Part shown: positions 1 to 64,000 of the stretch, piece by piece | How positions within the stretch are numbered: the first letter of the stretch is position 1 | How the letters are laid out: each line of letters begins with the position of its first letter | Assembly (NCBI RefSeq): GCF_016482825.1 | Contig: NZ_JAEMNV010000007.1 | Coordinates: 1 to 64,000, forward strand | Direction of reading: 5' to 3' | DNA: 64,000 nt | DNA from: Antrihabitans stalagmiti | Lineage (GTDB): Bacteria > Actinomycetota > Actinomycetes > Mycobacteriales > Mycobacteriaceae | The notes under the pieces: generated by a model | Databases searched by the model: none | Told to the model about the DNA's origin: nothing | The model's input: only the letters and a program-made list of their open reading frames with translations | Translations under genes and position numbers: made by a program

Positions 1-116
1 AACGGGCAACCAGAAGACCACCCGACACGACGCGCCGGGTGGTCCCATAACTGGCAATCCAGGTGGTCCCATGCACCTGGCAGAAATCAGCTCACAGCGG
101 TCCCATGCTCATGGCA
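1..116. mobile_element. Terminal repeats of an IS21-like element (element lies to the left)
   Basis: Three related units sit at 38-56, 62-82 and 97-116. Each has the form G(G/C)-(T)GGTCCCAT followed a few bases later by TGGCA, and the last ends in CA. Read inwards from 116, the end begins TGCCATGAGCATGGGACC, which has the same layout as the left end of the second element in this window (TGACAGGTTTGGTTGGCCCC). IS21-family ends typically carry several such transposase-binding repeats and terminate in TG...CA. A 9-bp inverted repeat (16-24 with 36-44) lies within it. No transposase gene of this element is visible here. Confidence 0.55.
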
Positions 117-2221
117 GACGACAGAGGTAGATCGATAGTGCGCAACTCTTCAAGCTCGTCTAGGCTCGCATCCAGTTGATCGGTCGAAAAATCGAAGCTA
201 TCCTTTCGAGCGAAACGTGCAGAGATCTCCGACCGCAGCATTGCACGCGCGAGCAGATAGAACACGCGCGCATCCTCGGGTACATCAGACCAGTCGGCGA
301 CTTGTCCAGCAAGATTGGCAATCACGGATTCGCCATGTTGACAAGCGATCTCCATTGGCAGTTTGTCGCCGCGGGTCCGCGCATAGGCCGCCCATCCGTA
401 GAGATCAAACATCAATTCGCATCCGATTCCCACGATCGCCCATGGCGGAGCATCACGTAGGTATCGCAGACGAACAATGTCGTTGACGACTCGCGGAACG
501 GTCACGGTATCGACTATCCAATTGCGGGCTGTTCTTTCACCGCTGACTACGTTCCGTTCGACGAGCGTTTGTGTTCGCAACGCAGTGACAATTCCGTTTA
601 CTATTTCGCTGTCAGCGATTGCCGGTTCTGGCACTTTCGCCAGGTCAAGCTGAACAAGTTCTCGCATAGCAGTGGGCACCAGCATATTTAGCGGAATGTC
701 CGCGTGATTCATGAACGACGCCATGTTCATAAAGTGGCGTGCTGGCCTACTCCATCTCGGACTAACAATGCCGAGATCCGCGTTTAGCTTCCTGATCGCG
801 AGCGCAACCGATGCTGCGATCGTGCGGTCGAGTTCCGGTGGAGCAGAGATTTCGTCCTCAAGGGCTGCCAACGACTTGAAGTAGTCGGACGCCAACGATT
901 CGAAACTGTCACCGCTGTTTCTAAAGTATAACCCTGCCATGGCGACCGCCATTGGCATTCTGCCGAGTTTCTCGACGATATCAGCTATTGTATGCCTGAT
1001 TCCTTTTGCGTCGCCGGCAGAAATTCCGGCGTAATGTGCAAAGCAATTAATAGCCTGTTCGCTTGCGAACGGGCCAATTCGCCGAACCTCTCCAAGCGCA
1101 GTCCAACGTGTACTATTCGGCGTGGTCACAACGACTACGCCGGTTCCCGTAGTTGGCATCAAAGACTTTATTGTCGAGGGCGTGTCAACTCCGTCAAAGA
1201 CAAGGATCCATGGCCCAGCTGACGCCGATAGCGTTCGATTGAACGTGGAATATAACTCGTCTCGACTAGCGTACGAATCGGTTTGATTCATATCGCGCAG
1301 TATGTCAGTTACTGTGGCGTCTATCTTGCGCTGGTTCGCGCAGTCGATCCAGTACACCGTTTCGTAGAAATTCCTGCTCGAATGACAAAAGTCAGACGCG
1401 AGGACCGACTTTCCCATCCCGGTAGTCCCCGCGAGAATAGCGAGCTGAGGGGTGCGGCCTTCGTTGCACTTTCCGAGCAACCCCGAGAGGTAGTCCAACT
1501 CGTCCTCGCGCGGAAACGGTGACGGCCTATACGGCACGGACGTCGCCGCATTTCCCCAATCAAACTCGCCACCAACATGCGCAAGTTCGTGATCGCTGAC
1601 ATGCATTACGGCAATCAGCTCTAAGGCCGAAATCTCCTGCTTTTCGAGCCCAGATCCAGCTCTAAATACGAGGTCAAGCATCGACGCTAATATATACCGA
1701 GCAGATGACTGACCGAGCCCCAAGTGGCGATCGCCCCGAAATTGTACGATCATGCCAAGGATTGAATCCCGTATTTCGTTGAGCGATCTCTTGTCTATCG
1801 TTATCGTGGCGTTGACTCGCGGAACAAACGCGTAAGTACTTACTTCGCCCGACTTTTCGATGAGTTTACACTCGTCTTCCACCGTCGATGCCATTGCCCT
1901 GTTGGTAAGGAATCGTTGAGGTACTGCACCGACCTCTGAAGTCATATCGTCGAAAACAGTGGTTGTGGGCGGTAGATAGATCTTGGCCGTCGGGTCGATT
2001 GACGCCTTTACCTGGACAGCTTCCACGAGGAGGTCGGCAATGGTAGTCGAAAAGTCAACCTTGTCCTTGTCACTTGTCGACACCGAGCTTGTTTCTACGA
2101 AGAACCTGATTCCCGACAACTCGCTTAGATTTGCCCGCATGTATTCGAGAAAGTATTCGATTGTCGCCAGGTACTGATAGTGATATCCGAATGCTGAAAC
2201 AACACCGCCCCCGTAAGCCAT
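92..2221 (-). CDS. Nuclease-like plus STAND NTPase protein, probable antiphage sensor, 3' end replaced by IS end
   Basis: This 709-residue protein probably has an N-terminal nuclease domain fused to a STAND/NB-ARC NTPase. Residues 12-17 read GYHYQY. They are followed by E43, D56 and an E67-x-x-Q70-x-K72 core (EAVQVK), the layout of DUF4297/Cap4-type and other PD-(D/E)xK nucleases. Residues 265-272 (GTTGMGKS) are a Walker A loop, and 338-346 (WILVFDGVD) fit Walker B. The C-terminal part is helical and unassigned. Nuclease-STAND fusions are known in antiphage families such as Avs. The last codons (MSMGPL) are encoded by the IS21-like terminal repeat, so the natural C-terminal sensor region may be missing. 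No partner gene is adjacent. Function is inferred; the NTPase call is firm and the nuclease call moderate. Confidence 0.7.
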   Translation of the reverse strand: MAYGGGVVSAFGYHYQYLATIEYFLEYMRANLSELSGIRFFVETSSVSTSDKDKVDFSTTIADLLVEAVQVKASIDPTAKIYLPPTTTVFDDMTSEVGAVPQRFLTNRAMASTVEDECKLIEKSGEVSTYAFVPRVNATITIDKRSLNEIRDSILGMIVQFRGDRHLGLGQSSARYILASMLDLVFRAGSGLEKQEISALELIAVMHVSDHELAHVGGEFDWGNAATSVPYRPSPFPREDELDYLSGLLGKCNEGRTPQLAILAGTTGMGKSVLASDFCHSSRNFYETVYWIDCANQRKIDATVTDILRDMNQTDSYASRDELYSTFNRTLSASAGPWILVFDGVDTPSTIKSLMPTTGTGVVVVTTPNSTRWTALGEVRRIGPFASEQAINCFAHYAGISAGDAKGIRHTIADIVEKLGRMPMAVAMAGLYFRNSGDSFESLASDYFKSLAALEDEISAPPELDRTIAASVALAIRKLNADLGIVSPRWSRPARHFMNMASFMNHADIPLNMLVPTAMRELVQLDLAKVPEPAIADSEIVNGIVTALRTQTLVERNVVSGERTARNWIVDTVTVPRVVNDIVRLRYLRDAPPWAIVGIGCELMFDLYGWAAYARTRGDKLPMEIACQHGESVIANLAGQVADWSDVPEDARVFYLLARAMLRSEISARFARKDSFDFSTDQLDASLDELEELRTIDLPLSSAMSMGPL

Positions 2222-2793
2222 TGTTGTCTACTACTCCTAGCTGAGTTCGCATCGAATTCTGATGGCCGACCGATCTAGTTTGGCAGCGGGAGTCTACGGC
2301 AACTCTGCCCCGAGTACCACGAAACCCCCATACGAGCAATGTCCGTTCCCAGATCTCGTGACGAACCGAAATACACCCCTGGTGCGACACCTGGTGTCAT
2401 CTGGTCGGCGGGTGGTTCCGCCTACCGGCGGTCCCTTGAACCAAGGCACGGCCAAACCGCCGGTGGGAATAGGCCTTTCGGACGCACCAGTAGGGATTGA
2501 AGTGGTAAGCGCATCGCTTGCGTCCGCGAGCAGAACGGACCAGTCGATGCCGGCAGGATAGGACCAGAGATATGAGCACGAGAGCGGATCTGCGCCAAGA
2601 TCAGTGACAAGACGGGCAATCCGATCATCGGCCCGAACCGGCAATGGCTCTATCAGTTTCGTTCCAAGGGTAGAGACGCTCTCACAGCGCCCCAGAGCGT
2701 GGTGCAGATTTCCGCTGAGGAGTTGCGCGCAGTGGTCGATCTGAACGCGGAGTGCAGGCTCCGAGTCGTCAGGAAGCGGCGAACAGCTGGGTA
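2222..2793. other. Stretch without a recognisable gene
   Basis: This lies between the start of the STAND gene and the left end of the IS21 element. A minus-strand frame (2294-2908) is open but runs into the IS terminal repeats and resembles nothing I recognise. The plus-strand frame at 2262-2561 is equally featureless. It probably holds the STAND gene promoter and the remains of a disrupted gene. Confidence 0.4.
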
Positions 2794-2893
2794 TGACAGG
2801 TTTGGTTGGCCCCACTTGATGCAGGATTCGCAAGTTTGAGTGGCCCCATCTGCGACTCGCCGGGCAGCTTCTGTCAGGTTTGAGTGGCCCCAC
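2794..2893. repeat. IS21 left-end multiple terminal repeats
   Basis: Three copies of a motif close to CA(G/A)GTTTG(A/G)(G/T)TGGCCCCA lie at 2794-2815, 2830-2849 and 2872-2893. In IS21-family elements such repeats are transposase-binding sites. The third copy abuts the istA leader. Confidence 0.7.
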
Positions 2894-2931
2894 CTGAAGG
2901 TTCGTCACATCGACGACTTTCAGGAGGAGAT

Positions 2932-4599
2932 GTGAGGTCCAAGATCATGCTGTTCGAGCAGATCCGACGGGATTCCCGGGTGGAGGGTCTGTCGGTGCGG
3001 GCATTGGCCAAACGGCACCAGGTGCACCGACGAACGGTTCGGCAGGCGCTGGCGTCGGCGACACCACCGGAATCCGTCAGGCGCCGTTGGCAATCGAAGA
3101 AGATCGACCCGTTCGTCGAGGCAATCGACGCCATGTTGCGGTCGGATCTGACCGCCCCCAAGAAACAGCGTCACACGACCGTGCGGATCCTGGCCCGCCT
3201 CGTCGCCGAACATGACGCGACCGACCTGTCGTATTCGACCGTGCGCAGTTATGTCAACGAGCGGCGACAAGAGATCTGGGCCGAGATCGGCCGACCACTG
3301 ACGGAAGTGTTCATCGCCCAAACCCATCAACCCGGTGCCGAAGCCGAGGTCGACTTCGCCGAACTCTGGGTCGACCTGCCGAATGGTCGGACGAAGTGTT
3401 ACCTATTCACGATGCGGTTGTGCTTCAGCGGCCGCGCCGTCCACCGGGTGTACCCGACCCAGTCTCAGGAAGCGTTCCTGGAGGGTCATATCGCCGCGTT
3501 CGCCGAGCTGGGTGGTGTCCCGACCATGCATATCAAATACGACAATTTGAAGTCCGCGGTCACCCAGGTGCTCTTCGGCACCGATCGACGCAGAACGGAG
3601 AACGAACGCTGGGTGCTGTTTCGCTCGCACTACGGCTTCGATCCGTTCTACTGCATACCGGGCATCGAGGGTGCCCATGAAAAGGGTGGCGTCGAGGGTG
3701 AGGGCGGACGCTTCCGCCGCAACCATCTCGTGCCAGTGCCGAAGGTGAAATCGTTGGCGGAGTTGAACATTCGACTCGCCAAGGCAGACCGGGCCGATGA
3801 CCATCGCCGCATCAGTGGTCGGCTCGCGACTGTCGGGGACATGTTCGGCATCGAACGACTCGTGCTGCGACCGTTGCCGACAGAGATGTTCGAGCCAGGT
3901 CTGTTGTTGAACCCCCGGGTGGATCGACACGCGCGGGTCATGGTCCGCAACTGCCAGTACTCGGTCCCCGCCAAGTTCATCGGACGGCGAGTGCGGGTGC
4001 ATCTGCGGGCCGGGGAAGTGATCGTCCTGCACGGCCGCAACGTGATCGCCAGCCATGAGCGATCCAACGGCAAAGGCGCCCAAATTCTGGACTTGGATCA
4101 CTATCTGGAAGTGCTGAAGTACAAACCCGGAGCACTGCCGGGGGCAACCGCGCTGGTCCAAGCTCGCGCTGGCGGCGCGTTCACCCCAGCACACGACGCG
4201 TTCTGGGCCGCAGCTCGCAAAACCCACGGTGACGCCGCCGGCACCCGAGAACTCATAGACGTGTTGCTACTGCACCGACACATGGCCGCCGCCGATGTCA
4301 TTGCCGGACTGACCGCAGCCCTGAGCAGCGGGGCCACCTCGGCCGACGTCGTCGCTGTCGAAGCCCGCAAACAACACCCTGGGGCCAGCCAAACCGCACA
4401 TCCCGTCGATCACGGTGGGGCGCTCAAGCACACCGTTGTCAGTATTACCCAGCGGCGACTGGCCGATCCGACTGCGGTGATCGCGGGGTTGCCCCCGGAC
4501 ACTCGAGCACTCCCGTCGGTCGCCCAGTACGACGAGCTGCTCAGCCGCCGCAACACCGGATCCGATGCATCCGACAGCGTGAAAGGGAATGTGTCATGA
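2932..4599 (+). CDS. istA: IS21-family transposase IstA
   Basis: IstA is the DDE recombinase of IS21 elements. The N-terminus has a helix-turn-helix (SVRALAKRHQVHRRTVRQAL). A catalytic core follows, with an Asp in the EAEVDFAELW segment, a second Asp in KYDNLKSAV and the Glu in HEKGGVEGEGG. A C-terminal beta domain (VRNCQYSVPAKF) comes next. GTG at 2932 is preferred because AGGAGG lies 4 bases upstream. The frame is open back to 2884, but that extension is encoded by the IS end repeat. The protein is about 555 residues, full length for the family. istB overlaps its stop by 4 bases (ATGA), as usual. The transposase looks intact. Confidence 0.92.
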   Translation: MRSKIMLFEQIRRDSRVEGLSVRALAKRHQVHRRTVRQALASATPPESVRRRWQSKKIDPFVEAIDAMLRSDLTAPKKQRHTTVRILARLVAEHDATDLSYSTVRSYVNERRQEIWAEIGRPLTEVFIAQTHQPGAEAEVDFAELWVDLPNGRTKCYLFTMRLCFSGRAVHRVYPTQSQEAFLEGHIAAFAELGGVPTMHIKYDNLKSAVTQVLFGTDRRRTENERWVLFRSHYGFDPFYCIPGIEGAHEKGGVEGEGGRFRRNHLVPVPKVKSLAELNIRLAKADRADDHRRISGRLATVGDMFGIERLVLRPLPTEMFEPGLLLNPRVDRHARVMVRNCQYSVPAKFIGRRVRVHLRAGEVIVLHGRNVIASHERSNGKGAQILDLDHYLEVLKYKPGALPGATALVQARAGGAFTPAHDAFWAAARKTHGDAAGTRELIDVLLLHRHMAAADVIAGLTAALSSGATSADVVAVEARKQHPGASQTAHPVDHGGALKHTVVSITQRRLADPTAVIAGLPPDTRALPSVAQYDELLSRRNTGSDASDSVKGNVS

Positions 4600-5386
4600 G
4601 CCAACCACGACGTCGCCGAGGGCTGACCGAGCAAGCCGCCGCCGCGGCGATCGACACCGCGTGCCGGCAACTCCGGTTGCCGACCGTCCGCGGCCTGGTC
4701 ACCGACATGGCCGTCGTCGCAGAAAAGGAACAACTCACCTACCAAGGATTCCTCGCCGAACTACTGCTGGGCGAATGCGACGACCGAGCTCGCCGCCGAT
4801 CCGTCCGACGCGTCAAAGCCGCCGGGTTTCCCCGCGACAAGTGGCTGGCCGACTTCGATTTCGACGCGAACCCGAACATCAACCCGGCCACGATCCACAC
4901 CCTGGCCGACTGCGGCTGGATCCGCGCCGGGCAACCCCTGTGCCTGATCGGTGACTCCGGCACCGGCAAAAGCCATCTACTCATCGGGCTCGGAACCGCG
5001 GCCGCGGAGAACGGTTTCCGGGTCAAATACACACTTGCCACCAAACTCGTCAACGAACTCGTCGAAGCGGCCGACGAGAAGATCCTCGCCAAGACCATCG
5101 CCCGCTACGGGCGGGTGGATCTGTTGTGCATCGACGAACTTGGGTACATGGAGACAAACGCGGGGCCGAGTTGCTGTTCCAAGTGTTGACCGAGCGGGAG
5201 GAAAAGAATTCGGTCGCGATCGCGTCCAACGACAGTTTCTCGGGCTGGACGAAGACCTTCACCGATGCCCGACTCTGCGCCGCCATCGTGGATCGACTCA
5301 CGTTCGGCGGCAACATCATCGAGACCGGCACGGACAGCTATCGACTCGCGCATACGAAAGCCCACCAGGCAATCGGGTCGCGGTAA
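4596..5386 (+). pseudogene. istB: IS21 helper ATPase IstB, frameshifted
   Basis: IstB is the AAA+ ATPase that assists IstA in target capture. The first frame (4596-5189) carries the N-terminal domain, Walker A (GDSGTGKSH) and Walker B (LLCIDELGYM). It then derails at about 5153. The remaining family sequence (DKRGAELLFQVL and onward to about 5386) continues in another reading frame that is open from 5126. Comparison with the usual ELGYMELDKRGAELL pattern suggests a loss of 4 bases after GAG at 5151-5153. Unless this is a sequencing error, the element lacks a working helper and would need one in trans. Confidence 0.85.
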
Positions 5387-5398
5387 ACCACGATCCGA

Positions 5399-6286
5399 TC
5401 AGTTGTGCCGCCACACCTTGACCGCGGAGAGCAGCAAAAGCAACACCAGCAACGGAATCAGGACCGCGCTCGCGACAGCGCCGAGCAGCAACCCACCCAC
5501 CACGGTGCCCACGATCGACCCGGCCGACATCGCGACCACGAAACGCCCGTTCGCACGGAGCACCCCGAAGCTCTGATCTTGGCTGTAGCGGGCGAACGCC
5601 ACCAGCATCGTCGGTAGCGACACCGCCAGCGACAAGCTTCCCGCGATCTTGATGTCCACCGCGTACAGCAACACGATCGTCGGGATGAGCAATTCGCCAC
5701 CGGCCACCCCCATCAGTGCCGCGACGACCCCGATCCCGAAACCAGCAATCAACCCCGCGACGGCGCGAGTCACCGGCCCGAGTTCCAGCGAACCGAGGTG
5801 GCCGAAGTGGCTGACCGACAACGCGATTGCGATGAGTACCAGCAGCAGCGCCAGCGTTTTGTACAACGTTGCCGAGCGCATCTTGGTCGCCCAGGTGGCC
5901 CCGGCCCACGCACCGAGCAGACTGCCACCGAGCAGGTTCACCACGATCGACCAGTGCGGAGCAAGTTCGGCGTACGGGACCGCGGCAAGGCGGGCAGGCA
6001 ACGCAGTGATGACCACGATCAGGCTCATCGCCTTGTTGAGGATCACGGCCTGCAACGCAACGAAACCGAACAACCCGATCAATAGCGGCAGTCGAAACTC
6101 CGCACCCCCGAGACCGATCATCCCGCCGAGCACACCGATGACCGAGCCAGAAAAGAACGCCACCGGCAGCGACCGACTCAATCCGCGGATCGGACCCACT
6201 TCGCCCGAGGTGGGCACCCCCGCGACGCCAGTGGGGCTATTCGGAGAATCGCTGTTCACGCGGGCCACCTTACGGCGACAAACCAC
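5399..6286 (-). CDS. TauE/SafE (TSUP/DUF81) family membrane permease
   Basis: This is a TSUP-family anion exporter or permease of about 295 residues with some eight hydrophobic segments. It has the two internal repeats typical of the family: GVLGGMIGLGGAEFRLPLL near residue 52 and GVVAALMGVAGGELLIPTI near residue 175. Family members are linked to export of sulfite, sulfoacetate or other organosulfur anions; the substrate here cannot be told. Several GTG codons near the N-terminus (6286, 6268, 6259) make the start uncertain. It lies between istB and the right terminal repeats, on the opposite strand, so it appears to be a passenger of the IS21 element. Confidence 0.85.
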   Translation of the reverse strand: MVCRRKVARVNSDSPNSPTGVAGVPTSGEVGPIRGLSRSLPVAFFSGSVIGVLGGMIGLGGAEFRLPLLIGLFGFVALQAVILNKAMSLIVVITALPARLAAVPYAELAPHWSIVVNLLGGSLLGAWAGATWATKMRSATLYKTLALLLVLIAIALSVSHFGHLGSLELGPVTRAVAGLIAGFGIGVVAALMGVAGGELLIPTIVLLYAVDIKIAGSLSLAVSLPTMLVAFARYSQDQSFGVLRANGRFVVAMSAGSIVGTVVGGLLLGAVASAVLIPLLVLLLLLSAVKVWRHN

Positions 6287-6337
6287 CAGTTCCGCTAACC
6301 GCTACTACCGCTCGACATCGCAAACATCACCACCGTG

Positions 6338-6383
6338 GTGGGGCCAACCAAATCTGACGGACCGGGGCCACGCAAACTTGACA
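6338..6383. repeat. IS21 right-end terminal repeats
   Basis: Two inverted copies of the left-end motif occur: GTGGGGCCAACCAAATCTGAC (6338-6358; the motif is split here for reading, GTGGGGCCAAC plus CAAATCTGAC) and CCGGGGCCACGCAAACTTGA plus CA (6362-6383). The outermost base pair set is CA, complementary to the TG at the left end. Confidence 0.7.
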
Positions 6384-6654
6384 GACCCAAACAGCGGTAT
6401 GACTTGTGCGAGGCGTTCTCAATGCACCTGGTGGACGAGTGCACGGACAGTGTTCTGACCCACCGCACTTTCACGGGAGAAGGCAATATCACTGCGGTGC
6501 GAGCTTGGTGACGCCCACAGCCCTGCGGAGAGGCTCGTCTCGAATTCGACTCCGAGCCGCGTGACGTGGGCCGGATCACATAGATCGACGCATTCTGCAC
6601 GAATTCTGCACGCGGCGGGATGGCGCTACTTGTAAGTAGCTCTGAACTGCACAA

Positions 6655-6706
6655 ACTTTGTCGGGCTGACAGGATTGAACCTGCGACCACTTGGTCCCAA
6701 GGAATA
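6655..6706 (-). other. tRNA-Pro-like 3' fragment (possible attachment-site scar)
   Basis: Read on the minus strand, the segment gives TTGGGACCAAGTGGTCGCAG followed by GTTCAATCCTGTCAGCCCGAC. From memory this closely matches the anticodon-to-acceptor half of actinobacterial tRNA-Pro(UGG). The T-loop has lost one base (TTCAAT), one acceptor base differs, and there is no CCA. No 5' half exists, so it is not a functional tRNA. Such 3' halves are commonly left by integrases that target tRNA genes. The surrounding 6384-6888 contains no gene I can support. Confidence 0.5.
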
Positions 6707-6888
6707 CGGGGAATGCGGTTCTGCACTATCTGCACGCGATGCCGTCGTGCTGCTGAACTGGCGATGCTCGGGCGCGTGCGTGCCGTGTGGCCTCAACTGG
6801 CCCCCACCCTGCCTGAGCCGGCCCCAAAACGCCGGGCGAACCGGCGGACACACCAGTTCCGCTCCGGAACCCGGGTGCATCAGAAGGG

Positions 6889-8040
6889 TCAGAGAAGATT
6901 CGGTTTATACGGCGTCAGTGTGTTCTTGGTGGCTTCGATTCGCTGGTAGACACTCGAATGAATCTGGTCGCCAGGCAAGACGGTGCGTCGCTTCCAACCG
7001 CCAGCAGCGACCCATATTCGGCCGTTGCGATGCAAGACGCCGAGAGCCCGATCGTGGGGCAGGAGATTGCCGTGCCCGATATCGAGCAGCGGGCGATACC
7101 GGTTCGTGCTAATACGCAGACCTGCCGTCTCCGCCTCGACCGCCATCCAGTGGAAGGCCACGTCGGAGAGCCTGTGGTCGTCCTCGTATTGGCCACCCAC
7201 GTCACTGTGAATGCCCGCGAACCAGACCTCCTGGTGAAGCCCGTTCGAGGCTGCTACTACCTCGGGGTTAAGTCGATAGACCGGGAATGGTCGGCGGCGC
7301 TCGTCGAGTGCCATCGCGTGCCGAACGATCGCAACGTTGTCTAGAGTTCGTGTCGACGGCCATTGGTACTGCTCAAACTTGCCGCGCACGTTCATAGATC
7401 CGGCCGAGCGGACGGTGTCCCAGATACCCATGAACTCGACCTGATTGATGCCTCTAACAAACACACTTGGAAAATCCGGATTGCCGAATCGACGCTCAAA
7501 ATCACGCCGCAGTTTCCAGTACCCCTTGCGCTCGGCGGCAGCGTTGGCTTCACGCGCGACGAGGTGGTCGGCGCCTTGGGGTCGGTCTCCGCTCTTAGCG
7601 TATAACTTCACGGCATACGGCACTAGATTCTGCGAACCCGACCGCAAGAGTCCTACCGTGCGCAGCATCCCGCTCAGAGCCCGAGCCGTGTAGGCGCCGC
7701 GCGAGAATCCGAAGATGTAGATGCTGTCGCCACAGCGGTAGTTCTCCATCAAGAAGATGTAGGCCTCTTCGATGTTTTCCTTGATTCCGTACCCAGCGAT
7801 GAAGCCGTACGCTCGGCTAGTCGCTTTGCCGAGTCGGGTAAACGCGCTGCGTGCTCCCATCGTCCCCACACCCGGATCGTAGTAGACAAGTTGATCAGCG
7901 GTCTTGCTCGCGAGTTCATAGATCCGGCCGACGTTCGTCGAGCCGGCCTCGGGTTCGTTGCTCGTACCGTCGAGACAGACGACAAGATTGCGTTGTGTCG
8001 AACCCGGGTTCTCCTCGTTCACACGCTCATCATGCGCCAT
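6889..8040 (-). CDS. DUF2235 alpha/beta hydrolase (Tle1-like lipase fold)
   Basis: DUF2235 proteins are alpha/beta hydrolases. Characterised relatives include type VI secretion phospholipase effectors (Tle1). Visible hallmarks are the LVVCLDGTSNE strand-loop near the N-terminus and the nucleophile elbow GFSRGAYTAR (Ser about residue 113). Downstream HSDVGG and DIGHG-type segments could supply acid and histidine. There is no signal peptide, so it is probably cytoplasmic. ATG at 8040 lies 4 bases after the upstream CHAT stop; an alternative TTG at 8055 would overlap that gene. It is the third gene of an MBL-CHAT-DUF2235 operon, where it could be the membrane-attacking effector (inference). Confidence 0.85.
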   Translation of the reverse strand: MAHDERVNEENPGSTQRNLVVCLDGTSNEPEAGSTNVGRIYELASKTADQLVYYDPGVGTMGARSAFTRLGKATSRAYGFIAGYGIKENIEEAYIFLMENYRCGDSIYIFGFSRGAYTARALSGMLRTVGLLRSGSQNLVPYAVKLYAKSGDRPQGADHLVAREANAAAERKGYWKLRRDFERRFGNPDFPSVFVRGINQVEFMGIWDTVRSAGSMNVRGKFEQYQWPSTRTLDNVAIVRHAMALDERRRPFPVYRLNPEVVAASNGLHQEVWFAGIHSDVGGQYEDDHRLSDVAFHWMAVEAETAGLRISTNRYRPLLDIGHGNLLPHDRALGVLHRNGRIWVAAGGWKRRTVLPGDQIHSSVYQRIEATKNTLTPYKPNLL

Positions 8041-8044
8041 CGGT

Positions 8045-11000
8045 TCATCCCACAACCATGAATGGCGCCCAGTAGCGCTCAGCGTCGCCAGACAAAGGCT
8101 GTGGGATCACTTCGTCGTCGCGGAGCTCAGGCGGCAGATTGAGGCCGCGGCGCCTTTTGGTGCCCTCGGACGCCGGAGTGCCACCAAGCTTGTGGTACGC
8201 GACGTGCATGTCGTCGGGCGTGAGCGTGAATATTGCGCGCTGCGCAGTTGCTAGCGCCGAGGCCGGCGGTGTCCCGACTGCGAGCTCCTGATAGAAGCGG
8301 TACATCACTATCGGCGCGACCTCGTCGTCCACCGGCCAGAGCGACACCACAGCTTGTGAGACCCCCGAGCGCAGCAGCGATCGGGTCAATCCGATGACGT
8401 CACCACCGAGCGTGGCCTCCCCGCGCCCGGTATCGCAGCCGGACAGAACAGCAAGGTCGGTGCCGAATCTTAGGCCCGCAATGTCTGCGACGCTCAGATC
8501 GCCCTGGCCGGCAAGTACCAGTGACGACGCGAACGGAGACAACTCGTCGAGATGTCCGTGGGTCGAGAGATGAAGTATGTTGCACGCTTCGAGGCGAGCG
8601 GTCACGGCCGCTTTGGTTGCCTCTGCGCCGAGGAGTATGTCGCTAGCTTCCAGCAGAGCGCCGATGGCGGCAGCCTCGACCTGCGCCCCGGGTAAGCGGT
8701 TCAGATCTGGGCGTAAGGTCGCGTCGAATTCGGGATCGCCGACGATCAGCGGGCGCGCTGTCGACACCCCCACATCGGGTCGGTACGCCTCAGCGCGTGG
8801 CAAGTACGACACAACATGGGTCAGCATCAACGGCAGGCCGTCGAGCCGAAGCGCGTGGAATGGCACTGCGGTGAGCGCTCCGAACGGCACTATAACTAAC
8901 CGGTTATGGGTTCGCAAAAGATCCTCGACCGGATTGACAAGCAACAACGACAACGCCGTGTTCGATGCCCGCCCAGCTGTGCACGTGATCTGGAAGTCGC
9001 GAACGAGCACTGCGAGCTCATTCGATCTGAGCTCTCGAACAATCGGCCTCAGCACATCCCTGGTCACTGCCCACATCAGTAGGTCGTCGCCGACCGCGAG
9101 ATATTCCAGGAGCAGCGTGCCTTCCGCAAGCATGTCCTGGATATCGGCGGCCCCTCGCAGGTGCCCGGGGGCAGAGCGCCTCAGTAGGAGGCCAGGGCTC
9201 GCTGCGTCAACAGCTCGCTCCGCTGCAGCGAGATCGGCATCGGCCGCATCCAACTTCGCGAAAAGGCCGGCGGTGCGGTCCGGTGCAGCGGTGGGCAGCT
9301 GGTCAACGATCGTGTTGGAAATCGCCGAATATTGGGCCGCGGCTCTCTGCCACCACTGACTAATCACAGGATTGACCTGGATCAGTGTGTCGAACGAGAA
9401 CGACCGGGCGCGCTCGGCAGAATTGAATGATCCGTCCACGTCACCCTTCGCTAGCTGCACCATTGCTAGAGTCGCGTAGAGCTTCGCGACATCGGGCTGA
9501 TCGCAGGCATCGAGGCGGTCCGGATCCCTCAACAGCAGTCTCGCCTCGGCCTCGAACATCGCGATTGCTGCGCTCACCGCGGCCTTTGCGTCGTTCACGT
9601 TCCCGCGCTCCAGGTCGATCCCGGCCCTCATTAGTGGGTCGCGCCATTCGGTCCAGGCAGTGGCCCGGTCCAGCGCGGCGTGCGCGCGCTCGAATGCCTT
9701 CGCACGGACGTAGAGCGTTGCGGCGGCTTGGTCCGAAATCTTGCCAGAATCGTGGGCTGCATCCAGTGCCTCGCGAGCCTCGTCGAGCCGTTGCGCCGAC
9801 ACCAACGCGAGTGGCAACAGATGCGGCACTGCCCCAGGTCGTAGAGAGGCGTCGATGGCACGTGCGAACCACGCCCGGGCCTCGTCGGCGCGACCTGTTC
9901 GCTGTGCGTGTTCGCCCCTTGCAATTTGAGCGATGACATCGATCATGACGACCATTTCCCGGGCGCTATTGAGGTACATGCGCTGAATCATCGTAATCAT
10001 GATTTCGGCGGCGGCAGCTTGAGATTCAATCGACCCGTCCCCAGCAAGCGCCGCGAATGTGCCTACTATTTCGGACTCAGTCGCGAGATGCGGGTCAGCG
10101 ACCGGTGGCAACACAGATTGCCTCGCCGTAATTTCAGCCACGAGCTGGTCCCTGATCAGATCGAGACGTGTGGCAGCGTGGGCAGCATGCGGGCCGAGGG
10201 TGTGGTCCCGGAGCGCTGCGATCATTACTGCGGCCGCCTCAAGCTTCTGGGGGAACGCGAAAAGTTCGGAGTCCGGAGTAGCGAGACTACGGCCGAACTC
10301 GCGTTCAAGCCTGATAAGGGCACTGGTCGTGAGGTTAAGCCGCATGTCGGCGCGGGCAACAGCTGTGACCAAACTCTGCGACGGGACGGACCGGTTGACG
10401 CGGACAAGCTGTAGCGCGGTGAGATGGCCAATGCGTGCCCGACTCGCCGTCCCGTTTGTGTTCCATACGTCGGCGCAGCGTTCGAGTAATCGGCCGAGTC
10501 CGACACACCATGAGGCGCTGCCAACTGAGGTAGACCAACCGATCAAGTCGGCGATCGGGCCGTGTTCGGGGCGATGCCATCCTCCGCCCAGATCGAGCGC
10601 GTGCTGTTCCAGACGACCATCATCTATGTCGGCGACCAATTCGTGAATCGCGGTCATCCGTTGCATCGCAGCGTCGTCAGCCGTCACATATTCCACGTGC
10701 GCGTCTGCGAGTGCGGTTCGGACAGCATCACGATCGCCCCTGGTCCTTGCCAGCGAAGCAGTGCGGATTGCGAGCGCGCCGCGCAACCAGGGCGCGTCAA
10801 TCGCACCGAGCGTGGACGCTGCCTGGTCGTAACACGCAACGGCGTGACCGTCATCCACCGGGAACGGGCTCGGACCCTGCTGTGGCGCGAGTGCGACTCC
10901 GAGCGATTCAGGCGCCGCGCCAGGTGTGCACCACCAGTCGCCTTCGACGAGGTAAGTCAGGGCCAGCTGACCGGCATCGCCTTCGCAATGATGACGAGCA

Positions 11001-11572
11001 ACTGCGAGTAGGTTCGGCGCGTTCGGCATGCCCGCATGATGAGCGAGATCGGCGCCAGCGATCCTTGCCCAAACTGCGAGCGCTGGCTGGCGGAGCCGGG
11101 ATGCCGTGGCGGTGAGATTCTCCAGATTCTGCATGCCCTTATTAAGTGCCTGCTCGACGCCCAGCGTCGCGCCTCCACGTACGGATGTCTCCAACATGCT
11201 CCGCAGCGTCAGTAGGCCGGGCGGTCCCCAGGCCACGACGCCTTCAAGAAGCTCCGTCGGAGACTCACCGGTCGACGGCACAACAAATGCGTCGAGAAGC
11301 AATTCACCCTCCGCGCCGACACCGCCGGGGTACCAGTTGCGGTCAAGTAACTGTGCCCAAACTGTCAGCGACTGAATAATCCTCGCGCAACGACCGGAGA
11401 CTTCGCCACTCTCGATGTCACTGAGCAATTTAAGGCAGCGGCGGGGTTCCCCTGCCGTGAGAGCGGCCAGGCACGCGTCATAAATAGCTCCCTCGACGAG
11501 CGTGCTGAAGAACGACGAACCCGACGCAGGCTGTAGGACCACGCTGATCCATGAGTCGAGGGGAGTCGTCAT
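8045..11572 (-). CDS. Large helical-repeat protein with C-terminal CHAT (caspase-like) protease domain
   Basis: The protein is about 1,175 residues. The first 750 or so are Ala-rich helical repeats, TPR-like in places. The last 350 form a CHAT domain: LVIVPFGALTAVPFHAL, the histidine motif LSTHGH (His about 1005) and the cysteine motif VLSGCDTGRGE (Cys about 1046), then AVVSLWPVDD. Both catalytic residues are present, so a cysteine protease is expected. The start is placed at 11572 because its ATG overlaps the MBL-gene stop (ATGA); the longer frame to 11701 runs inside the MBL gene. CHAT proteases act as activatable executioners in several bacterial conflict systems. The target here is unknown; the downstream hydrolase is one possibility. 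Confidence 0.88.
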   Translation of the reverse strand: MTTPLDSWISVVLQPASGSSFFSTLVEGAIYDACLAALTAGEPRRCLKLLSDIESGEVSGRCARIIQSLTVWAQLLDRNWYPGGVGAEGELLLDAFVVPSTGESPTELLEGVVAWGPPGLLTLRSMLETSVRGGATLGVEQALNKGMQNLENLTATASRLRQPALAVWARIAGADLAHHAGMPNAPNLLAVARHHCEGDAGQLALTYLVEGDWWCTPGAAPESLGVALAPQQGPSPFPVDDGHAVACYDQAASTLGAIDAPWLRGALAIRTASLARTRGDRDAVRTALADAHVEYVTADDAAMQRMTAIHELVADIDDGRLEQHALDLGGGWHRPEHGPIADLIGWSTSVGSASWCVGLGRLLERCADVWNTNGTASRARIGHLTALQLVRVNRSVPSQSLVTAVARADMRLNLTTSALIRLEREFGRSLATPDSELFAFPQKLEAAAVMIAALRDHTLGPHAAHAATRLDLIRDQLVAEITARQSVLPPVADPHLATESEIVGTFAALAGDGSIESQAAAAEIMITMIQRMYLNSAREMVVMIDVIAQIARGEHAQRTGRADEARAWFARAIDASLRPGAVPHLLPLALVSAQRLDEAREALDAAHDSGKISDQAAATLYVRAKAFERAHAALDRATAWTEWRDPLMRAGIDLERGNVNDAKAAVSAAIAMFEAEARLLLRDPDRLDACDQPDVAKLYATLAMVQLAKGDVDGSFNSAERARSFSFDTLIQVNPVISQWWQRAAAQYSAISNTIVDQLPTAAPDRTAGLFAKLDAADADLAAAERAVDAASPGLLLRRSAPGHLRGAADIQDMLAEGTLLLEYLAVGDDLLMWAVTRDVLRPIVRELRSNELAVLVRDFQITCTAGRASNTALSLLLVNPVEDLLRTHNRLVIVPFGALTAVPFHALRLDGLPLMLTHVVSYLPRAEAYRPDVGVSTARPLIVGDPEFDATLRPDLNRLPGAQVEAAAIGALLEASDILLGAEATKAAVTARLEACNILHLSTHGHLDELSPFASSLVLAGQGDLSVADIAGLRFGTDLAVLSGCDTGRGEATLGGDVIGLTRSLLRSGVSQAVVSLWPVDDEVAPIVMYRFYQELAVGTPPASALATAQRAIFTLTPDDMHVAYHKLGGTPASEGTKRRRGLNLPPELRDDEVIPQPLSGDAERYWAPFMVVG

Positions 11573-12654
11573 TGCCGGGCTGGGAGTTCGAGGATAATGC
11601 CTTTGGCCGGTTCGTCTGGATACCGTGCCGCATAGCCGAACTGCGCTGTCAGTTTGGGATCGGTCCAACGTGCTGTGCGAGGGGTGCGATAGTTGAACCA
11701 TAACGTCGCTCCCTGGCGCGCGCTGACGACTGTACGAGCGATCGCCACGTCGTCGGGGTGGTGAAAGATGTCGCCATTTGTTGAGACGAGATAGTGCCGC
11801 GCCGGCGCGACGGCGAGCATCGGCGCGATGACATTTCCTTTGCTGCCGTGGTGTGGGAGCTTAAAGGCGTCAACCGCCAGCTCGTCGAGGCCTCGTGACT
11901 GGGCGACACCGAGTAGCGCAGCGCCGATGACTGTGCCGAATCCGTCGCCTGCGAGGACAACGCTAGCGCCTCTGTGCTCGATTAGCAGAGCAATGCTGCT
12001 GCCGTTCGGAGCAGACGAATCGCCGACAGACTTTGACGACGCGATCGCCTCAAGATCACTAAGAGGCTGCAAGACATCTGGCTCGGCGGCCCTCGTCGGG
12101 CCGCGAGTAGCTGCATCGACGGCCTCCCGCCATTTGGCTCCGAGGATTGCCAGGCGCTTCGTTGTCGGCGAAAGGACGGTGATGCGCGGTCCGTTCGCCG
12201 TTTGAACCTCGACAAAACCAGCCTCTTCGCCGGTATCGATGGGCAGTCCGCAGAATGCGCGGTTCCACGGGAGCACAACGTTGTTGGTGTCGCCGCGCAG
12301 ATCCGCTGTCAGAGATTCGCCCTGCGCGACGCTACGCGTGACTCCGCTCCCTGGCAGATGAACGCGCCCGTTAAACCAATAGTCTCCGACCTGCTCATGC
12401 GCGAACTTGCTATTGGCGAATGGCAAAAATCCGCCGATATGGTCCGCGTCGATGTGAGTCACCACCGCGACATCTATCCTATTGTCGTCCGTTGGAAATC
12501 GGTTTAATCGCGCTTCCAACCTTGGCCACGTATCCACCGGACCGCCATCGACGAGCATGCGCCACGTCCGGCCACCGTCGTGAGACGGACACTCGACGAG
12601 CAGACAGTCGCCTTGGCGCGCTGGCAGGACCTCAAGTCGAATGGCAGGTGTCAT
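11569..12654 (-). CDS. Metallo-beta-lactamase-fold protein, ComEC/Rec2 type
   Basis: This 361-residue MBL-fold hydrolase has the metal motif THIDADHIGG (His67, Asp69, Asp71, His72) and the later ligands AGDGFG, LPHHGSKGN and HHPDD. The layout resembles the hydrolase domain of ComEC/Rec2 without its membrane channel, so a soluble nuclease or phosphodiesterase is plausible. There is no signal peptide or transmembrane segment. It is the first gene of the three-gene operon and overlaps the CHAT gene by 4 bases, implying coupled translation and a shared role. Stand-alone MBL proteins of this type are recurrent partners of CHAT proteases in predicted conflict loci. Family call firm, role inferred. 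Confidence 0.88.
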   Translation of the reverse strand: MTPAIRLEVLPARQGDCLLVECPSHDGGRTWRMLVDGGPVDTWPRLEARLNRFPTDDNRIDVAVVTHIDADHIGGFLPFANSKFAHEQVGDYWFNGRVHLPGSGVTRSVAQGESLTADLRGDTNNVVLPWNRAFCGLPIDTGEEAGFVEVQTANGPRITVLSPTTKRLAILGAKWREAVDAATRGPTRAAEPDVLQPLSDLEAIASSKSVGDSSAPNGSSIALLIEHRGASVVLAGDGFGTVIGAALLGVAQSRGLDELAVDAFKLPHHGSKGNVIAPMLAVAPARHYLVSTNGDIFHHPDDVAIARTVVSARQGATLWFNYRTPRTARWTDPKLTAQFGYAARYPDEPAKGIILELPARQ

Positions 12655-13039
12655 GGTGTACTCCCGCCTAGACTCCCGTTAATAGTCATTGTGAGCGCAA
12701 AGATTCGACAGCGCAATTGCAATTCGCGCAACCGAGATCAAGACGAATCCGTTCTAGCGTGTCGTCTCGGTTTGTTGTCCGCCTGGCCAGTATCGGAACA
12801 GGGTGTTCCCGACATTGCTTGCGGACGAACGTAACCACCACAGGTGCGGGGTGGACCAACGACCGCACACAAACTGCCGAGAACGCCTTCAGCCACATGC
12901 CATGTCCGTGACGGTGGGTGATCCATTCGGGGACCCCTGCCTGACAGGCCGGTCTGACCGGATTGTGGCCTGCGCAGACCGATCAAGGCGTAGAGGAACG
13001 GACTTGCCATGGCCGGAACCGTCACCTCCGCAACGCTAC
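12655..13039. other. Intergenic stretch between the MBL-CHAT operon and the integrase gene
   Basis: No supported gene is visible. Open frames here are short or antisense continuations of the integrase. It must contain the promoter of the MBL-CHAT-DUF2235 operon (minus strand), but I see no confident -35/-10 pair or operator. Confidence 0.4.
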
Positions 13040-14176
13040 CTAGGAGTCTGCTGCCAACTTCGACAGCAGCTCCGCGATCTGGGCGTCACGCCCTTCGGCG
13101 GCGTGTTGATAGCGCATCGCAGCTTGCGGTGTCGAGTGCCCCAGCCGCGCCATGAGCTCCGCGAGCGTTGCGCCAGTCGCAGCGGCAAGGACAGCGCCGG
13201 TGTGCCGCAGATCGTGGAACGTCATGTCGGGCGTGCCGGCCTCGGCAGCCTTACCTGGTCTCCATCGCCCAGACTCTTCACAAGCTCTGTACCAATGCCG
13301 GTACAACGTCGACGGCGCCAAGTGGCCACCGTGCTTGGCTGGGAACACCAATGAATCTGACGCCGACCCAACGTGATCCCGCAAATGACCGTCAATTACT
13401 GGGACTAAGTGTGGCGGAATTGAGACGTCGCGAACGCCTGCATCCGTCTTCGGCGTCTTAACGCGGAACTCGCCTTCGGCCCGGACTACGCCACGCCGCA
13501 CGCGTATCACTGCGCGAGTGGTATCGACATCCTGACGGCGCAACTCGGTCAACTCGCCGAAACGGAGCGCGCACCAGGAGGCCAGCATAACCAACGCCTT
13601 GAACTGATCCGGCATCGCGGCAGTCAATGACGCGAGTTCGTCAAGAGTCGCCGGCCGAATCTTGCGAACCCGCTTGGCGGTGCCGGCGCCGCGGATCTTG
13701 CATGGGCTCGTTGCGATCTTGCCGTCGTTCTCCGCGCTGCGGAAAATAGTTGCGGCTAACCCATACGCATGAGCGCGCAGCGTCGGTGTTTGCGCGTCAA
13801 GTTTCCTGTGCCACTTACGAATATCGTCGTAGGTAATCGATGCGATCGGTAGCAAACCAAGCGCGGGCAGAATCTGGTGGTCGAGCAGCTTGCGATATTC
13901 GCCACGGGTCCGATCGGCAAGATCTCGGTACGCCATCCAGTCGTCGGCGAACTCGCCGAATGTGATGGCCGCCGGTTTCTCGACGCCGGGTGGCGCCCAC
14001 GCCTTCCGAACAATGTCGGCTTGCTGCATCGACAGCCAGGCGCGCGCATCCTGCTTTGTCGTGAACGTCGTCGGCGCACGATAGCGGCGCCCGTCCGGGC
14101 CGTTGTAGCGAGCGCGGTACCGCCCACTCGGTAGCTTCTCAACTTCGCCGAATGAGGCGCGGCGCGTTTCGGCCAC
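13040..14176 (-). CDS. Tyrosine recombinase / integrase
   Basis: This phage-type integrase has three parts: an N-terminal AP2-like arm-binding segment (LPSGRYRARYNGPDGRRY), a core-binding SAM-like domain, and the catalytic domain. Catalytic residues are visible: Arg in CALRFGEL, His and Arg in FHDLRHTG, His in LGHST and Tyr in AMRYQH. GTG at 14176 is chosen because GGGGAGGG lies 6 bases upstream; the frame is open to 14236. It sits about 165 bases from the tRNA-Val 3' copy, so it is the likely integrase of the island. No excisionase gene is evident beside it. The protein appears complete at about 378 residues. Confidence 0.93.
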   Translation of the reverse strand: MAETRRASFGEVEKLPSGRYRARYNGPDGRRYRAPTTFTTKQDARAWLSMQQADIVRKAWAPPGVEKPAAITFGEFADDWMAYRDLADRTRGEYRKLLDHQILPALGLLPIASITYDDIRKWHRKLDAQTPTLRAHAYGLAATIFRSAENDGKIATSPCKIRGAGTAKRVRKIRPATLDELASLTAAMPDQFKALVMLASWCALRFGELTELRRQDVDTTRAVIRVRRGVVRAEGEFRVKTPKTDAGVRDVSIPPHLVPVIDGHLRDHVGSASDSLVFPAKHGGHLAPSTLYRHWYRACEESGRWRPGKAAEAGTPDMTFHDLRHTGAVLAAATGATLAELMARLGHSTPQAAMRYQHAAEGRDAQIAELLSKLAADS

Positions 14177-14340
14177 CCGTACCCTCCCCTTTATATCCCG
14201 CCCGCATGGGGTATTCGTGGGGTAAGCATAACTCAAAAGCGACCGATCGTGTTCGCAAGGGACACCACACTTGTGGTCTAAAGCCCCAGATAGATCGCTC
14301 GAAATCGCAGGTCAGATGAGAGACGAGCGATTTCTGCGAA

Positions 14341-14368
14341 ACTGGTTCAATCCCAGTATCGCGCACCA
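14341..14368 (+). other. Attachment site: copy of the 3' end of tRNA-Val
   Basis: The segment spans ACTGGTTCAATCCCAGT plus ATCGCGCACCA. This is a perfect 5-bp T-arm with a 7-base loop, an acceptor 3' strand (ATCGCGC), a discriminator A, and CCA. It agrees with my recollection of actinobacterial tRNA-Val(GAC), which begins GCGCGAT. No D-arm or anticodon arm precedes it; instead there is an inverted repeat (ATCGCTCG / CGAGCGAT, about 14295-14333). It is therefore a duplicated 3' end created by integration, not a tRNA gene. Confidence 0.75.
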
Positions 14369-14383
14369 CAGGTAGACCAGGTC

Positions 14384-14410
14384 AGGCCCCCTTTCGAGGG
14401 GGCCTTTCTT
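14384..14410 (+). terminator. Intrinsic terminator of the tRNA-Val transcription unit
   Basis: AGGCCCCC-TTTCGA-GGGGGCCT forms a strong GC stem followed by TTCTT. It lies 16 bases after the tRNA 3' CCA, on the chromosomal side of the attachment site. It is probably the original terminator of the tRNA that the island split off. Confidence 0.8.
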
Positions 14411-14784
14411 GTTGGAGTGGTTTCGAGGTCACTGCCCACGCAGGCCAAGGACATAGACGAGACGAACCACGATGCCTCTCCAAGGATGCCCGCTTTCGAC
14501 TGCTGCGCTCACAGCGATCGCTTCGGCGCCTCTAGCGCAGAAAGGCTTTACATGTACTTTTCGACGATTGCTGTGCGTGGACGGGTTCGACGAGCGACGC
14601 CGGATACGGTCGTACACACTCGAGGGTTCCGGACAGAAGCGGAGAGGCAGAATCGTGCAGGTGCACGGCATCGCCTACGAGCTGAACATCGCGAAGGGTC
14701 AGCCATTGACCTGATGATGTTTGCGGTGTCCCGTTGTACTGCAACCCAAACCACTTCGAGGCGGCGGCCCCTCGCTGCCGATCT

Positions 14785-14952
14785 TCAACGCGCCACCACG
14801 GTCGTCGCAGCGTGCCCCCATGGTCGCCCCTGCATGTTGGAAACCAGAAGGAACAGGATGCCGAGGACGATGAGTCCTGCGATGCTGGCGCCGACCACGG
14901 TGGACGTCCGTTCGTGCCACGGCGGACCCGTGAGGGTTGTCGTCGCGGTCAT
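14785..14952 (-). CDS. Small single-pass membrane protein, 55 residues
   Basis: A short ORF starts at ATG 14952. A polar N-terminus (TTTLTGPPWHERTS) is followed by one hydrophobic helix (GASIAGLIVLGILFLLVSNM) and a short basic tail ending in R. The shape is that of a small actinobacterial membrane protein. I do not recognise the family. No strong ribosome binding site is visible. The rest of 14411-14999 holds no supported gene. Confidence 0.45.
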   Translation of the reverse strand: MTATTTLTGPPWHERTSTVVGASIAGLIVLGILFLLVSNMQGRPWGHAATTVVAR

Positions 14953-14999
14953 CGGTCACGGGGACTGAACAGTAGCCGCGGCCACCGCTTCCGGACCGA

Positions 15000-15929
15000 T
15001 CAGCGGAACCTGCCGACTACCTCGGCGAACAGCTCCAGGTGGTCCAGATCCGACATGTCGAGCACCTGCAGGTACACCCGCTGGACGCCGGCTTCGGCGA
15101 ACGGGGTCAACCGGTCGACGATCTCGTCGGGCGTCCCGACCAGCGGCGAGTTGCTGCGCAGTTCGTCCACCTCGCGCCCGATGGCGGCCGCGCGGCGCGC
15201 GATCTCGGACTCGTCACGTCCTGCGCACACCACGAATGCCGCCGAGTAGGTGAGCGAATCCGGTGCGCGGCCGGAGCTGGCCAATGCGGCCGCCACCCGG
15301 CCGTACTGCGTCTTCAGGTCGTCGAGCGAAGCGAACGGCATGTTGAACTCGGTGGCGAACTTCGCAGCTAGCGCCGGGGTGCGCTTGGCGCCGCCGCCAC
15401 CGATGATGATCGGCGGGTGCGGGGTCTGGACTGGCTTGGGCAGCGCGGGCGAATCCACGATGGAGTACTGAGTGCCGGAGTAGTCGAAGGTCTCCCCGAC
15501 GGGCGTTCTCCACAGGCCCGTGATGATGTCGAGCTGCTCAGACAGCCGGTCGAAGCGTTCACCCAGCGGAGGAAACGGTATCGCGTATGCCTTGTGCTCG
15601 CTCTCGAACCAGCCGGCGCCAAGTCCCAAATCCACACGGCCGTCACTCATTTCGTCGACCTGGGCAACCGCGATCGCCAACGGGCCCGGGTAGCGGAAGG
15701 TGGCCGACGTGACCATGGTGCCGAGCCGGATCGTCGACGTCTCGCGGGCGATGCCACCGAGGGTCACCCAGGAGTCGGTCGGTCCTGGCAGCCCGTCGCC
15801 GCTCATCGCCACGAAGTGATCGGACCGGAAGAACGCCGAATAGCCGAGCGCCTCCGCGGCTCTGGCAACGGCGAGTTGGTCGGCGTATGTGGCGCCTTGT
15901 TGGGGTTCGACGAATACGCGGAAGTCCAT
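15000..15929 (-). CDS. LLM-class flavin/F420-dependent oxidoreductase
   Basis: This luciferase-like TIM-barrel oxidoreductase has 309 residues. Diagnostic segments are FRSDHFVAM, STIRLGTMVTSATFRYPG, GRVDLGLGAGWFESEH, a central PKPVQTPHPPIIIGGGG, and a C-terminal GTPDEIVDRL. The substrate is unknown. In Rhodococcus/Mycobacterium this subgroup generally uses coenzyme F420 rather than FMN. It starts at ATG 15929 and stands alone on the minus strand, next to gene remnants at 15998-16355. It is complete. Confidence 0.88.
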   Translation of the reverse strand: MDFRVFVEPQQGATYADQLAVARAAEALGYSAFFRSDHFVAMSGDGLPGPTDSWVTLGGIARETSTIRLGTMVTSATFRYPGPLAIAVAQVDEMSDGRVDLGLGAGWFESEHKAYAIPFPPLGERFDRLSEQLDIITGLWRTPVGETFDYSGTQYSIVDSPALPKPVQTPHPPIIIGGGGAKRTPALAAKFATEFNMPFASLDDLKTQYGRVAAALASSGRAPDSLTYSAAFVVCAGRDESEIARRAAAIGREVDELRSNSPLVGTPDEIVDRLTPFAEAGVQRVYLQVLDMSDLDHLELFAEVVGRFR

Positions 15930-15997
15930 GCCCGTCAGCCTAGAGGCGGAGGCTTACAGTCCGCTGCGGCAGTCGCGGACAGCCCTTTCCGCGTCGG

Positions 15998-16100
15998 TCA
16001 CGCGCTGAACACCATCTCGCCGCCCACGACGGTCCGCAGCACACGTGCCGCGAGCGGCACAGCGAACTCGGGGCACGTTGGTAGCCAGGTCCGGCTCGGG
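15998..16100 (-). pseudogene. Remnant of an amidohydrolase C-terminus
   Basis: A minus-strand frame ending at TGA (15998-16000) reads PEFAVPLAARVLRTVVGG followed by EMVFSA. The VxxTVVGGE(x)V(F/Y) ending is typical of amidohydrolase-superfamily C-termini. No matching upstream coding sequence exists. It is probably the relic of a deleted gene; a chance resemblance cannot be excluded. Confidence 0.3.
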
Positions 16101-16232
16101 GGTTACTGGCACCTGCAGGCGATGGGCGATCGACCAAGGTCAGGTGCGCTCATTAACGGGGCACCCGAAATGCGCACCGGCGGGTAGGTTTCGGCCCGGC
16201 CGCGCGGGGTACCTCGAACGTGAAGTCCACGA

Positions 16233-16355
16233 ATGGAGTCAGTCTTGCGAGCAGTCGTCCGCCACGGCCCGACGGATCTCTCGATCGACGAGGCGCCGAC
16301 CGATGCGATCGACCAGGGCTGGACCAAGGTCCTCCCGAACCCGGCAAAGGGCTGA
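16233..16355 (+). pseudogene. Internally deleted alcohol dehydrogenase remnant (40 codons)
   Basis: The short frame LRAVVRHGPTDLSIDEAP resembles the N-terminus of zinc alcohol dehydrogenases. It runs directly into DQGWTKVLPNPAKG and stops at 16355, 4 bases before the next gene's ATG. It looks like a gene reduced to its two ends. It might instead be a leader peptide, so confidence is modest. Confidence 0.3.
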
Positions 16356-16359
16356 GGCA

Positions 16360-17166
16360 ATGAGCGACTCGATGCACTACGTTCGCACCGGCGAGGGCAG
16401 ACCGATTCTCCTCGTCCACGGTCTGGGCTCGGACCTCGGCAACTGGGACCCGATCGTGCCGGCCCTGGTGGGGGCAGGCCGCGAGGTCATCGCGCTGGAT
16501 TTGCCCGGCTTCGGCGACAGCCCACCGCGTCACGGCGAAGTGACCATCGCATCCCTCACCGACGCCGTGCAGGAGTTCATCGTCGAGCACGAATTGGGTG
16601 ACGTGGACGTCGTGGGAAGTTCGATGGGTGCCCGAATGGTCCTCGAGATGGCCCGCCGAGGCCACGGCGGTGCGGTCGTCGCGCTGGATCCCGGCGGGTT
16701 CTGGTCCGATAACCAGGTCAAGATCTTCGGCACCACGGTCGGTGCGTCGATCGCCTTGGTACGGCGCATTCAACCCGTTCTGCCTACGCTGACGGCCAAC
16801 AGGGTCGGGCGGACCGCACTACTGCTTCAGTTCTCAGCCCACCCATGGCGCCTCGACCCCGGTTTGGTGCTGCGTGAACTCCGTAGCTTCAAACGCGCCA
16901 CCCGCCTCGACGAGGCACTGCGAGCACTGGTTCACGGGCCCAAACAGCAAGGCGCACCGGCAGGTTCACTGCGGGCGCGAGTGGTCATCGGGTGGGGTCG
17001 CAACGATCGCGTCACCCTGCCGAGCCAATCCGTCGTGGCGCAGGAACTGTTCCCCGACGCCAGCCTGCACTGGTTCGATGACTGCGGGCACTTCCCGCAC
17101 TGGGATCAGCCCGAACAGACCGCACGACTTATCCTCGATCCCACCTCGGTGACTACTACTACTTGA
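16360..17166 (+). CDS. Alpha/beta hydrolase
   Basis: The enzyme has about 268 residues. The oxyanion motif is ILLVHGLGSDLGNW, the nucleophile elbow is VVGSSMGARM, the acid lies in GWGRNDRV, and the base is His in DDCGHFPHWDQPEQT. The frame is open further upstream (to 16045). ATG 16360 is preferred because it matches the usual family N-terminus (MHYVRTGEGRP). There is no signal peptide or lid-specific motif that fixes the substrate; an esterase or C-C hydrolase role is possible. It stands 163 bases before the oxygenase gene on the same strand. Confidence 0.85.
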   Translation: MSDSMHYVRTGEGRPILLVHGLGSDLGNWDPIVPALVGAGREVIALDLPGFGDSPPRHGEVTIASLTDAVQEFIVEHELGDVDVVGSSMGARMVLEMARRGHGGAVVALDPGGFWSDNQVKIFGTTVGASIALVRRIQPVLPTLTANRVGRTALLLQFSAHPWRLDPGLVLRELRSFKRATRLDEALRALVHGPKQQGAPAGSLRARVVIGWGRNDRVTLPSQSVVAQELFPDASLHWFDDCGHFPHWDQPEQTARLILDPTSVTTTT

Positions 17167-17329
17167 TCGAGCTTCGAGATCGTCGACCGCGGCGGTGTCG
17201 TCCGTCGATCGACGAGCTGACCTCAGCCTCGACTGCGACGCGGGTAGTCGCGGCTCCGGGTTTGGTGAATTCGGAAGCCATGTTCGTCGGGTCGTGGCCA
17301 CCACAATCACACCCGATAAAACTCTGGCG

Positions 17330-18352
17330 ATGGATCGATCGTCGTGCCAGTGTGGCGTGGTGCTCCCTATTGTCGATTTGAAGGCCGCAGAGTCCGATCC
17401 GACATCGTTTCGCATCGCCCTTCGCGAAGCAGCCCACGAGGCGGGATTCTTCTACCTGGTCGGCCACGACGTCGCAGCTGATCGCATCCGCGAGGTGCTC
17501 GAGATCGCCGAAGAATTCTTCGCATTGCCCGATGCCGCGAAGGACGAGATCAGCCAATTGAAGAGCCCGCAGTTTCGCGGCTACTCCCGTCTCGGCGGCG
17601 AACTGACCAACGGAAAGGTCGATTGGCGCGAGCAGATCGACATCGGCCCCGAGCGGACCGCTCGCACCGACGCCGAGGGTTACTGGCACCTGCAGGGCCC
17701 CAATCTGTGGCCCGCGGCGCTGCCGGAGTTCCGCCGAGTCTTCGAGGCGTGGGACGAGTCCCTGGCCGAGGTCGGACTCCGACTGCTGCGGCATTGGGCC
17801 GTCTCGCTCGGCGCGCCGGAGGATCACTTCGACGGCGCGTTCGCCGAGCTGCCAGCGACCTTGATGAAGGTCGTCCGCTACCCGGGCAATGTCGACAACC
17901 CGCAAGGCGTTGGGGCGCACAAGGATTCCGGAGTGCTCACACTGCTGCTGGTTGCGCCGGACTCCGAAGGTCTTCAAACCGAACTCACACCTGGCGAATG
18001 GGTCGATGTACCTCCGCTGGAGAACGCGTTCATCGTCAATATCGGGGAACTGCTCGAGGTCGCGACCAACGGCTATCTACGCGCGACCAAGCACCGAGTC
18101 CTCGCACCGCGGCCAGGTACCGACCGGGTGTCGATACCGTACTTCTTGAACCCTGCGCTCGATGCAGTCATACCGATCATCGAACTCCCGCCGACTCTCG
18201 CGAAGCATTCACGTGGGGTGGAGGCTGACCCGGACAATCCGATCTTCGACACCTACGGCGAGAACGCGTGGAAGTCCCGGACTCGAGCACATCCCGACGT
18301 CGCTGAACTACACCACGGAATCAAACCGGGCGGTTCACCCACCGCCTACTAG
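17330..18352 (+). CDS. Isopenicillin-N-synthase-like Fe(II)/2-oxoglutarate dioxygenase
   Basis: The protein has about 340 residues. It has the N-terminal DIOX_N region (PIVDLKAA, AGFFYLVGHDV) and the double-stranded beta-helix. Iron ligands are His and Asp in GAHKDSGVLTLL and His in ATKHRVL; the 2-oxoglutarate-binding R-x-S is in DRVSIPYF. The same fold includes plant flavonoid and ethylene-forming oxygenases; the bacterial substrate is unknown. ATG 17330 gives the normal family N-terminus; the frame is open to 17195. It is a single gene, with no operon partner downstream on this strand. Confidence 0.87.
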   Translation: MDRSSCQCGVVLPIVDLKAAESDPTSFRIALREAAHEAGFFYLVGHDVAADRIREVLEIAEEFFALPDAAKDEISQLKSPQFRGYSRLGGELTNGKVDWREQIDIGPERTARTDAEGYWHLQGPNLWPAALPEFRRVFEAWDESLAEVGLRLLRHWAVSLGAPEDHFDGAFAELPATLMKVVRYPGNVDNPQGVGAHKDSGVLTLLLVAPDSEGLQTELTPGEWVDVPPLENAFIVNIGELLEVATNGYLRATKHRVLAPRPGTDRVSIPYFLNPALDAVIPIIELPPTLAKHSRGVEADPDNPIFDTYGENAWKSRTRAHPDVAELHHGIKPGGSPTAY

Positions 18353-18392
18353 GCACTCGCTCGGCGACCTTGTCGGCAGCGAACTACGGCGA

Positions 18393-19229
18393 TCAACGCT
18401 CAGGACTCTTGGCTGTGGTGGCTGCCGCCAACAGTGCGTCGTTGACGGCGGTGGGTGTGACCGCAACGAGCGACTTCTGTAGGCGACTGACGTTGTCGCA
18501 CAGGTACCGTCGCTTCGGGCGCCGCGAGGTCAGCGCGTGGTCGACCACGTTCACCACCTTCTTCGGGTCGCTTGCCAACTTCTGCATACGTCCCAACAAT
18601 TTTCGACTTCCGATGAGGTGGGCCGCGTACAGGTCGCGGTGCTCGTCGGTCATACGCGCGACCATCGCGTCGTGTTCGTCGAGCGCGTCGGCCCACATGT
18701 CCGTGCGGATTGGGCCGGGTTCGATGAGCGAGACAGGAATGTGCCACGGGCGCAACTCCATTCGCAATGCGTCGGCCAAGGATTCGATGGCGTATTTCGA
18801 TGCGCTGTAGGCGCCGGTGCCAGGTGTCGTGATCAAGCCCGATACCGACGACATGAACACCACCCGCCCGCGGGCGGCGCGAATCTTCGGCAGCACCGCC
18901 TGTGTGACGGCGATCTGCGCAATCACGTTGACGTCGAACTGTTGTGACAGCGCATCGACGGACAGCGACTCCACCGGGCCGTTGACGATGATTCCTGCGT
19001 TGTTGACGACACCGTTCAACTCTGCAGGGAGCCGGTCGGAAAGCGTTGCGATGGAGTCCCTGTCGGTGATGTCGAGCGTGATCGGGTGGACGTTGGGGAT
19101 ACGTTCGAGGCTGCGTAGCGCGGTGTCGGATCGGGCGGTGCCATAGACGTCCCACCCCCGTCTACTCAAGTGCTCGGTGATGGCCGACCCGATTCCTCGG
19201 CCTGCGCCGGTGACCAGTACTGAAGGCAT
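18393..19229 (-). CDS. Short-chain dehydrogenase/reductase
   Basis: This 278-residue SDR has the cofactor motif TGAGRGIGSA at residues 7-16, NNAG, a catalytic Ser region (VFMSSVSG) and YSASKYA. The C-terminal IEPGPIRTDM segment is typical of the classical family. It follows the alpha/beta hydrolase (19257-20123) by 27 bases on the same strand, so the two probably form an operon read from the divergent promoter at about 20.2 kb. The substrate is unknown. Confidence 0.88.
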   Translation of the reverse strand: MPSVLVTGAGRGIGSAITEHLSRRGWDVYGTARSDTALRSLERIPNVHPITLDITDRDSIATLSDRLPAELNGVVNNAGIIVNGPVESLSVDALSQQFDVNVIAQIAVTQAVLPKIRAARGRVVFMSSVSGLITTPGTGAYSASKYAIESLADALRMELRPWHIPVSLIEPGPIRTDMWADALDEHDAMVARMTDEHRDLYAAHLIGSRKLLGRMQKLASDPKKVVNVVDHALTSRRPKRRYLCDNVSRLQKSLVAVTPTAVNDALLAAATTAKSPER

Positions 19230-19256
19230 GCGCTGCTCTCTCTTCTGATTTCGCAG

Positions 19257-20123
19257 TCAGCGCGCGAGGAATTCGAGAACCTTGGGAACGAACTGCTCGT
19301 GGTATTGGAAGATGCCGCCGTGCCCGGAGTTGGGGTAGATCACCAGTTCTGCGTTAGGCAGCCGGCGGGCCATGTCGACGGAGTGCGCACTGTCGACCAT
19401 GACGTCGTTGTCGCCGTTGGCCACCAGAACCGGCTGCTGGATGCTGCCCAAATCGTAGGGAGTTTGCACCGCCGCGGCCCGGATTGCAGTGAGCTGGTTA
19501 CGGATTGCCGTGAGCGAGATTCGTTTGTCGCGGCCCTCGGTGCGTTCTTCGAGTCGCGCCATGTAGTCGGTCGCGGCACGCTTGCCCTCCGCGGTGCGAG
19601 GGAAGAAGAGGAAGTGCTTGGGGTTGCGCAGAGTCAGAGCAGCTTTGACATAGGCGAGCACGGCGACCTTGGTGACTTCGTCCAAGTCCCCCGCACCCGC
19701 GGTTCCCGTACCGGCGAAAATCGCCTTCCGGACCAGCTCGGGATGCGCGAGGGTAACCACTTGGGCGACACCACCGCCGAGGGAGAAGCCGAGCAGATCG
19801 ACCTGGTCGTAGCCGAGCGCGCGAATGAATTCGACAGCGTCGGCCGCCATCTCGTCGATGGTGCGCGGTACCGACCCGCTCGATGCGCCTACCCCACGAT
19901 TGTCGAAAACGATGACGTGGCGCCGGGCCGCGATTCCGTCGAGAACGCGGGGATCCCAGTCGTCCATCGTGGCGGTGAGGTGGTGCAGCAAGACGAGCGG
20001 CACGCCGCCGCGTGGCCCAAGCTCACGATAGGCGAAGGTGCCGCCACCGGTGGTGATGGTGCGGTTCGGGGCGTCTTTCGACGTCGTCGATGCGGCGTTC
20101 TTGGGTGTGTCGATCGTTGTCAT
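19257..20123 (-). CDS. Alpha/beta hydrolase
   Basis: This 288-residue hydrolase has VLLHHLTATMDDWDP, FDNRGVGASSG, nucleophile elbow LGFSLGGGVAQ, acid in NGDNDVMV and base in NSGHGGIFQ. It is clearly paralogous to the divergent gene at 20270-21130, with the same ELGPRG(G/D)xP start and the same GHGG(I/V)FQ end. The pair arose by duplication around one control region. Expected to be a cytoplasmic esterase or peroxidase-like hydrolase. Confidence 0.87.
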   Translation of the reverse strand: MTTIDTPKNAASTTSKDAPNRTITTGGGTFAYRELGPRGGVPLVLLHHLTATMDDWDPRVLDGIAARRHVIVFDNRGVGASSGSVPRTIDEMAADAVEFIRALGYDQVDLLGFSLGGGVAQVVTLAHPELVRKAIFAGTGTAGAGDLDEVTKVAVLAYVKAALTLRNPKHFLFFPRTAEGKRAATDYMARLEERTEGRDKRISLTAIRNQLTAIRAAAVQTPYDLGSIQQPVLVANGDNDVMVDSAHSVDMARRLPNAELVIYPNSGHGGIFQYHEQFVPKVLEFLAR

Positions 20124-20190
20124 CGTTACTCGCTTTCGACTGTGCGGCTCGACCCGCGTGGGGTGGGTAGACCGCTACGGTTGCCTTTAT

Positions 20191-20204
20191 ATTATGGTCA
20201 TAAT
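20191..20204. promoter_or_regulatory. Palindromic operator candidate in a divergent promoter
   Basis: ATTATGGTCATAAT is a near-perfect 14-bp palindrome (ATTATG-GT-CATAAT). It lies midway between the divergent hydrolase genes, 67 bases from the left start and 66 from the right. Its size and AT-rich arms suit a TetR-type dimer. The two TetR genes 1-2 kb away are candidate binders (inference). Confidence 0.5.
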
Positions 20205-20269
20205 CTCATCGAGAAGTCCATGCAGAACAACCGAAACCGAACCGAAAACTCACTGCGAGGAGTCAGACC

Positions 20270-21130
20270 ATGGCCCGCCGAAAAGACAATGTCGCAACCA
20301 CGTGGAGCAGCGTCGCTACCCAAACGCTCACCGCGGGAGGTATCGAATTTCCCTACCGCGAACTCGGCCCGCGCGGTGACACCCCCGTCGTATTCCTGAC
20401 CCACCTGGCTGCCGTGCTCGACAACTGGGACCCCCGAATAGTCGACGGAGTTGCCGCAACCCGCCACGTCATCACCTTCGACAACCGCGGAGTCGGCGCC
20501 GCCACCGGAAAGACTCCTACGACGATCGAGGAGATGGCGGCCGACGCGGTGAAGTTCATTCGCGCGCTCGGCCACGACATGGTCGACCTCTTCGGCTTCT
20601 CCATGGGCGGCATGATCGCGCAGATCATCGCCGAAACCGACCCTGGTTTGGTGCGTCGACTAGCACTCGCCGGCACCGGACCCGCTGGCGGCGAGGGCAT
20701 CGACAAAGTCACCGCGATCACCTACCTGGACACCTTCCGCTCGATCATCGGACGAACGGACCCGAAGGAATTCCTGTTCTTCACGCGGACGGCACACGGT
20801 CGGAAGCAGGCAGCCGCATTCCTTCAGCGTCTGGCCGAACGCACCACGGACCGAGACGAAGAGATCACGATCTCGGTGCTGCGGCGCCAACTCAAAGCCA
20901 TTCACGGGTGGGGCGCACGGGCACCGCAAGACCTCTCGCGCATCACAATCCCGGTGTTACTCGCCAACGGCGACCACGACCGCATGGTCCCGACCAGCAA
21001 CACCTACGACATGGACCGACGCTTCCCGAACAGCCGCATCGTCGTCTATCCGGACGCCGGCCACGGTGGGGTCTTTCAGGAGCACGAGACCTTCGTGCCT
21101 ACGCTCGTCGAATTCCTTTCTGCGCCTTGA
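20270..21130 (+). CDS. Alpha/beta hydrolase, paralogue of the divergent neighbour
   Basis: The protein has 286 residues. Motifs are FLTHLAAVLDNWDP, FDNRGVGAATG, nucleophile elbow FGFSMGGMIAQ, acid in NGDHDRMV and base in DAGHGGVFQEHE. ATG 20270 has GAGGAG about 10 bases upstream. It is complete, faces the convergent TetR gene at 21155, and probably shares control with the hydrolase-SDR operon across the palindrome at 20191. Confidence 0.87.
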   Translation: MARRKDNVATTWSSVATQTLTAGGIEFPYRELGPRGDTPVVFLTHLAAVLDNWDPRIVDGVAATRHVITFDNRGVGAATGKTPTTIEEMAADAVKFIRALGHDMVDLFGFSMGGMIAQIIAETDPGLVRRLALAGTGPAGGEGIDKVTAITYLDTFRSIIGRTDPKEFLFFTRTAHGRKQAAAFLQRLAERTTDRDEEITISVLRRQLKAIHGWGARAPQDLSRITIPVLLANGDHDRMVPTSNTYDMDRRFPNSRIVVYPDAGHGGVFQEHETFVPTLVEFLSAP

Positions 21131-21154
21131 GTGCCACATCTGCTCCGGCGGGAT

Positions 21155-21736
21155 CTAGCTGTCGAGCTCGAGCAGTTCGAGCGCGCTGCTGATTCCCGCC
21201 GCCAGCACACTCTCTGACAGGACTGGATCGGAAACGGCACGTGCCAGTTGCAGAGTGCCGACAAGCAACGTGAACAACCCCGTGGCCCGCCGCCGAGCTG
21301 CCGCAGGTTCGTCAGGGGACAGATGCCGAGCGACGGCGTCGATGATGGACTCGACCCCTGCGGTGTATGCGTCTCGACCGCGTCCGTCCAAGCGAACGAT
21401 TTCGTCGAGCAGCGCGCCCGATGGACAGCCGGCACCCGGGTCGTCGCGATGCTCCGGCGACAGATACCCGCCGATGAACTCGACGATAGCCGCTCTGCCC
21501 GCCGGGAGGTCCGCGATCGTCGCGGCCTGACTTCGCAACTGGTCGTCCAGCACGGTCGCCACAAGATCGTTCTTCGACTCGAAATGGGCGTAGAAGGCAC
21601 CGTTCGTGAGCCCGGCGTCAGCCATCAACGTCGAGACGCCGGAGCCGTCTATCCCGTCGAGCTTCAGTCGGCGACTTGCCGTCTCGATGATCCGGCGACG
21701 TGTCTCGGTCTTGTGATTCTTGTCGTATCTCGGCAC
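21155..21736 (-). CDS. TetR/AcrR-family regulator
   Basis: This 193-residue regulator has an N-terminal helix-turn-helix (SGVSTLMADAGLTNGAFYAH followed by FESKNDLV) and an all-helical ligand domain with the pattern PAGCPSGALL, as in the TetR_C_16/33-like groups. It starts 45 bases after the stop of the other TetR gene (21782), so it may be the last gene of that operon or have its own promoter. It is convergent with the hydrolase at 20270-21130, its most likely target. Confidence 0.88.
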   Translation of the reverse strand: MPRYDKNHKTETRRRIIETASRRLKLDGIDGSGVSTLMADAGLTNGAFYAHFESKNDLVATVLDDQLRSQAATIADLPAGRAAIVEFIGGYLSPEHRDDPGAGCPSGALLDEIVRLDGRGRDAYTAGVESIIDAVARHLSPDEPAAARRRATGLFTLLVGTLQLARAVSDPVLSESVLAAGISSALELLELDS

Positions 21737-21781
21737 TGCTCGCCTTTCCTCCCCCTACTACGTACCGAGCATTCTACGGCA

Positions 21782-22495
21782 TCAGCTTACGTTCATACTA
21801 TTATGATCGTCAGCTCGAACGGAAAGATCGGGAACAAGCACCGATTCGTGTGATGCGACGGCGCGATCGCGGTCGCCACCAAGGCCGACAACAAGATTCA
21901 CGCCCATCGGCATCATCACCTGTGCGACCGGATCGTCGAAGTCGACGAAGTGCTCGGACAATTCGAGGGTGATGTAGCCGTGCACGTAACTCCACAGCTG
22001 CGCTGCGATCACCTCGGGGGCCTGCTCCGCGATCCAGCCCGAGTTCACCAGTCGCACACAGGCTTCCAGCGTGTGGGCGTATGCGTCCCGGAACGCCGGC
22101 GAGCGCCCGCTCAAACGAACGTCGGACTCCCCCACCGGTCGGTACGTCGCGCGAGTGGACAGTCCGAACATCAAGTCGTAGAGATGGGGATTCTGTCGCG
22201 CGAGCCGACGGCACGACAAGGCCATGGCGAAGAGGTCCGCGATCGGGTCCGAACTTGCCGGTATCTCCGAAAACGCGCGGTCCAACTCTTTGAAACCCTG
22301 ATCGACCACAGCACGGACCAGTTCGGGGACACCACCGAAATGGCTGTAGACCACCATCGTCGACAACCCAGTTGCCGCTGCTACTGTCCGCGCTTTGATG
22401 GCAGCCGGACCCTGCTCGGCAAGCAGCGCGATCGTCGCGTTGACGAGGCGCTCCGGCACACTCTCGGTTGGCGAATCTTCGGACATGCTCGTCAT
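21782..22495 (-). CDS. TetR-family regulator
   Basis: The protein has 237 residues. Its DNA-binding region is IKARTVAAATGLSTMVVYSH followed by FGGVPELV. A TetR_C-type ligand domain follows (RRLARQNPHLYDLMFG, WSYVHGYITLELSEHF). The ATG at 22495 overlaps the stop of the acyl-CoA ligase gene (ATGA), so it is translated with the catabolic operon and probably autoregulates it. The longer open frame to 22708 runs inside the ligase gene and is rejected. Confidence 0.88.
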   Translation of the reverse strand: MTSMSEDSPTESVPERLVNATIALLAEQGPAAIKARTVAAATGLSTMVVYSHFGGVPELVRAVVDQGFKELDRAFSEIPASSDPIADLFAMALSCRRLARQNPHLYDLMFGLSTRATYRPVGESDVRLSGRSPAFRDAYAHTLEACVRLVNSGWIAEQAPEVIAAQLWSYVHGYITLELSEHFVDFDDPVAQVMMPMGVNLVVGLGGDRDRAVASHESVLVPDLSVRADDHNSMNVS

Positions 22496-23967
22496 TCTCG
22501 CACCTCCCTGCCCTGTAGCAGCGCCCGCGCGCGGAGCGCATTCTTGTCGATCTTCCCCACCGCGTTCTTCGGTAGAGCCGCGAGAACGTGGATCGACCGT
22601 GGGCGTTTGTACCGGCTCAGCTCGACAGTGCAGCGCTCGCGGAGCTGCTCCGAATCTATGCTCGAACCGGGCCGCGGCTGGACGAATGCGATGACGACCT
22701 CGCCCCATCTTTCGTCGGGTATGCCAATGACGGCCGCCTCCAAAACCGCTGTATCACTTGCGATTACGTCCTCGATCTCCTTGGGATAGATATTCTCTCC
22801 GCCGCGAATGATCATCTCCTTGCAGCGTCCAACGATGCGTAGGTAGCCGTCGGAATCCAACTGCCCGACGTCGCCGGTGTGCAACCAGCCGTCGACCAGC
22901 ACTGCGGCAGTGTCGTCGGGACGTCCGAGGTAGCCACGCATGACGTTGGGCCCTCGTACCACCACCTCTCCGGTTTCTCCCTGTGGGACAGCGTTTCCCT
23001 TCGAGTCGACGATCCGGATTTCCTGTCCTGGCAGCGGACACCCGACCGTGCCTGGCTTGCGCACGCCGGAAACTGGGTTGATCGTCGACCCGCAGGTTCC
23101 CTCCGAAAGTCCGTAGGCCTCGACGAGCGGAAACCCGAACCGGTCCTCGAAGCGCGTGAGCAGGTCGGCCGGCGCAGGTGCGGCTCCGCAGACCGCGAAG
23201 CGAATCGACGACGTGTCCGGCCGAACCTCAGCGGGAAGAGCGGCCAGCATGCTGTAGATCGTCGGAACACCGCTGAAGAAGGTGGGCTTTTTAGCTTCGA
23301 CGATGTCGAAGAACGTTCTGGGGTTGAATCGATCGGCAACGACCACGCTCGCTCCGACGAGTAGCGGAGTCAGCACACTGACAACAATTCCGTTGACGTG
23401 AAAAAGCGGCAGGATCAACAGGGATCGGTCCGTCGCATCCAGTTCGAGCGCTGCGGCACCCATCGCCGTCATCGCGTCGAGATTCGCATGGTCGAGCATG
23501 ACGCCCTTCGGCACACCCGTGGTTCCACTGGTGTAGATCAGCAGTGCGATCGTCGACGTGTCGGAGTGCGGTGCCTCGCCTGCGTCGTGAACTTCCCGTG
23601 CGAGGTCGCCGATCTCGAGCGTTGTCACCGTATCCGATTGTGCCGCATCATCTTCGACCACCAGTAGCCGAGTTTTCGAGTCGGTGAGCTGCCGCGCCAC
23701 CTCGGCAGCGGTGAGAGCCGGATTGACCGGCGTGACGGTAGCTCCGATTCGCCAGGCCGCAAGAAGTAGGACGACGAATTCGACCCGGTTGCTCAGCTTC
23801 AGCGCAACGACGTCGTTGCGCCCGATGCCGAGGGTTCGCAATTGACCGGCCGCGGCTTGGACACGGCTGAGCATGGCGGCGTTGGTAAGCAACTGATCAC
23901 TGTCGGCGACGGCCAAGCCGTCTGGATCGCGCGCGGCTCGCAGGTCCGCCAGGGTGCTGAACTGCAT
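22492..23967 (-). CDS. Acyl-CoA synthetase (AMP-forming ligase)
   Basis: This 491-residue ANL-superfamily ligase has the P-loop-like YTSGTTGVPKG at 145-155, AYGLSEGTCG, GWLHTGDVGQLD, the hinge GRCKEMIIRGGENIYPKE and the catalytic-lysine segment PKNAVGKIDKNALR. It activates a carboxylic acid as the CoA thioester. The size and position with an enoyl-CoA hydratase suggest a fatty, aromatic or terpenoid acid. It lies 5 bases after the hydrolase gene and overlaps the TetR gene, so it is mid-operon. Confidence 0.92.
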   Translation of the reverse strand: MQFSTLADLRAARDPDGLAVADSDQLLTNAAMLSRVQAAAGQLRTLGIGRNDVVALKLSNRVEFVVLLLAAWRIGATVTPVNPALTAAEVARQLTDSKTRLLVVEDDAAQSDTVTTLEIGDLAREVHDAGEAPHSDTSTIALLIYTSGTTGVPKGVMLDHANLDAMTAMGAAALELDATDRSLLILPLFHVNGIVVSVLTPLLVGASVVVADRFNPRTFFDIVEAKKPTFFSGVPTIYSMLAALPAEVRPDTSSIRFAVCGAAPAPADLLTRFEDRFGFPLVEAYGLSEGTCGSTINPVSGVRKPGTVGCPLPGQEIRIVDSKGNAVPQGETGEVVVRGPNVMRGYLGRPDDTAAVLVDGWLHTGDVGQLDSDGYLRIVGRCKEMIIRGGENIYPKEIEDVIASDTAVLEAAVIGIPDERWGEVVIAFVQPRPGSSIDSEQLRERCTVELSRYKRPRSIHVLAALPKNAVGKIDKNALRARALLQGREVRE

Positions 23968-23972
23968 GACAG

Positions 23973-24884
23973 CTAAACGCTTTCCGGTCGTAGGTGGCGG
24001 CTCAGGAACTCGATCTGGTCGGCGACGAGTGCGTCGAACGGTTCGCCGAGATAGAAGTCGAAATGGCCGGCGCCGTAAGTCTTGATCTCCCCCAACGGCG
24101 CTGAGCGGGCGTAACGAATCGTGTCCTCGGGTGGCGTGACGGAGTCGGAGTTGCTGACGCAGAACAAAATCGGCATCGTGACCTTCTTGGCAGAGCGACC
24201 GGGCCGGTACGCCATGATCGTCGGAATGACCCGGGCGGCAACCTCGTTGCGAAAATCCAGGCCCGGCGGGACCAGAGCCTGATATCCGGGAAGTGCGTCC
24301 GGAGCGTTCATCAGAGCCAGCGAGTTCGGTCCGGCAGCGAGTGGAATCATCGACGGCTCACTACCTCGAACCATCGCGACCAGGTCTCGGGTCAGGACCG
24401 GCATACTCTTCGCAGCAGCTATCGGACCCAGTGCCATCGCAGAGGCCAGGCCGTCGGTGAACGGACACTGCGACACCGCTGCCAGCAGTTCGGGATGACG
24501 AGAGGCGACTGTGATGGCATGTCCACCACCGAACGAGCTACCCCACACTGCAATTCGTTGTCCGTCGACATCGTCACGGCTCATGACGTGCGCGATGGCC
24601 GCGTCCCAGTCGGCAAGCTGTTTCTTGATCGACAGCAGCTGACGAGGTTGTCCGGTGCTGTCGCCGAAGTGTCTGTAAGTGAAGGCAAGAGCGGCGATGC
24701 CTGCCTTGGCGAATTCTTCGGCGAATGCGTCCAGGCGCATTTCTCGGGTGGCGCCGAGTCCGTGACCGAGGATGACGATCGGCGGCGAGGCGACGCCGGT
24801 CGGGAGGTAGAGCCAGGCTGCGCACCTGTCGTCACCCGATCGGAAGGTGACGTCTTTACGGATGTAAGCGAGTGAGGCAGACAT
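23973..24884 (-). CDS. Alpha/beta hydrolase (acyl-transferase/dienelactone-like)
   Basis: The protein has 303 residues. It has ILGHGLGATREMRLD, the elbow VWGSSFGGGHA, the acid region FCVSNSDSVTPPED and base His in YGAGHFDFYLGEPFD. This resembles the DUF1100/X-Pro-peptidase-like hydrolases often encoded in degradation clusters. Its ATG shares one base with the enoyl-CoA hydratase stop (TGATG), so translation is coupled. The ester or acyl substrate is unknown. Confidence 0.85.
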   Translation of the reverse strand: MSASLAYIRKDVTFRSGDDRCAAWLYLPTGVASPPIVILGHGLGATREMRLDAFAEEFAKAGIAALAFTYRHFGDSTGQPRQLLSIKKQLADWDAAIAHVMSRDDVDGQRIAVWGSSFGGGHAITVASRHPELLAAVSQCPFTDGLASAMALGPIAAAKSMPVLTRDLVAMVRGSEPSMIPLAAGPNSLALMNAPDALPGYQALVPPGLDFRNEVAARVIPTIMAYRPGRSAKKVTMPILFCVSNSDSVTPPEDTIRYARSAPLGEIKTYGAGHFDFYLGEPFDALVADQIEFLSRHLRPESV

Positions 24885-25861
24885 CAGAGTTTCACCTGCA
24901 CTGTGCTGTTGCGGAGTCCGGGGACGGTGCCGGCGTCGAGTGCCTCTTCGTAAACGCCAGGACTGTAGAGGGGAAGTTCGCCGATGGCCTCGGTGGTTGC
25001 CATGTAGTCACGCATAAGCTCCTGCCCGACCTTGGACAGCGCCGTGGTCAGGAACTCGGCTGCTTCGATGTGCAGACCCTCCTCCAGCGTCGCGGATCCG
25101 CCGAAGTAGACGGCGCGCTTGATCGCGGCGATCGATTGCTTCGGACGGGACCCGAAGTGCTTCGCCAGTTCGATTGCCCTGCCGAGGACTTCGTCCTGCG
25201 GCACGACGTCGTCGACCGCTCCGTTCGCCAAAGCCTCTGCGGGAGTGAACGGTTTGCCGTCGAGAATTGCCACCAGTGACTTGTGTGTGCCGATCAGCCG
25301 CGTGAGCCGCTGTGTACCGCCACCGCCAGGCATGATTCCCAGGAGAATTTCGGGTTGGCCGATGAAGTAGTCGCCGTCGGCCATCACACGCAGGTCGTTG
25401 GCCCAGCAGAATTCGGCACCGAGCCCCAGGGCGGAGCCATTGAGCGCGGCAACGAAGATCACGCCGCTGCGGTTCATCCGCAAGAAGGTCCGGTGGAGAC
25501 GTTCGAGCTGGACAGCCGGCCACAGCGGTGTCTTTCCGAGGATCGACTGCAGCCCGCCCAACCGATTGACCCCTTTGGCGGTGCTGGCAAGTGCGGACGC
25601 TCCCTTCACCCCGACCGGGGGTACTTGGGCGCCGCCCTCCTGCAGCCAGCGGACCTCGGCGTGGCTGACGAACCGAGTCGGATGTGTCCCGGTGAATACG
25701 ACCGCGCGGACGTTGGGGTCTACGTCGGCTCGGTCGACGAGTGCGTCGAGTTGCTCGGCGATGTCGTTGCCGAACAGGCCGAGTGGGCCGCCGTCGATTC
25801 GTGCGAGGAGTATCGCGCCGCGGTCCTCGATGAGGAGATTTCCTCTGACTTCCTTGGTCAT
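24884..25861 (-). CDS. Enoyl-CoA hydratase/isomerase family protein
   Basis: This 325-residue crotonase-fold protein shows the oxyanion-hole segments AALNGSALGLGAEFCWANDL and LGIMPGGGGTQRLTRLIG. The Glu of the GGGGTQRL region is replaced by Gly, as in many divergent crotonases, so the chemistry could be hydration, isomerisation or C-C cleavage. The C-terminal tail is longer than in classical EchA proteins. It lies 13 bases downstream of the SDR gene in the minus-strand operon. Confidence 0.87.
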   Translation of the reverse strand: MTKEVRGNLLIEDRGAILLARIDGGPLGLFGNDIAEQLDALVDRADVDPNVRAVVFTGTHPTRFVSHAEVRWLQEGGAQVPPVGVKGASALASTAKGVNRLGGLQSILGKTPLWPAVQLERLHRTFLRMNRSGVIFVAALNGSALGLGAEFCWANDLRVMADGDYFIGQPEILLGIMPGGGGTQRLTRLIGTHKSLVAILDGKPFTPAEALANGAVDDVVPQDEVLGRAIELAKHFGSRPKQSIAAIKRAVYFGGSATLEEGLHIEAAEFLTTALSKVGQELMRDYMATTEAIGELPLYSPGVYEEALDAGTVPGLRNSTVQVKL

Positions 25862-25874
25862 TTCTGTTGCGTCC

Positions 25875-26789
25875 CTACTTGTCGTTTACAGCAAAGAGGT
25901 GAGTGCGGTCGATGGCGGGTTGCTGGGGTGGCGGCACGAGTTGCTCGGTGCGCCCGAGGGCGTCGACCTCCCTTTCGAGGCTCGGAACCCATTTGGCTGC
26001 AAAGCGTTTGGCCCACAGCCACGCCACGGGCGAGCTCAGCGCTGCTTTGGACCAGTGCGCGACACCGACCGCTCGTGGCACGTAGACGCGGGCGCTACGG
26101 CGCCCGAGCGAGTCGACGATCGCACCGGCAACTTTGTCCACACTGGTCGTGACGTTGCCTGGATACGGCAGTTCCTTCCGCAAGCCCACGAACGACGGCA
26201 GATCTTTTTCGGCTCCTCTGACCGGGTCGGTGTCGATCCACGACGGGTGCACCAGCCCGACTGTGATGCCCAAGTGCGCAACTTCTTGTCGGTAAGCAAC
26301 GGCGAGCATCTCGACGCCCGCTTTGCTCGCCCCATACGAGGCCATCGACGGCAGAGCCAGGAACGACAGCGCCGACGCGACCACGACGACGTGGCCTCTA
26401 CTCCGCTCCAGATGTGGCGTGGCGTATTTCAGGGTTCGGAATGTTCCGTTGAGATTGACGTCCAGCACCTTGACGAATACGTCCTCGTCCGCCTGGCGCA
26501 CCGTCCCGTAAGCAACGACGCCCGCATTGGCTACGACGATGTCGATGCCGCCAAGTTCCGCGGCGCTCGCGTCGATCGCGGCACGTAACGCCGCACCGTC
26601 GCGTACGTCAGCCTCGCACCACGAAGCGGACGAGCCGAGGTCGACAGCTAGTGCACGCAGTCGTTCGGTTTCCAACCCGATCAGCGCTACACGAGCACCT
26701 CGGGCGACGGCAAGACGGGCGACTTGCTCTCCGATGCCCCGCGCCGCCCCCGTTACCACGATCCTCTGACCAGCAATTTTGTGCTTCAT
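25875..26789 (-). CDS. Short-chain dehydrogenase, first gene of the catabolic operon
   Basis: This 304-residue SDR has VTGAARGIGEQVA near residue 12, ANAGV, the Ser region VVVASALSF, YGASKAG and a C-terminal extension with a hydrophobic patch. It leads the minus-strand operon SDR, enoyl-CoA hydratase, hydrolase, acyl-CoA ligase, TetR. It is divergent from the quinone-oxidoreductase-like gene, with three operator-like repeats between. Likely oxidises or reduces a hydroxy/keto intermediate (inference). Confidence 0.88.
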   Translation of the reverse strand: MKHKIAGQRIVVTGAARGIGEQVARLAVARGARVALIGLETERLRALAVDLGSSASWCEADVRDGAALRAAIDASAAELGGIDIVVANAGVVAYGTVRQADEDVFVKVLDVNLNGTFRTLKYATPHLERSRGHVVVVASALSFLALPSMASYGASKAGVEMLAVAYRQEVAHLGITVGLVHPSWIDTDPVRGAEKDLPSFVGLRKELPYPGNVTTSVDKVAGAIVDSLGRRSARVYVPRAVGVAHWSKAALSSPVAWLWAKRFAAKWVPSLEREVDALGRTEQLVPPPQQPAIDRTHLFAVNDK

Positions 26790-26798
26790 GCAGAGAAT

Positions 26799-26900
26799 GT
26801 AACTTGGTTATAGCGACTGCGGCAATAGTTTCGTCGTACAAATATAACGAAGTTACTTTTCGTTGACTCCGACGATTCGCGGCGTGTATAACGAAGTTAC
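26799..26900. promoter_or_regulatory. Three copies of a TAAC-N3-GTTA operator-like repeat
   Basis: TATAACGAAGTTAC occurs exactly at 26843-26856 and 26887-26900. A one-base variant lies in the opposite orientation at 26799-26812 (GTAACTTGGTTATA). Each is an imperfect palindrome (TAAC-GAA-GTTA). They fill the 153-base gap between divergent catabolic genes. One lies 10 bases from the SDR start and the last 43 bases before the other start. They are probable binding sites for one of the TetR proteins encoded at the operon's end. Confidence 0.65.
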
Positions 26901-26942
26901 AGCCGCTGACGGCAGCCGAGCGCAACGAGGAAGAAGACAGAT

Positions 26943-27941
26943 ATGAAGGCATACGTAGTCGACAAATACGGCAAGGACGGCCTCCGCGCTGCGGACCTAC
27001 CCCTACCCGTGGTGGGCTCCAACGATGTCTTGGTCAAGGTGAGTGCCGCGAGCATCAACCCTCTGGACACGATGGTCCGCAACGGTGAGTTCAAACAACT
27101 GCTGAAGTACAAGACGCCGTTCGTACTCGGACACGACGTCGCCGGCGTGATCACGCAGGTCGGATCGGCCGTCCGAGATCTGAAGGTCGACGACGAAATC
27201 TATTCTCGCCCTCGCGATTTGCGCATCGGCACCTTCGCCGAGTACATCGCCGTCGACCGAGAGGACGTGGCACTCAAGCCGACATCACTGACCCTGCACG
27301 AAGCCGCAGCAGTCCCCCTCGTCGCGCTCGCAGCGCACCAGGTTCTGGTCGATCGTGCACACGTGAAGCCCGGCCAGAAGGTCCTCGTCCATGCAGGCGC
27401 AGGAGGTCTCGGGTCCACCGTCATCCAACTGGCCAAGCATCTCGGCGCACACGTCGCCACGACCGCGAACGGACGCGACACCGATCGGCTTCGCGACCTC
27501 GGCGCCGACGAAGTAGTCGACTACACCAAGCAGGACTTCTCGCAGTTCCTGTCCGACTACGACTTCGTTCTCGACTCCCTCGGCGGCAAGAATCTCGAGA
27601 AGTCTCTCACCGTCCTCAAACCTGGCGGACTCGCCATAGGTGTTGCGGGCCCACCCGATTCAGCGTTTGCCAAGCAACTCGGGCTTCCGTTTTTCATGGG
27701 TCTGCCCCTCGATTTCCTCAGCCGCAAGATACGTGGTGCCGCGAAAAACCAAGGTGTGCACTACGAATTCTTCTTCATGCACGCCAGCGGGGCGCAACTG
27801 CGCGAACTCGCGAGTCTCTACGACGCCGGTGCGCTCAGGCCCGTGCTGGACCGGACCTTCCCCTTCGACCAGACGCTCGAAGCACTCGCCTACGTCGAGC
27901 AGGGCAAAGCCAAAGGCAAAGTCGTCATCACAACGGATTAG
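26943..27941 (+). CDS. Zinc-independent quinone oxidoreductase-like MDR protein
   Basis: This 332-residue medium-chain dehydrogenase/reductase has a GroES-like N-domain (KVSAASINPLDTMVRNG, FVLGHDVAGVITQVG) and a Rossmann motif VHAGAGGLGSTVIQLAKHLG. The AATTANGRDTDRLRDLGAD-type segment follows. The catalytic zinc ligands of alcohol dehydrogenases are absent, as in QOR/NADPH:quinone reductases. ATG 26943 follows GAGGAAGAAG. It is divergent from, and presumably co-regulated with, the SDR-led operon. Confidence 0.9.
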   Translation: MKAYVVDKYGKDGLRAADLPLPVVGSNDVLVKVSAASINPLDTMVRNGEFKQLLKYKTPFVLGHDVAGVITQVGSAVRDLKVDDEIYSRPRDLRIGTFAEYIAVDREDVALKPTSLTLHEAAAVPLVALAAHQVLVDRAHVKPGQKVLVHAGAGGLGSTVIQLAKHLGAHVATTANGRDTDRLRDLGADEVVDYTKQDFSQFLSDYDFVLDSLGGKNLEKSLTVLKPGGLAIGVAGPPDSAFAKQLGLPFFMGLPLDFLSRKIRGAAKNQGVHYEFFFMHASGAQLRELASLYDAGALRPVLDRTFPFDQTLEALAYVEQGKAKGKVVITTD

Positions 27942-28008
27942 TCCAGTAGGACCTGATCGACGGGTCATGCGAGCCAGCGGATTCGTGCGTGCCCGCTATC
28001 GAGACGGG

Positions 28009-31000
28009 CTACGAGACTCGCGTACGGACACAATTGCGGCCCGCGTGTTTCGCCTCGTACAGCGCGGCGTCCGCGTTGGCGAGAAGTTCGCTGCGTTGAC
28101 TCTTCGTCGATGCGATGGTCGATGCAACGCCGACGCTGACCGTCACCATTCCGCCGCTCAGGGTGTGCGGCAACCGCGCGCCCGCTACTGCACGCCGCAT
28201 CCGCTCGGCCACGGCCACGGCTGCCTCGAGATCGGCTCGGGGCAGAATCGCTGCGAACTCCTCGCCGCCGTACCGGCAGAGCAGGTCGGTGTCGCGCGCG
28301 CTGTCGGTGAGCAGTCGGCTGATCTCGACCAGGCACGCGTCGCCCGCGAGATGGCCATAGTCGTCGTTGTACTGCTTGAAATGGTCGACATCGGCCATGA
28401 TCAGCGTGATGGGCTCGGCGGTTCCGAGCGATCGTGTCCACTCGGCGGCAAGGGCCATGTCGAAGCGGCGGCGATTTGCAACCCCGGTGAGGGCGTCGGT
28501 CGTGCTGAGCAACTCCAACTGATCGTTCGCCGAACGCAGCGCCACGGTCCGCTCGGCGATGCGCCTCTCGAGTGAGGTGTAAAGCTGTGCATTGTCCAAG
28601 GCGACTGCAAGCTGGCCGGTCAGCATGTCGACGAACCCGAGCCGATCGGTGGTGAACGCGCCGCTGGTGAGGCGATTCTCGAGGACGAGCACCGCCCGGG
28701 GCGCCCCGCCGCGCAGCACTGGCACGACGAGCAGCGCAAGCCGTTCTTCGCCCTCGAGATAGGGATCTCTGGCGAACCGGTCGTCCGCGGTCGCGTCGTC
28801 CACGGCGAGGGCCTCGCCCGTGCGCAACACGTAACGGACGGCACTGACCGGTACCAGCATTGCCGCGCCGGACTCGTCGAGGCCCGTGTCGCTGGCAGTG
28901 TCCGTGGCTGCCCGGTAGATCCGCCAGCCTGTACTCTCGTCGAACAGCACGACCTGCACTGCTGTCGCACCGGTGATGGCTCGTAGCTGTTCGACGATCG
29001 CACCATGCAGTTCCGGCATCGTGGTCTGGGACGCGAGAGCCTGCGCGACTCGCAGAATCGCCGTCGTGTCCATGGTGTCAGCAGTAAGAAGCGTGCGCGC
29101 CGAGAAGGACCCGGCGGCGATCCCCGGTCGCACGACAAACCGATCGCGCAAGAACGGGTAGGTACGGTCAAGATCGATTACCACCGCATCCGCACCCCAG
29201 TCGACCAGCGCTTGCCGCGCCTCGGCGAGAAGCATCCGGCCGCTGTGTTCCAGGCCCCGCTCACGGTGCATCTCGCCGGCGCGGCGCGCGATCAGCGCAC
29301 GATGCCACGGTCGCGACACCCGCTCCAACTGGGACAACGCGGAGTCGAACCGCGCAAGTGCACCGTCGTGGTCACCAAGCGCCCATGCACGCTCGGCTTC
29401 GAGATAACTCACGAGGTGGATCGAATTTTCCGGCTGATCCTGCGCCCTGCGCCGAAGCCAGGCCAGCACCTCGTCGAGTTCGGCGAGCAGTGCTGCATGC
29501 TCGGGTTCGCCCGGTTGCCGGTGACGTAGCTGCAGGCTGAGGTCGAGTCCGAACGGCACGCTGACCATCTGCGTGATCACGATTCCCGGGAGGTGTTGTG
29601 TTTTCTGGTGAGCGGCGCGACTGTTGGCCTGGAGGATCTTCCACTTTCCCGTCAGAGCCGCTGCGATGCTCCGGAAAAGCCACAGGTAGGCGCCGATAAT
29701 GGGAACGACTTCGGCAAGCGCCTCGACAGTCGGCCCGTCGGCGTCCGACTTGGGCCGGCTCGTCGCGGCGTCCGAGCTGCCTCGGATTTCATGGCAGAAC
29801 TGGCGGAGGATCGAAAAACAGCGCTGCACCGGCACGTTGGCGGTGCGGTCGGCCAGGGCGAGCGCGGTGGCGAGCTCGGCTAGTACCTGGTCGAGGTGTG
29901 GCGCGGTCTCGAAGGTGTCGACGACCAGGGGGAAGGACGCCCAGCCCGCCTGCGGCAGGTCGCCGACGTGCAGGAGCCCGTCCCGAGCATGCTTCGCTGT
30001 GGCGACGCACTCTTCGAGCGGCTCGAACCAGTGCGCGCTCGTCACCGCGTAGAGGAACTGGGTGTTGGCGACCGCCCGTTCCCAGCCGTAGGTCTCACCG
30101 ACGGCGATGACGTGGGTGAGTAGGCGTTGACCGGCGCGGTACTCGTCCAAAACGGCGATGAACGCCGTCGAGCCGTGCCCCAGCACCGCCATCAGATCGC
30201 TGCTCGGACCGTGCATCTCCCACAGTCGCTTCGCCTGGGTGACCAGCCACCCGGACACAAGAGGTGCAGCGAAGAACGCCGCCGGGCTGAGCCGATCCAT
30301 CACCGCGACGACAGCGGCAATGGTCGGGTCGGTCACTGCCGGGCGGGCTGCGTCGAGTTTCGCATCGAGTTGCTTGGTCCACGCCACGACTTCTGTCAGC
30401 CCGCGGGCGACTTCCGCCGCCGCATCGTGCTCCGGGAACGTCATCCCAAGGCGGGCAAGAACGCGTAGCCCGAGGTCCACCGCGTCGGCGGACAACTGGC
30501 GGTTGGTCAAAGAGGCCACCTGCGTCGCGGTGACCTGAGCAAGCTCCATTGCGTCGCGGGTGGCCCCGCGCAGCGACTCGTAGACGCTGTCGGCCTCGTC
30601 GAGTCGCCCCATTTGGTACAACGCCTGGTGGCGCTCGGATTCCACCGCGAAGTGCTCGCGCGCCGCAGTTGGCTCGTCCCGCAATATTCGGGCGGCGGCG
30701 GCGAGGAATTGCTCGGTGGCGGTGAACTCGGTCCGGCGCCGCTCGTCGTCGGCGGCCGCGCGGAAGAGCCGGACAACGAGCTGACCTTCGGCCCGATCCC
30801 GCGGCCGGACGTCGGCGGCGAGTAGCAGTCGGGCGGCCAGCAGGTCCCGCCCGGCCGTGGCGAGCCGCCAGCCCATCTGCACCTGGAACGACCGCCGCTC
30901 ATCGGAGCCGAACCGCTCGAACGCGGCTTGCTGGACGCGACCGTGCCGGAAACGCAACTGGCCGACCGGGTCCAGCGTGGGTCGGCCGTTCCGGACGGGG

Positions 31001-33015
31001 GTCACGAGGCCCGACGCCAGCGGCTTGGTCAGGTGGATGACGAGCTGCCCGATCGGCAAGCCGCACGCGATTGCGAGGTCGGTTCCCGACACCTCGGCGC
31101 CCAAGCAAGACATAGCGCCGAGCACGTCGACCGCGTCCGGGCCGAGCTTATCGATCCGATCGGTAAGCAGGGCAACGACGTCGCTGTGCCCGACGTGATC
31201 CCGGACAACGTCGGCATCCCAAGTCCAGCCGTCCTCCCCTAGCACCAATGCACCGTGTTCGCGCAGAGAGTTCAGGAGCTCGATCGTGTCGAAGGGGTTG
31301 CCCCCGGTCCGTTCCCGGACGATGACGGCGAGCACCGCAGCCGGCGCGGCAGGGAGCCGCAACATGTGCTCGAGCAGGGTCGCAAGGTCATCGACCTCGA
31401 GCGGGGCAAGCCGCACCGTTCTCGGTCCGACTCCCAGCTGCTCCCAGCCGGCCACAATACGGGCGAGCCGCGAATCGGGTTCGGTGTCCCGGTAGGTGGC
31501 CACCAACAGCAGGCCATCCACGAGCGGGGCATGCGCGATCGCGTCGAGCATGTCGAGCGCACCCGGTGGGGCCCATTGCAAGTCGTCGAGCACGAGCACA
31601 ACGGGGCGGCGAGGAGAGGCGACAACCCGCAGCAAGTCGATTACCGCCTGCCGGGTGCGGTCCTCGAGTTCGCGGTCGTCCAGATCTCCGGCGACCGTCG
31701 GTTCCCCGAATACCTGGGCAAACTCGGGGGCCATCGCGACAAGGACAGTGGCATTCGACCGCAGCCGTCGACGGAGCTCGCGGGATTGGAACTCCAGCGC
31801 CGCCGACGGCTCGGCAAGCAACAGCCGCGCGAGTCCGCGTAAGGCCCCGCGCAGGCCTGCCGTGGAGTCATGGACGACCTGGTCGGCCTTGCCGGACACG
31901 AACCATCCACCGCGCTGAGTCACCAACGGGCGCAGCGTGTTTACGAGTGTCGACTTGCCGACGCCAGGAGGGCCGCGGACCAGCAGGACACCGCCAGCGA
32001 GCGCGGCACCGCCGCTCCGGTCGGTTGGGTCGGCAACGGCGTCCAACGCTGCGGCCAGGATCGCGATCTCGGTGGTCCGGCCGACCAGCTGCGAAGGCGG
32101 GGACAAGCGGTCTGGGAAGTCCCGCTCCCCAAGCGCGAAGGTCGTTGCGGCGTCGGCGGCAATCCTGGCGAGGTCGTGGGCGAGGCCCGCGGCGGACTGG
32201 TAGCGGCGCTCCGGTTCCTTCTCCAAAAGCCGGGCGAGCACAGCGTCCAACGCCGGTGGCAGTGTCGGGTCGAGCTCGATAATCGGCATCGGCGTGCGGG
32301 TGAGGATCTCCCGCACCAATTCGAACGCGTCATCCTGCACGAACGGCCGCCGACCGCACGCGGCCTCGTAGAGAACGGCGCCGACCGCGTAAAGGTCCGC
32401 CCGACGGTCGACGACCGATCCGGTCCGCCCTGTCTGCTCCGGTGACAGGTACGGCAGCGGACCCAGGATTTCGCGGTGGTGAGTGAAACCGGGACGAACG
32501 TCGGCCATCAACGTCGCGAGGTCGAAGTCGACCAACTCGACTCCGCCGTCCTCGGTCAGCAGTACGTTGCCGGGGTGCAGACCATGGTGCGCGATACCCG
32601 CCTCGTGCACCGCGTCCAGGGTCGTAGCCAGGCGCTGCCCGAGCACGACAACCTCGAGCGCCCGCAGCCGCCGCTCAGCCAGAACTTCAGACAACGGGCG
32701 CCCGCTGATCCCGGCGACCACCAGCCCGGACACGTCGAGCGACGACACCAACCGCGGCACCCCCGGCACTCCGTCGAGTCGGCGCAGAACCGATGCCTCG
32801 TGCGCGATCCGCGCCAGCGCCCCCGTGCCGATCGCCTCTTTGTGGATGAGGACACCGAGTTCGAGATGCTGACTGCGCCAGACCCGAACTCGACCGTCGT
32901 CGACCAACGGGTCGACCGGTCCTCGCTGAGCGGCCACCGCAGCCACCTTTCCCGGCGAACGAGGTCGGCGCCCGGACCCACGGTGAATCGGCGCCGAGCT
33001 GCCCAGACGAAGCAT
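28009..33015 (-). CDS. Giant signalling protein: kinase-like, AAA ATPase, GAF, GGDEF
   Basis: The protein has about 1,668 residues (1,697 if the TTG at 33102 is used). Numbers here are from 33102. A protein-kinase-like domain covers about 60-315, with Lys88 and VDFD at 191-194. Its catalytic loop reads HHGLHPGN (172-179) instead of HRDLKPxN, so the catalytic Asp is missing. An AAA_16/STAND ATPase follows, with Walker A GPPGVGKS (377-384) and Walker B VVLVLDDLQW. Then come a long helical region, a GAF domain, and a GGDEF domain with RYGGEEF near 1612 and an intact RxxD inhibitory site. It should make cyclic di-GMP. The start is uncertain: no good ribosome site. It stands alone, downstream of GAPDH. 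Confidence 0.85.
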   Translation of the reverse strand: MLRLGSSAPIHRGSGRRPRSPGKVAAVAAQRGPVDPLVDDGRVRVWRSQHLELGVLIHKEAIGTGALARIAHEASVLRRLDGVPGVPRLVSSLDVSGLVVAGISGRPLSEVLAERRLRALEVVVLGQRLATTLDAVHEAGIAHHGLHPGNVLLTEDGGVELVDFDLATLMADVRPGFTHHREILGPLPYLSPEQTGRTGSVVDRRADLYAVGAVLYEAACGRRPFVQDDAFELVREILTRTPMPIIELDPTLPPALDAVLARLLEKEPERRYQSAAGLAHDLARIAADAATTFALGERDFPDRLSPPSQLVGRTTEIAILAAALDAVADPTDRSGGAALAGGVLLVRGPPGVGKSTLVNTLRPLVTQRGGWFVSGKADQVVHDSTAGLRGALRGLARLLLAEPSAALEFQSRELRRRLRSNATVLVAMAPEFAQVFGEPTVAGDLDDRELEDRTRQAVIDLLRVVASPRRPVVLVLDDLQWAPPGALDMLDAIAHAPLVDGLLLVATYRDTEPDSRLARIVAGWEQLGVGPRTVRLAPLEVDDLATLLEHMLRLPAAPAAVLAVIVRERTGGNPFDTIELLNSLREHGALVLGEDGWTWDADVVRDHVGHSDVVALLTDRIDKLGPDAVDVLGAMSCLGAEVSGTDLAIACGLPIGQLVIHLTKPLASGLVTPVRNGRPTLDPVGQLRFRHGRVQQAAFERFGSDERRSFQVQMGWRLATAGRDLLAARLLLAADVRPRDRAEGQLVVRLFRAAADDERRRTEFTATEQFLAAAARILRDEPTAAREHFAVESERHQALYQMGRLDEADSVYESLRGATRDAMELAQVTATQVASLTNRQLSADAVDLGLRVLARLGMTFPEHDAAAEVARGLTEVVAWTKQLDAKLDAARPAVTDPTIAAVVAVMDRLSPAAFFAAPLVSGWLVTQAKRLWEMHGPSSDLMAVLGHGSTAFIAVLDEYRAGQRLLTHVIAVGETYGWERAVANTQFLYAVTSAHWFEPLEECVATAKHARDGLLHVGDLPQAGWASFPLVVDTFETAPHLDQVLAELATALALADRTANVPVQRCFSILRQFCHEIRGSSDAATSRPKSDADGPTVEALAEVVPIIGAYLWLFRSIAAALTGKWKILQANSRAAHQKTQHLPGIVITQMVSVPFGLDLSLQLRHRQPGEPEHAALLAELDEVLAWLRRRAQDQPENSIHLVSYLEAERAWALGDHDGALARFDSALSQLERVSRPWHRALIARRAGEMHRERGLEHSGRMLLAEARQALVDWGADAVVIDLDRTYPFLRDRFVVRPGIAAGSFSARTLLTADTMDTTAILRVAQALASQTTMPELHGAIVEQLRAITGATAVQVVLFDESTGWRIYRAATDTASDTGLDESGAAMLVPVSAVRYVLRTGEALAVDDATADDRFARDPYLEGEERLALLVVPVLRGGAPRAVLVLENRLTSGAFTTDRLGFVDMLTGQLAVALDNAQLYTSLERRIAERTVALRSANDQLELLSTTDALTGVANRRRFDMALAAEWTRSLGTAEPITLIMADVDHFKQYNDDYGHLAGDACLVEISRLLTDSARDTDLLCRYGGEEFAAILPRADLEAAVAVAERMRRAVAGARLPHTLSGGMVTVSVGVASTIASTKSQRSELLANADAALYEAKHAGRNCVRTRVS

Positions 33016-33181
33016 AACGTCGGCTTCGACTCGTGACTTCCTAGACTGTAGGAGGGTTGATGTAACGGCGCTGAGAACTCGCGAAGTCAACCGCGCTGTC
33101 AAGCGTCGAAGCGCAGCCGCTGTCGTCGTAGCGCGATCCTGAGACTTGGTCGGTAAAGGTCGATTGGTCTCGCTTCTACCG

Positions 33182-34805
<1,624 letters not shown>

Positions 34806-34809
<4 letters not shown>

Positions 34810-35762
34810 CGCTCGACGGCCTCGACACTCAGGTTTCGACTGTGCTCTCGAAAGGCTCTGCACGCTCGTTCGGCTCGGTGCCACTCCCTCACGAGGTTTC
34901 CGATCGCACGATCTCCGTTGTCGATCTCGCGTTGGTACAGGATGCCGAGGGTGAAGGTGTCTTCTCTACACAGTTCCGCATCACGCCGCAGCGCACGCAA
35001 CTGTTCACGTCCGGTGACCGAATCCTGATGCTCCCCCAACGAAAGCTGCAGGGTGGTCAAAGTCGAGATCGCGCGTCCTACGTCCTGCCCCGACACGGGC
35101 TCGAACGCTTCCACGATGTAGCGCAGACGTCTGACAGCCTTACGCATTCGGTGCACTGCGGCGTCGCGGACGCTTCCGGATGATTCGGATTGGACGTCAC
35201 GTAGCCGCTTCGTCACACGACGTTCTGCATGCGCGACGACGACTATGACGGCGTTGTGATCGGTCTCGTTCCATTCTCGTCCTGACGATGCGAACTCTCG
35301 GAGCGCATCGAGCGTCGCCTTGAACTGCACCGAATCGAGAGTTAGTTCCACTCGGTTGGATTCGGCCATTTCGAGGCCGTCGAAATGTAGCTGCAGGCGT
35401 CGACGGACCGGCCCAACTATCAACTCGGGGTCGAGCTCGGCAAACAGTTCGCACAACCGCTTCTGCTGCACCTCGCGATCGCGGGCACCACCCAATTGTT
35501 TGCTCAGCCAGAGCAATTCGCTGCTCAACTCGCTGACGTCAGTAGGACTGCCGACCACAGCACCGAATTCGGTCAGTACACTGATCGCGCGGCGCACCGC
35601 TACCCGAATGCGATGGATTGCGTCCGGTTCACCGCGGCGATAAGAGCGTTTTGCCTCGAGGATCGCCTCGACCTGAACCAGCAGAAACGCGTCGAGCGGA
35701 GATAACGTCGCTGCATCCGACCGACGCGTCGGACTCGGCGGGCTGGTCACAGATTTATTCAT
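34806..35762 (-). CDS. CHAD-domain protein
   Basis: This 318-residue all-helical CHAD protein carries the conserved histidine-rich pairs HRIRVAVRRA (first repeat) and HRMRKAVRRLRYIVEAF (second repeat), plus LGEHQDSVTGREQL. CHAD domains bind inorganic polyphosphate and are often found with polyphosphate enzymes or on polyP granules. No CYTH domain is fused here. ATG 35762 overlaps the upstream USP stop (ATGA). In this operon it may link polyphosphate storage with dormancy (inference). Confidence 0.85.
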
Positions 35763-36634
35763 GACGGACCCCGGGCGATGATGACCGGGCATTCGACACT
35801 ATGCAGCAAAGCTTGACTGGTCGATCCGAGCATCATGCCGGCGAAACCGCCGCGACCATGGCTGCCGAGGACAAGCAGCTGCGCATTTTCGGACTGTTCG
35901 AACAAATTCCGGATCGGGCGATCGCGCACAACCATGCTCGTCAACCGCACGTTCGGATACTGCTTCCGCCACACCGCGAGGTCGTCGTCCAATTTCTCTT
36001 CCTCGGCTCGCATTGCACCCGACCAGTCCTCGACCGGAAAGTCGAAATCACTCGTATCGACCCAACCGTGCACGGCGATGAGCTCGGCGTCACGACGGTC
36101 CGCTTCGTCGAATGCGATCTCGATCGCCGGCACACTGTTCGGAGTTCCGTCAACTCCGACAACAATGGGACCGTCACTTCCACGCGAGTCGGGCGAAGCT
36201 TCGTGGAGCACCGCCACCGGGCACTGCGCGTGATGAGCGAGCGCTGTGCTTACCGACCCCAACAGGCCGCGGCGGAAGGCACCGAGGCCACGACTGCCGA
36301 CCACGACCATCGAGGCATCCTTCGACATATCGATCAAAGTCGACGCGGGTGAACTTGCGGTCAGCTGTGTGGCCACCTCGATTCCGCCCGCATTCGCAAT
36401 AGTCGCCACTTCGATCTTCGCCTGCGCCAGTAGCTTTCGGGATGCTGCCCGGATCGGCTCGATATCGGTCGTCACACTGCCAATCCGAGAACCGAAAACT
36501 ACAGGGTCCCCGAGTGCGTTGACGATTATGAGCTGAACCTCGTGTTCGGCCGCATAGCGCGCGGCCCACCGCAACGCGGTGTTCGCTACATCCGAGCCGT
36601 CGATTCCGACGACAACTGGTCGATCGATCTTCAC
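35759..36634 (-). CDS. Universal stress protein, two tandem USP domains
   Basis: This 291-residue double USP resembles the Rv2623/Rv2005c group. Domain 1 begins PVVVGIDGSDVANTALRWA and ends VVVGSRGLGAFRRGLLGSVS. Domain 2 begins PIVVGVDGTPNSVPAIEIAF and ends LVLGSHGRGGFAGMMLGSTS. Both carry the G-x2-G-x9-G-(S/T) ATP-binding motif. GTG 36634 has AGGAG 6 bases upstream and is preferred to the longer open frame. It sits between a conserved hypothetical gene and the CHAD gene in one operon. Confidence 0.9.
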   Translation of the reverse strand: MKIDRPVVVGIDGSDVANTALRWAARYAAEHEVQLIIVNALGDPVVFGSRIGSVTTDIEPIRAASRKLLAQAKIEVATIANAGGIEVATQLTASSPASTLIDMSKDASMVVVGSRGLGAFRRGLLGSVSTALAHHAQCPVAVLHEASPDSRGSDGPIVVGVDGTPNSVPAIEIAFDEADRRDAELIAVHGWVDTSDFDFPVEDWSGAMRAEEEKLDDDLAVWRKQYPNVRLTSMVVRDRPIRNLFEQSENAQLLVLGSHGRGGFAGMMLGSTSQALLHSVECPVIIARGPS

Positions 36635-36669
36635 GTCGACTCCTTTCGAAGTTTTTGGACGACCGCGAC

Positions 36670-37224
36670 TCATGCCACGGCCCATGACTGAGCCCCGAAC
36701 CGAAGGCTGCGCTTTCGCGCCAGCTCTTCACGGCCGGCAACGAACTCTTCTCGAACCTCGCCCGGAATCACGTGATACGAAACACTTCCGCGCACGCACA
36801 CCGGCCGCAGAATGAGCGAAAGCGCCTCGGCATATGCTTCGGCGCGGGCTGCCCCGCTCCACTGATAGATCCCCCGATACACCTCTCGCTCATCGTGCGA
36901 AAGCCACAGCTTCGACACGAAACCGGGAAAGCCGACGAACAACGGAGTGTTGAGCAAGCTTTCCCAGCGAAACACCCGATGCAAGAATCCGTGCACCCAG
37001 CGAAGACGAAACTCGACAACCAACACGGCCGAATCGGCCGTCGGCGCGTCCCGAACGACCGTCTCTCGAAACACCCGAGCGGTGGTTCCGTTTGCAAAAG
37101 TCAATCGACCGCCGACATGCCGTTGCGGCTGCTGAATTCGTCCGCCACAGAAAAGGACCATGAACCGGAAGACGGACATTGCAACCGACTTCACAGCGTT
37201 CCAACTCGAAACCTGCTGTGTCAC
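36670..37224 (-). CDS. Conserved hypothetical protein of the stress cluster
   Basis: The 184-residue protein is not assigned to a family with certainty. Visible features are FRFMVLFCGGRIQQPQRHVGG, then ARVFRETVV, VVEFRLRWVHGFLHRVFRWE and YRGIYQWSGAARAEAYAEAL, an alpha+beta pattern that recalls EthD/monooxygenase-like barrels. GTG 37224 is preferred: AAGGA lies 9 bases upstream, and residues before it do not look coding. It is the first gene of the minus-strand operon leading to USP, CHAD, flavodoxin and GAPDH, and is divergent from the PRTase-esterase gene across two DosR-like boxes. Confidence 0.65.
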   Translation of the reverse strand: MTQQVSSWNAVKSVAMSVFRFMVLFCGGRIQQPQRHVGGRLTFANGTTARVFRETVVRDAPTADSAVLVVEFRLRWVHGFLHRVFRWESLLNTPLFVGFPGFVSKLWLSHDEREVYRGIYQWSGAARAEAYAEALSLILRPVCVRGSVSYHVIPGEVREEFVAGREELARKRSLRFGAQSWAVA

Positions 37225-37313
37225 TCTCGTTTTCCTTCCATATCCGCCTGACTGCTCAGTGAACGCTAGACAAGTACGCAGACCGACCACAGAGCCGAAA
37301 GTCACACCGAGCC

Positions 37314-37363
37314 GTGGCCCGAGTCCTCGAGCCGCGCTGGAATGGCCAGGGGACTTTCGGCAC
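37314..37363. promoter_or_regulatory. Two DosR-box-like sites in a divergent promoter
   Basis: GGGACTTTCGGCAC at 37350-37363 matches the DosR consensus core GGGACNNNNGNCCC at 8 of 9 fixed bases. A weaker copy, GTGGCCCGAGTCCT, lies at 37314-37327 (36 bases apart, start to start). They sit 90-140 bases from both divergent starts (37224 and 37501). Paired boxes are usual at strongly DosR-induced genes in mycobacteria. Scored by eye only. Confidence 0.5.
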
Positions 37364-37500
37364 TGGGAGTGTCGACTACAGACCGCATCGCCCTCTGCTT
37401 CGCCGCGGCAGACTCCTGCGTGGACGTTCGATCGAGTTCGGTCGCGATGTCGGTCGCACGTGACGTCTCTCGAAAGCTGTGCGCGGTAAGGGGATCGGAA

Positions 37501-39522
37501 ATGACCGTCGAGAAGGAACTCCCGCAGACCGGTCCGCACAGGATCTTTCGCGACCGGCGCGAAGCCGGACAGGTACTCGGTGGGCTGCTCGCTGCCTACC
37601 GCGACCGACCTGGAGTAGTGGTGCTTGGACTTGCGCGCGGCGGAATCCCCGTCGCATGGGAAGTTGCGGCCGCACTCGATGCACCCCTGGACACCTTGGT
37701 CGTACGCAAATTGGGTGTGCCCGGGCGTGAGGAAGTCGCTCTCGGCGCGATCGCCAGCGGCGGTCGCCTTGTACTGAACGACGATTTGATCCGTGGTCTG
37801 CGCGTAACTCCCGGCCAGCTCCGGGAAGTCGCGGTGCGGGAAGGGCGCGAACTCCTTCGGCGAGAAGCCGCCTACCGTGGTGACCTACCACCTATCGATG
37901 TCACCGGTAAGACCGTCATTCTGGTCGATGACGGCTTGGCGACGGGCGCAAGCATGTTGGCCGCGGTCGAAGTATTGCGCGATGCCGAGCCGGCCCGCCT
38001 TGTCGTCGCCGTACCCGCCGCGCCACAATCGACCTGCCGTCAGGTCGGCGATCTGGTCGACGAGATGGTCTGCGCCACAATGCCATCACCGTTTACAGCA
38101 GTAAGTGCATCGTTCTGGAATTTCCGGCAGGTGAGCGACGAAGAAGCGCGCGAATTTCTGCACACCCCTACACACGTCACAGGCCGCTCGACGCGCCTCG
38201 TCCCCGCCTCGGCCGTGGCGATGGTCGCGATCGATGCCCCAGGCGGCGTCCCACCACGTGCCGAGCTGGACGACCTGATCGGCGACGCACGAATCGTGCT
38301 GATCGGGGAGAGTTCACACGGAACACACGAGTTCTACTCCGCACGTGCCGAAATGACCAAATGGCTGATCGAAGAGAAGGGATTCTGCGCAGTTGCGGCA
38401 GAAGCGGATTGGCCGGACGCCCATCGCGTCGATCGGTATGTCCGCGGCCTCGGTGACGATGCGAACGCAGCTGACGCGTTGAGCGGTTTCGAACGATTCC
38501 CAGCGTGGATGTGGCGCAACACCGTCGTTCGTGATTTCGTCGATTGGCTCGCCGACCGCAATCAGCGCAGCGACACGAAGGCCGGTTTCTACGGCTTGGA
38601 TCTCTACTCCCTGCACCGTTCGATGCACGAAGTCGTCGCCTACCTCGAAACGGTCGACCCGCTCGCGGCAGAGCGCGCACGGAAGCGGTACGCCTGCTTC
38701 GAACACCTCGCGGCCGACGACGGGCAGTCCTACGGATTTGCCGCGGCCTTCGGTGCGGGCGAATCATGCGAGCGGCAAGCGGTCGAACAGCTTGTCGACA
38801 TGCGAAGTAGCGCACTGACCTACGCACGGAACGGCGACCCTGACCAGTTCGACGAGGCTTTCTACGCCGAACGTAACGCGTGGGCCGTACGCAATGCCGA
38901 AGAGTACTACCGCACCATGTTCGCCGGTCGAGTCTCGTCATGGAATCTGCGCGATCAGCACATGGCGCAGACGCTCGACGCGCTTGTCGCGCATCTCGAA
39001 CTGCACAGGAGGTCGGCGGCACGAATTGTCGTGTGGGCGCAGAACTCCCACGTTGGAGATGCACGAGCAACCGAAGTCGCAACCGAAGGGCAAGTCAACC
39101 TTGGTCAACTCGTGCGGCAACGATACGGCCAGGCGTGCCGCCTGATCGGGTTCAGCACTTTCGGTGGAACGGTCACCGCCGCCGGGGAATGGGGCGGAGT
39201 GGCACAGCGCAAAGTCGTTCTTCCCGCACTAGCGGGTAGCGTCGAAGAACTCTTCCACGAGACCGACAACAAGGAGTTTCTTGTTCGGTGCGACGTCGAC
39301 GGCGCGGCAGCAGACACATTGCGGACTGTCCGGCTCGCACGCGCAATCGGCGTCATCTACTCGCCACAGACCGAGAGGCAGAGTCACTACTACCACGTCC
39401 GACCCGCAGGCCAGTTCGACGCTGTCATTCACATCGACAGGACCAGAGCGGTCGAGCCGCTGGACCCCACGAGCCGGTGGATCGAGGGCGAGACGCCGGA
39501 GACCTACCCGACCGGCCTGTGA
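37501..39522 (+). CDS. Phosphoribosyltransferase-erythromycin esterase fusion (Rv2030c-like)
   Basis: The protein has 673 residues in two domains. Residues 15-220 form a type I phosphoribosyltransferase with the PRPP loop [12 protein letters not shown] (139-150) and [15 protein letters not shown]. Residues 240-660 form an erythromycin-esterase-like domain with [11 protein letters not shown] (Glu270, His273), AEADW (Glu301) and [12 protein letters not shown]. The same fusion is Rv2030c of the M. tuberculosis DosR regulon, biochemically undefined. ATG 37501 follows AAGGGG; the frame is open to 37342 without coding character. Probably monocistronic, behind the DosR-like boxes. Confidence 0.9.
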
Positions 39523-39566
39523 GCAGTTCGGCGCCCGAATCCCGGTCCCGGTCCGGGCAATCCCAG

Positions 39567-40427
39567 CTACGCGGTGCTTCGACAGATCAGAATCGGGCAC
39601 GCGAGGTGGTGGACCAGATTCTGAGTCGTCGACCCAAGCAACATCGCAGCAAGACGGCCACGGCCGTGACTGCCGACGACGACAAGTTGGGCATTGTGAG
39701 CGAGCCCGAGCAGTAGAGCCGCGGCGTTCGATTCCTTTGCGACCAGTTCGACCTGTACGTCCGGATATTTCTCCCTGCAGCCGGCGAGCGATTCCGCGAG
39801 CACCTGACCTTCGAAGCGATCCGTCTCGTCGCCGTGGGCACTTCGTGTCCAACTGTGACCCGCGATCAGCGTGACGCCGAACAACGACGCGAACTCGAAC
39901 GCCGCCGCGACAGCGTGCGCGCTCAGCTCGCTACCGTCCACACCGACCACCACGGGCAAGCCGAACGGAACCGGCTGGTTCGCGATCGACCGCCAGATCA
40001 CGACCGGGCAGCTGGCGTGGTTCGCAACGTGCAGGGCCGTCGATCCCGAAATGACCGAACGGGACGAACTTCCGTTCGATCCGACCACGATCAGTCGCGC
40101 CCGCTTACTCAGCTCCAGCAGGTTCAGGTCCGGTCGACCGTGGACTAGTTCGGCCTCGATCTTTACAGCGGGATGCGTCCGACGAAGTTCGATCACGGCT
40201 TCCCGCACGATGTTGTTTCCGGTGCGTCGCAAATGTTCTTCGATCTCCGCGAGGGCGAGTATCGCTCCGTCACCGTAGCTGTAGACAGGCTCGTAGACGG
40301 CGTGCAGAACGACCAACGGAGCACCCAATCGTTTCGCTGTTGCCGCCGCCCAGTGTGCGGCCTGCAGCGACGAATCGGAACCGTCGACACCCACGACGAT
40401 GGACCCGCTGTCGACCACTGTGCTCAT
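39567..40427 (-). CDS. Universal stress protein, two tandem USP domains
   Basis: This 286-residue USP has IVVGVDGSDSSLQAAHWAA, LIVVGSNGSSSRSVISGSTA, then VVVGVDGSELSAHAVAAAFE and LVVVGSHGRGRLAAMLLGSTTQ. In the first domain the glycine motif is GSNGSSSRSVISGS, somewhat altered from G-x2-G-x9-GS, so ATP binding there may differ. It is convergent with the PRTase-esterase gene and divergent from the membrane-protein operon starting at 40732. The ATG is at 40427. Confidence 0.9.
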   Translation of the reverse strand: MSTVVDSGSIVVGVDGSDSSLQAAHWAAATAKRLGAPLVVLHAVYEPVYSYGDGAILALAEIEEHLRRTGNNIVREAVIELRRTHPAVKIEAELVHGRPDLNLLELSKRARLIVVGSNGSSSRSVISGSTALHVANHASCPVVIWRSIANQPVPFGLPVVVGVDGSELSAHAVAAAFEFASLFGVTLIAGHSWTRSAHGDETDRFEGQVLAESLAGCREKYPDVQVELVAKESNAAALLLGLAHNAQLVVVGSHGRGRLAAMLLGSTTQNLVHHLACPILICRSTA

Positions 40428-40632
40428 ATCCGTTACCTCACGCCCGTTGCTGGTGACGGACTTGTCGAACCTCCGCCGTTTGTCTCAGCATTCGGGTCGC
40501 TACGGCGGATCGGTAGTGTCCCAAGACCGTTCATAGATGACCTGCGACCACTGCGTGGCAAGGTCCGAAGTCTTTCCGAGTTCGTCGTTGACCGAGTCCC
40601 GGCGCTCGCGTGCCGAAGGGCCTGCGATTTCA

Positions 40633-40663
40633 GGGACATCGGCCCCTACGGGCAACGTGCCCG
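40633..40663. promoter_or_regulatory. DosR-box-like site plus adjacent palindrome
   Basis: GGGACATCGGCCCC at 40633-40646 matches GGGACNNNNGNCCC at all nine fixed bases, the best match in the window. Three bases later comes CGGGCAACGTGCCCG (40649-40663), a palindrome. Both lie 70-100 bases before the 40732 start, a usual activator position. The region from 40428 to 40731 holds no other feature. Confidence 0.6.
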
Positions 40664-40731
40664 ATAGCGCAGCCTTTCGGAAGGAACAGATCGAGTCCTC
40701 TTCGTCGACTCGTCTCGAGACAGGAGAAGCC

Positions 40732-40935
40732 GTGGCCTCGCTGCTGAGAAAAACGAGTACGAGCGATTCGGACACCGAACTCGACCGCGATCCGGCAATT
40801 CCCGCCATTGCGGTTGTGACAGGGCTGGTCGGATTTTCGATGGTCGCTGCAAGCGTGAACTCGCTCGGCCTGGCAACCATCGTCGCGCTGGCTATGTTCG
40901 GCGCAGTAGGCCTCGTCGCCGCCGGCCTCGAGTGA
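40732..40935 (+). CDS. Small membrane protein, 67 residues
   Basis: The frame is open from 40537. AGGAGA 6 bases before GTG 40732 marks the likely start and yields a compact protein: a charged N-terminus (LLRKTSTSDSDTELDRD) and two hydrophobic helices (AIAVVTGLVGFSMVAAS and LATIVALAMFGAVGLVAAG). The family is unknown. It is the first gene after the best DosR-like box and 38 bases before the M50 protease gene, so probably heads that operon. Confidence 0.6.
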   Translation: MASLLRKTSTSDSDTELDRDPAIPAIAVVTGLVGFSMVAASVNSLGLATIVALAMFGAVGLVAAGLE

Positions 40936-40973
40936 TCGCGCGATGAAGGCTGCCTAGCACGAGGAGGCGCGCA

Positions 40974-41750
40974 ATGCGGCGAAACACGTTGCTGCTCGGT
41001 CGGATTGCCGGAGTTCGGACCTTTGTGCACTGGTCACTCGGTGTCACGCTTGCCCTACTCACGTGGCTGTTGGCAGAAAGCACTCTCCCGAATCGGCTGC
41101 CGCAAGCAACGACATCGCAGACCTGGTCGGCCGGCATCTTTGCGGCGAGCGCTTTCGTGCTTTCGCTGCTGGCTCACGAATTGGCGCATTCGATCGTAGC
41201 TGTGCGGATGGGGGTGCGCGTCGACCGAGTCACACTGTGGATGCTCGGCGGAATGTCCGAACTACGCGATGAACCCGCCGACCCCCGGTTAGATCTTGCC
41301 ATCGCGGTAGCCGGCCCGCTCACCAGTCTCGCCATCGGTATCAGCTCGCTCACAACAGCTTTCGCGATCGAGCCGTTCGCCCCCGAGATTGTCACCGTCA
41401 CGGTCGCATGGCTCGGCACGACCAACGTCGTCCTCGCACTCTTCAACGCACTGCCGGGCGCACCGCTGGACGGCGGTCGCATCCTCCGCGCCTGGCTGTG
41501 GCGCAGATCCGGCGACAGACTCCATGCTGCGGCGACTGCTGCTCGCAGCGGACGCAACATCGGCGCGGCGATGATCCTGCTCGGGATGGCTGAGGCGTTG
41601 ACCCTCGGCAGCGCGGGTGGGTTGTGGTTGACCCTTCTCGGTTGGTTCATCGTCGGTTCGGCGAACCGAGAACTTCCAACTGCGACGTCGACCGGCGAGG
41701 CGCTGCGCTTTACGCACCGTGTCGATTCTCAACACCGCTCGAAGGAGTGA
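40974..41750 (+). CDS. Site-2-type M50 membrane metalloprotease (Rv2625c-like)
   Basis: This 258-residue intramembrane protease has the zinc motif HELAH (68-72) in a hydrophobic helix and the third ligand Asp166 in FNALPGAPLDGGRILRAWLW. Four to six membrane segments are apparent. Relatives such as the DosR-regulated Rv2625c carry C-terminal CBS domains; this one lacks them. ATG 40974 has GAGGAGG 7 bases upstream. An SPFH protein gene begins 3 bases after its stop, an arrangement echoing known protease-SPFH partnerships. Confidence 0.9.
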   Translation: MRRNTLLLGRIAGVRTFVHWSLGVTLALLTWLLAESTLPNRLPQATTSQTWSAGIFAASAFVLSLLAHELAHSIVAVRMGVRVDRVTLWMLGGMSELRDEPADPRLDLAIAVAGPLTSLAIGISSLTTAFAIEPFAPEIVTVTVAWLGTTNVVLALFNALPGAPLDGGRILRAWLWRRSGDRLHAAATAARSGRNIGAAMILLGMAEALTLGSAGGLWLTLLGWFIVGSANRELPTATSTGEALRFTHRVDSQHRSKE

Positions 41751-41753
41751 ACG

Positions 41754-42596
41754 ATGAACACAATCGCAGTCGTAGCGCTGGCGGTGGCAGCGGTCGTAAT
41801 GATCGGACTGGCCTTGTCGATCCGCGTGGTCACGCAGTACGAAAAGGGAGTTCTTTTTCGCCTCGGCCGCGTCATCGCGGTCCGAGAACCGGGCCTGCGA
41901 CTCATCATCCCGATCATCGACCGCCTGCAGAAGGTCTCGATGCGGATCATCACGATGCCGATCCAGTCACAGGGAATCATCACTCGGGACAACGTCAGCG
42001 TAGACATCTCGGCCGTTGCCTACTTCCGCGTAGTCGACGCCGAGAAGTCGGTTGTGGCGATCGAGAACGTATATGCAGCAATCGATCAGATCGCACAGAC
42101 GACGCTGCGCAAAGTAGTCGGACAACACAGCCTCGACGATGCACTCGCCGAGACCGATGTGATCAACTCCGACATCCGACAGATCCTCGACACAACGACT
42201 CTCGAATGGGGCGTCGAGGTCACCCTGGTCGAGCTGAAGGACATCCAATTGCCCGACAGTATGAAGCGCGCAATGGCAAGGCAAGCCGAAGCAGAACGGG
42301 AAAAACGCGCGAAAATCATTGCCGCCGAGGGTGAATCGATGGCGGCCGCAGCACTCGGCGACGCATCGGACACGATGATGGCTCATCCGCTCGCCCTGCA
42401 GCTACGAAACCTGCAAACCCTTGTCGAACTAGGCGTCGACAAGAACACCACCGTTGTGTTCCCTGCCCCGCTCATGAGCGCGATCGGCGATATCTCCTCG
42501 TTCTTTCAACGCGAGACTGCCGCGTCCGCAGTGCTGCCGTCGGTCGCACAAGCGGTAGAGCGCAACGGTACAGACCTTGCATGGCAGCGACCCTAG
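41754..42596 (+). CDS. SPFH/Band-7 (slipin/stomatin-like) membrane protein
   Basis: The protein has 280 residues. One N-terminal transmembrane helix ([18 protein letters not shown]) is followed by the Band-7 domain: [56 protein letters not shown] and a coiled coil ([19 protein letters not shown]). Such proteins scaffold membrane microdomains and modulate membrane proteases. It is coupled to the M50 protease gene (ATG 3 bases after its stop), which is the obvious functional partner here (inference). Confidence 0.9.
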
Positions 42597-42620
42597 ATCC
42601 GCTATCGAGGAGCGATGGAT

Positions 42621-42779
42621 ATGAGTGAGAGAACAATCCACCCCGGTGCTTCTGTTCGGGTAACCGCAGGGCCCGAGCTTTCCGCCGACGCGTCGGAGTA
42701 CGTGCACATGCGCCTCGGCAACGCGCCCGAGCATGCAGGCGAAGCCTGCGGCCACATCGAGATCGAACCCACGCCGTGA
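42621..42779 (+). CDS. Small hypothetical protein, 52 residues
   Basis: ATG 42621 follows GAGGAG at about 9 bases; an in-frame ATG at 42615 is less well spaced. The peptide is acidic with a Cys-Gly-His (EACGHIEIEP) near the C-terminus and no hydrophobic helix. Its TGA overlaps the GTG start of the next gene (GTGA), which supports real translation. The family is not recognised. Confidence 0.55.
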   Translation: MSERTIHPGASVRVTAGPELSADASEYVHMRLGNAPEHAGEACGHIEIEPTP

Positions 42780-44233
42780 AAACCGGCAAGGTAGTCGCAC
42801 TCGTCGTCGGATGTCTCTGCGCTCTGCTCGGGTTCGGCTTGTCAGCAGCTGCTGCCGTTCTCGGCTTGGCATACCTCGGCCAGAACGACGACGGCTATCT
42901 GACCTCTCCAACACAACGTTACGAATCGATCGGGAGCGCGTTGGTATCCGAGCGCATCGATCTCTTCCAGGACGCCGACCTGCCCAACGGGTTCAGCACC
43001 GAAGACCTCGGAAGTATCGTGCTGCGTGTCACCGCCGACGACCCCAACGGCCGCATCTTCGTCGGCATCGGACCGCGCGCAGATGTGGAGCGCTTTCTCG
43101 ACGGCGTTGCCCGAACCGAGGTGACCAAGGTCGAATTCGGCCCGTTCGAGCCGACCTACCGGCAGATCCCCGGCGGACGAAAACCGGCTCCTCCTGATTC
43201 AGCGGATTTCTGGTCCGTCGCCTCGCTCGGAACCGGCACCCAGCAGGTCGAATGGGACCTTCAACGTGGTTCCTGGACCGCTGTCGTTATGAATGCAGAC
43301 GGCACTCCAGGCGTCGATGTGGACATCGAGGCCGGCGCTCGCCTCGAGTTTCTCGGCGCGCTCGCACTCGGACTACTGCTCGGTGGGGTGTTCTTCCTGA
43401 TCGTCGGGATTCCCCTCGTTGTGATCGGCGCAATCGGACTGGGTCGACACGGCCCACCGCAGCCGCATTGGCCGATCGTGCCGCCGTCGAGCGTCGACGC
43501 TTCCGCCACACCCGTTCCATCCACGGCGAGCGCCCCCTATCCCGCGCATCTTCGAGGCGATCTCGACGAACCGATATCCCGATGGTTGTGGTTGGTGAAG
43601 TGGCTGTTGGCAATTCCGCACTACTTCATGCTGATTTTCCTGGGAATCGCAATGGTCGTCACCACGATCATTGCGGGCTTCGCGATCTTCTTCACCGGCC
43701 GGTACCCGCGGGGACTGTTCGACTTCAATGTGGGAGTTCTCCGCTGGTTGTGGCGCGTTCAGTTCTACGCCTACTCTGCACTCGGCACCGACCGATATCC
43801 GCCGTTCACGTTGCAGCGCACCGACTATCCCGCCGATTTCGACGTCGAGTATCCGGAGCGGCTTTCTCGCGGGCTCGTTCTGGTGAAGTGGTGGCTTCTC
43901 GCCATACCTCACTTTATGATTCTGTCGGTTCTCGCAGGTGGCTGGTTCGGGTGGCCGTTCGGAATCGACAGCAACGAGGAAGGTGTGTCCAGCGAGCCCT
44001 GGATATTCGGCTCGCTCCTGGGCGTTCTGGTGCTTGTCGCGGCGGTGCTGCTCTTGTTCACCGGTCGCTATCAGCGTCCGCTCTTCGACTTCGTCATGGG
44101 GATCAACCGATGGGTCTACCGCGTCGTCGCCTACGTGGCACTGATGCGCGACGAATATCCGCCGTTTCGATTCGATCAAGGACCGCGCGAACCCCACGAG
44201 CACCTCGGCGCCAGGCAGATTTGGACAGCGTGA
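42776..44233 (+). CDS. DUF4389 membrane protein
   Basis: The protein has 485 residues. An N-terminal membrane helix (VVALVVGCLCALLGFGLSAA) and an external soluble domain (about 40-190) come first, then a second membrane pair. Two DUF4389-type repeats follow, each with GRYPRGLFDFNVGVLRWLWR or GRYQRPLFDFVMGINRWVYR and YPPF. DUF4389 has no known biochemical function. The GTG start overlaps the preceding small gene. It is the last gene of the 40732-44233 operon and converges on a minus-strand gene. Confidence 0.85.
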   Translation: MKTGKVVALVVGCLCALLGFGLSAAAAVLGLAYLGQNDDGYLTSPTQRYESIGSALVSERIDLFQDADLPNGFSTEDLGSIVLRVTADDPNGRIFVGIGPRADVERFLDGVARTEVTKVEFGPFEPTYRQIPGGRKPAPPDSADFWSVASLGTGTQQVEWDLQRGSWTAVVMNADGTPGVDVDIEAGARLEFLGALALGLLLGGVFFLIVGIPLVVIGAIGLGRHGPPQPHWPIVPPSSVDASATPVPSTASAPYPAHLRGDLDEPISRWLWLVKWLLAIPHYFMLIFLGIAMVVTTIIAGFAIFFTGRYPRGLFDFNVGVLRWLWRVQFYAYSALGTDRYPPFTLQRTDYPADFDVEYPERLSRGLVLVKWWLLAIPHFMILSVLAGGWFGWPFGIDSNEEGVSSEPWIFGSLLGVLVLVAAVLLLFTGRYQRPLFDFVMGINRWVYRVVAYVALMRDEYPPFRFDQGPREPHEHLGARQIWTA

Positions 44234-44239
44234 AAGATG

Positions 44240-44587
44240 CTGAGCGATAGGAACTGTCGGCGAGGTTGAGCCGCCGGTTGGCTGGAGCTCGAAGGTCAAG
44301 TTCCACGGCTGGCTGCCATGACCGACCTCACGCCAGCCGTCAGCCACGATCTTCTGCCGAACCTCGGCCAAAGCGTCCGTCATTCCCGGTACCCACGATT
44401 CCTGCGGCGGAATGCTCCCCCACCCGCGGGGTACCGGGAAGGTCGGGCCGACGTACCGGGGTTCATTTCCAACGACGCCGACGAATCGCAGGTATGCATT
44501 GCCGTACTGCGCGAACAGGGTCGCCAGTAGAGCCGCCCACCAGTGCCGGGCGCCAACCTCCTCGATCTCGACGTGCAACGTCTGCAT
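44240..44587 (-). CDS. Hypothetical protein; credible part only
   Basis: The frame beginning at ATG 44587 reads MQTLHVEIEEVGARHWWAAL and continues with FRETVV-like coding character for about 105 residues (through EPRYVGPTFPVPRGWGSIPP and PWNLTFELQP). After that no stop occurs until 43373, deep inside the opposite-strand DUF4389 gene. I suspect the real gene ends near 44240 and that a frameshift has removed its stop. I give only the part with coding character. It starts 5 bases beyond the VIT-family stop, so is likely co-transcribed. The function is unknown. Confidence 0.45.
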
Positions 44588-44591
44588 GGCG

Positions 44592-45347
44592 CTACACCAT
44601 CCCCATGCCGACCAACTGACCGATTCCGTAGGTGACGACCATCGCGATCGCGCCCCCGGCGACGATTCGACGCGTGGCTGGCCACCGTTTCGATCCGCCG
44701 AGACCTGCGCTGACACCGCCCGTCAATGCCAGCGCTGCAACGACTGCTACGAAGGTCACTGGGATTCGCAGCCCGGCGGGCGGAAGCAGGATCGCCAGCA
44801 GAGGCAGCATTGCTCCGATAGTGAACGACACCGCCGACGAGATCGCGGCATGCCATGGGTTGGTGAGTGCTTCTGGATCGATCTTCAACTCCGCGTCCAC
44901 GTGGGCAGCGAAAGCATCGTGTGCTGTGAGCTCGGAAGCGACAGTCGTCGCAGTGTCGCGATGCAATCCCTTCGCTTCGTAGAGCGATACGAGCTCTTCG
45001 AATTCTTGCTCGGGATCGTCGGTGAGTTCGCATCGTTCCCTAGCTAACAGAGCCCGCTCGGTATCCCGCTGAGTACTTACCGAGACGTACTCGCCCACCG
45101 CCATCGAGACTGCACCCGCGACGAGGCCCGCAACTCCGGCGGTCAGAATGGGTCCTCGACCGACATCCGCCGCAGCAACGCCGATGACAAGTCCTGCCGT
45201 CGAGACGATTCCGTCGTTGGCGCCTAGCACGCCGGCTCTCAACCAGTTCAATCGTGCCGACGTTGGTGCCGCGTGTGGCTCTGCTGGATGCATGAACGCA
45301 ATCAGCCTCGCCTTGTTTGTCGGCGCTCGGGTGCCCTCACCCACCAC
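44592..45347 (-). CDS. VIT1/CCC1-family iron/manganese transporter
   Basis: The protein has about 251 residues. It has the family N-terminus LRAGVLGANDGIVSTAGLVIGVAAA, then GAVSMAVGEYVSVSTQRDTE, a metal-binding cytosolic helical region rich in Glu and His, and C-terminal membrane segments. VIT/CCC1 proteins move Fe2+ or Mn2+ out of the cytosol. GTG 45347 with GAGG upstream overlaps the preceding gene by 11 bases; ATG 45293 is an alternative. Iron export or storage would fit a hypoxia programme (inference). Confidence 0.88.
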   Translation of the reverse strand: MVGEGTRAPTNKARLIAFMHPAEPHAAPTSARLNWLRAGVLGANDGIVSTAGLVIGVAAADVGRGPILTAGVAGLVAGAVSMAVGEYVSVSTQRDTERALLARERCELTDDPEQEFEELVSLYEAKGLHRDTATTVASELTAHDAFAAHVDAELKIDPEALTNPWHAAISSAVSFTIGAMLPLLAILLPPAGLRIPVTFVAVVAALALTGGVSAGLGGSKRWPATRRIVAGGAIAMVVTYGIGQLVGMGMV

Positions 45348-45573
45348 TGACCTCGCTCGAACCTGTTCGACCCCAACGAAAATAGGCGATCGGCCCGACG
45401 AAGTTGACGACGATCGCCGCGGCCCACAGAGGCTTTCGACCGCGTACCTCCTCAGCTGGTCTCCGCGCGAGGTCGACCCACGCAGCGATTGCCAGCGCCA
45501 GCTGCGAGATGGCGAGAATCGATATTCCGGACTGCGCAGCGGGCGAAAGGTCAGCCCAGCGTTTGTGCGTCAC
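45337..45573 (-). CDS. Small PLDc_N-type membrane protein
   Basis: The protein has 78 residues and two transmembrane helices. The second (LWAAAIVVNFVGPIAYFRWG) matches the phospholipase-D-nuclease N-terminal (PLDc_N) signature, which occurs alone in many small actinobacterial membrane proteins. ATG 45573 overlaps the upstream stop (ATGA). Confidence 0.75.
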   Translation of the reverse strand: MTHKRWADLSPAAQSGISILAISQLALAIAAWVDLARRPAEEVRGRKPLWAAAIVVNFVGPIAYFRWGRTGSSEVSGG

Positions 45574-45833
45574 CGAATACCTCCGGCTGTGCGCTCAGCC
45601 TCCAACACAGCTCGCGAGCGATTCAGCGTCAATGGGATCAAGTGACCTTGGACGCGTGCACCGGACGCCAGCCGCTCATAAGTCTCGAAGACGAGATCCC
45701 GGATATCGGAGTCCGAGAATTCTGGGAACTTCGAATTAAGTAGCACTACAAGTGATTCCAGCTCATCTCCGACAAGACGAGCTCCCGGGCGACGGCGCGT
45801 TCTCGGTTCGGCCCTGTGTTGTTCGACGGTCAT
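45570..45833 (-). CDS. Small hypothetical three-helix protein
   Basis: The 87-residue soluble protein has an Arg-rich N-terminus, then LESLVVLLNSKFPEFSDSDI and RDLVFETYERLASGARVQGH. This resembles the three-helix bundle domains (DUF3562-like) found beside stress genes in Rhodococcus and mycobacteria. It overlaps both neighbours by 4 bases (ATGA on each side), so it is translated as part of the 46321-44587 operon. The function is unknown. Confidence 0.65.
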   Translation of the reverse strand: MTVEQHRAEPRTRRRPGARLVGDELESLVVLLNSKFPEFSDSDIRDLVFETYERLASGARVQGHLIPLTLNRSRAVLEAERTAGGIR

Positions 45834-46321
45834 TGGACTCGCTCACCTTTCACCGCTGGCTGATACGGCAGTACAACTTCAGTGCGCCACATCGCCGGGT
45901 CCTGCTCTGCGAACGGGTCGGTGAAATAGACCTCCCACGGGTCCCCGGCGGGTTCGGCGTCATGGCCTCGCACCCAGCCGTAGAGCGCATCGTAGGTCGG
46001 CTCCATCTCGTCGTAGGAGCCGATGTGGATCGCTGCGACGACTTGACCGCCGGGAAGTACGGACGGACCGACGTCGCCCTTGTCCGTGATCGGCCGATCG
46101 ACGGGAAAGCCGGCTTCGATGTCGAACTCGTTGTCGCTGCGACGGTGATAACGAGCGAACGGCGGGCCGACGATCGTGGCCCCGCTGTCGATCGCAGCCC
46201 GGGAGGTAGCGTCGTAGGCCGCTCCTATCCATTGGCCGATTCCAGCAACCGGAATCGTCGTCCGCATGACTGCGGTGAACTGGGCTTCGACGGTACGGCT
46301 CGTGATTTCGGTGGTGTGCAT
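45830..46321 (-). CDS. GyrI-like / AraC effector-binding-domain protein
   Basis: The protein has 163 residues. The pattern FTAVMRTTIPVAGIGQWIG, GPPFARYHRR, VEAGFPVDRP-like and GGQVVAAIHIGSYDEMEPTY is that of the stand-alone GyrI-like small-molecule-binding fold (effector-binding domain of BmrR/Rob). There is no DNA-binding domain. It is the first gene of the operon through the VIT transporter, behind a possible DosR-like box at 46405. Confidence 0.8.
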   Translation of the reverse strand: MHTTEITSRTVEAQFTAVMRTTIPVAGIGQWIGAAYDATSRAAIDSGATIVGPPFARYHRRSDNEFDIEAGFPVDRPITDKGDVGPSVLPGGQVVAAIHIGSYDEMEPTYDALYGWVRGHDAEPAGDPWEVYFTDPFAEQDPAMWRTEVVLPYQPAVKGERVQ

Positions 46322-46404
46322 TACTCCACACTCGCTGATTTCGCTCTACGGTCGCAGAGACCTTCGTCTGCAAAAGATGTGACCGAGGTGACCGATCCGG
46401 CTCG

Positions 46405-46418
46405 AGGACCGGTGCCCG
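46405..46418. promoter_or_regulatory. Weak DosR-box-like site
   Basis: AGGACCGGTGCCCG matches GGGACNNNNGNCCC at 7 of 9 fixed bases. It lies 84 bases before the 46321 start and just outside the 3' end of the NrdZ-like gene. It is a tentative call made by eye. Confidence 0.3.
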
Positions 46419-46420
46419 TC

Positions 46421-47971
46421 TTACGTCGTGCTCAGCTTCGACAAGCGTCGTTCGAGGTCGCACGACCATTGCATCGACTTACGCTCCACGTCGACGGGTG
46501 CTAGCCGCAGGCTCTTCGCTTTCGAACGCCAGGCCGCGACGATCATCGAGCCGATCTCTGCGATATCAGCGTCCGCGGGCAGTTCGATCGTCTTCGACAC
46601 GGCGCCGTCTACGTGACGTTGGAAGGTCGCTTGCATGCGGAGGTGCCACTCGGGTTGAACGTCGCGCATCGGCTCGATTCCGGGGGTCGTTCCCGCGAGC
46701 ATCGATGTGGTGTCGGTCGGGCCGATGGACGTCACCTGTGCATTTCGCCGGATCCGTGCACGCCCGGTAAGGCTGTGCGGCGCCTCTGGATAGCGCCCCC
46801 GCGATTCGGCCAACGCGATCGATTCCGAGTGCGCCGAACGCTGGATATGTTCAGCGATCCGAGCCGCGAGATGGACGCCGCGCCGACTGTCGTACGGGGT
46901 GTCCAAACATGCGAGAGCATCCGCGAGTCCCAGCACTCCGACACCGATCTTCCTCGTCGCCTTGGCAGCCCACTCCAGCTCCGGAAACGGGTAGCCGCTG
47001 ACGTCGATAGTGTCGTCGAGAAAGCGAACGGCCATGCGGACCACGTCATCGAGACGACCCCAGTCGATGGTGCCGCCGACGACGAACCGCGCAAGATTCA
47101 CAGACCCGAGTGCACAGGATTCGTAGGCCAATAGAGGTACATCGCCGCACGGACTCGTCGCCTCGACCCGCTCCCCCAAGGGATTTGCCCTGTCGATCGC
47201 GTCGATGAACGTAACCACGAGCCCAGCTTTCGGTTGTACGGCTGCACAGATCGCATCGTGCAGCTCACGTGCGCGTACCGCTCGTACCGTGCGACCGGTC
47301 CGCGGATGGACAAGCATGTGCGAGTCGTCGTCCAGCGTCGCACGCACGAATTCGTCGGTAACCCCTACCGATAGCTCGATGTGCTGAAATTTTGCCGGTT
47401 GCATGGCAGCGGAACCGACGATATCGAAAATGTCAGGATGGGTCACATCGACCAGACACCTCAATGGTGCGGGCCGGCGACGCCCCTGCTCGAATACCTG
47501 CTGCGCGGAGTCGAACAGTTGCAGTATCGACAACGGACCGCCCGCCGTGCCGCCGCTCTTTTCGACGAGGTCGCCCCGCGGGCGCACGTGCGAGAAGTTG
47601 ATGCCGACGCCAGCACCGTGTTGCTGAAGTACCGCCGTACGACCGAGCGTCTCGATTACCGACCGGAGTGAATCGTCGACGGGGAGGACGAAACAGTCTG
47701 CGAGAGTGTCCGTTCGGTCGTACGCGCTCACCAAGGTCGACAGGTTCGGCAGGAACTCGCAAGCACTGATCGTCCGCGTGAAGCGCGCTGCCCATTCCTC
47801 GGACTTACCGGCTCCGTACTGGTCTTCGGCAGCTGCAACGAACGTTCCGACGCGTTCGCACAGTTCCCCCATTGTGTGCGCGGATCGACCGCACTCGTCG
47901 CGGCGGGGAAAATGTTTGCGAAACAACTCCGCTTCGTCGATCAGCTCGGCACCTGCAACCTGCTCGGTCAT
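46421..47971 (-). CDS. nrdZ: NrdZ-like (class II type) ribonucleotide reductase, altered active-site motif
   Basis: This 516-residue protein has the RNR alpha-subunit barrel: FLPNLSTLVSA, the first redox Cys93 in ADCFVLPV, QQHGAGVGINFSHVRPRGD, the finger-loop Cys275 and partner Cys286 in AYESCALGSVNLARF, plus late GTTPGIEP. It is shorter than NrdJ and lacks a C-terminal CxxC, like Rv0570 (NrdZ) in the DosR regulon. The usual N-x-C-x-E active-site motif reads S273-P-C275-G-D277, so two catalytic side chains are changed. ATG 47971 lies 60 bases from a DosR-like box. Probably oxygen-independent dNTP synthesis, if active. Confidence 0.85.
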   Translation of the reverse strand: MTEQVAGAELIDEAELFRKHFPRRDECGRSAHTMGELCERVGTFVAAAEDQYGAGKSEEWAARFTRTISACEFLPNLSTLVSAYDRTDTLADCFVLPVDDSLRSVIETLGRTAVLQQHGAGVGINFSHVRPRGDLVEKSGGTAGGPLSILQLFDSAQQVFEQGRRRPAPLRCLVDVTHPDIFDIVGSAAMQPAKFQHIELSVGVTDEFVRATLDDDSHMLVHPRTGRTVRAVRARELHDAICAAVQPKAGLVVTFIDAIDRANPLGERVEATSPCGDVPLLAYESCALGSVNLARFVVGGTIDWGRLDDVVRMAVRFLDDTIDVSGYPFPELEWAAKATRKIGVGVLGLADALACLDTPYDSRRGVHLAARIAEHIQRSAHSESIALAESRGRYPEAPHSLTGRARIRRNAQVTSIGPTDTTSMLAGTTPGIEPMRDVQPEWHLRMQATFQRHVDGAVSKTIELPADADIAEIGSMIVAAWRSKAKSLRLAPVDVERKSMQWSCDLERRLSKLSTT

Positions 47972-48030
47972 TCTGATGATTCTCGCTCTCCGCCGCGCGC
48001 GCGGGACGGGCCCAAAATCGCAGAAGTTCA

Positions 48031-48044
48031 GGGACGAAAGTCAC
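48031..48044. promoter_or_regulatory. DosR-box-like site upstream of the NrdZ-like gene
   Basis: GGGACGAAAGTCAC matches GGGACNNNNGNCCC at 8 of 9 fixed bases and lies 60 bases upstream of the 47971 start. A short GGGACGGGCCC follows nearer the gene (48003-48013). M. tuberculosis nrdZ is itself DosR-controlled, which supports the site. Confidence 0.5.
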
Positions 48045-48420
48045 TCGTGAACCCGACGCCGTGACAGTCGATATGCCCCTCGGTGCGATGTGACCGCGGC
48101 GAACGTTCTGGCGATAATTGCGAGATCCTTTGTCGTCGACCAGTTCTCGACATAGGACTGGTCCAGGCGCGCTGCCTCTGACCGAGCAGGACGTTGATGA
48201 AGCTTTGTGACCGTTGGATCGCGCATCAACTTGAACAGCGGTCCCGACGCGTTGTTGCCAGCCTCGAAGATTCTCGAGCGCGCGGCCGGCGTCCACGATC
48301 ATGCTGCGGAATTTGAGCATCGTGAAAGGACGACCGGCGCGGCCGATCCGTTCAGCTCGGTAGAACACCGGACCGGGGCTGCTGAGTTCGACGGCCACCG
48401 CGGTCACCGCCAGCAGCGCC
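48041..48420 (-). pseudogene. Degraded sugar transferase (undecaprenyl-phosphate type)
   Basis: An upstream fragment reads SSPGPVFYRAERIGRAGRPF followed by TMLKFRSM, unmistakable for bacterial sugar transferases. In another frame the 3' end reads DPTVTKLHQRPA, then LDQSYVENWSTTKDLAIIAR and TSHRGAY. The central LPQ-x-NV / GPRP region is missing and at least one frameshift separates the pieces. It is a dead gene, perhaps trimmed when the dormancy cluster was assembled. Its 3' end touches the DosR-like box upstream of the NrdZ-like gene. Confidence 0.7.
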
Positions 48421-50539
<2,119 letters not shown>

Positions 50540-50745
50540 GAAACAGCGCGTCGCCCCGAACCGGAAGCCGGCATTTACGGCGCCTGACCAGGCGGCAGGG
50601 CGCGCGGCAACGAACGGTTCCGTCGGCACATGGATCTGCACGGTGGAGGTAGCCGGTATCGCGGCGGTCGCGCTGGCTGTCGCCGAAGCCGGTGGAAACC
50701 AGGCCGGCGGTGCGCCCAGCCCCCTCACATAAGCCACATGACCCG

Positions 50746-50759
50746 AGGACGTTCGGCCC
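50746..50759. promoter_or_regulatory. DosR-box-like site upstream of the ABC transporter operon
   Basis: AGGACGTTCGGCCC matches GGGACNNNNGNCCC at 8 of 9 fixed bases and lies 78 bases before ATG 50837. The rest of 50540-50836 holds no gene. The open frame through it (from 50630) is an unlikely N-terminal extension. Confidence 0.5.
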
Positions 50760-50836
50760 TGCAATGCGAGGGCGCGGTGGATGAATCTGATGAGGACTCA
50801 GAAACCCATTGTCAAGATCAGGGAGGACGCACCCAG

Positions 50837-51745
50837 ATGGCTGCGATTACGATCTCCGGCCTGACCAAATCGTTCGGCCACTTCAAGGCCCTCGACGGCC
50901 TCGACCTGACTGTCGAAGAGGGTGAGGTGCACGGCTTCCTCGGGCCGAACGGATCGGGAAAGACCACAACGATCAGAGTGCTCCTCGGCTTGCTCCGGCC
51001 GGATTCGGGCACTGTTCGGATGCTGGGCGGAGATCCGTGGCGAGACGCTGTCGCACTGCACGGTCGGCTCGCCTACGTGCCCGGCGAGGTCAATTTGTGG
51101 CCCGGCATAACAGGAGGCGAGATCATCGATCTGATGGGCCGGCTGCGCGGCGGTATCAACGAACACAGGCGCGCCGAGCTCATCGACAGGTTCGATCTGG
51201 ACCCGCGGAAGAAAGCACGCAACTATTCGAAAGGCAATCGGCAGAAGGTCGCGCTCATCGCAGCACTAGCGTCGGACGCCGAGCTACTACTACTCGACGA
51301 ACCGACTGTCGGCCTAGATCCCTTGATGGAAGTCGAATTCCAGCACTGTATCGAAGAGGAGAAGCGCCGTGGGCGAACAGTGTTGCTGTCGAGCCACATC
51401 CTCGCCGAGGTGGAGGCACTGTGCGACCGAGTCAGCATCATTCGACTCGGCCACACAGTCGAAAGCGGAACCCTTACCGAGTTGCGCCACCTGACACGAA
51501 CCTCGATCACCGTCGAAACATCGAAACCGCTTGTCGGTGTCGACCTGCTGGCTGGTGTCTACGACGTCGTCGTCGACGGCGACCGAACTCGCTTCGACGT
51601 CGATACGGCGCAACTCGACACAGTGCTGCGGCTTGTCACCCCCCTCGGCGTGCGCAGCCTGATCAGCACACCACCGACTCTCGAAGACATCTTCCTACGG
51701 CACTACGAGGCTGCTCCGGCTGCAACGGCGGGAGTGACGGCATGA
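50837..51745 (+). CDS. ABC transporter ATP-binding protein
   Basis: The protein has 302 residues. Walker A is GPNGSGKTT (36-44), the signature is altered to YSKGNRQKV (LSGGQ-like) and Walker B is [14 protein letters not shown], then [17 protein letters not shown]-terminal regulatory extension resembles drug- and antibiotic-exporting ABC-2 ATPases (DrrA/CcmA type). ATG 50837 follows GGGAGG. Its stop overlaps the permease start (ATGA), giving a two-gene exporter in a DosR-like-controlled operon. Confidence 0.92.
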
Positions 51746-53355
51746 CGACCACCCTGTTCGCCGGGCGCACCGCTGACGCGGCAGGGACCAGCGCGTTGTT
51801 TCGATTCGCGCTCCGCCGCGAACGGCGGGGTCTGCCCTGGTGGCTGACCGGGACCGCGGTGCTACTCGGCTACCAGTCCTGGGGCAGCCAGTCCTTCTAC
51901 GACTCCCCCGCCAAACTCGCGCAACTTCGAGAGACCATGGGCGGCAACGCCGCGATGGTCGCAATGGCCGGTCCAGCCGAACTGCTCACGACGATCGGCG
52001 GTGAAGTCGTCTTCGAGATCTTCGCCTACCTGGCGGTTGTCGTCGCACTGATGAACATGTTCCTCGTCGGGCGGTGCACCCGCACCGACGAGGACAACGG
52101 CCGCGCCGAACTTGTGCGATCGGCTCGCGTCGGGCGTCGGGCTCCGCTTCTGGCGGCGGTAGCGCTGGCAGGGTTCGCCGATGTCGCAGTCGCCATCGCC
52201 GTGTTCGGCGCAGCCGTCGTCACCGGCCTTCCAACAGGTGGTTCGATACTTCTCGCGGCGTCGCTCGCGGGTGTCGGAATCGTGTTCGCGGGCCTCACTG
52301 CAGTAGCGGCTCAGGTCTTCGAAAACCCCCGAAGTGTCTACGGCGCAGTTGCTTCGACGATCGGTATCGCATACGCGCTCCGGGCAATCGGCGATGTCGG
52401 CGACGGCACCTTGTCATGGCTGTCACCGATCGGTTGGGGCCAGCGCACGTTCCCTTTTGCCGGCGACCGATGGTGGCCCCTGGTGTTACCCACGATCGCA
52501 GGTGCAGCACTCGTCGTCGGAGCAGTCGCCATCCTGGACCGCCGAGACTACGGAGCCGGCGTATTCGGTAGCCGATCGGGACGAGCGAGAGCCTCCTGGG
52601 CGCTGGGTTCGCCACTCGGTTTGGCCTGGCGGCTGCAGCGAGGCGCGCTCCTCATGTGGATCGTCGGAGTGTTCACCCTCGGCGCCGCCTACGGTTCGTT
52701 CGGTAACAGCATCGAAGACTTCATCGCCGACAACCCCGAGATCGCTGCATATCTGCCCGGCGGTGCCGGCGATGCGGTCAACGCCTATCTCGCGCTCACC
52801 ATCACGATGGCGGTGCTGCTCGCAGCGGCGTACGGCATATCCAGCGCGCTGCGCGTACGCGGCGAGGAAAGCTCCGGCCGTGCCGAACCCGTCTTCGCCA
52901 CGCCGACCGGTCGCACGAACTGGTTCGCAAGCCACATCGCGGTCGCGTTTGTCGGCAGCGCCTTCGTTGCGCTCGCCGGCGGCTTCGGCGAAGGGCTCGC
53001 ATACGGTCTGACCATCTCCGATCCCGGCCAAGCAGTTCGTCTCGCCGGGGTCGCACTCGTGTATCTGCCCGCGATGTGGTTCGTCGTCGCCGTCGCCGTG
53101 CTCGGTGTCGGTTACCTGCCGAAGCTGGCCGCCGCGCTGGCGTGGGCGGCGTTCGGCTACTGCGTCGTCGTCGTGATGTTCGCCGACTCCTTCAAATTGC
53201 CGGACTGGGTCCGAAGCGCGTCACCGTTCACCCATACGGCCCAGGCGCCACTCGAAAACATCACTGCAGGTGCAACCTTCGCCATCCTGGCGCTGACCGT
53301 TGCCGTCCTTGTTCTTGGATTCGCAGGATTCCGAAATCGCGATGTGGGGTATTGA
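51742..53355 (+). CDS. ABC-2 type exporter permease
   Basis: The permease has 537 residues and about 12 hydrophobic helices in two halves. It begins with a cytosolic [20 protein letters not shown]. The mid-loop [20 protein letters not shown] begins a second copy of the fold. It resembles the large ABC exporter permeases of the tetronasin/anthracycline resistance type. ATG 51742 overlaps the ATPase stop. The substrate is unknown; lipid or drug export are both possible. Confidence 0.88.
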
Positions 53356-53358
53356 GCG

Positions 53359-53664
53359 ATGACTCGTGCATTAGTCGTACCAGCATTGGTGGTCCTCGTC
53401 GCCGTCATCGGCATCATCGATGCTGCGACAGGACAAGCGTGGGACTTGGTCACACTGTTCGCAGCGGTCGGCGTACTCGGCGCACTGCTCGCGGTGCCGG
53501 TTCGTCGGCGCCGACCGTTGACACTTCGCATCGACCTGTTCCGCTTTCTCACCGAACGGGCTGATGCGGGCGACGAGTCGGTCGGTCGGATCGCAGACCG
53601 CGCGGTCGCGGCCTACCGTGCCGCGCTCACCGGCGACATCGACCCCACCCCGAGCTCGCAATGA
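53359..53664 (+). CDS. Small membrane protein
   Basis: The protein has 101 residues. Two hydrophobic helices (LVVPALVVLVAVIGIIDAAT and LVTLFAAVGVLGALLAVPV) precede a basic-acidic soluble tail (LFRFLTERADAGDESVGRIA). It begins 3 bases after the permease stop and overlaps the next gene by 4 (ATGA). The family is unknown; it may be an exporter accessory. Confidence 0.7.
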   Translation: MTRALVVPALVVLVAVIGIIDAATGQAWDLVTLFAAVGVLGALLAVPVRRRRPLTLRIDLFRFLTERADAGDESVGRIADRAVAAYRAALTGDIDPTPSSQ

Positions 53665-55976
53665 CCGTCGCGGACCTGCACCTCTCGCCGCCGTTGGCGG
53701 CGCCCGCTGTCACAGTGCTGAACGGCAGCCAGCTTCGAGGCGACGTGGTCGGTGGCAAAGCCGCTGCTATAGATCGGCTCATCGCCTGGTCCATCCCCGT
53801 CCCACCGACTGCCGTGGTTACCACGACGGCATACCGGGCTGTGTGCGAAAGTTCCAGCCTCACAGCGCTCTTCGAGCAAATCGGTCGGGACGCAAACGTA
53901 GCGGCCGCAGCTGTGGATGCCGCCTTCACGCGGGCCGGGCTCCCGGCCGATGTCGCCGAACAGGTCCGCGAAGCAGCGCTGAGGGTAAGCGGCGGCAGAC
54001 ATGTAGCCGTACGGTCGTCCGCGACGGTGGAGGATATGGGCACCTCATCCTTCGCTGGCCAATACCATTCCGTCCTCGATGTGGACCCTGCCGATATCGA
54101 TGCGTTGACCGACGCAGTCCTGTCGGTGTTTGCCTCACTGTTCCATCCCGCACCGCGCGCCTATCGAAAAGCTCTCGGCATCGGCGACACCGGCGTCGCG
54201 ATGGCAGCGCTGATCATGCCGATGATTCCTGCAGTGCGCGCCGGAGTAGTTTTCACCCAGGATCCGACCGCGCCCCCTGGCACCGCCCGAATCGAAACTG
54301 TCGACGGCCTTGCGGAAACGCTGGTGTCAGGCAAGCGCACGCCCCGCGTCGTGCGCGTCCACGAAGGAACGGCACCGCCTGAGGGCTCCGACGAGGAAGT
54401 CGCCCCATTACTGGCTGCGGCAGCCGAGATCGAGCTCCACGCCGGCCGCCCGCAAGACGTCGAATGGGCATGGGACGGCAGCCGATTGTGGATAGTCCAG
54501 GCCCGGCCGATCACGGTGGCGGCGGACGAGCACGACCCGTTCGACGACCCGCAACAGGAGTTGGACACGCAGCTCACCACGACGGGGATCGCTGAAATGC
54601 TGCCTGGCGTACTGCCACCGCTGAGATGGGATATCTGCTCCTTCGTCGTCGAGGAGGCCCTGCGAACCATGCTCGACCGGCTCGGCGCGCTACCGGACGA
54701 CCGCATGGTGCAACCACGCCGACTCGTTCGTCGCGTCCGCGGACGAGCTGCCCTCGATGCCGACATGCTCGCCGCCGCGCTACCTGACGGGCAGCGCGGA
54801 TTCGCTGCCACTCGACATAGGTGGCTGGCGAGCGCTGCTCGGCGGCGAGCAAGCTTCGACGCCGAGGTTGCTGTCCGCGCGGCCGACGAAATCGATTCCG
54901 GCCGTGCGGATCTGGCATCGTGGACACTCGACGAGCTACAGCGCTATCACTTTTCGCTGATCGATCTGACTACCCGTGCTATGGCCGCTGAGATCACCGT
55001 CGCTGCCGACGCGGGTGCTATCCACAACGGCCTTCGCGCAGTGCTCGCACGATTCGTGACTGATGCCGATGCGTACCGGCTGGCCGCCGATCTGACGACC
55101 CCGGCTGCACCGATCGTCGCGCCGAGCAGCGCGAGCGCTGCGATATTTTCAGGTCCTACCTGGATCGAACTCGGCCTAGAGCCCGCTAACCCTGTCGCTA
55201 CGGCGGACCGCGACACCATCTTCGACAACGCTATGGCGATCGTGACTGCCAGTCCGCGCTGGCCGAGTTCCGGCGTCGGCAGCTGGCTTCGGAACCGACA
55301 GATCGACCGACTCAGCGCTGAAGCAGCACGACAACTCGAGCGACGAGAGCGAACCAAACGCGCGATACTGATCCTTGGCGGCGAACTTCGTCGTATTCAC
55401 ACCTCAACGGGCGCTCGGCTCGCGGAACTCGGCCGGTTGGATCGCGCCGCCGATATCGAACAGCTCAGCCTGCTCGAATTCCGCGCTGCGCTATGTGGCG
55501 AGCTCGGTGGGCGGCTCGGACGGCCTGCAGTCACGGCAGCGCAGCTCGCACGACGAAGCCGGTGGTGTCGACAGCACGAGGAAGCGGGGCCCCTACCGCA
55601 GGAATTTCGCGGAGTCCCGCGGCCGACGACCGCCTCGGCTCCGCCGGGCGAACGGCTCGTCGGTTTGGCAGGTGGAGGCGGCACGTTCCGAGGCATCGCA
55701 CGTCGGGTCGACGGTCCCGATCAAACGATCGGTGCAGACGAAGTGCTGGTTGCACGGACTACTGACCCCTCGTGGGCGCCGCTGCTGATGCGTTGCGGCG
55801 CAATGATCGTCGAGCAGGGCGGTCCGCTGTCGCACGCCGCGATCCTGGCCCGCGAATTCGGCGTCCCCGCAATTTTCGACGTGCCTGGAGCAGTCCGAGC
55901 GCTGGATGGGAAACTCGTCCGCATCGATGCCGACGCCGGCGTAGTCACAATTGTCGACGAAGTTGGCGAGCTATGA
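53661..55976 (+). CDS. PEP-synthase / rifampin-phosphotransferase-like protein
   Basis: The protein has 771 residues. An ATP-grasp PPDK_N/PEP-synthase N-terminal domain (GGKAAAIDRL, RSSATVEDMGTSSFAGQYHS, AGVVFTQDP) comes first. A helical substrate-binding middle and a C-terminal swivelling phosphohistidine domain with QGGPLSHAAILAREFG (His725) follow. The PEP-binding TIM barrel of PpsA is absent. That order (ATP-grasp, variable, His domain) is the one of rifampin phosphotransferases, so the true substrate may be a small molecule rather than pyruvate. It is coupled by ATGA to both neighbours. Confidence 0.85.
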   Translation: MTVADLHLSPPLAAPAVTVLNGSQLRGDVVGGKAAAIDRLIAWSIPVPPTAVVTTTAYRAVCESSSLTALFEQIGRDANVAAAAVDAAFTRAGLPADVAEQVREAALRVSGGRHVAVRSSATVEDMGTSSFAGQYHSVLDVDPADIDALTDAVLSVFASLFHPAPRAYRKALGIGDTGVAMAALIMPMIPAVRAGVVFTQDPTAPPGTARIETVDGLAETLVSGKRTPRVVRVHEGTAPPEGSDEEVAPLLAAAAEIELHAGRPQDVEWAWDGSRLWIVQARPITVAADEHDPFDDPQQELDTQLTTTGIAEMLPGVLPPLRWDICSFVVEEALRTMLDRLGALPDDRMVQPRRLVRRVRGRAALDADMLAAALPDGQRGFAATRHRWLASAARRRASFDAEVAVRAADEIDSGRADLASWTLDELQRYHFSLIDLTTRAMAAEITVAADAGAIHNGLRAVLARFVTDADAYRLAADLTTPAAPIVAPSSASAAIFSGPTWIELGLEPANPVATADRDTIFDNAMAIVTASPRWPSSGVGSWLRNRQIDRLSAEAARQLERRERTKRAILILGGELRRIHTSTGARLAELGRLDRAADIEQLSLLEFRAALCGELGGRLGRPAVTAAQLARRSRWCRQHEEAGPLPQEFRGVPRPTTASAPPGERLVGLAGGGGTFRGIARRVDGPDQTIGADEVLVARTTDPSWAPLLMRCGAMIVEQGGPLSHAAILAREFGVPAIFDVPGAVRALDGKLVRIDADAGVVTIVDEVGEL

Positions 55977-58834
55977 GCTCCCGCACCCGCGACCGCGGAG
56001 TCGCTCGACTGCTCGGGGTCGACCGCCTGAACATTTTCGTACCCGCGATCATGAGTGTCGGTCTGTTGTTCTGGCTCGCGAGCGAACTGCGCGAACTCGT
56101 CAGGGCGACGGGAGCCGCGTCGCGCGCGAAGCGCTCCGCGATTGCGGGCCACGAGGTTGCGCGACTCACGCTCGGCAGCACGGGCGCCGAGCCACCCGGC
56201 AGGCAGGGGCTGCGCCCACGACCGGTCTACCTGTTGCTCGCCGTCGCACTTGGCTGTGGCGCGGCCTACGTCGCGATCGGTTCTATCGCAAACTACTTTC
56301 GGCCCGGGTACTACGTAGCCGACATCGCCTGGTTGTTGGCACTTGCACTCGCCGCATCCTTCGGAGCAATCGCCTACGGCTCGGTTGCTGCAGTCGTCTT
56401 CGTGCGATATCCGGTTCCGCCGAAGTCTTTCCGCAGGATGCTCACCAACTCGCTGCTCACGTCGCGCCCGGTCGACGGCGACACGATGCCGGAGGGTCCA
56501 TCGTGGAAGCTCGCCGCCGGGTTCCTGGCTGCCGCGGCGGGCGCCGGACTTCTCGCATTGATCGTCGCGGCCTCGCCACACGTTGTCGACGGGTTCGATC
56601 GCGGTGTCGCCGCGTGGTTTCACGGGTTGGGGTGGCCGGCTACTTCGATCACCGACCTCGTTTCGCGCACCGGGATCGTCGTGGTGGCGGTTGTCGTGGT
56701 TGGTGCGGTGGCAGTGCGCTGCCGCGTGCTGGCTCTCACGTTCGCGGCGGCGGTCGCGCTCGGCTTTCTCGCCACGGTTGTGCTGCGCGACATCATCGAA
56801 CGGCCGAGGCCCCTCGACGGCCCGATGGCAGGAATGCTCGACTCGTATCCGAGCGAAAGCGTCGTGCTCGCCGTCATCGTTGCCGGGCTCGTTCCGCGTG
56901 CGATCGCCACACTGATCGGATGGCCACGAATCGCCGCGCCGCTGAGCTTCGTACTCGGTGTCGCAACCGCTGCGACCATGGTCGATCGGGTCGCGCGCGG
57001 CGCACACTGGCCGACCGACGTCATCGGCGGGGCACTGATCGGTTCAGCTCTGGTATTCGGTGCACGCTGGGTGGTCGACGTACCGCGTGCGCACATCGGC
57101 TGCCGTAGTTGCCCTCGGTCGCAGGACTTGCCTTTGCGGCGCAAGAGTCGCGGAATGATCCGGATGGGGATCTCCACGGCGAGCGCAGTCCGCGTGCTCG
57201 CCCACCTGTCCGCGGCGGCGGTTGCGGTCACGCTGGCAGTGCTGACTTTCACAGTCGGGGTCCCAACCAGCACCGAGAATTACGTATTCGGCCCAGGCGT
57301 CGAGCGACCCGCGCAACTTGCCCTTGCCGGCGTGGTGTCGCTCGGTGCGCTGCTGGCTTGGAAGTGGGAAGCAATCGGCGCTGTGCTCATCGCCTTTGCA
57401 GCGACGTGCCTCGGGATCTTTGCCGCGGTCGAATACCAGCCGATCTATGCGGTGGCTTTGACGGCGGCGGCGATGGTGCCGTCGATTTTGTTGTGGCTCA
57501 GCTGGCAACATCGCCGCAGCGCGATCGAGCTCGTAGTCCTTGCCGTGGTCACCGCACTGCTGCTCGGCACCACGTGGGCGGGAGCGACGAAGGTGTACGA
57601 CATCTACTTCGGACCGACGCATCCCTCGAGCACGACGCCGGGCTTGGCCGTCGACCGCGTCGAGTGGGTGTGGTCCGGCGCCCTCAGCAGTGCGTCGATT
57701 TCGGTGTCGGCGCGCTTGGCCGAGTCGGGAGAGACGGCGAGTCTGCTGGTCGAATCGAACGACGGGCGGTTCTCGACGACTACCCGCGCAGTTTTCGCCG
57801 ACGATCACCGTATCGCTCGCATGCGGGCCGACGGATTGCGACCCGGCACGCGTTATCGATTCACCGTCGTGGTCGATGGCGTTGCCGACACATCAAGGGG
57901 CGCAGGCAGTTTCGAAACTCCAGTCGACGGACCGATGTCCTACCGCGTTACTGCAGGTGCCTGCGCTCGGGTCGGTTCCAACGGGTCTGTGTACGACGCG
58001 ATCTCCGCCGAACGACCCATGATTCATCTCGCACTCGGTGACCTGCACTACGGCAACATCGAGGCCACCACGCCGGGTCCGTACCTCGATGCGTACGGCA
58101 AGTTCCTGACGATGCCTGCCCAGGCTGCGTTGTATCGCGCCGCACCGATTGCGTACGTGTGGGACGACCACGACTACGGTGCGAACGACGCCGATGCGTC
58201 CTCGCCTGGCCGCGACGCGTCCCGTGTGGCTTTCGACTCCGCCGTACCGCACTACGCGTTCGGCTCGCCGGGCGGGACAGTCAACCAGGCGTTCACGATC
58301 GGTCGAGTTCGATTCGTCATGACCGACAATCGGTCCGAGGCCACCGACTCCACAATGCTCGGCGACGCGCAACTACGGTGGCTCATCGACGAAGTCACAT
58401 CCTCGAGCAAGACGCATGCGCTGGTCGTTTGGGCCAACCCCGATCCGTGGATCGGCGAGTCGAGTCCTGGTGCCGACGGCTGGGCGGGCCACCCCGACGA
58501 GCGCCGCCGAATCGCCGATGCCATCGCCGCCGCCGGCGTGCACAATCTGATATCGGTCGGCGGTGACGCCCACATGGTTGCAATCGACGACGGCACCAAC
58601 AGCGACTACTCGACAACCGGCGGCGCAGGCTTTCCGATCCTGCAGGCTGCCGCACTCGACCGGCCAGGCAGCGTCAAGGGCGGACCGTACAGCGAAGGCA
58701 CATACCCCGGAGGAGGCCAGTACGGAGTCCTCGACATCCACGATGACGGCTCACGCGTCACTGTCTCGATGTCGGGAAAGCGCTGGGATGGAACCGTACT
58801 CACCCGCTACGAATTCGATGTGCCGACCGGCTGA
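55973..58834 (+). CDS. PAP2 phosphatase fused to PhoD-like metallophosphatase
   Basis: The protein has 953 residues. The N-terminal half has about nine membrane helices with a PAP2 core: RDIIERPRP (C1, Lys changed to Arg), YPSES (C2, where PSGH is expected) and RVARGAHWPTD (C3, His and Asp kept). After another membrane set (about 400-540) comes a PhoD/alkaline-phosphatase-D domain with GDLHYGNIE, VWDDHDYGANDAD and GGDAHMVAID metal ligands. ATG 55973 overlaps the PEP-utilising gene stop. It may dephosphorylate lipid or phosphodiester substrates at the envelope. It is the last gene of the 50837 operon. Confidence 0.85.
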   Translation: MSSRTRDRGVARLLGVDRLNIFVPAIMSVGLLFWLASELRELVRATGAASRAKRSAIAGHEVARLTLGSTGAEPPGRQGLRPRPVYLLLAVALGCGAAYVAIGSIANYFRPGYYVADIAWLLALALAASFGAIAYGSVAAVVFVRYPVPPKSFRRMLTNSLLTSRPVDGDTMPEGPSWKLAAGFLAAAAGAGLLALIVAASPHVVDGFDRGVAAWFHGLGWPATSITDLVSRTGIVVVAVVVVGAVAVRCRVLALTFAAAVALGFLATVVLRDIIERPRPLDGPMAGMLDSYPSESVVLAVIVAGLVPRAIATLIGWPRIAAPLSFVLGVATAATMVDRVARGAHWPTDVIGGALIGSALVFGARWVVDVPRAHIGCRSCPRSQDLPLRRKSRGMIRMGISTASAVRVLAHLSAAAVAVTLAVLTFTVGVPTSTENYVFGPGVERPAQLALAGVVSLGALLAWKWEAIGAVLIAFAATCLGIFAAVEYQPIYAVALTAAAMVPSILLWLSWQHRRSAIELVVLAVVTALLLGTTWAGATKVYDIYFGPTHPSSTTPGLAVDRVEWVWSGALSSASISVSARLAESGETASLLVESNDGRFSTTTRAVFADDHRIARMRADGLRPGTRYRFTVVVDGVADTSRGAGSFETPVDGPMSYRVTAGACARVGSNGSVYDAISAERPMIHLALGDLHYGNIEATTPGPYLDAYGKFLTMPAQAALYRAAPIAYVWDDHDYGANDADASSPGRDASRVAFDSAVPHYAFGSPGGTVNQAFTIGRVRFVMTDNRSEATDSTMLGDAQLRWLIDEVTSSSKTHALVVWANPDPWIGESSPGADGWAGHPDERRRIADAIAAAGVHNLISVGGDAHMVAIDDGTNSDYSTTGGAGFPILQAAALDRPGSVKGGPYSEGTYPGGGQYGVLDIHDDGSRVTVSMSGKRWDGTVLTRYEFDVPTG

Positions 58835-58897
58835 CCTTGTCGCCGGGTGCGTCATGCCAACGTGACTCGCCGAACGGGCCTCTCGCAGATCGGTAGG

Positions 58898-59779
58898 TCA
58901 GGCGGGACCAGCGGCAATGATCAGCGGGCATTTGGCCGAGTGCAGTAGCTTCTGACTCACCGACCCCAGAGTCATTCCGGCGAAACCACCGCGCCCATGG
59001 CTGCCGACAACGAGCAGCTCGACATCGTCGGAGAAGTCCAGGAGGTGTCGCACAGGGTCGTTCTTGACAACGATCTTCTCCACTGTCACATCCGGATACC
59101 GGCCTGCGGAGCCCGCGAGACTCGCCGAGAGCAGGGCCTCTTCCTTGGTCGCGACCGCGTCCCAGTCACCGACGTGCAAGAACTTGCTGTCATCGGTCCA
59201 GGAGTGCACCGCAATGACCTTCGCGGCCCGCATCGACGCCTCTTCGAATGCGATCTCGATCGCGGGGATGCTGTTGTCTGAGCCATCGACACCAACCACG
59301 ACGGCCTTTCTCGGACGTGACAAGTGCCACGGATCGCTTGCACGGAAATGCACTATCGCAACCGGGCAGTGCGCGTGGCGCGCGAGCGAAGAGCCGACCG
59401 ATCCGAGCAGACCGCGGCCGACTGCTCCGAGTTCGCGACTTCCGATCACAATGAGACGTGCGTCCTTGGATCTGTTGATCAGGGCGGGTGTCCTCGGCTC
59501 ACGAACTAGTTCTGTTGTCACTTCCAAGTCCGGCGACGTCTCGAGCACCATCTGCTTGGCCGCCGAAAGAAGTTCTGCGCCTTCGGCTTCCAAACGCCCC
59601 ATGTCCGATTCGGTGTAACTCAAACCCGGGCCGTAATCGAGCGGCGTGAATACGGCATGAACTATCGACAGCGGAACGCGACGACGCTCCGCATCGCCTG
59701 CCGCCCATCGAAGTGCCTCTTTCGACGAGCGCGACGCGTCGAAGCCGACAACGACGGGTAACTTGAACATTTTATCCAT
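58898..59779 (-). CDS. Universal stress protein, two USP domains
   Basis: This 293-residue double USP has VVVGFDASRSSKEALRWAA, IVIGSRELGAVGRGLLGSVG, AVVVGVDGSDNSIPAIEIAF and LVVGSHGRGGFAGMTLGSVS. In domain 1 the first glycine-loop residue is changed (GSREL). ATG 59779 is chosen; the frame is open to 59803. It follows the next USP gene by 4 bases, so the two form an operon. Confidence 0.9.
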   Translation of the reverse strand: MDKMFKLPVVVGFDASRSSKEALRWAAGDAERRRVPLSIVHAVFTPLDYGPGLSYTESDMGRLEAEGAELLSAAKQMVLETSPDLEVTTELVREPRTPALINRSKDARLIVIGSRELGAVGRGLLGSVGSSLARHAHCPVAIVHFRASDPWHLSRPRKAVVVGVDGSDNSIPAIEIAFEEASMRAAKVIAVHSWTDDSKFLHVGDWDAVATKEEALLSASLAGSAGRYPDVTVEKIVVKNDPVRHLLDFSDDVELLVVGSHGRGGFAGMTLGSVSQKLLHSAKCPLIIAAGPA

Positions 59780-59783
59780 CGGC

Positions 59784-60686
59784 TCAATCCTGTTTCCTTG
59801 CAATGATTATGGGACATTCGACGCTGTGCAGGAGCGCCTCGCTGGTCGAGCCGAGAGTCATTCCGGGGAAACCGCCTCGGCCATGACTGCCAACCACGAT
59901 CAGCTGCGCATGCTCAGCCTGCACCTGCAAGTTGCGCGCCGAATCGCCTTCCACGACAACGGTGCGCACCCGCACCTGCGGGTAGCGATCGCGACACCTT
60001 CCGAGGCTGTCGGACAGCACCGCTTGTTGGTCGGCGAGTGTTGCCGGCCGATCGATCACAGACGTGATGAGGTCGCTGTTGGCACGCCAGACGTAGACAG
60101 CAACAAGCTCGACCCGGCGGTGCGACGCTTCCTCGAACGCAATGTCGATGGCGGAGCAACTGTTGTCGGTTCCATCCACGCCGACCACTACCGGAGCGGC
60201 GTTCGCCGTACCGGCGAAAATCTTGCCGAGGCGGACAACTGCAACCGGACAGTGAGCGTGATGCGCAACGGCAGTACTGACCGAACCGAGCAGTCCCCGC
60301 CTGAAGGCGCCGAGACCACGACTCCCCACAACGAGCAGGCGTGCGTTCTTCGACATATCGAGCAGGGCCGGGATCGTGGGGCCCGCAACGAATTCTGTGC
60401 TGACCGCAATCGGTCCGATTTCGTCCGACATCGCTCGGACTGCCCGCTCCGAGGCATCGAGTATCGACCGCCCCGCGCGCTCGGCGTCGAACTCCTCGGA
60501 AGCCAGTGACAGTGCACGGCCGTAGCTGATCAACGCCATTCCCGGTCCGTGGCTGACGAGCACTGGTCGGGCATTCACAACGACAAGCGGGCTCGCGTAA
60601 AGCGCGGCCTCCTGCGCCGCCCACCGCAGAGCGTCGTGGGCCGCATCGGATCCATCCACACCGACGACGACGGGTTGTTTGTCCAT
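59784..60686 (-). CDS. Universal stress protein, two USP domains
   Basis: This 300-residue USP has PVVVGVDGSDAAHDALRWAA, LVVGSRGLGAFRRGLLGSVS, VVVGVDGTDNSCSAIDIAFE and IVVGSHGRGGFPGMTLGSTS. Both ATP motifs are intact, as in Rv2623. The start is at ATG 60686; the frame is open to 61115 over the divergent sensor-kinase gene, which is rejected. Its promoter must lie in 60687-60842, where I found no convincing DosR box. Confidence 0.9.
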   Translation of the reverse strand: MDKQPVVVGVDGSDAAHDALRWAAQEAALYASPLVVVNARPVLVSHGPGMALISYGRALSLASEEFDAERAGRSILDASERAVRAMSDEIGPIAVSTEFVAGPTIPALLDMSKNARLLVVGSRGLGAFRRGLLGSVSTAVAHHAHCPVAVVRLGKIFAGTANAAPVVVGVDGTDNSCSAIDIAFEEASHRRVELVAVYVWRANSDLITSVIDRPATLADQQAVLSDSLGRCRDRYPQVRVRTVVVEGDSARNLQVQAEHAQLIVVGSHGRGGFPGMTLGSTSEALLHSVECPIIIARKQD

Positions 60687-60815
60687 ACGTTCGACGTTAG
60701 GACCTGACTCGGTCGCCGGACGCCGGCCAATGGTCACCGAATTTTCGGCGGTGGTCCTTTGCCTCACGATGGGCTCGACTCCACCGTCTCGTAAAGACCG
60801 CAACGATCGATGTGA

Positions 60816-62573
<1,758 letters not shown>

Positions 62574-62593
62574 ATCGGCGGGACCGCCGATCG

Positions 62594-63175
62594 TCAAATG
62601 CCGACTGCAGGCGCCACGGCCGTCGGCAGTACGTCGACATGGCGCACGCCGGGCACGGTACGGGCAAGAGCTGCGACTATTCGCTGTTCGTCCTTGCTGG
62701 AAAACCCACCGCAGATTTCGATCTTCCCCTCGTTCGAGGCGATCGTCCACTGTCTCCGACTTCCCGCGTAGTCGTCGAGCAGCGATCGAATTTTCGCCGC
62801 GATCGTGACGTCGTCGTTGATGAGTACGCGAAGCAAATCTCGGCGGGCAACGATGCCGATCAGGAGGCCCTGCTCGACGACGGGCAGCGACCGCAGGCGC
62901 CCGTTGAGCATTCTCACCGCGGCCGTGCTGACGTCCGAACCTGGACTGATCACTTCGGCAGGCGTCGACATCGTCGATCCGACCGACGCGTCCTGCTGGT
63001 CAGGACCCACGGCCAGTGCGTTCGACTCGGACAAGACCCCGACGACCAGTCCGTCTCCGTCGACAACCGGCAGCGCAGCAAACCTATTGTCTACGAGAAT
63101 CGAAATGGCCTCTCGCAGAGATGTTTCCGGTCGGACGCTGATGACCGATCGAATCATGAGATCCCGTACCTGCAT
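62594..63175 (-). CDS. CBS-pair protein with BON domain
   Basis: The protein has about 193 residues. Two CBS repeats (VRDLMIRSVISVRPETSLRE to LPVVDGDGLVVGVLSE; MSTPAEVISPGSDVSTAAVR to VVEQGLLIGIVARRDLLRVL) are followed by a BON domain (WTIASNEGKIEICGGFSSKD, PGVRHVDVLPTAV). CBS pairs bind adenosine nucleotides; Rv2626c (Hrp1) is the DosR-regulated relative but lacks BON. ATG 63175 has AAAGG upstream; ATG 63196 is possible. It is convergent with the sensor kinase. Confidence 0.88.
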   Translation of the reverse strand: MQVRDLMIRSVISVRPETSLREAISILVDNRFAALPVVDGDGLVVGVLSESNALAVGPDQQDASVGSTMSTPAEVISPGSDVSTAAVRMLNGRLRSLPVVEQGLLIGIVARRDLLRVLINDDVTIAAKIRSLLDDYAGSRRQWTIASNEGKIEICGGFSSKDEQRIVAALARTVPGVRHVDVLPTAVAPAVGI

Positions 63176-63431
63176 CGAACTCTGCCTTTCTGACATCTAA
63201 ACCGTGCGAAATGGCGGTCCATCGACTTTTCCGATGCACGCCTTGCAAGAATCCTTCTCCACGGCCCCGACACTCGGCTAACGGCGATGGCCCTCTGGTG
63301 CCGGGTCTTAGGTCATCGGATGGACGGCATCGCGGAGGATTCTGCACACGATCGATCGCCACCCGCCTTCTGATCCACTCGTTACCTTCGGCACTACCGG
63401 TCGGGTCGCGCTGAGCAGCACAGTGTCGACC

Positions 63432-63827
63432 ATGATCCCGATGAGAATGCACCCGGCGCGCTCGATCTGGCACGTGTTGCTCGCCAATTCAGCTGCGGCA
63501 ACGGGTCTTTCCGCGTGGGTCGCTGCTGGCGCCGTAGCGGCGCAGGTCATCGATGTCGACGTACCCTCGTTGCCTGCCGCAATCGATATCGTGGTTGTTC
63601 TTGCCGCGCCGCTGACAGTCACAGCGCGTATGGCTTCCACGGAGAATCGACACACCGCACTGGCGGCGCTGCTGACCGGAGCGCTGCTGCTCGTGTGGGT
63701 CAGAACGGAGCTTCCGTTGCTTGGCTGCCCGGGCTGGGTCCGCGCTGCATCGACGATCGCGGGTGTAGCCATACTCGCGACCGGCCTGATTCTTGCCGTG
63801 TTCGTCCGCGACCGATCGCCTCGGTAG
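63432..63827 (+). CDS. Small membrane protein with four predicted helices
   Basis: The protein has about 131 residues. Hydrophobic stretches lie at SAWVAAGAVAAQVI, AIDIVVVLAAPLTVTA, TALAALLTGALLLVWV and STIAGVAILATGLILAVFV. ATG 63432 is preferred to GTG 63423. The family is not recognised. The start gives MIPMRMHPARSIWHVLLANS. The remaining bases to the window end show no supported gene. Confidence 0.5.
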   Translation: MIPMRMHPARSIWHVLLANSAAATGLSAWVAAGAVAAQVIDVDVPSLPAAIDIVVVLAAPLTVTARMASTENRHTALAALLTGALLLVWVRTELPLLGCPGWVRAASTIAGVAILATGLILAVFVRDRSPR

Positions 63828-64000
63828 CCGCGACGCCGTCGGCGATCGGAACCTCCTTCGAATTGCTGGGGACGTGTGTCGTTCCGGGAAGGTCGTTCGA
63901 CTCTGTATCTCCCGGTTCCGCCCATCGAAAATCGATGAATCAAAGCAGAGGACGCGAACGTCCACGCAGGAAAGCGGGCTACCAGTGCCGGAGATCGTCA

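Follow-up and report, generated by a model that had tools for sequence, protein, structure and literature searches.

The window, by which we mean the whole 64-kb stretch analysed here, consists of bases 1-64000 of contig C42 in a 6.39-Mb, 44-contig genome, and the contig starts at window base 1. The ORF list of the window contains, near this end, a minus-strand frame coding for 709 amino acids and closing with ...LSSAMSMGPL (Table 1). The stop codon (92-94) and the last nine codons of this frame lie inside the left tip of an insertion sequence (IS), the edge of which can be placed at base 123 exactly: bases 1-123 recur as the last bases of the 697,257-base contig C34 (E = 1.4e-58, far beyond chance), and C42 and C34 are 100% identical over these bases and differ from base 124 on. 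It had been claimed, in an earlier note made on this DNA, that the 3′ end of the ORF is built from an IS21-like terminal repeat, which is indeed what we find. The unit concerned was given there as the third, at 97-116; the tail does fall inside a terminal repeat, but the unit is the outermost one, at 99-118. Because the tip closes the reading frame within 13 codons in all three phases, the nine-residue tail is an accident of phase. The IS probably also caused the assembly break at C42 base 1.

Table 1. Coordinates of the truncated gene, of the insertion sequence that breaks it and of a putatively split relative (window positions unless stated otherwise)
Feature	Position	Strand	Remarks
Left (istA-side) end of IS21-family element	1..123	-	Tip at base 123, inward TGTCGTCTGCC...
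Body of gene-breaking IS	Left of window base 1, off contig C42		istA lies just inside the matching end in plasmid copy L043
Third terminal repeat core	41..48	-
Second terminal repeat unit	65..84	-	Core 65-72
Outermost terminal repeat unit	99..118	-	Core ATGGGACC 99-106; encodes most of the protein's last residues
Truncated STAND nuclease ORF, 709 aa	92..2221	-	Residues 1-699 native
IS-derived tail of the 709-aa ORF			Residues 701-709 and stop; residue 700 straddles the junction
Target-site duplication	124..129	.	GAGGTA on +, TACCTC on gene strand; second copy at C17:124-129 beside IS right tip
Remaining proximal C-terminal helical (TPR-like) array (predicted)	125..493	-	Residues about 577-699
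NB-ARC/STAND NTPase domain (predicted)	872..1510	-	Residues about 238-450; Walker A GTTGMGKS, Walker B ILVFDG
Cap4/LmuA-type nuclease domain (predicted)	1574..2215	-	Residues about 3-216
Pieces of the putatively split G136 relative	L066 (G136:C8) 1-1325; L067 (G136:C12) 1-2550

The tips of IS21-family elements read 5′-TG...CA-3′, and their target duplications measure 4-8 bp. Both tips of the gene-breaking IS, left TGTCGTC and right ...ATGACA, are exact from the divergence of its two copies in the genome and fit this pattern, and the target duplications of the two copies (6 bp, TACCTC, and 7 bp, GTTTGCG) fit the short duplication of the family, for which 5 bp is named in PMC10122671. The element has the multi-unit ends by which the IS21 family is recognized, with three ATGGGACC units at the left and two at the right; counted inward from the tip, the left cores lie at positions 18, 52 and 76, and the repeats at 65-84 and 99-118 are 90% alike. 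That the ends of IS21 elements carry multiple repeats is stated in PMC11208146 as well. For ISMyo2, an IS21-family element of Mycobacterium yongonense, PMC4608216 gives three left and two right repeats with the ATGGGACC core around istA-istB; the gene-breaking IS is alike in number and core of these repeats, a likeness that covers the end repeats alone.

A plasmid search with the left end returned 26 matching records; among the 20 matches listed, 18 end at query position 123-127 and two at 104 and 116. In one of these copies, on a plasmid of Rhodococcus sp. 2G (L043), istA begins just inside the left end and is followed by istB; this related element is 2662 bp long, its left end is 87% identical to that of the gene-breaking IS and both genes are in the expected place. 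The shared 123-bp end, the plasmid copies and the position of istA in L043 together identify window 1-123 as the left end of an element of the IS21 family. When the assembly was searched for the interior of this element, with 40 of 153 first-look candidates scored, only an 82% relative on contig C10 came up; a collapsed two-copy repeat would presumably leave such a gap. C10 also carries a related left end, 83% identical to window 1-123. This third left end of the IS group (L003 1501-3060; 83-86% similar) seems to be interrupted by another element, with istA-like sequence resuming about 1.5 kb further on.

The window itself holds a second, different IS21-type element (2794-6390), with GGCCCCA left repeats at 2808/2842/2886, istA at 2884-4599, an istB broken at 5189 and continued in another frame at 5126-5386, and right-type repeats near 6339-6385. 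Its IstA shares only 26% identity over 257 residues with the IstA of the relative of the gene-breaking IS. Like a passenger gene, a minus-strand ORF of 295 amino acids (5399-6286) is placed with the broken istB on one side and the right-end repeats on the other; it looks, by eye only, like a TauE/SafE-type exporter.

The related plasmid element, used as query on the own genome, led to the right tip of the IS and from there to the remainder of the gene on contig C17. Four contig ends carry tips of the IS, left ones on C42 and C34, right ones on C9 and C17, the latter two being common for exactly 123 bp. Only the C42/C17 pairing gives the 6-bp duplication and only the C34/C9 pairing the 7-bp one; neither of the two cross pairings yields a target duplication. 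Beyond the tip, C17:129-809 contains the missing 226 codons, or about the final quarter of the protein, in the phase of the gene, with a stop at 807-809 and no internal stop. The G+C content of the two gene halves is 0.531 and 0.535, against 0.629 for the window and 0.593 for the rest of C17. With 699 native residues and these 226, the unbroken protein would have had about 925 residues, a figure obtained by adding up two halves that lie apart. The edges of the IS, the target duplications and the in-phase remainder were all observed. They bear out the view that an IS landed in the gene, and the remainder was met where the earlier note had proposed to look for it, beyond the element.

The likeness of the C17 piece to homologues of the protein is weak (12.8 bits against a profile of six homologues), and its placement is collinear, the window protein occupying profile positions 2-697 and the C17 piece positions 704-867. 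The stop-to-stop frame that includes this piece ranks first against 581 ORFs, from six stretches of the own genome, and 1000 shuffles, by the small margin of 11.4 bits versus 7.9 for the best shuffle. Pairwise BLAST of the piece against the homologues gave nothing significant (best E = 0.23), and searches of the own genome with homologue C-termini missed it, returning first nothing and then one irrelevant match (E = 0.58). As each half of the gene was found once in the genome, there is no intact copy in the assembly. The junction between C42 and C17 is one that we infer, rather than read from a single contig, because the interior of the IS was not found in the assembly. That same absence, and the start of C42 inside the IS, could raise the suspicion that the IS copy belongs elsewhere and that the C42 end is a mis-join. 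Such an artefact is extremely unlikely, given that the tip sequence at each of four contig ends measures exactly 123 bp, that the two duplications fit only one pairing and that the remainder on C17 agrees with the gene in phase and G+C. Another possibility is that the two copies recombined after the insertion, so that C42 is now joined via the IS to C9 instead of C17. Recombination can take place between two copies that share a genome and have identical tips, and the contigs are compatible with it, but nothing speaks positively for such an exchange, which we consider very unlikely; the target duplications show the original arrangement only, and the break in the gene would be no different. Downstream of the severed half, C17 (L054 1298-7388) carries HD, NUDIX, DUF5919, DUF2637 and HTH_36 genes, a set that resembles an integrative element. 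Inspection by eye showed that the HTH_36 gene has a close paralogue next to the other IS copy, where C34 ends.

Homologues were sought in 401 genomes of the family, 397 of the order and 394 of the class, in plasmids and in GTDB species contigs, the latter by means of only two peptide patterns (43 stretches, 5 relatives); matches in the order and class genomes were listed at E<=1e-30 only. After removal of duplicates (G243 was taken as L038 and G283 as L041), 12 relatives remained at this threshold, two of which (L037 and L041) are cut by contig ends. The other 10 are complete and all have at least 910 residues: the close homologues L044, L038, L040, L039 and L005 have 910, 917, 918, 919 and 919 (L039 and L040, with open frames of 1016 and 993, were counted from the start in keeping with the other homologues), and five distant relatives have open frames of 998-1253. 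Five of the 12 (G703, G462, G813, G821 and G989) match over the nuclease-NTPase part and not over the full length. Alignment to full-length homologues, which had been suggested as a check, thus gives complete proteins of 910-919 residues (close) or 998-1253 residues (distant), and none of the 10 complete relatives at E<=1e-30 in the family, order and class genomes, GTDB contigs and plasmids ends near 709 residues. Homologues of the same length and end point with no adjacent IS, the finding that would have spoken against a truncation according to the earlier note, are absent among the 12. This count leaves out 37 weaker matches in the family genomes (E from 9e-22 to 5e-4), which are mostly NTPase-only; their open frames range from 262 to 1263 residues, those between 660 and 740 including 668, 672, 677, 689, 690, 706 and 738.

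The relatives that can be named belong to Mycobacterium, Mycolicibacterium, Nocardia and a Rhodococcus MAG. A search of three genus-mates did not turn up the gene, viral contigs contained no relative, and the C-terminal half had no match in plasmids and, the own genome aside, five weak ones in the 401 family genomes (best E = 0.003). Because of this patchiness and the low G+C content, the gene looks accessory and horizontally acquired. On a Mycolicibacterium arabiense plasmid (L044, region 10538-12539), the homologue lies near genes annotated as Pycsar effector and adenylate/guanylate cyclase, and in the vicinity of the L039 homologue there is a gene that has a type I restriction R N-terminal domain. 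On the minus strand of the window (6889-11701), a gene for a Tle1-like (DUF2235-type) phospholipase fold and the end of a CHAT-protease gene (1218 aa) overlap; a CHAT protein is also encoded near the L038 homologue, with significant similarity to that of the window in the CHAT region only.

Fold and profile matches support a domain make-up of Cap4/LmuA/Avs3-type nuclease, NB-ARC STAND NTPase and TPR-like array, on structure models of moderate confidence (mean pLDDT 61.6 for the truncated protein and 69.0 for the L038 homologue). For the predicted nuclease, the window model matches (VIA-align) LmuA (9ux7_C; Z 14.2, rmsd 3.7, 174 aligned), Cap4 (6vm6_C; Z 13.0, rmsd 3.4 over 170), HamA of Hachiman (8zue_A; Z 11.6) and Avs3 (8dgc_A; Z 11.8, with a poor whole-length rmsd of 20.6), and the L038 model matches Cap4 (6wan_F; Z 12.8). 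Residues D56 and Q70-V-K72, which we take to be the catalytic D...QxK motif, are invariant in all six aligned sequences. A Pfam scan of the window protein gave no nuclease match, a PDB search with its single sequence gave one chance-level match, and Foldseek on the window model ranked plant NLRs first, with Cap4 and LmuA absent among the best 50 matches listed. The NTPase reaches 27.2 bits against Pfam NB-ARC (cut-off 23.5) in the window protein. In the L038 model it resembles the plant NRC3 resistosome (Z 18.1) and Apaf-1 (Z 17.7); in the window model it fits badly, with NLR matches up to Z 9.5 at an rmsd of about 15. The nuclease-like and NTPase domains that had been proposed for the N-terminal part are, therefore, both supported by these fold and profile matches.

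Residues 580-914 of the L038 model form a helical array that matches the LGN TPR structure (4wne_A; Z 13.0); with helical repeats, such a match is no more than suggestive. From residue 580 on, 16 helices are listed, 11 of them beyond the truncation point near residue 697 (10 of 15 when helix 767-771, of only five residues, is not counted). Besides nuclease and NTPase, the truncated product is accordingly predicted to keep roughly the proximal third of the array. Of the idea that its C-terminal sensor region was cut off, the loss of the distal array stands, while five of the 16 helices would stay, as transferred from the L038 model. In all 15 homologue pairs, conservation is lower in the distal array than in the NB-ARC domain; between L037 and L039, for example, identity is 83% in the nuclease, 83% in NB-ARC and 44% in the distal array (162 residues, L037 being cut). 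Such fast divergence fits a recognition surface.

Among known defence systems, Avs3/AVAST is like the full-length form of the gene in having an N-terminal Cap4-type nuclease, a central STAND NTPase and a C-terminal helical array. In PMC12198126, which cites Gao et al. 2022, recognition of a phage protein by Avs3 is described as making the STAND domain gather the N-terminal nuclease domains. Of the features of Avs-like proteins, the gene has the STAND NTPase with Walker A and B and, judging from the fold, the N-terminal Cap4-type nuclease effector; a C-terminal helical-repeat sensor is present in the homologue model and not in the 709-aa product, which we do not class as a working Avs-like member because its distal array is cut off. 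The Avs3 chain has 2028 residues, compared with about 920 in the close full-length relatives of the gene, and the NTPase of the gene, unlike that of Avs3, is nearest to NB-ARC/Apaf-1/plant NLR. LmuA of Lamassu is encoded with an SMC-like partner, LmuB, and Cap4 of CBASS has its nuclease together with a SAVED domain; the nuclease fold is common to both and to the gene product, in which it is instead fused to a STAND NTPase and a TPR-like array. PADLOC scores for LmuA are weak (E = 0.0042 for the window protein, three window proteins having been scanned), with two of the six aligned family members matching, at best at 3.7e-5. The TPR protein of the FxSxx-COOH system (NF040586) is of the same NTPase lineage and matches all six members (best E = 1.8e-36); its cut-off is 300 bits against 126 reached by L038, and the gene family carries a nuclease domain, unlike NF040586. 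The AfsR chains 8jke and 8k60 also share this NTPase lineage (E about 2.5e-5). We did not recognize the protein family as described in the literature (open-licence papers only). The gene is a previously unremarked member of the known Cap4-nuclease STAND kind.

By analogy, the full-length protein was probably an antiphage NLR-like sensor-effector. As in Avs3, it may have sensed phage via the distal helical array, and it would then have oligomerized through the NTPase and fired the nuclease. An IS21-family element with ISMyo2-like ends would have transposed into codon 700 with a target duplication of 6 bp; the resulting product, 709 residues long, has nine IS-encoded ones at its end, and 226 codons lie intact behind the element, on C17. 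A product that has no distal array presumably could not be triggered. We consider it very probable that the insertion split, at codon 700, the gene of a STAND nuclease of about 925 residues, probably antiphage, and made it a loss-of-function allele. The insertion seems fairly recent, because the tips are identical over 123 bp each, the duplications are perfect and the severed frame has acquired no stop.

The earlier note had envisaged a product either constitutively active or dead. In Apaf-1 that lacks its WD40 domain the NTPase is no longer held off, and in the truncated protein, too, loss of the distal sensor could release the NTPase so that the nuclease fires with no phage present; the nuclease and NTPase motifs are intact and most of the sensor array is gone. 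But the array was removed in part only, and an unregulated Cap4-type nuclease with an intact site should be toxic, even lethal, yet the strain carries the gene. For the latter reason loss of function is the most likely outcome and a dead product much likelier than a constitutively active one, which we hold to be very improbable. One could also argue that the 709-residue protein still works, its need for the distal array being altered or nil, since the ORF is open and keeps both domains. This is very improbable, as no complete homologue at E<=1e-30 is that short and the part lost is the one that diverges fastest, as expected of a recognition surface. A last possibility, which we judge highly improbable, is that the insertion created a split receptor, in which a separate sensor fragment of about 245 residues joins up again with the fragment that holds nuclease and NTPase. 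On C17 the frame stays open across the right tip of the IS (GTG at C17:72), and istA-istB, going by the layout of the related element, would be co-directional with the gene, so that transcripts driven by the IS might yield the sensor fragment; if this were true, the IS would be a hinge allowing sensor exchange.

Loss of function by IS insertion may have struck a relative as well. The weaker matches of 262 and 738 residues in genome G136 are two pieces of apparently one gene, with the nuclease at the start of contig C8 (profile positions 5-241) and the NTPase at the start of C12 (positions 269-522), without overlap. The N-terminal half of a transposase (HTH_38) lies beside the C8 piece and an integrase-core half (rve) beside the C12 piece, each contig beginning inside such a half; this is a pair of domains that we take to indicate an IS30-type element; transposase halves and gene pieces are all co-directional, and similar tips, with 18 of 21 bases alike, are found near C8:536 and C12:490. 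An IS30-type element thus seems to have separated the nuclease from the NTPase in this distant relative, with a putative C8-C12 junction.

Insertion sequences are known to inactivate costly accessory genes, and the event at the start of the window is an ordinary IS21 inactivation of a defence-type gene. That a distant relative is apparently split by a different IS hints at repeated loss of such genes in this way. The allele described here is most likely a clean natural knockout, with a break that falls within the distal sensor array and spares both nuclease and NTPase, and the truncated protein, paired with a full-length homologue, would offer a convenient test of whether the distal array is needed for holding off the nuclease or for triggering it.
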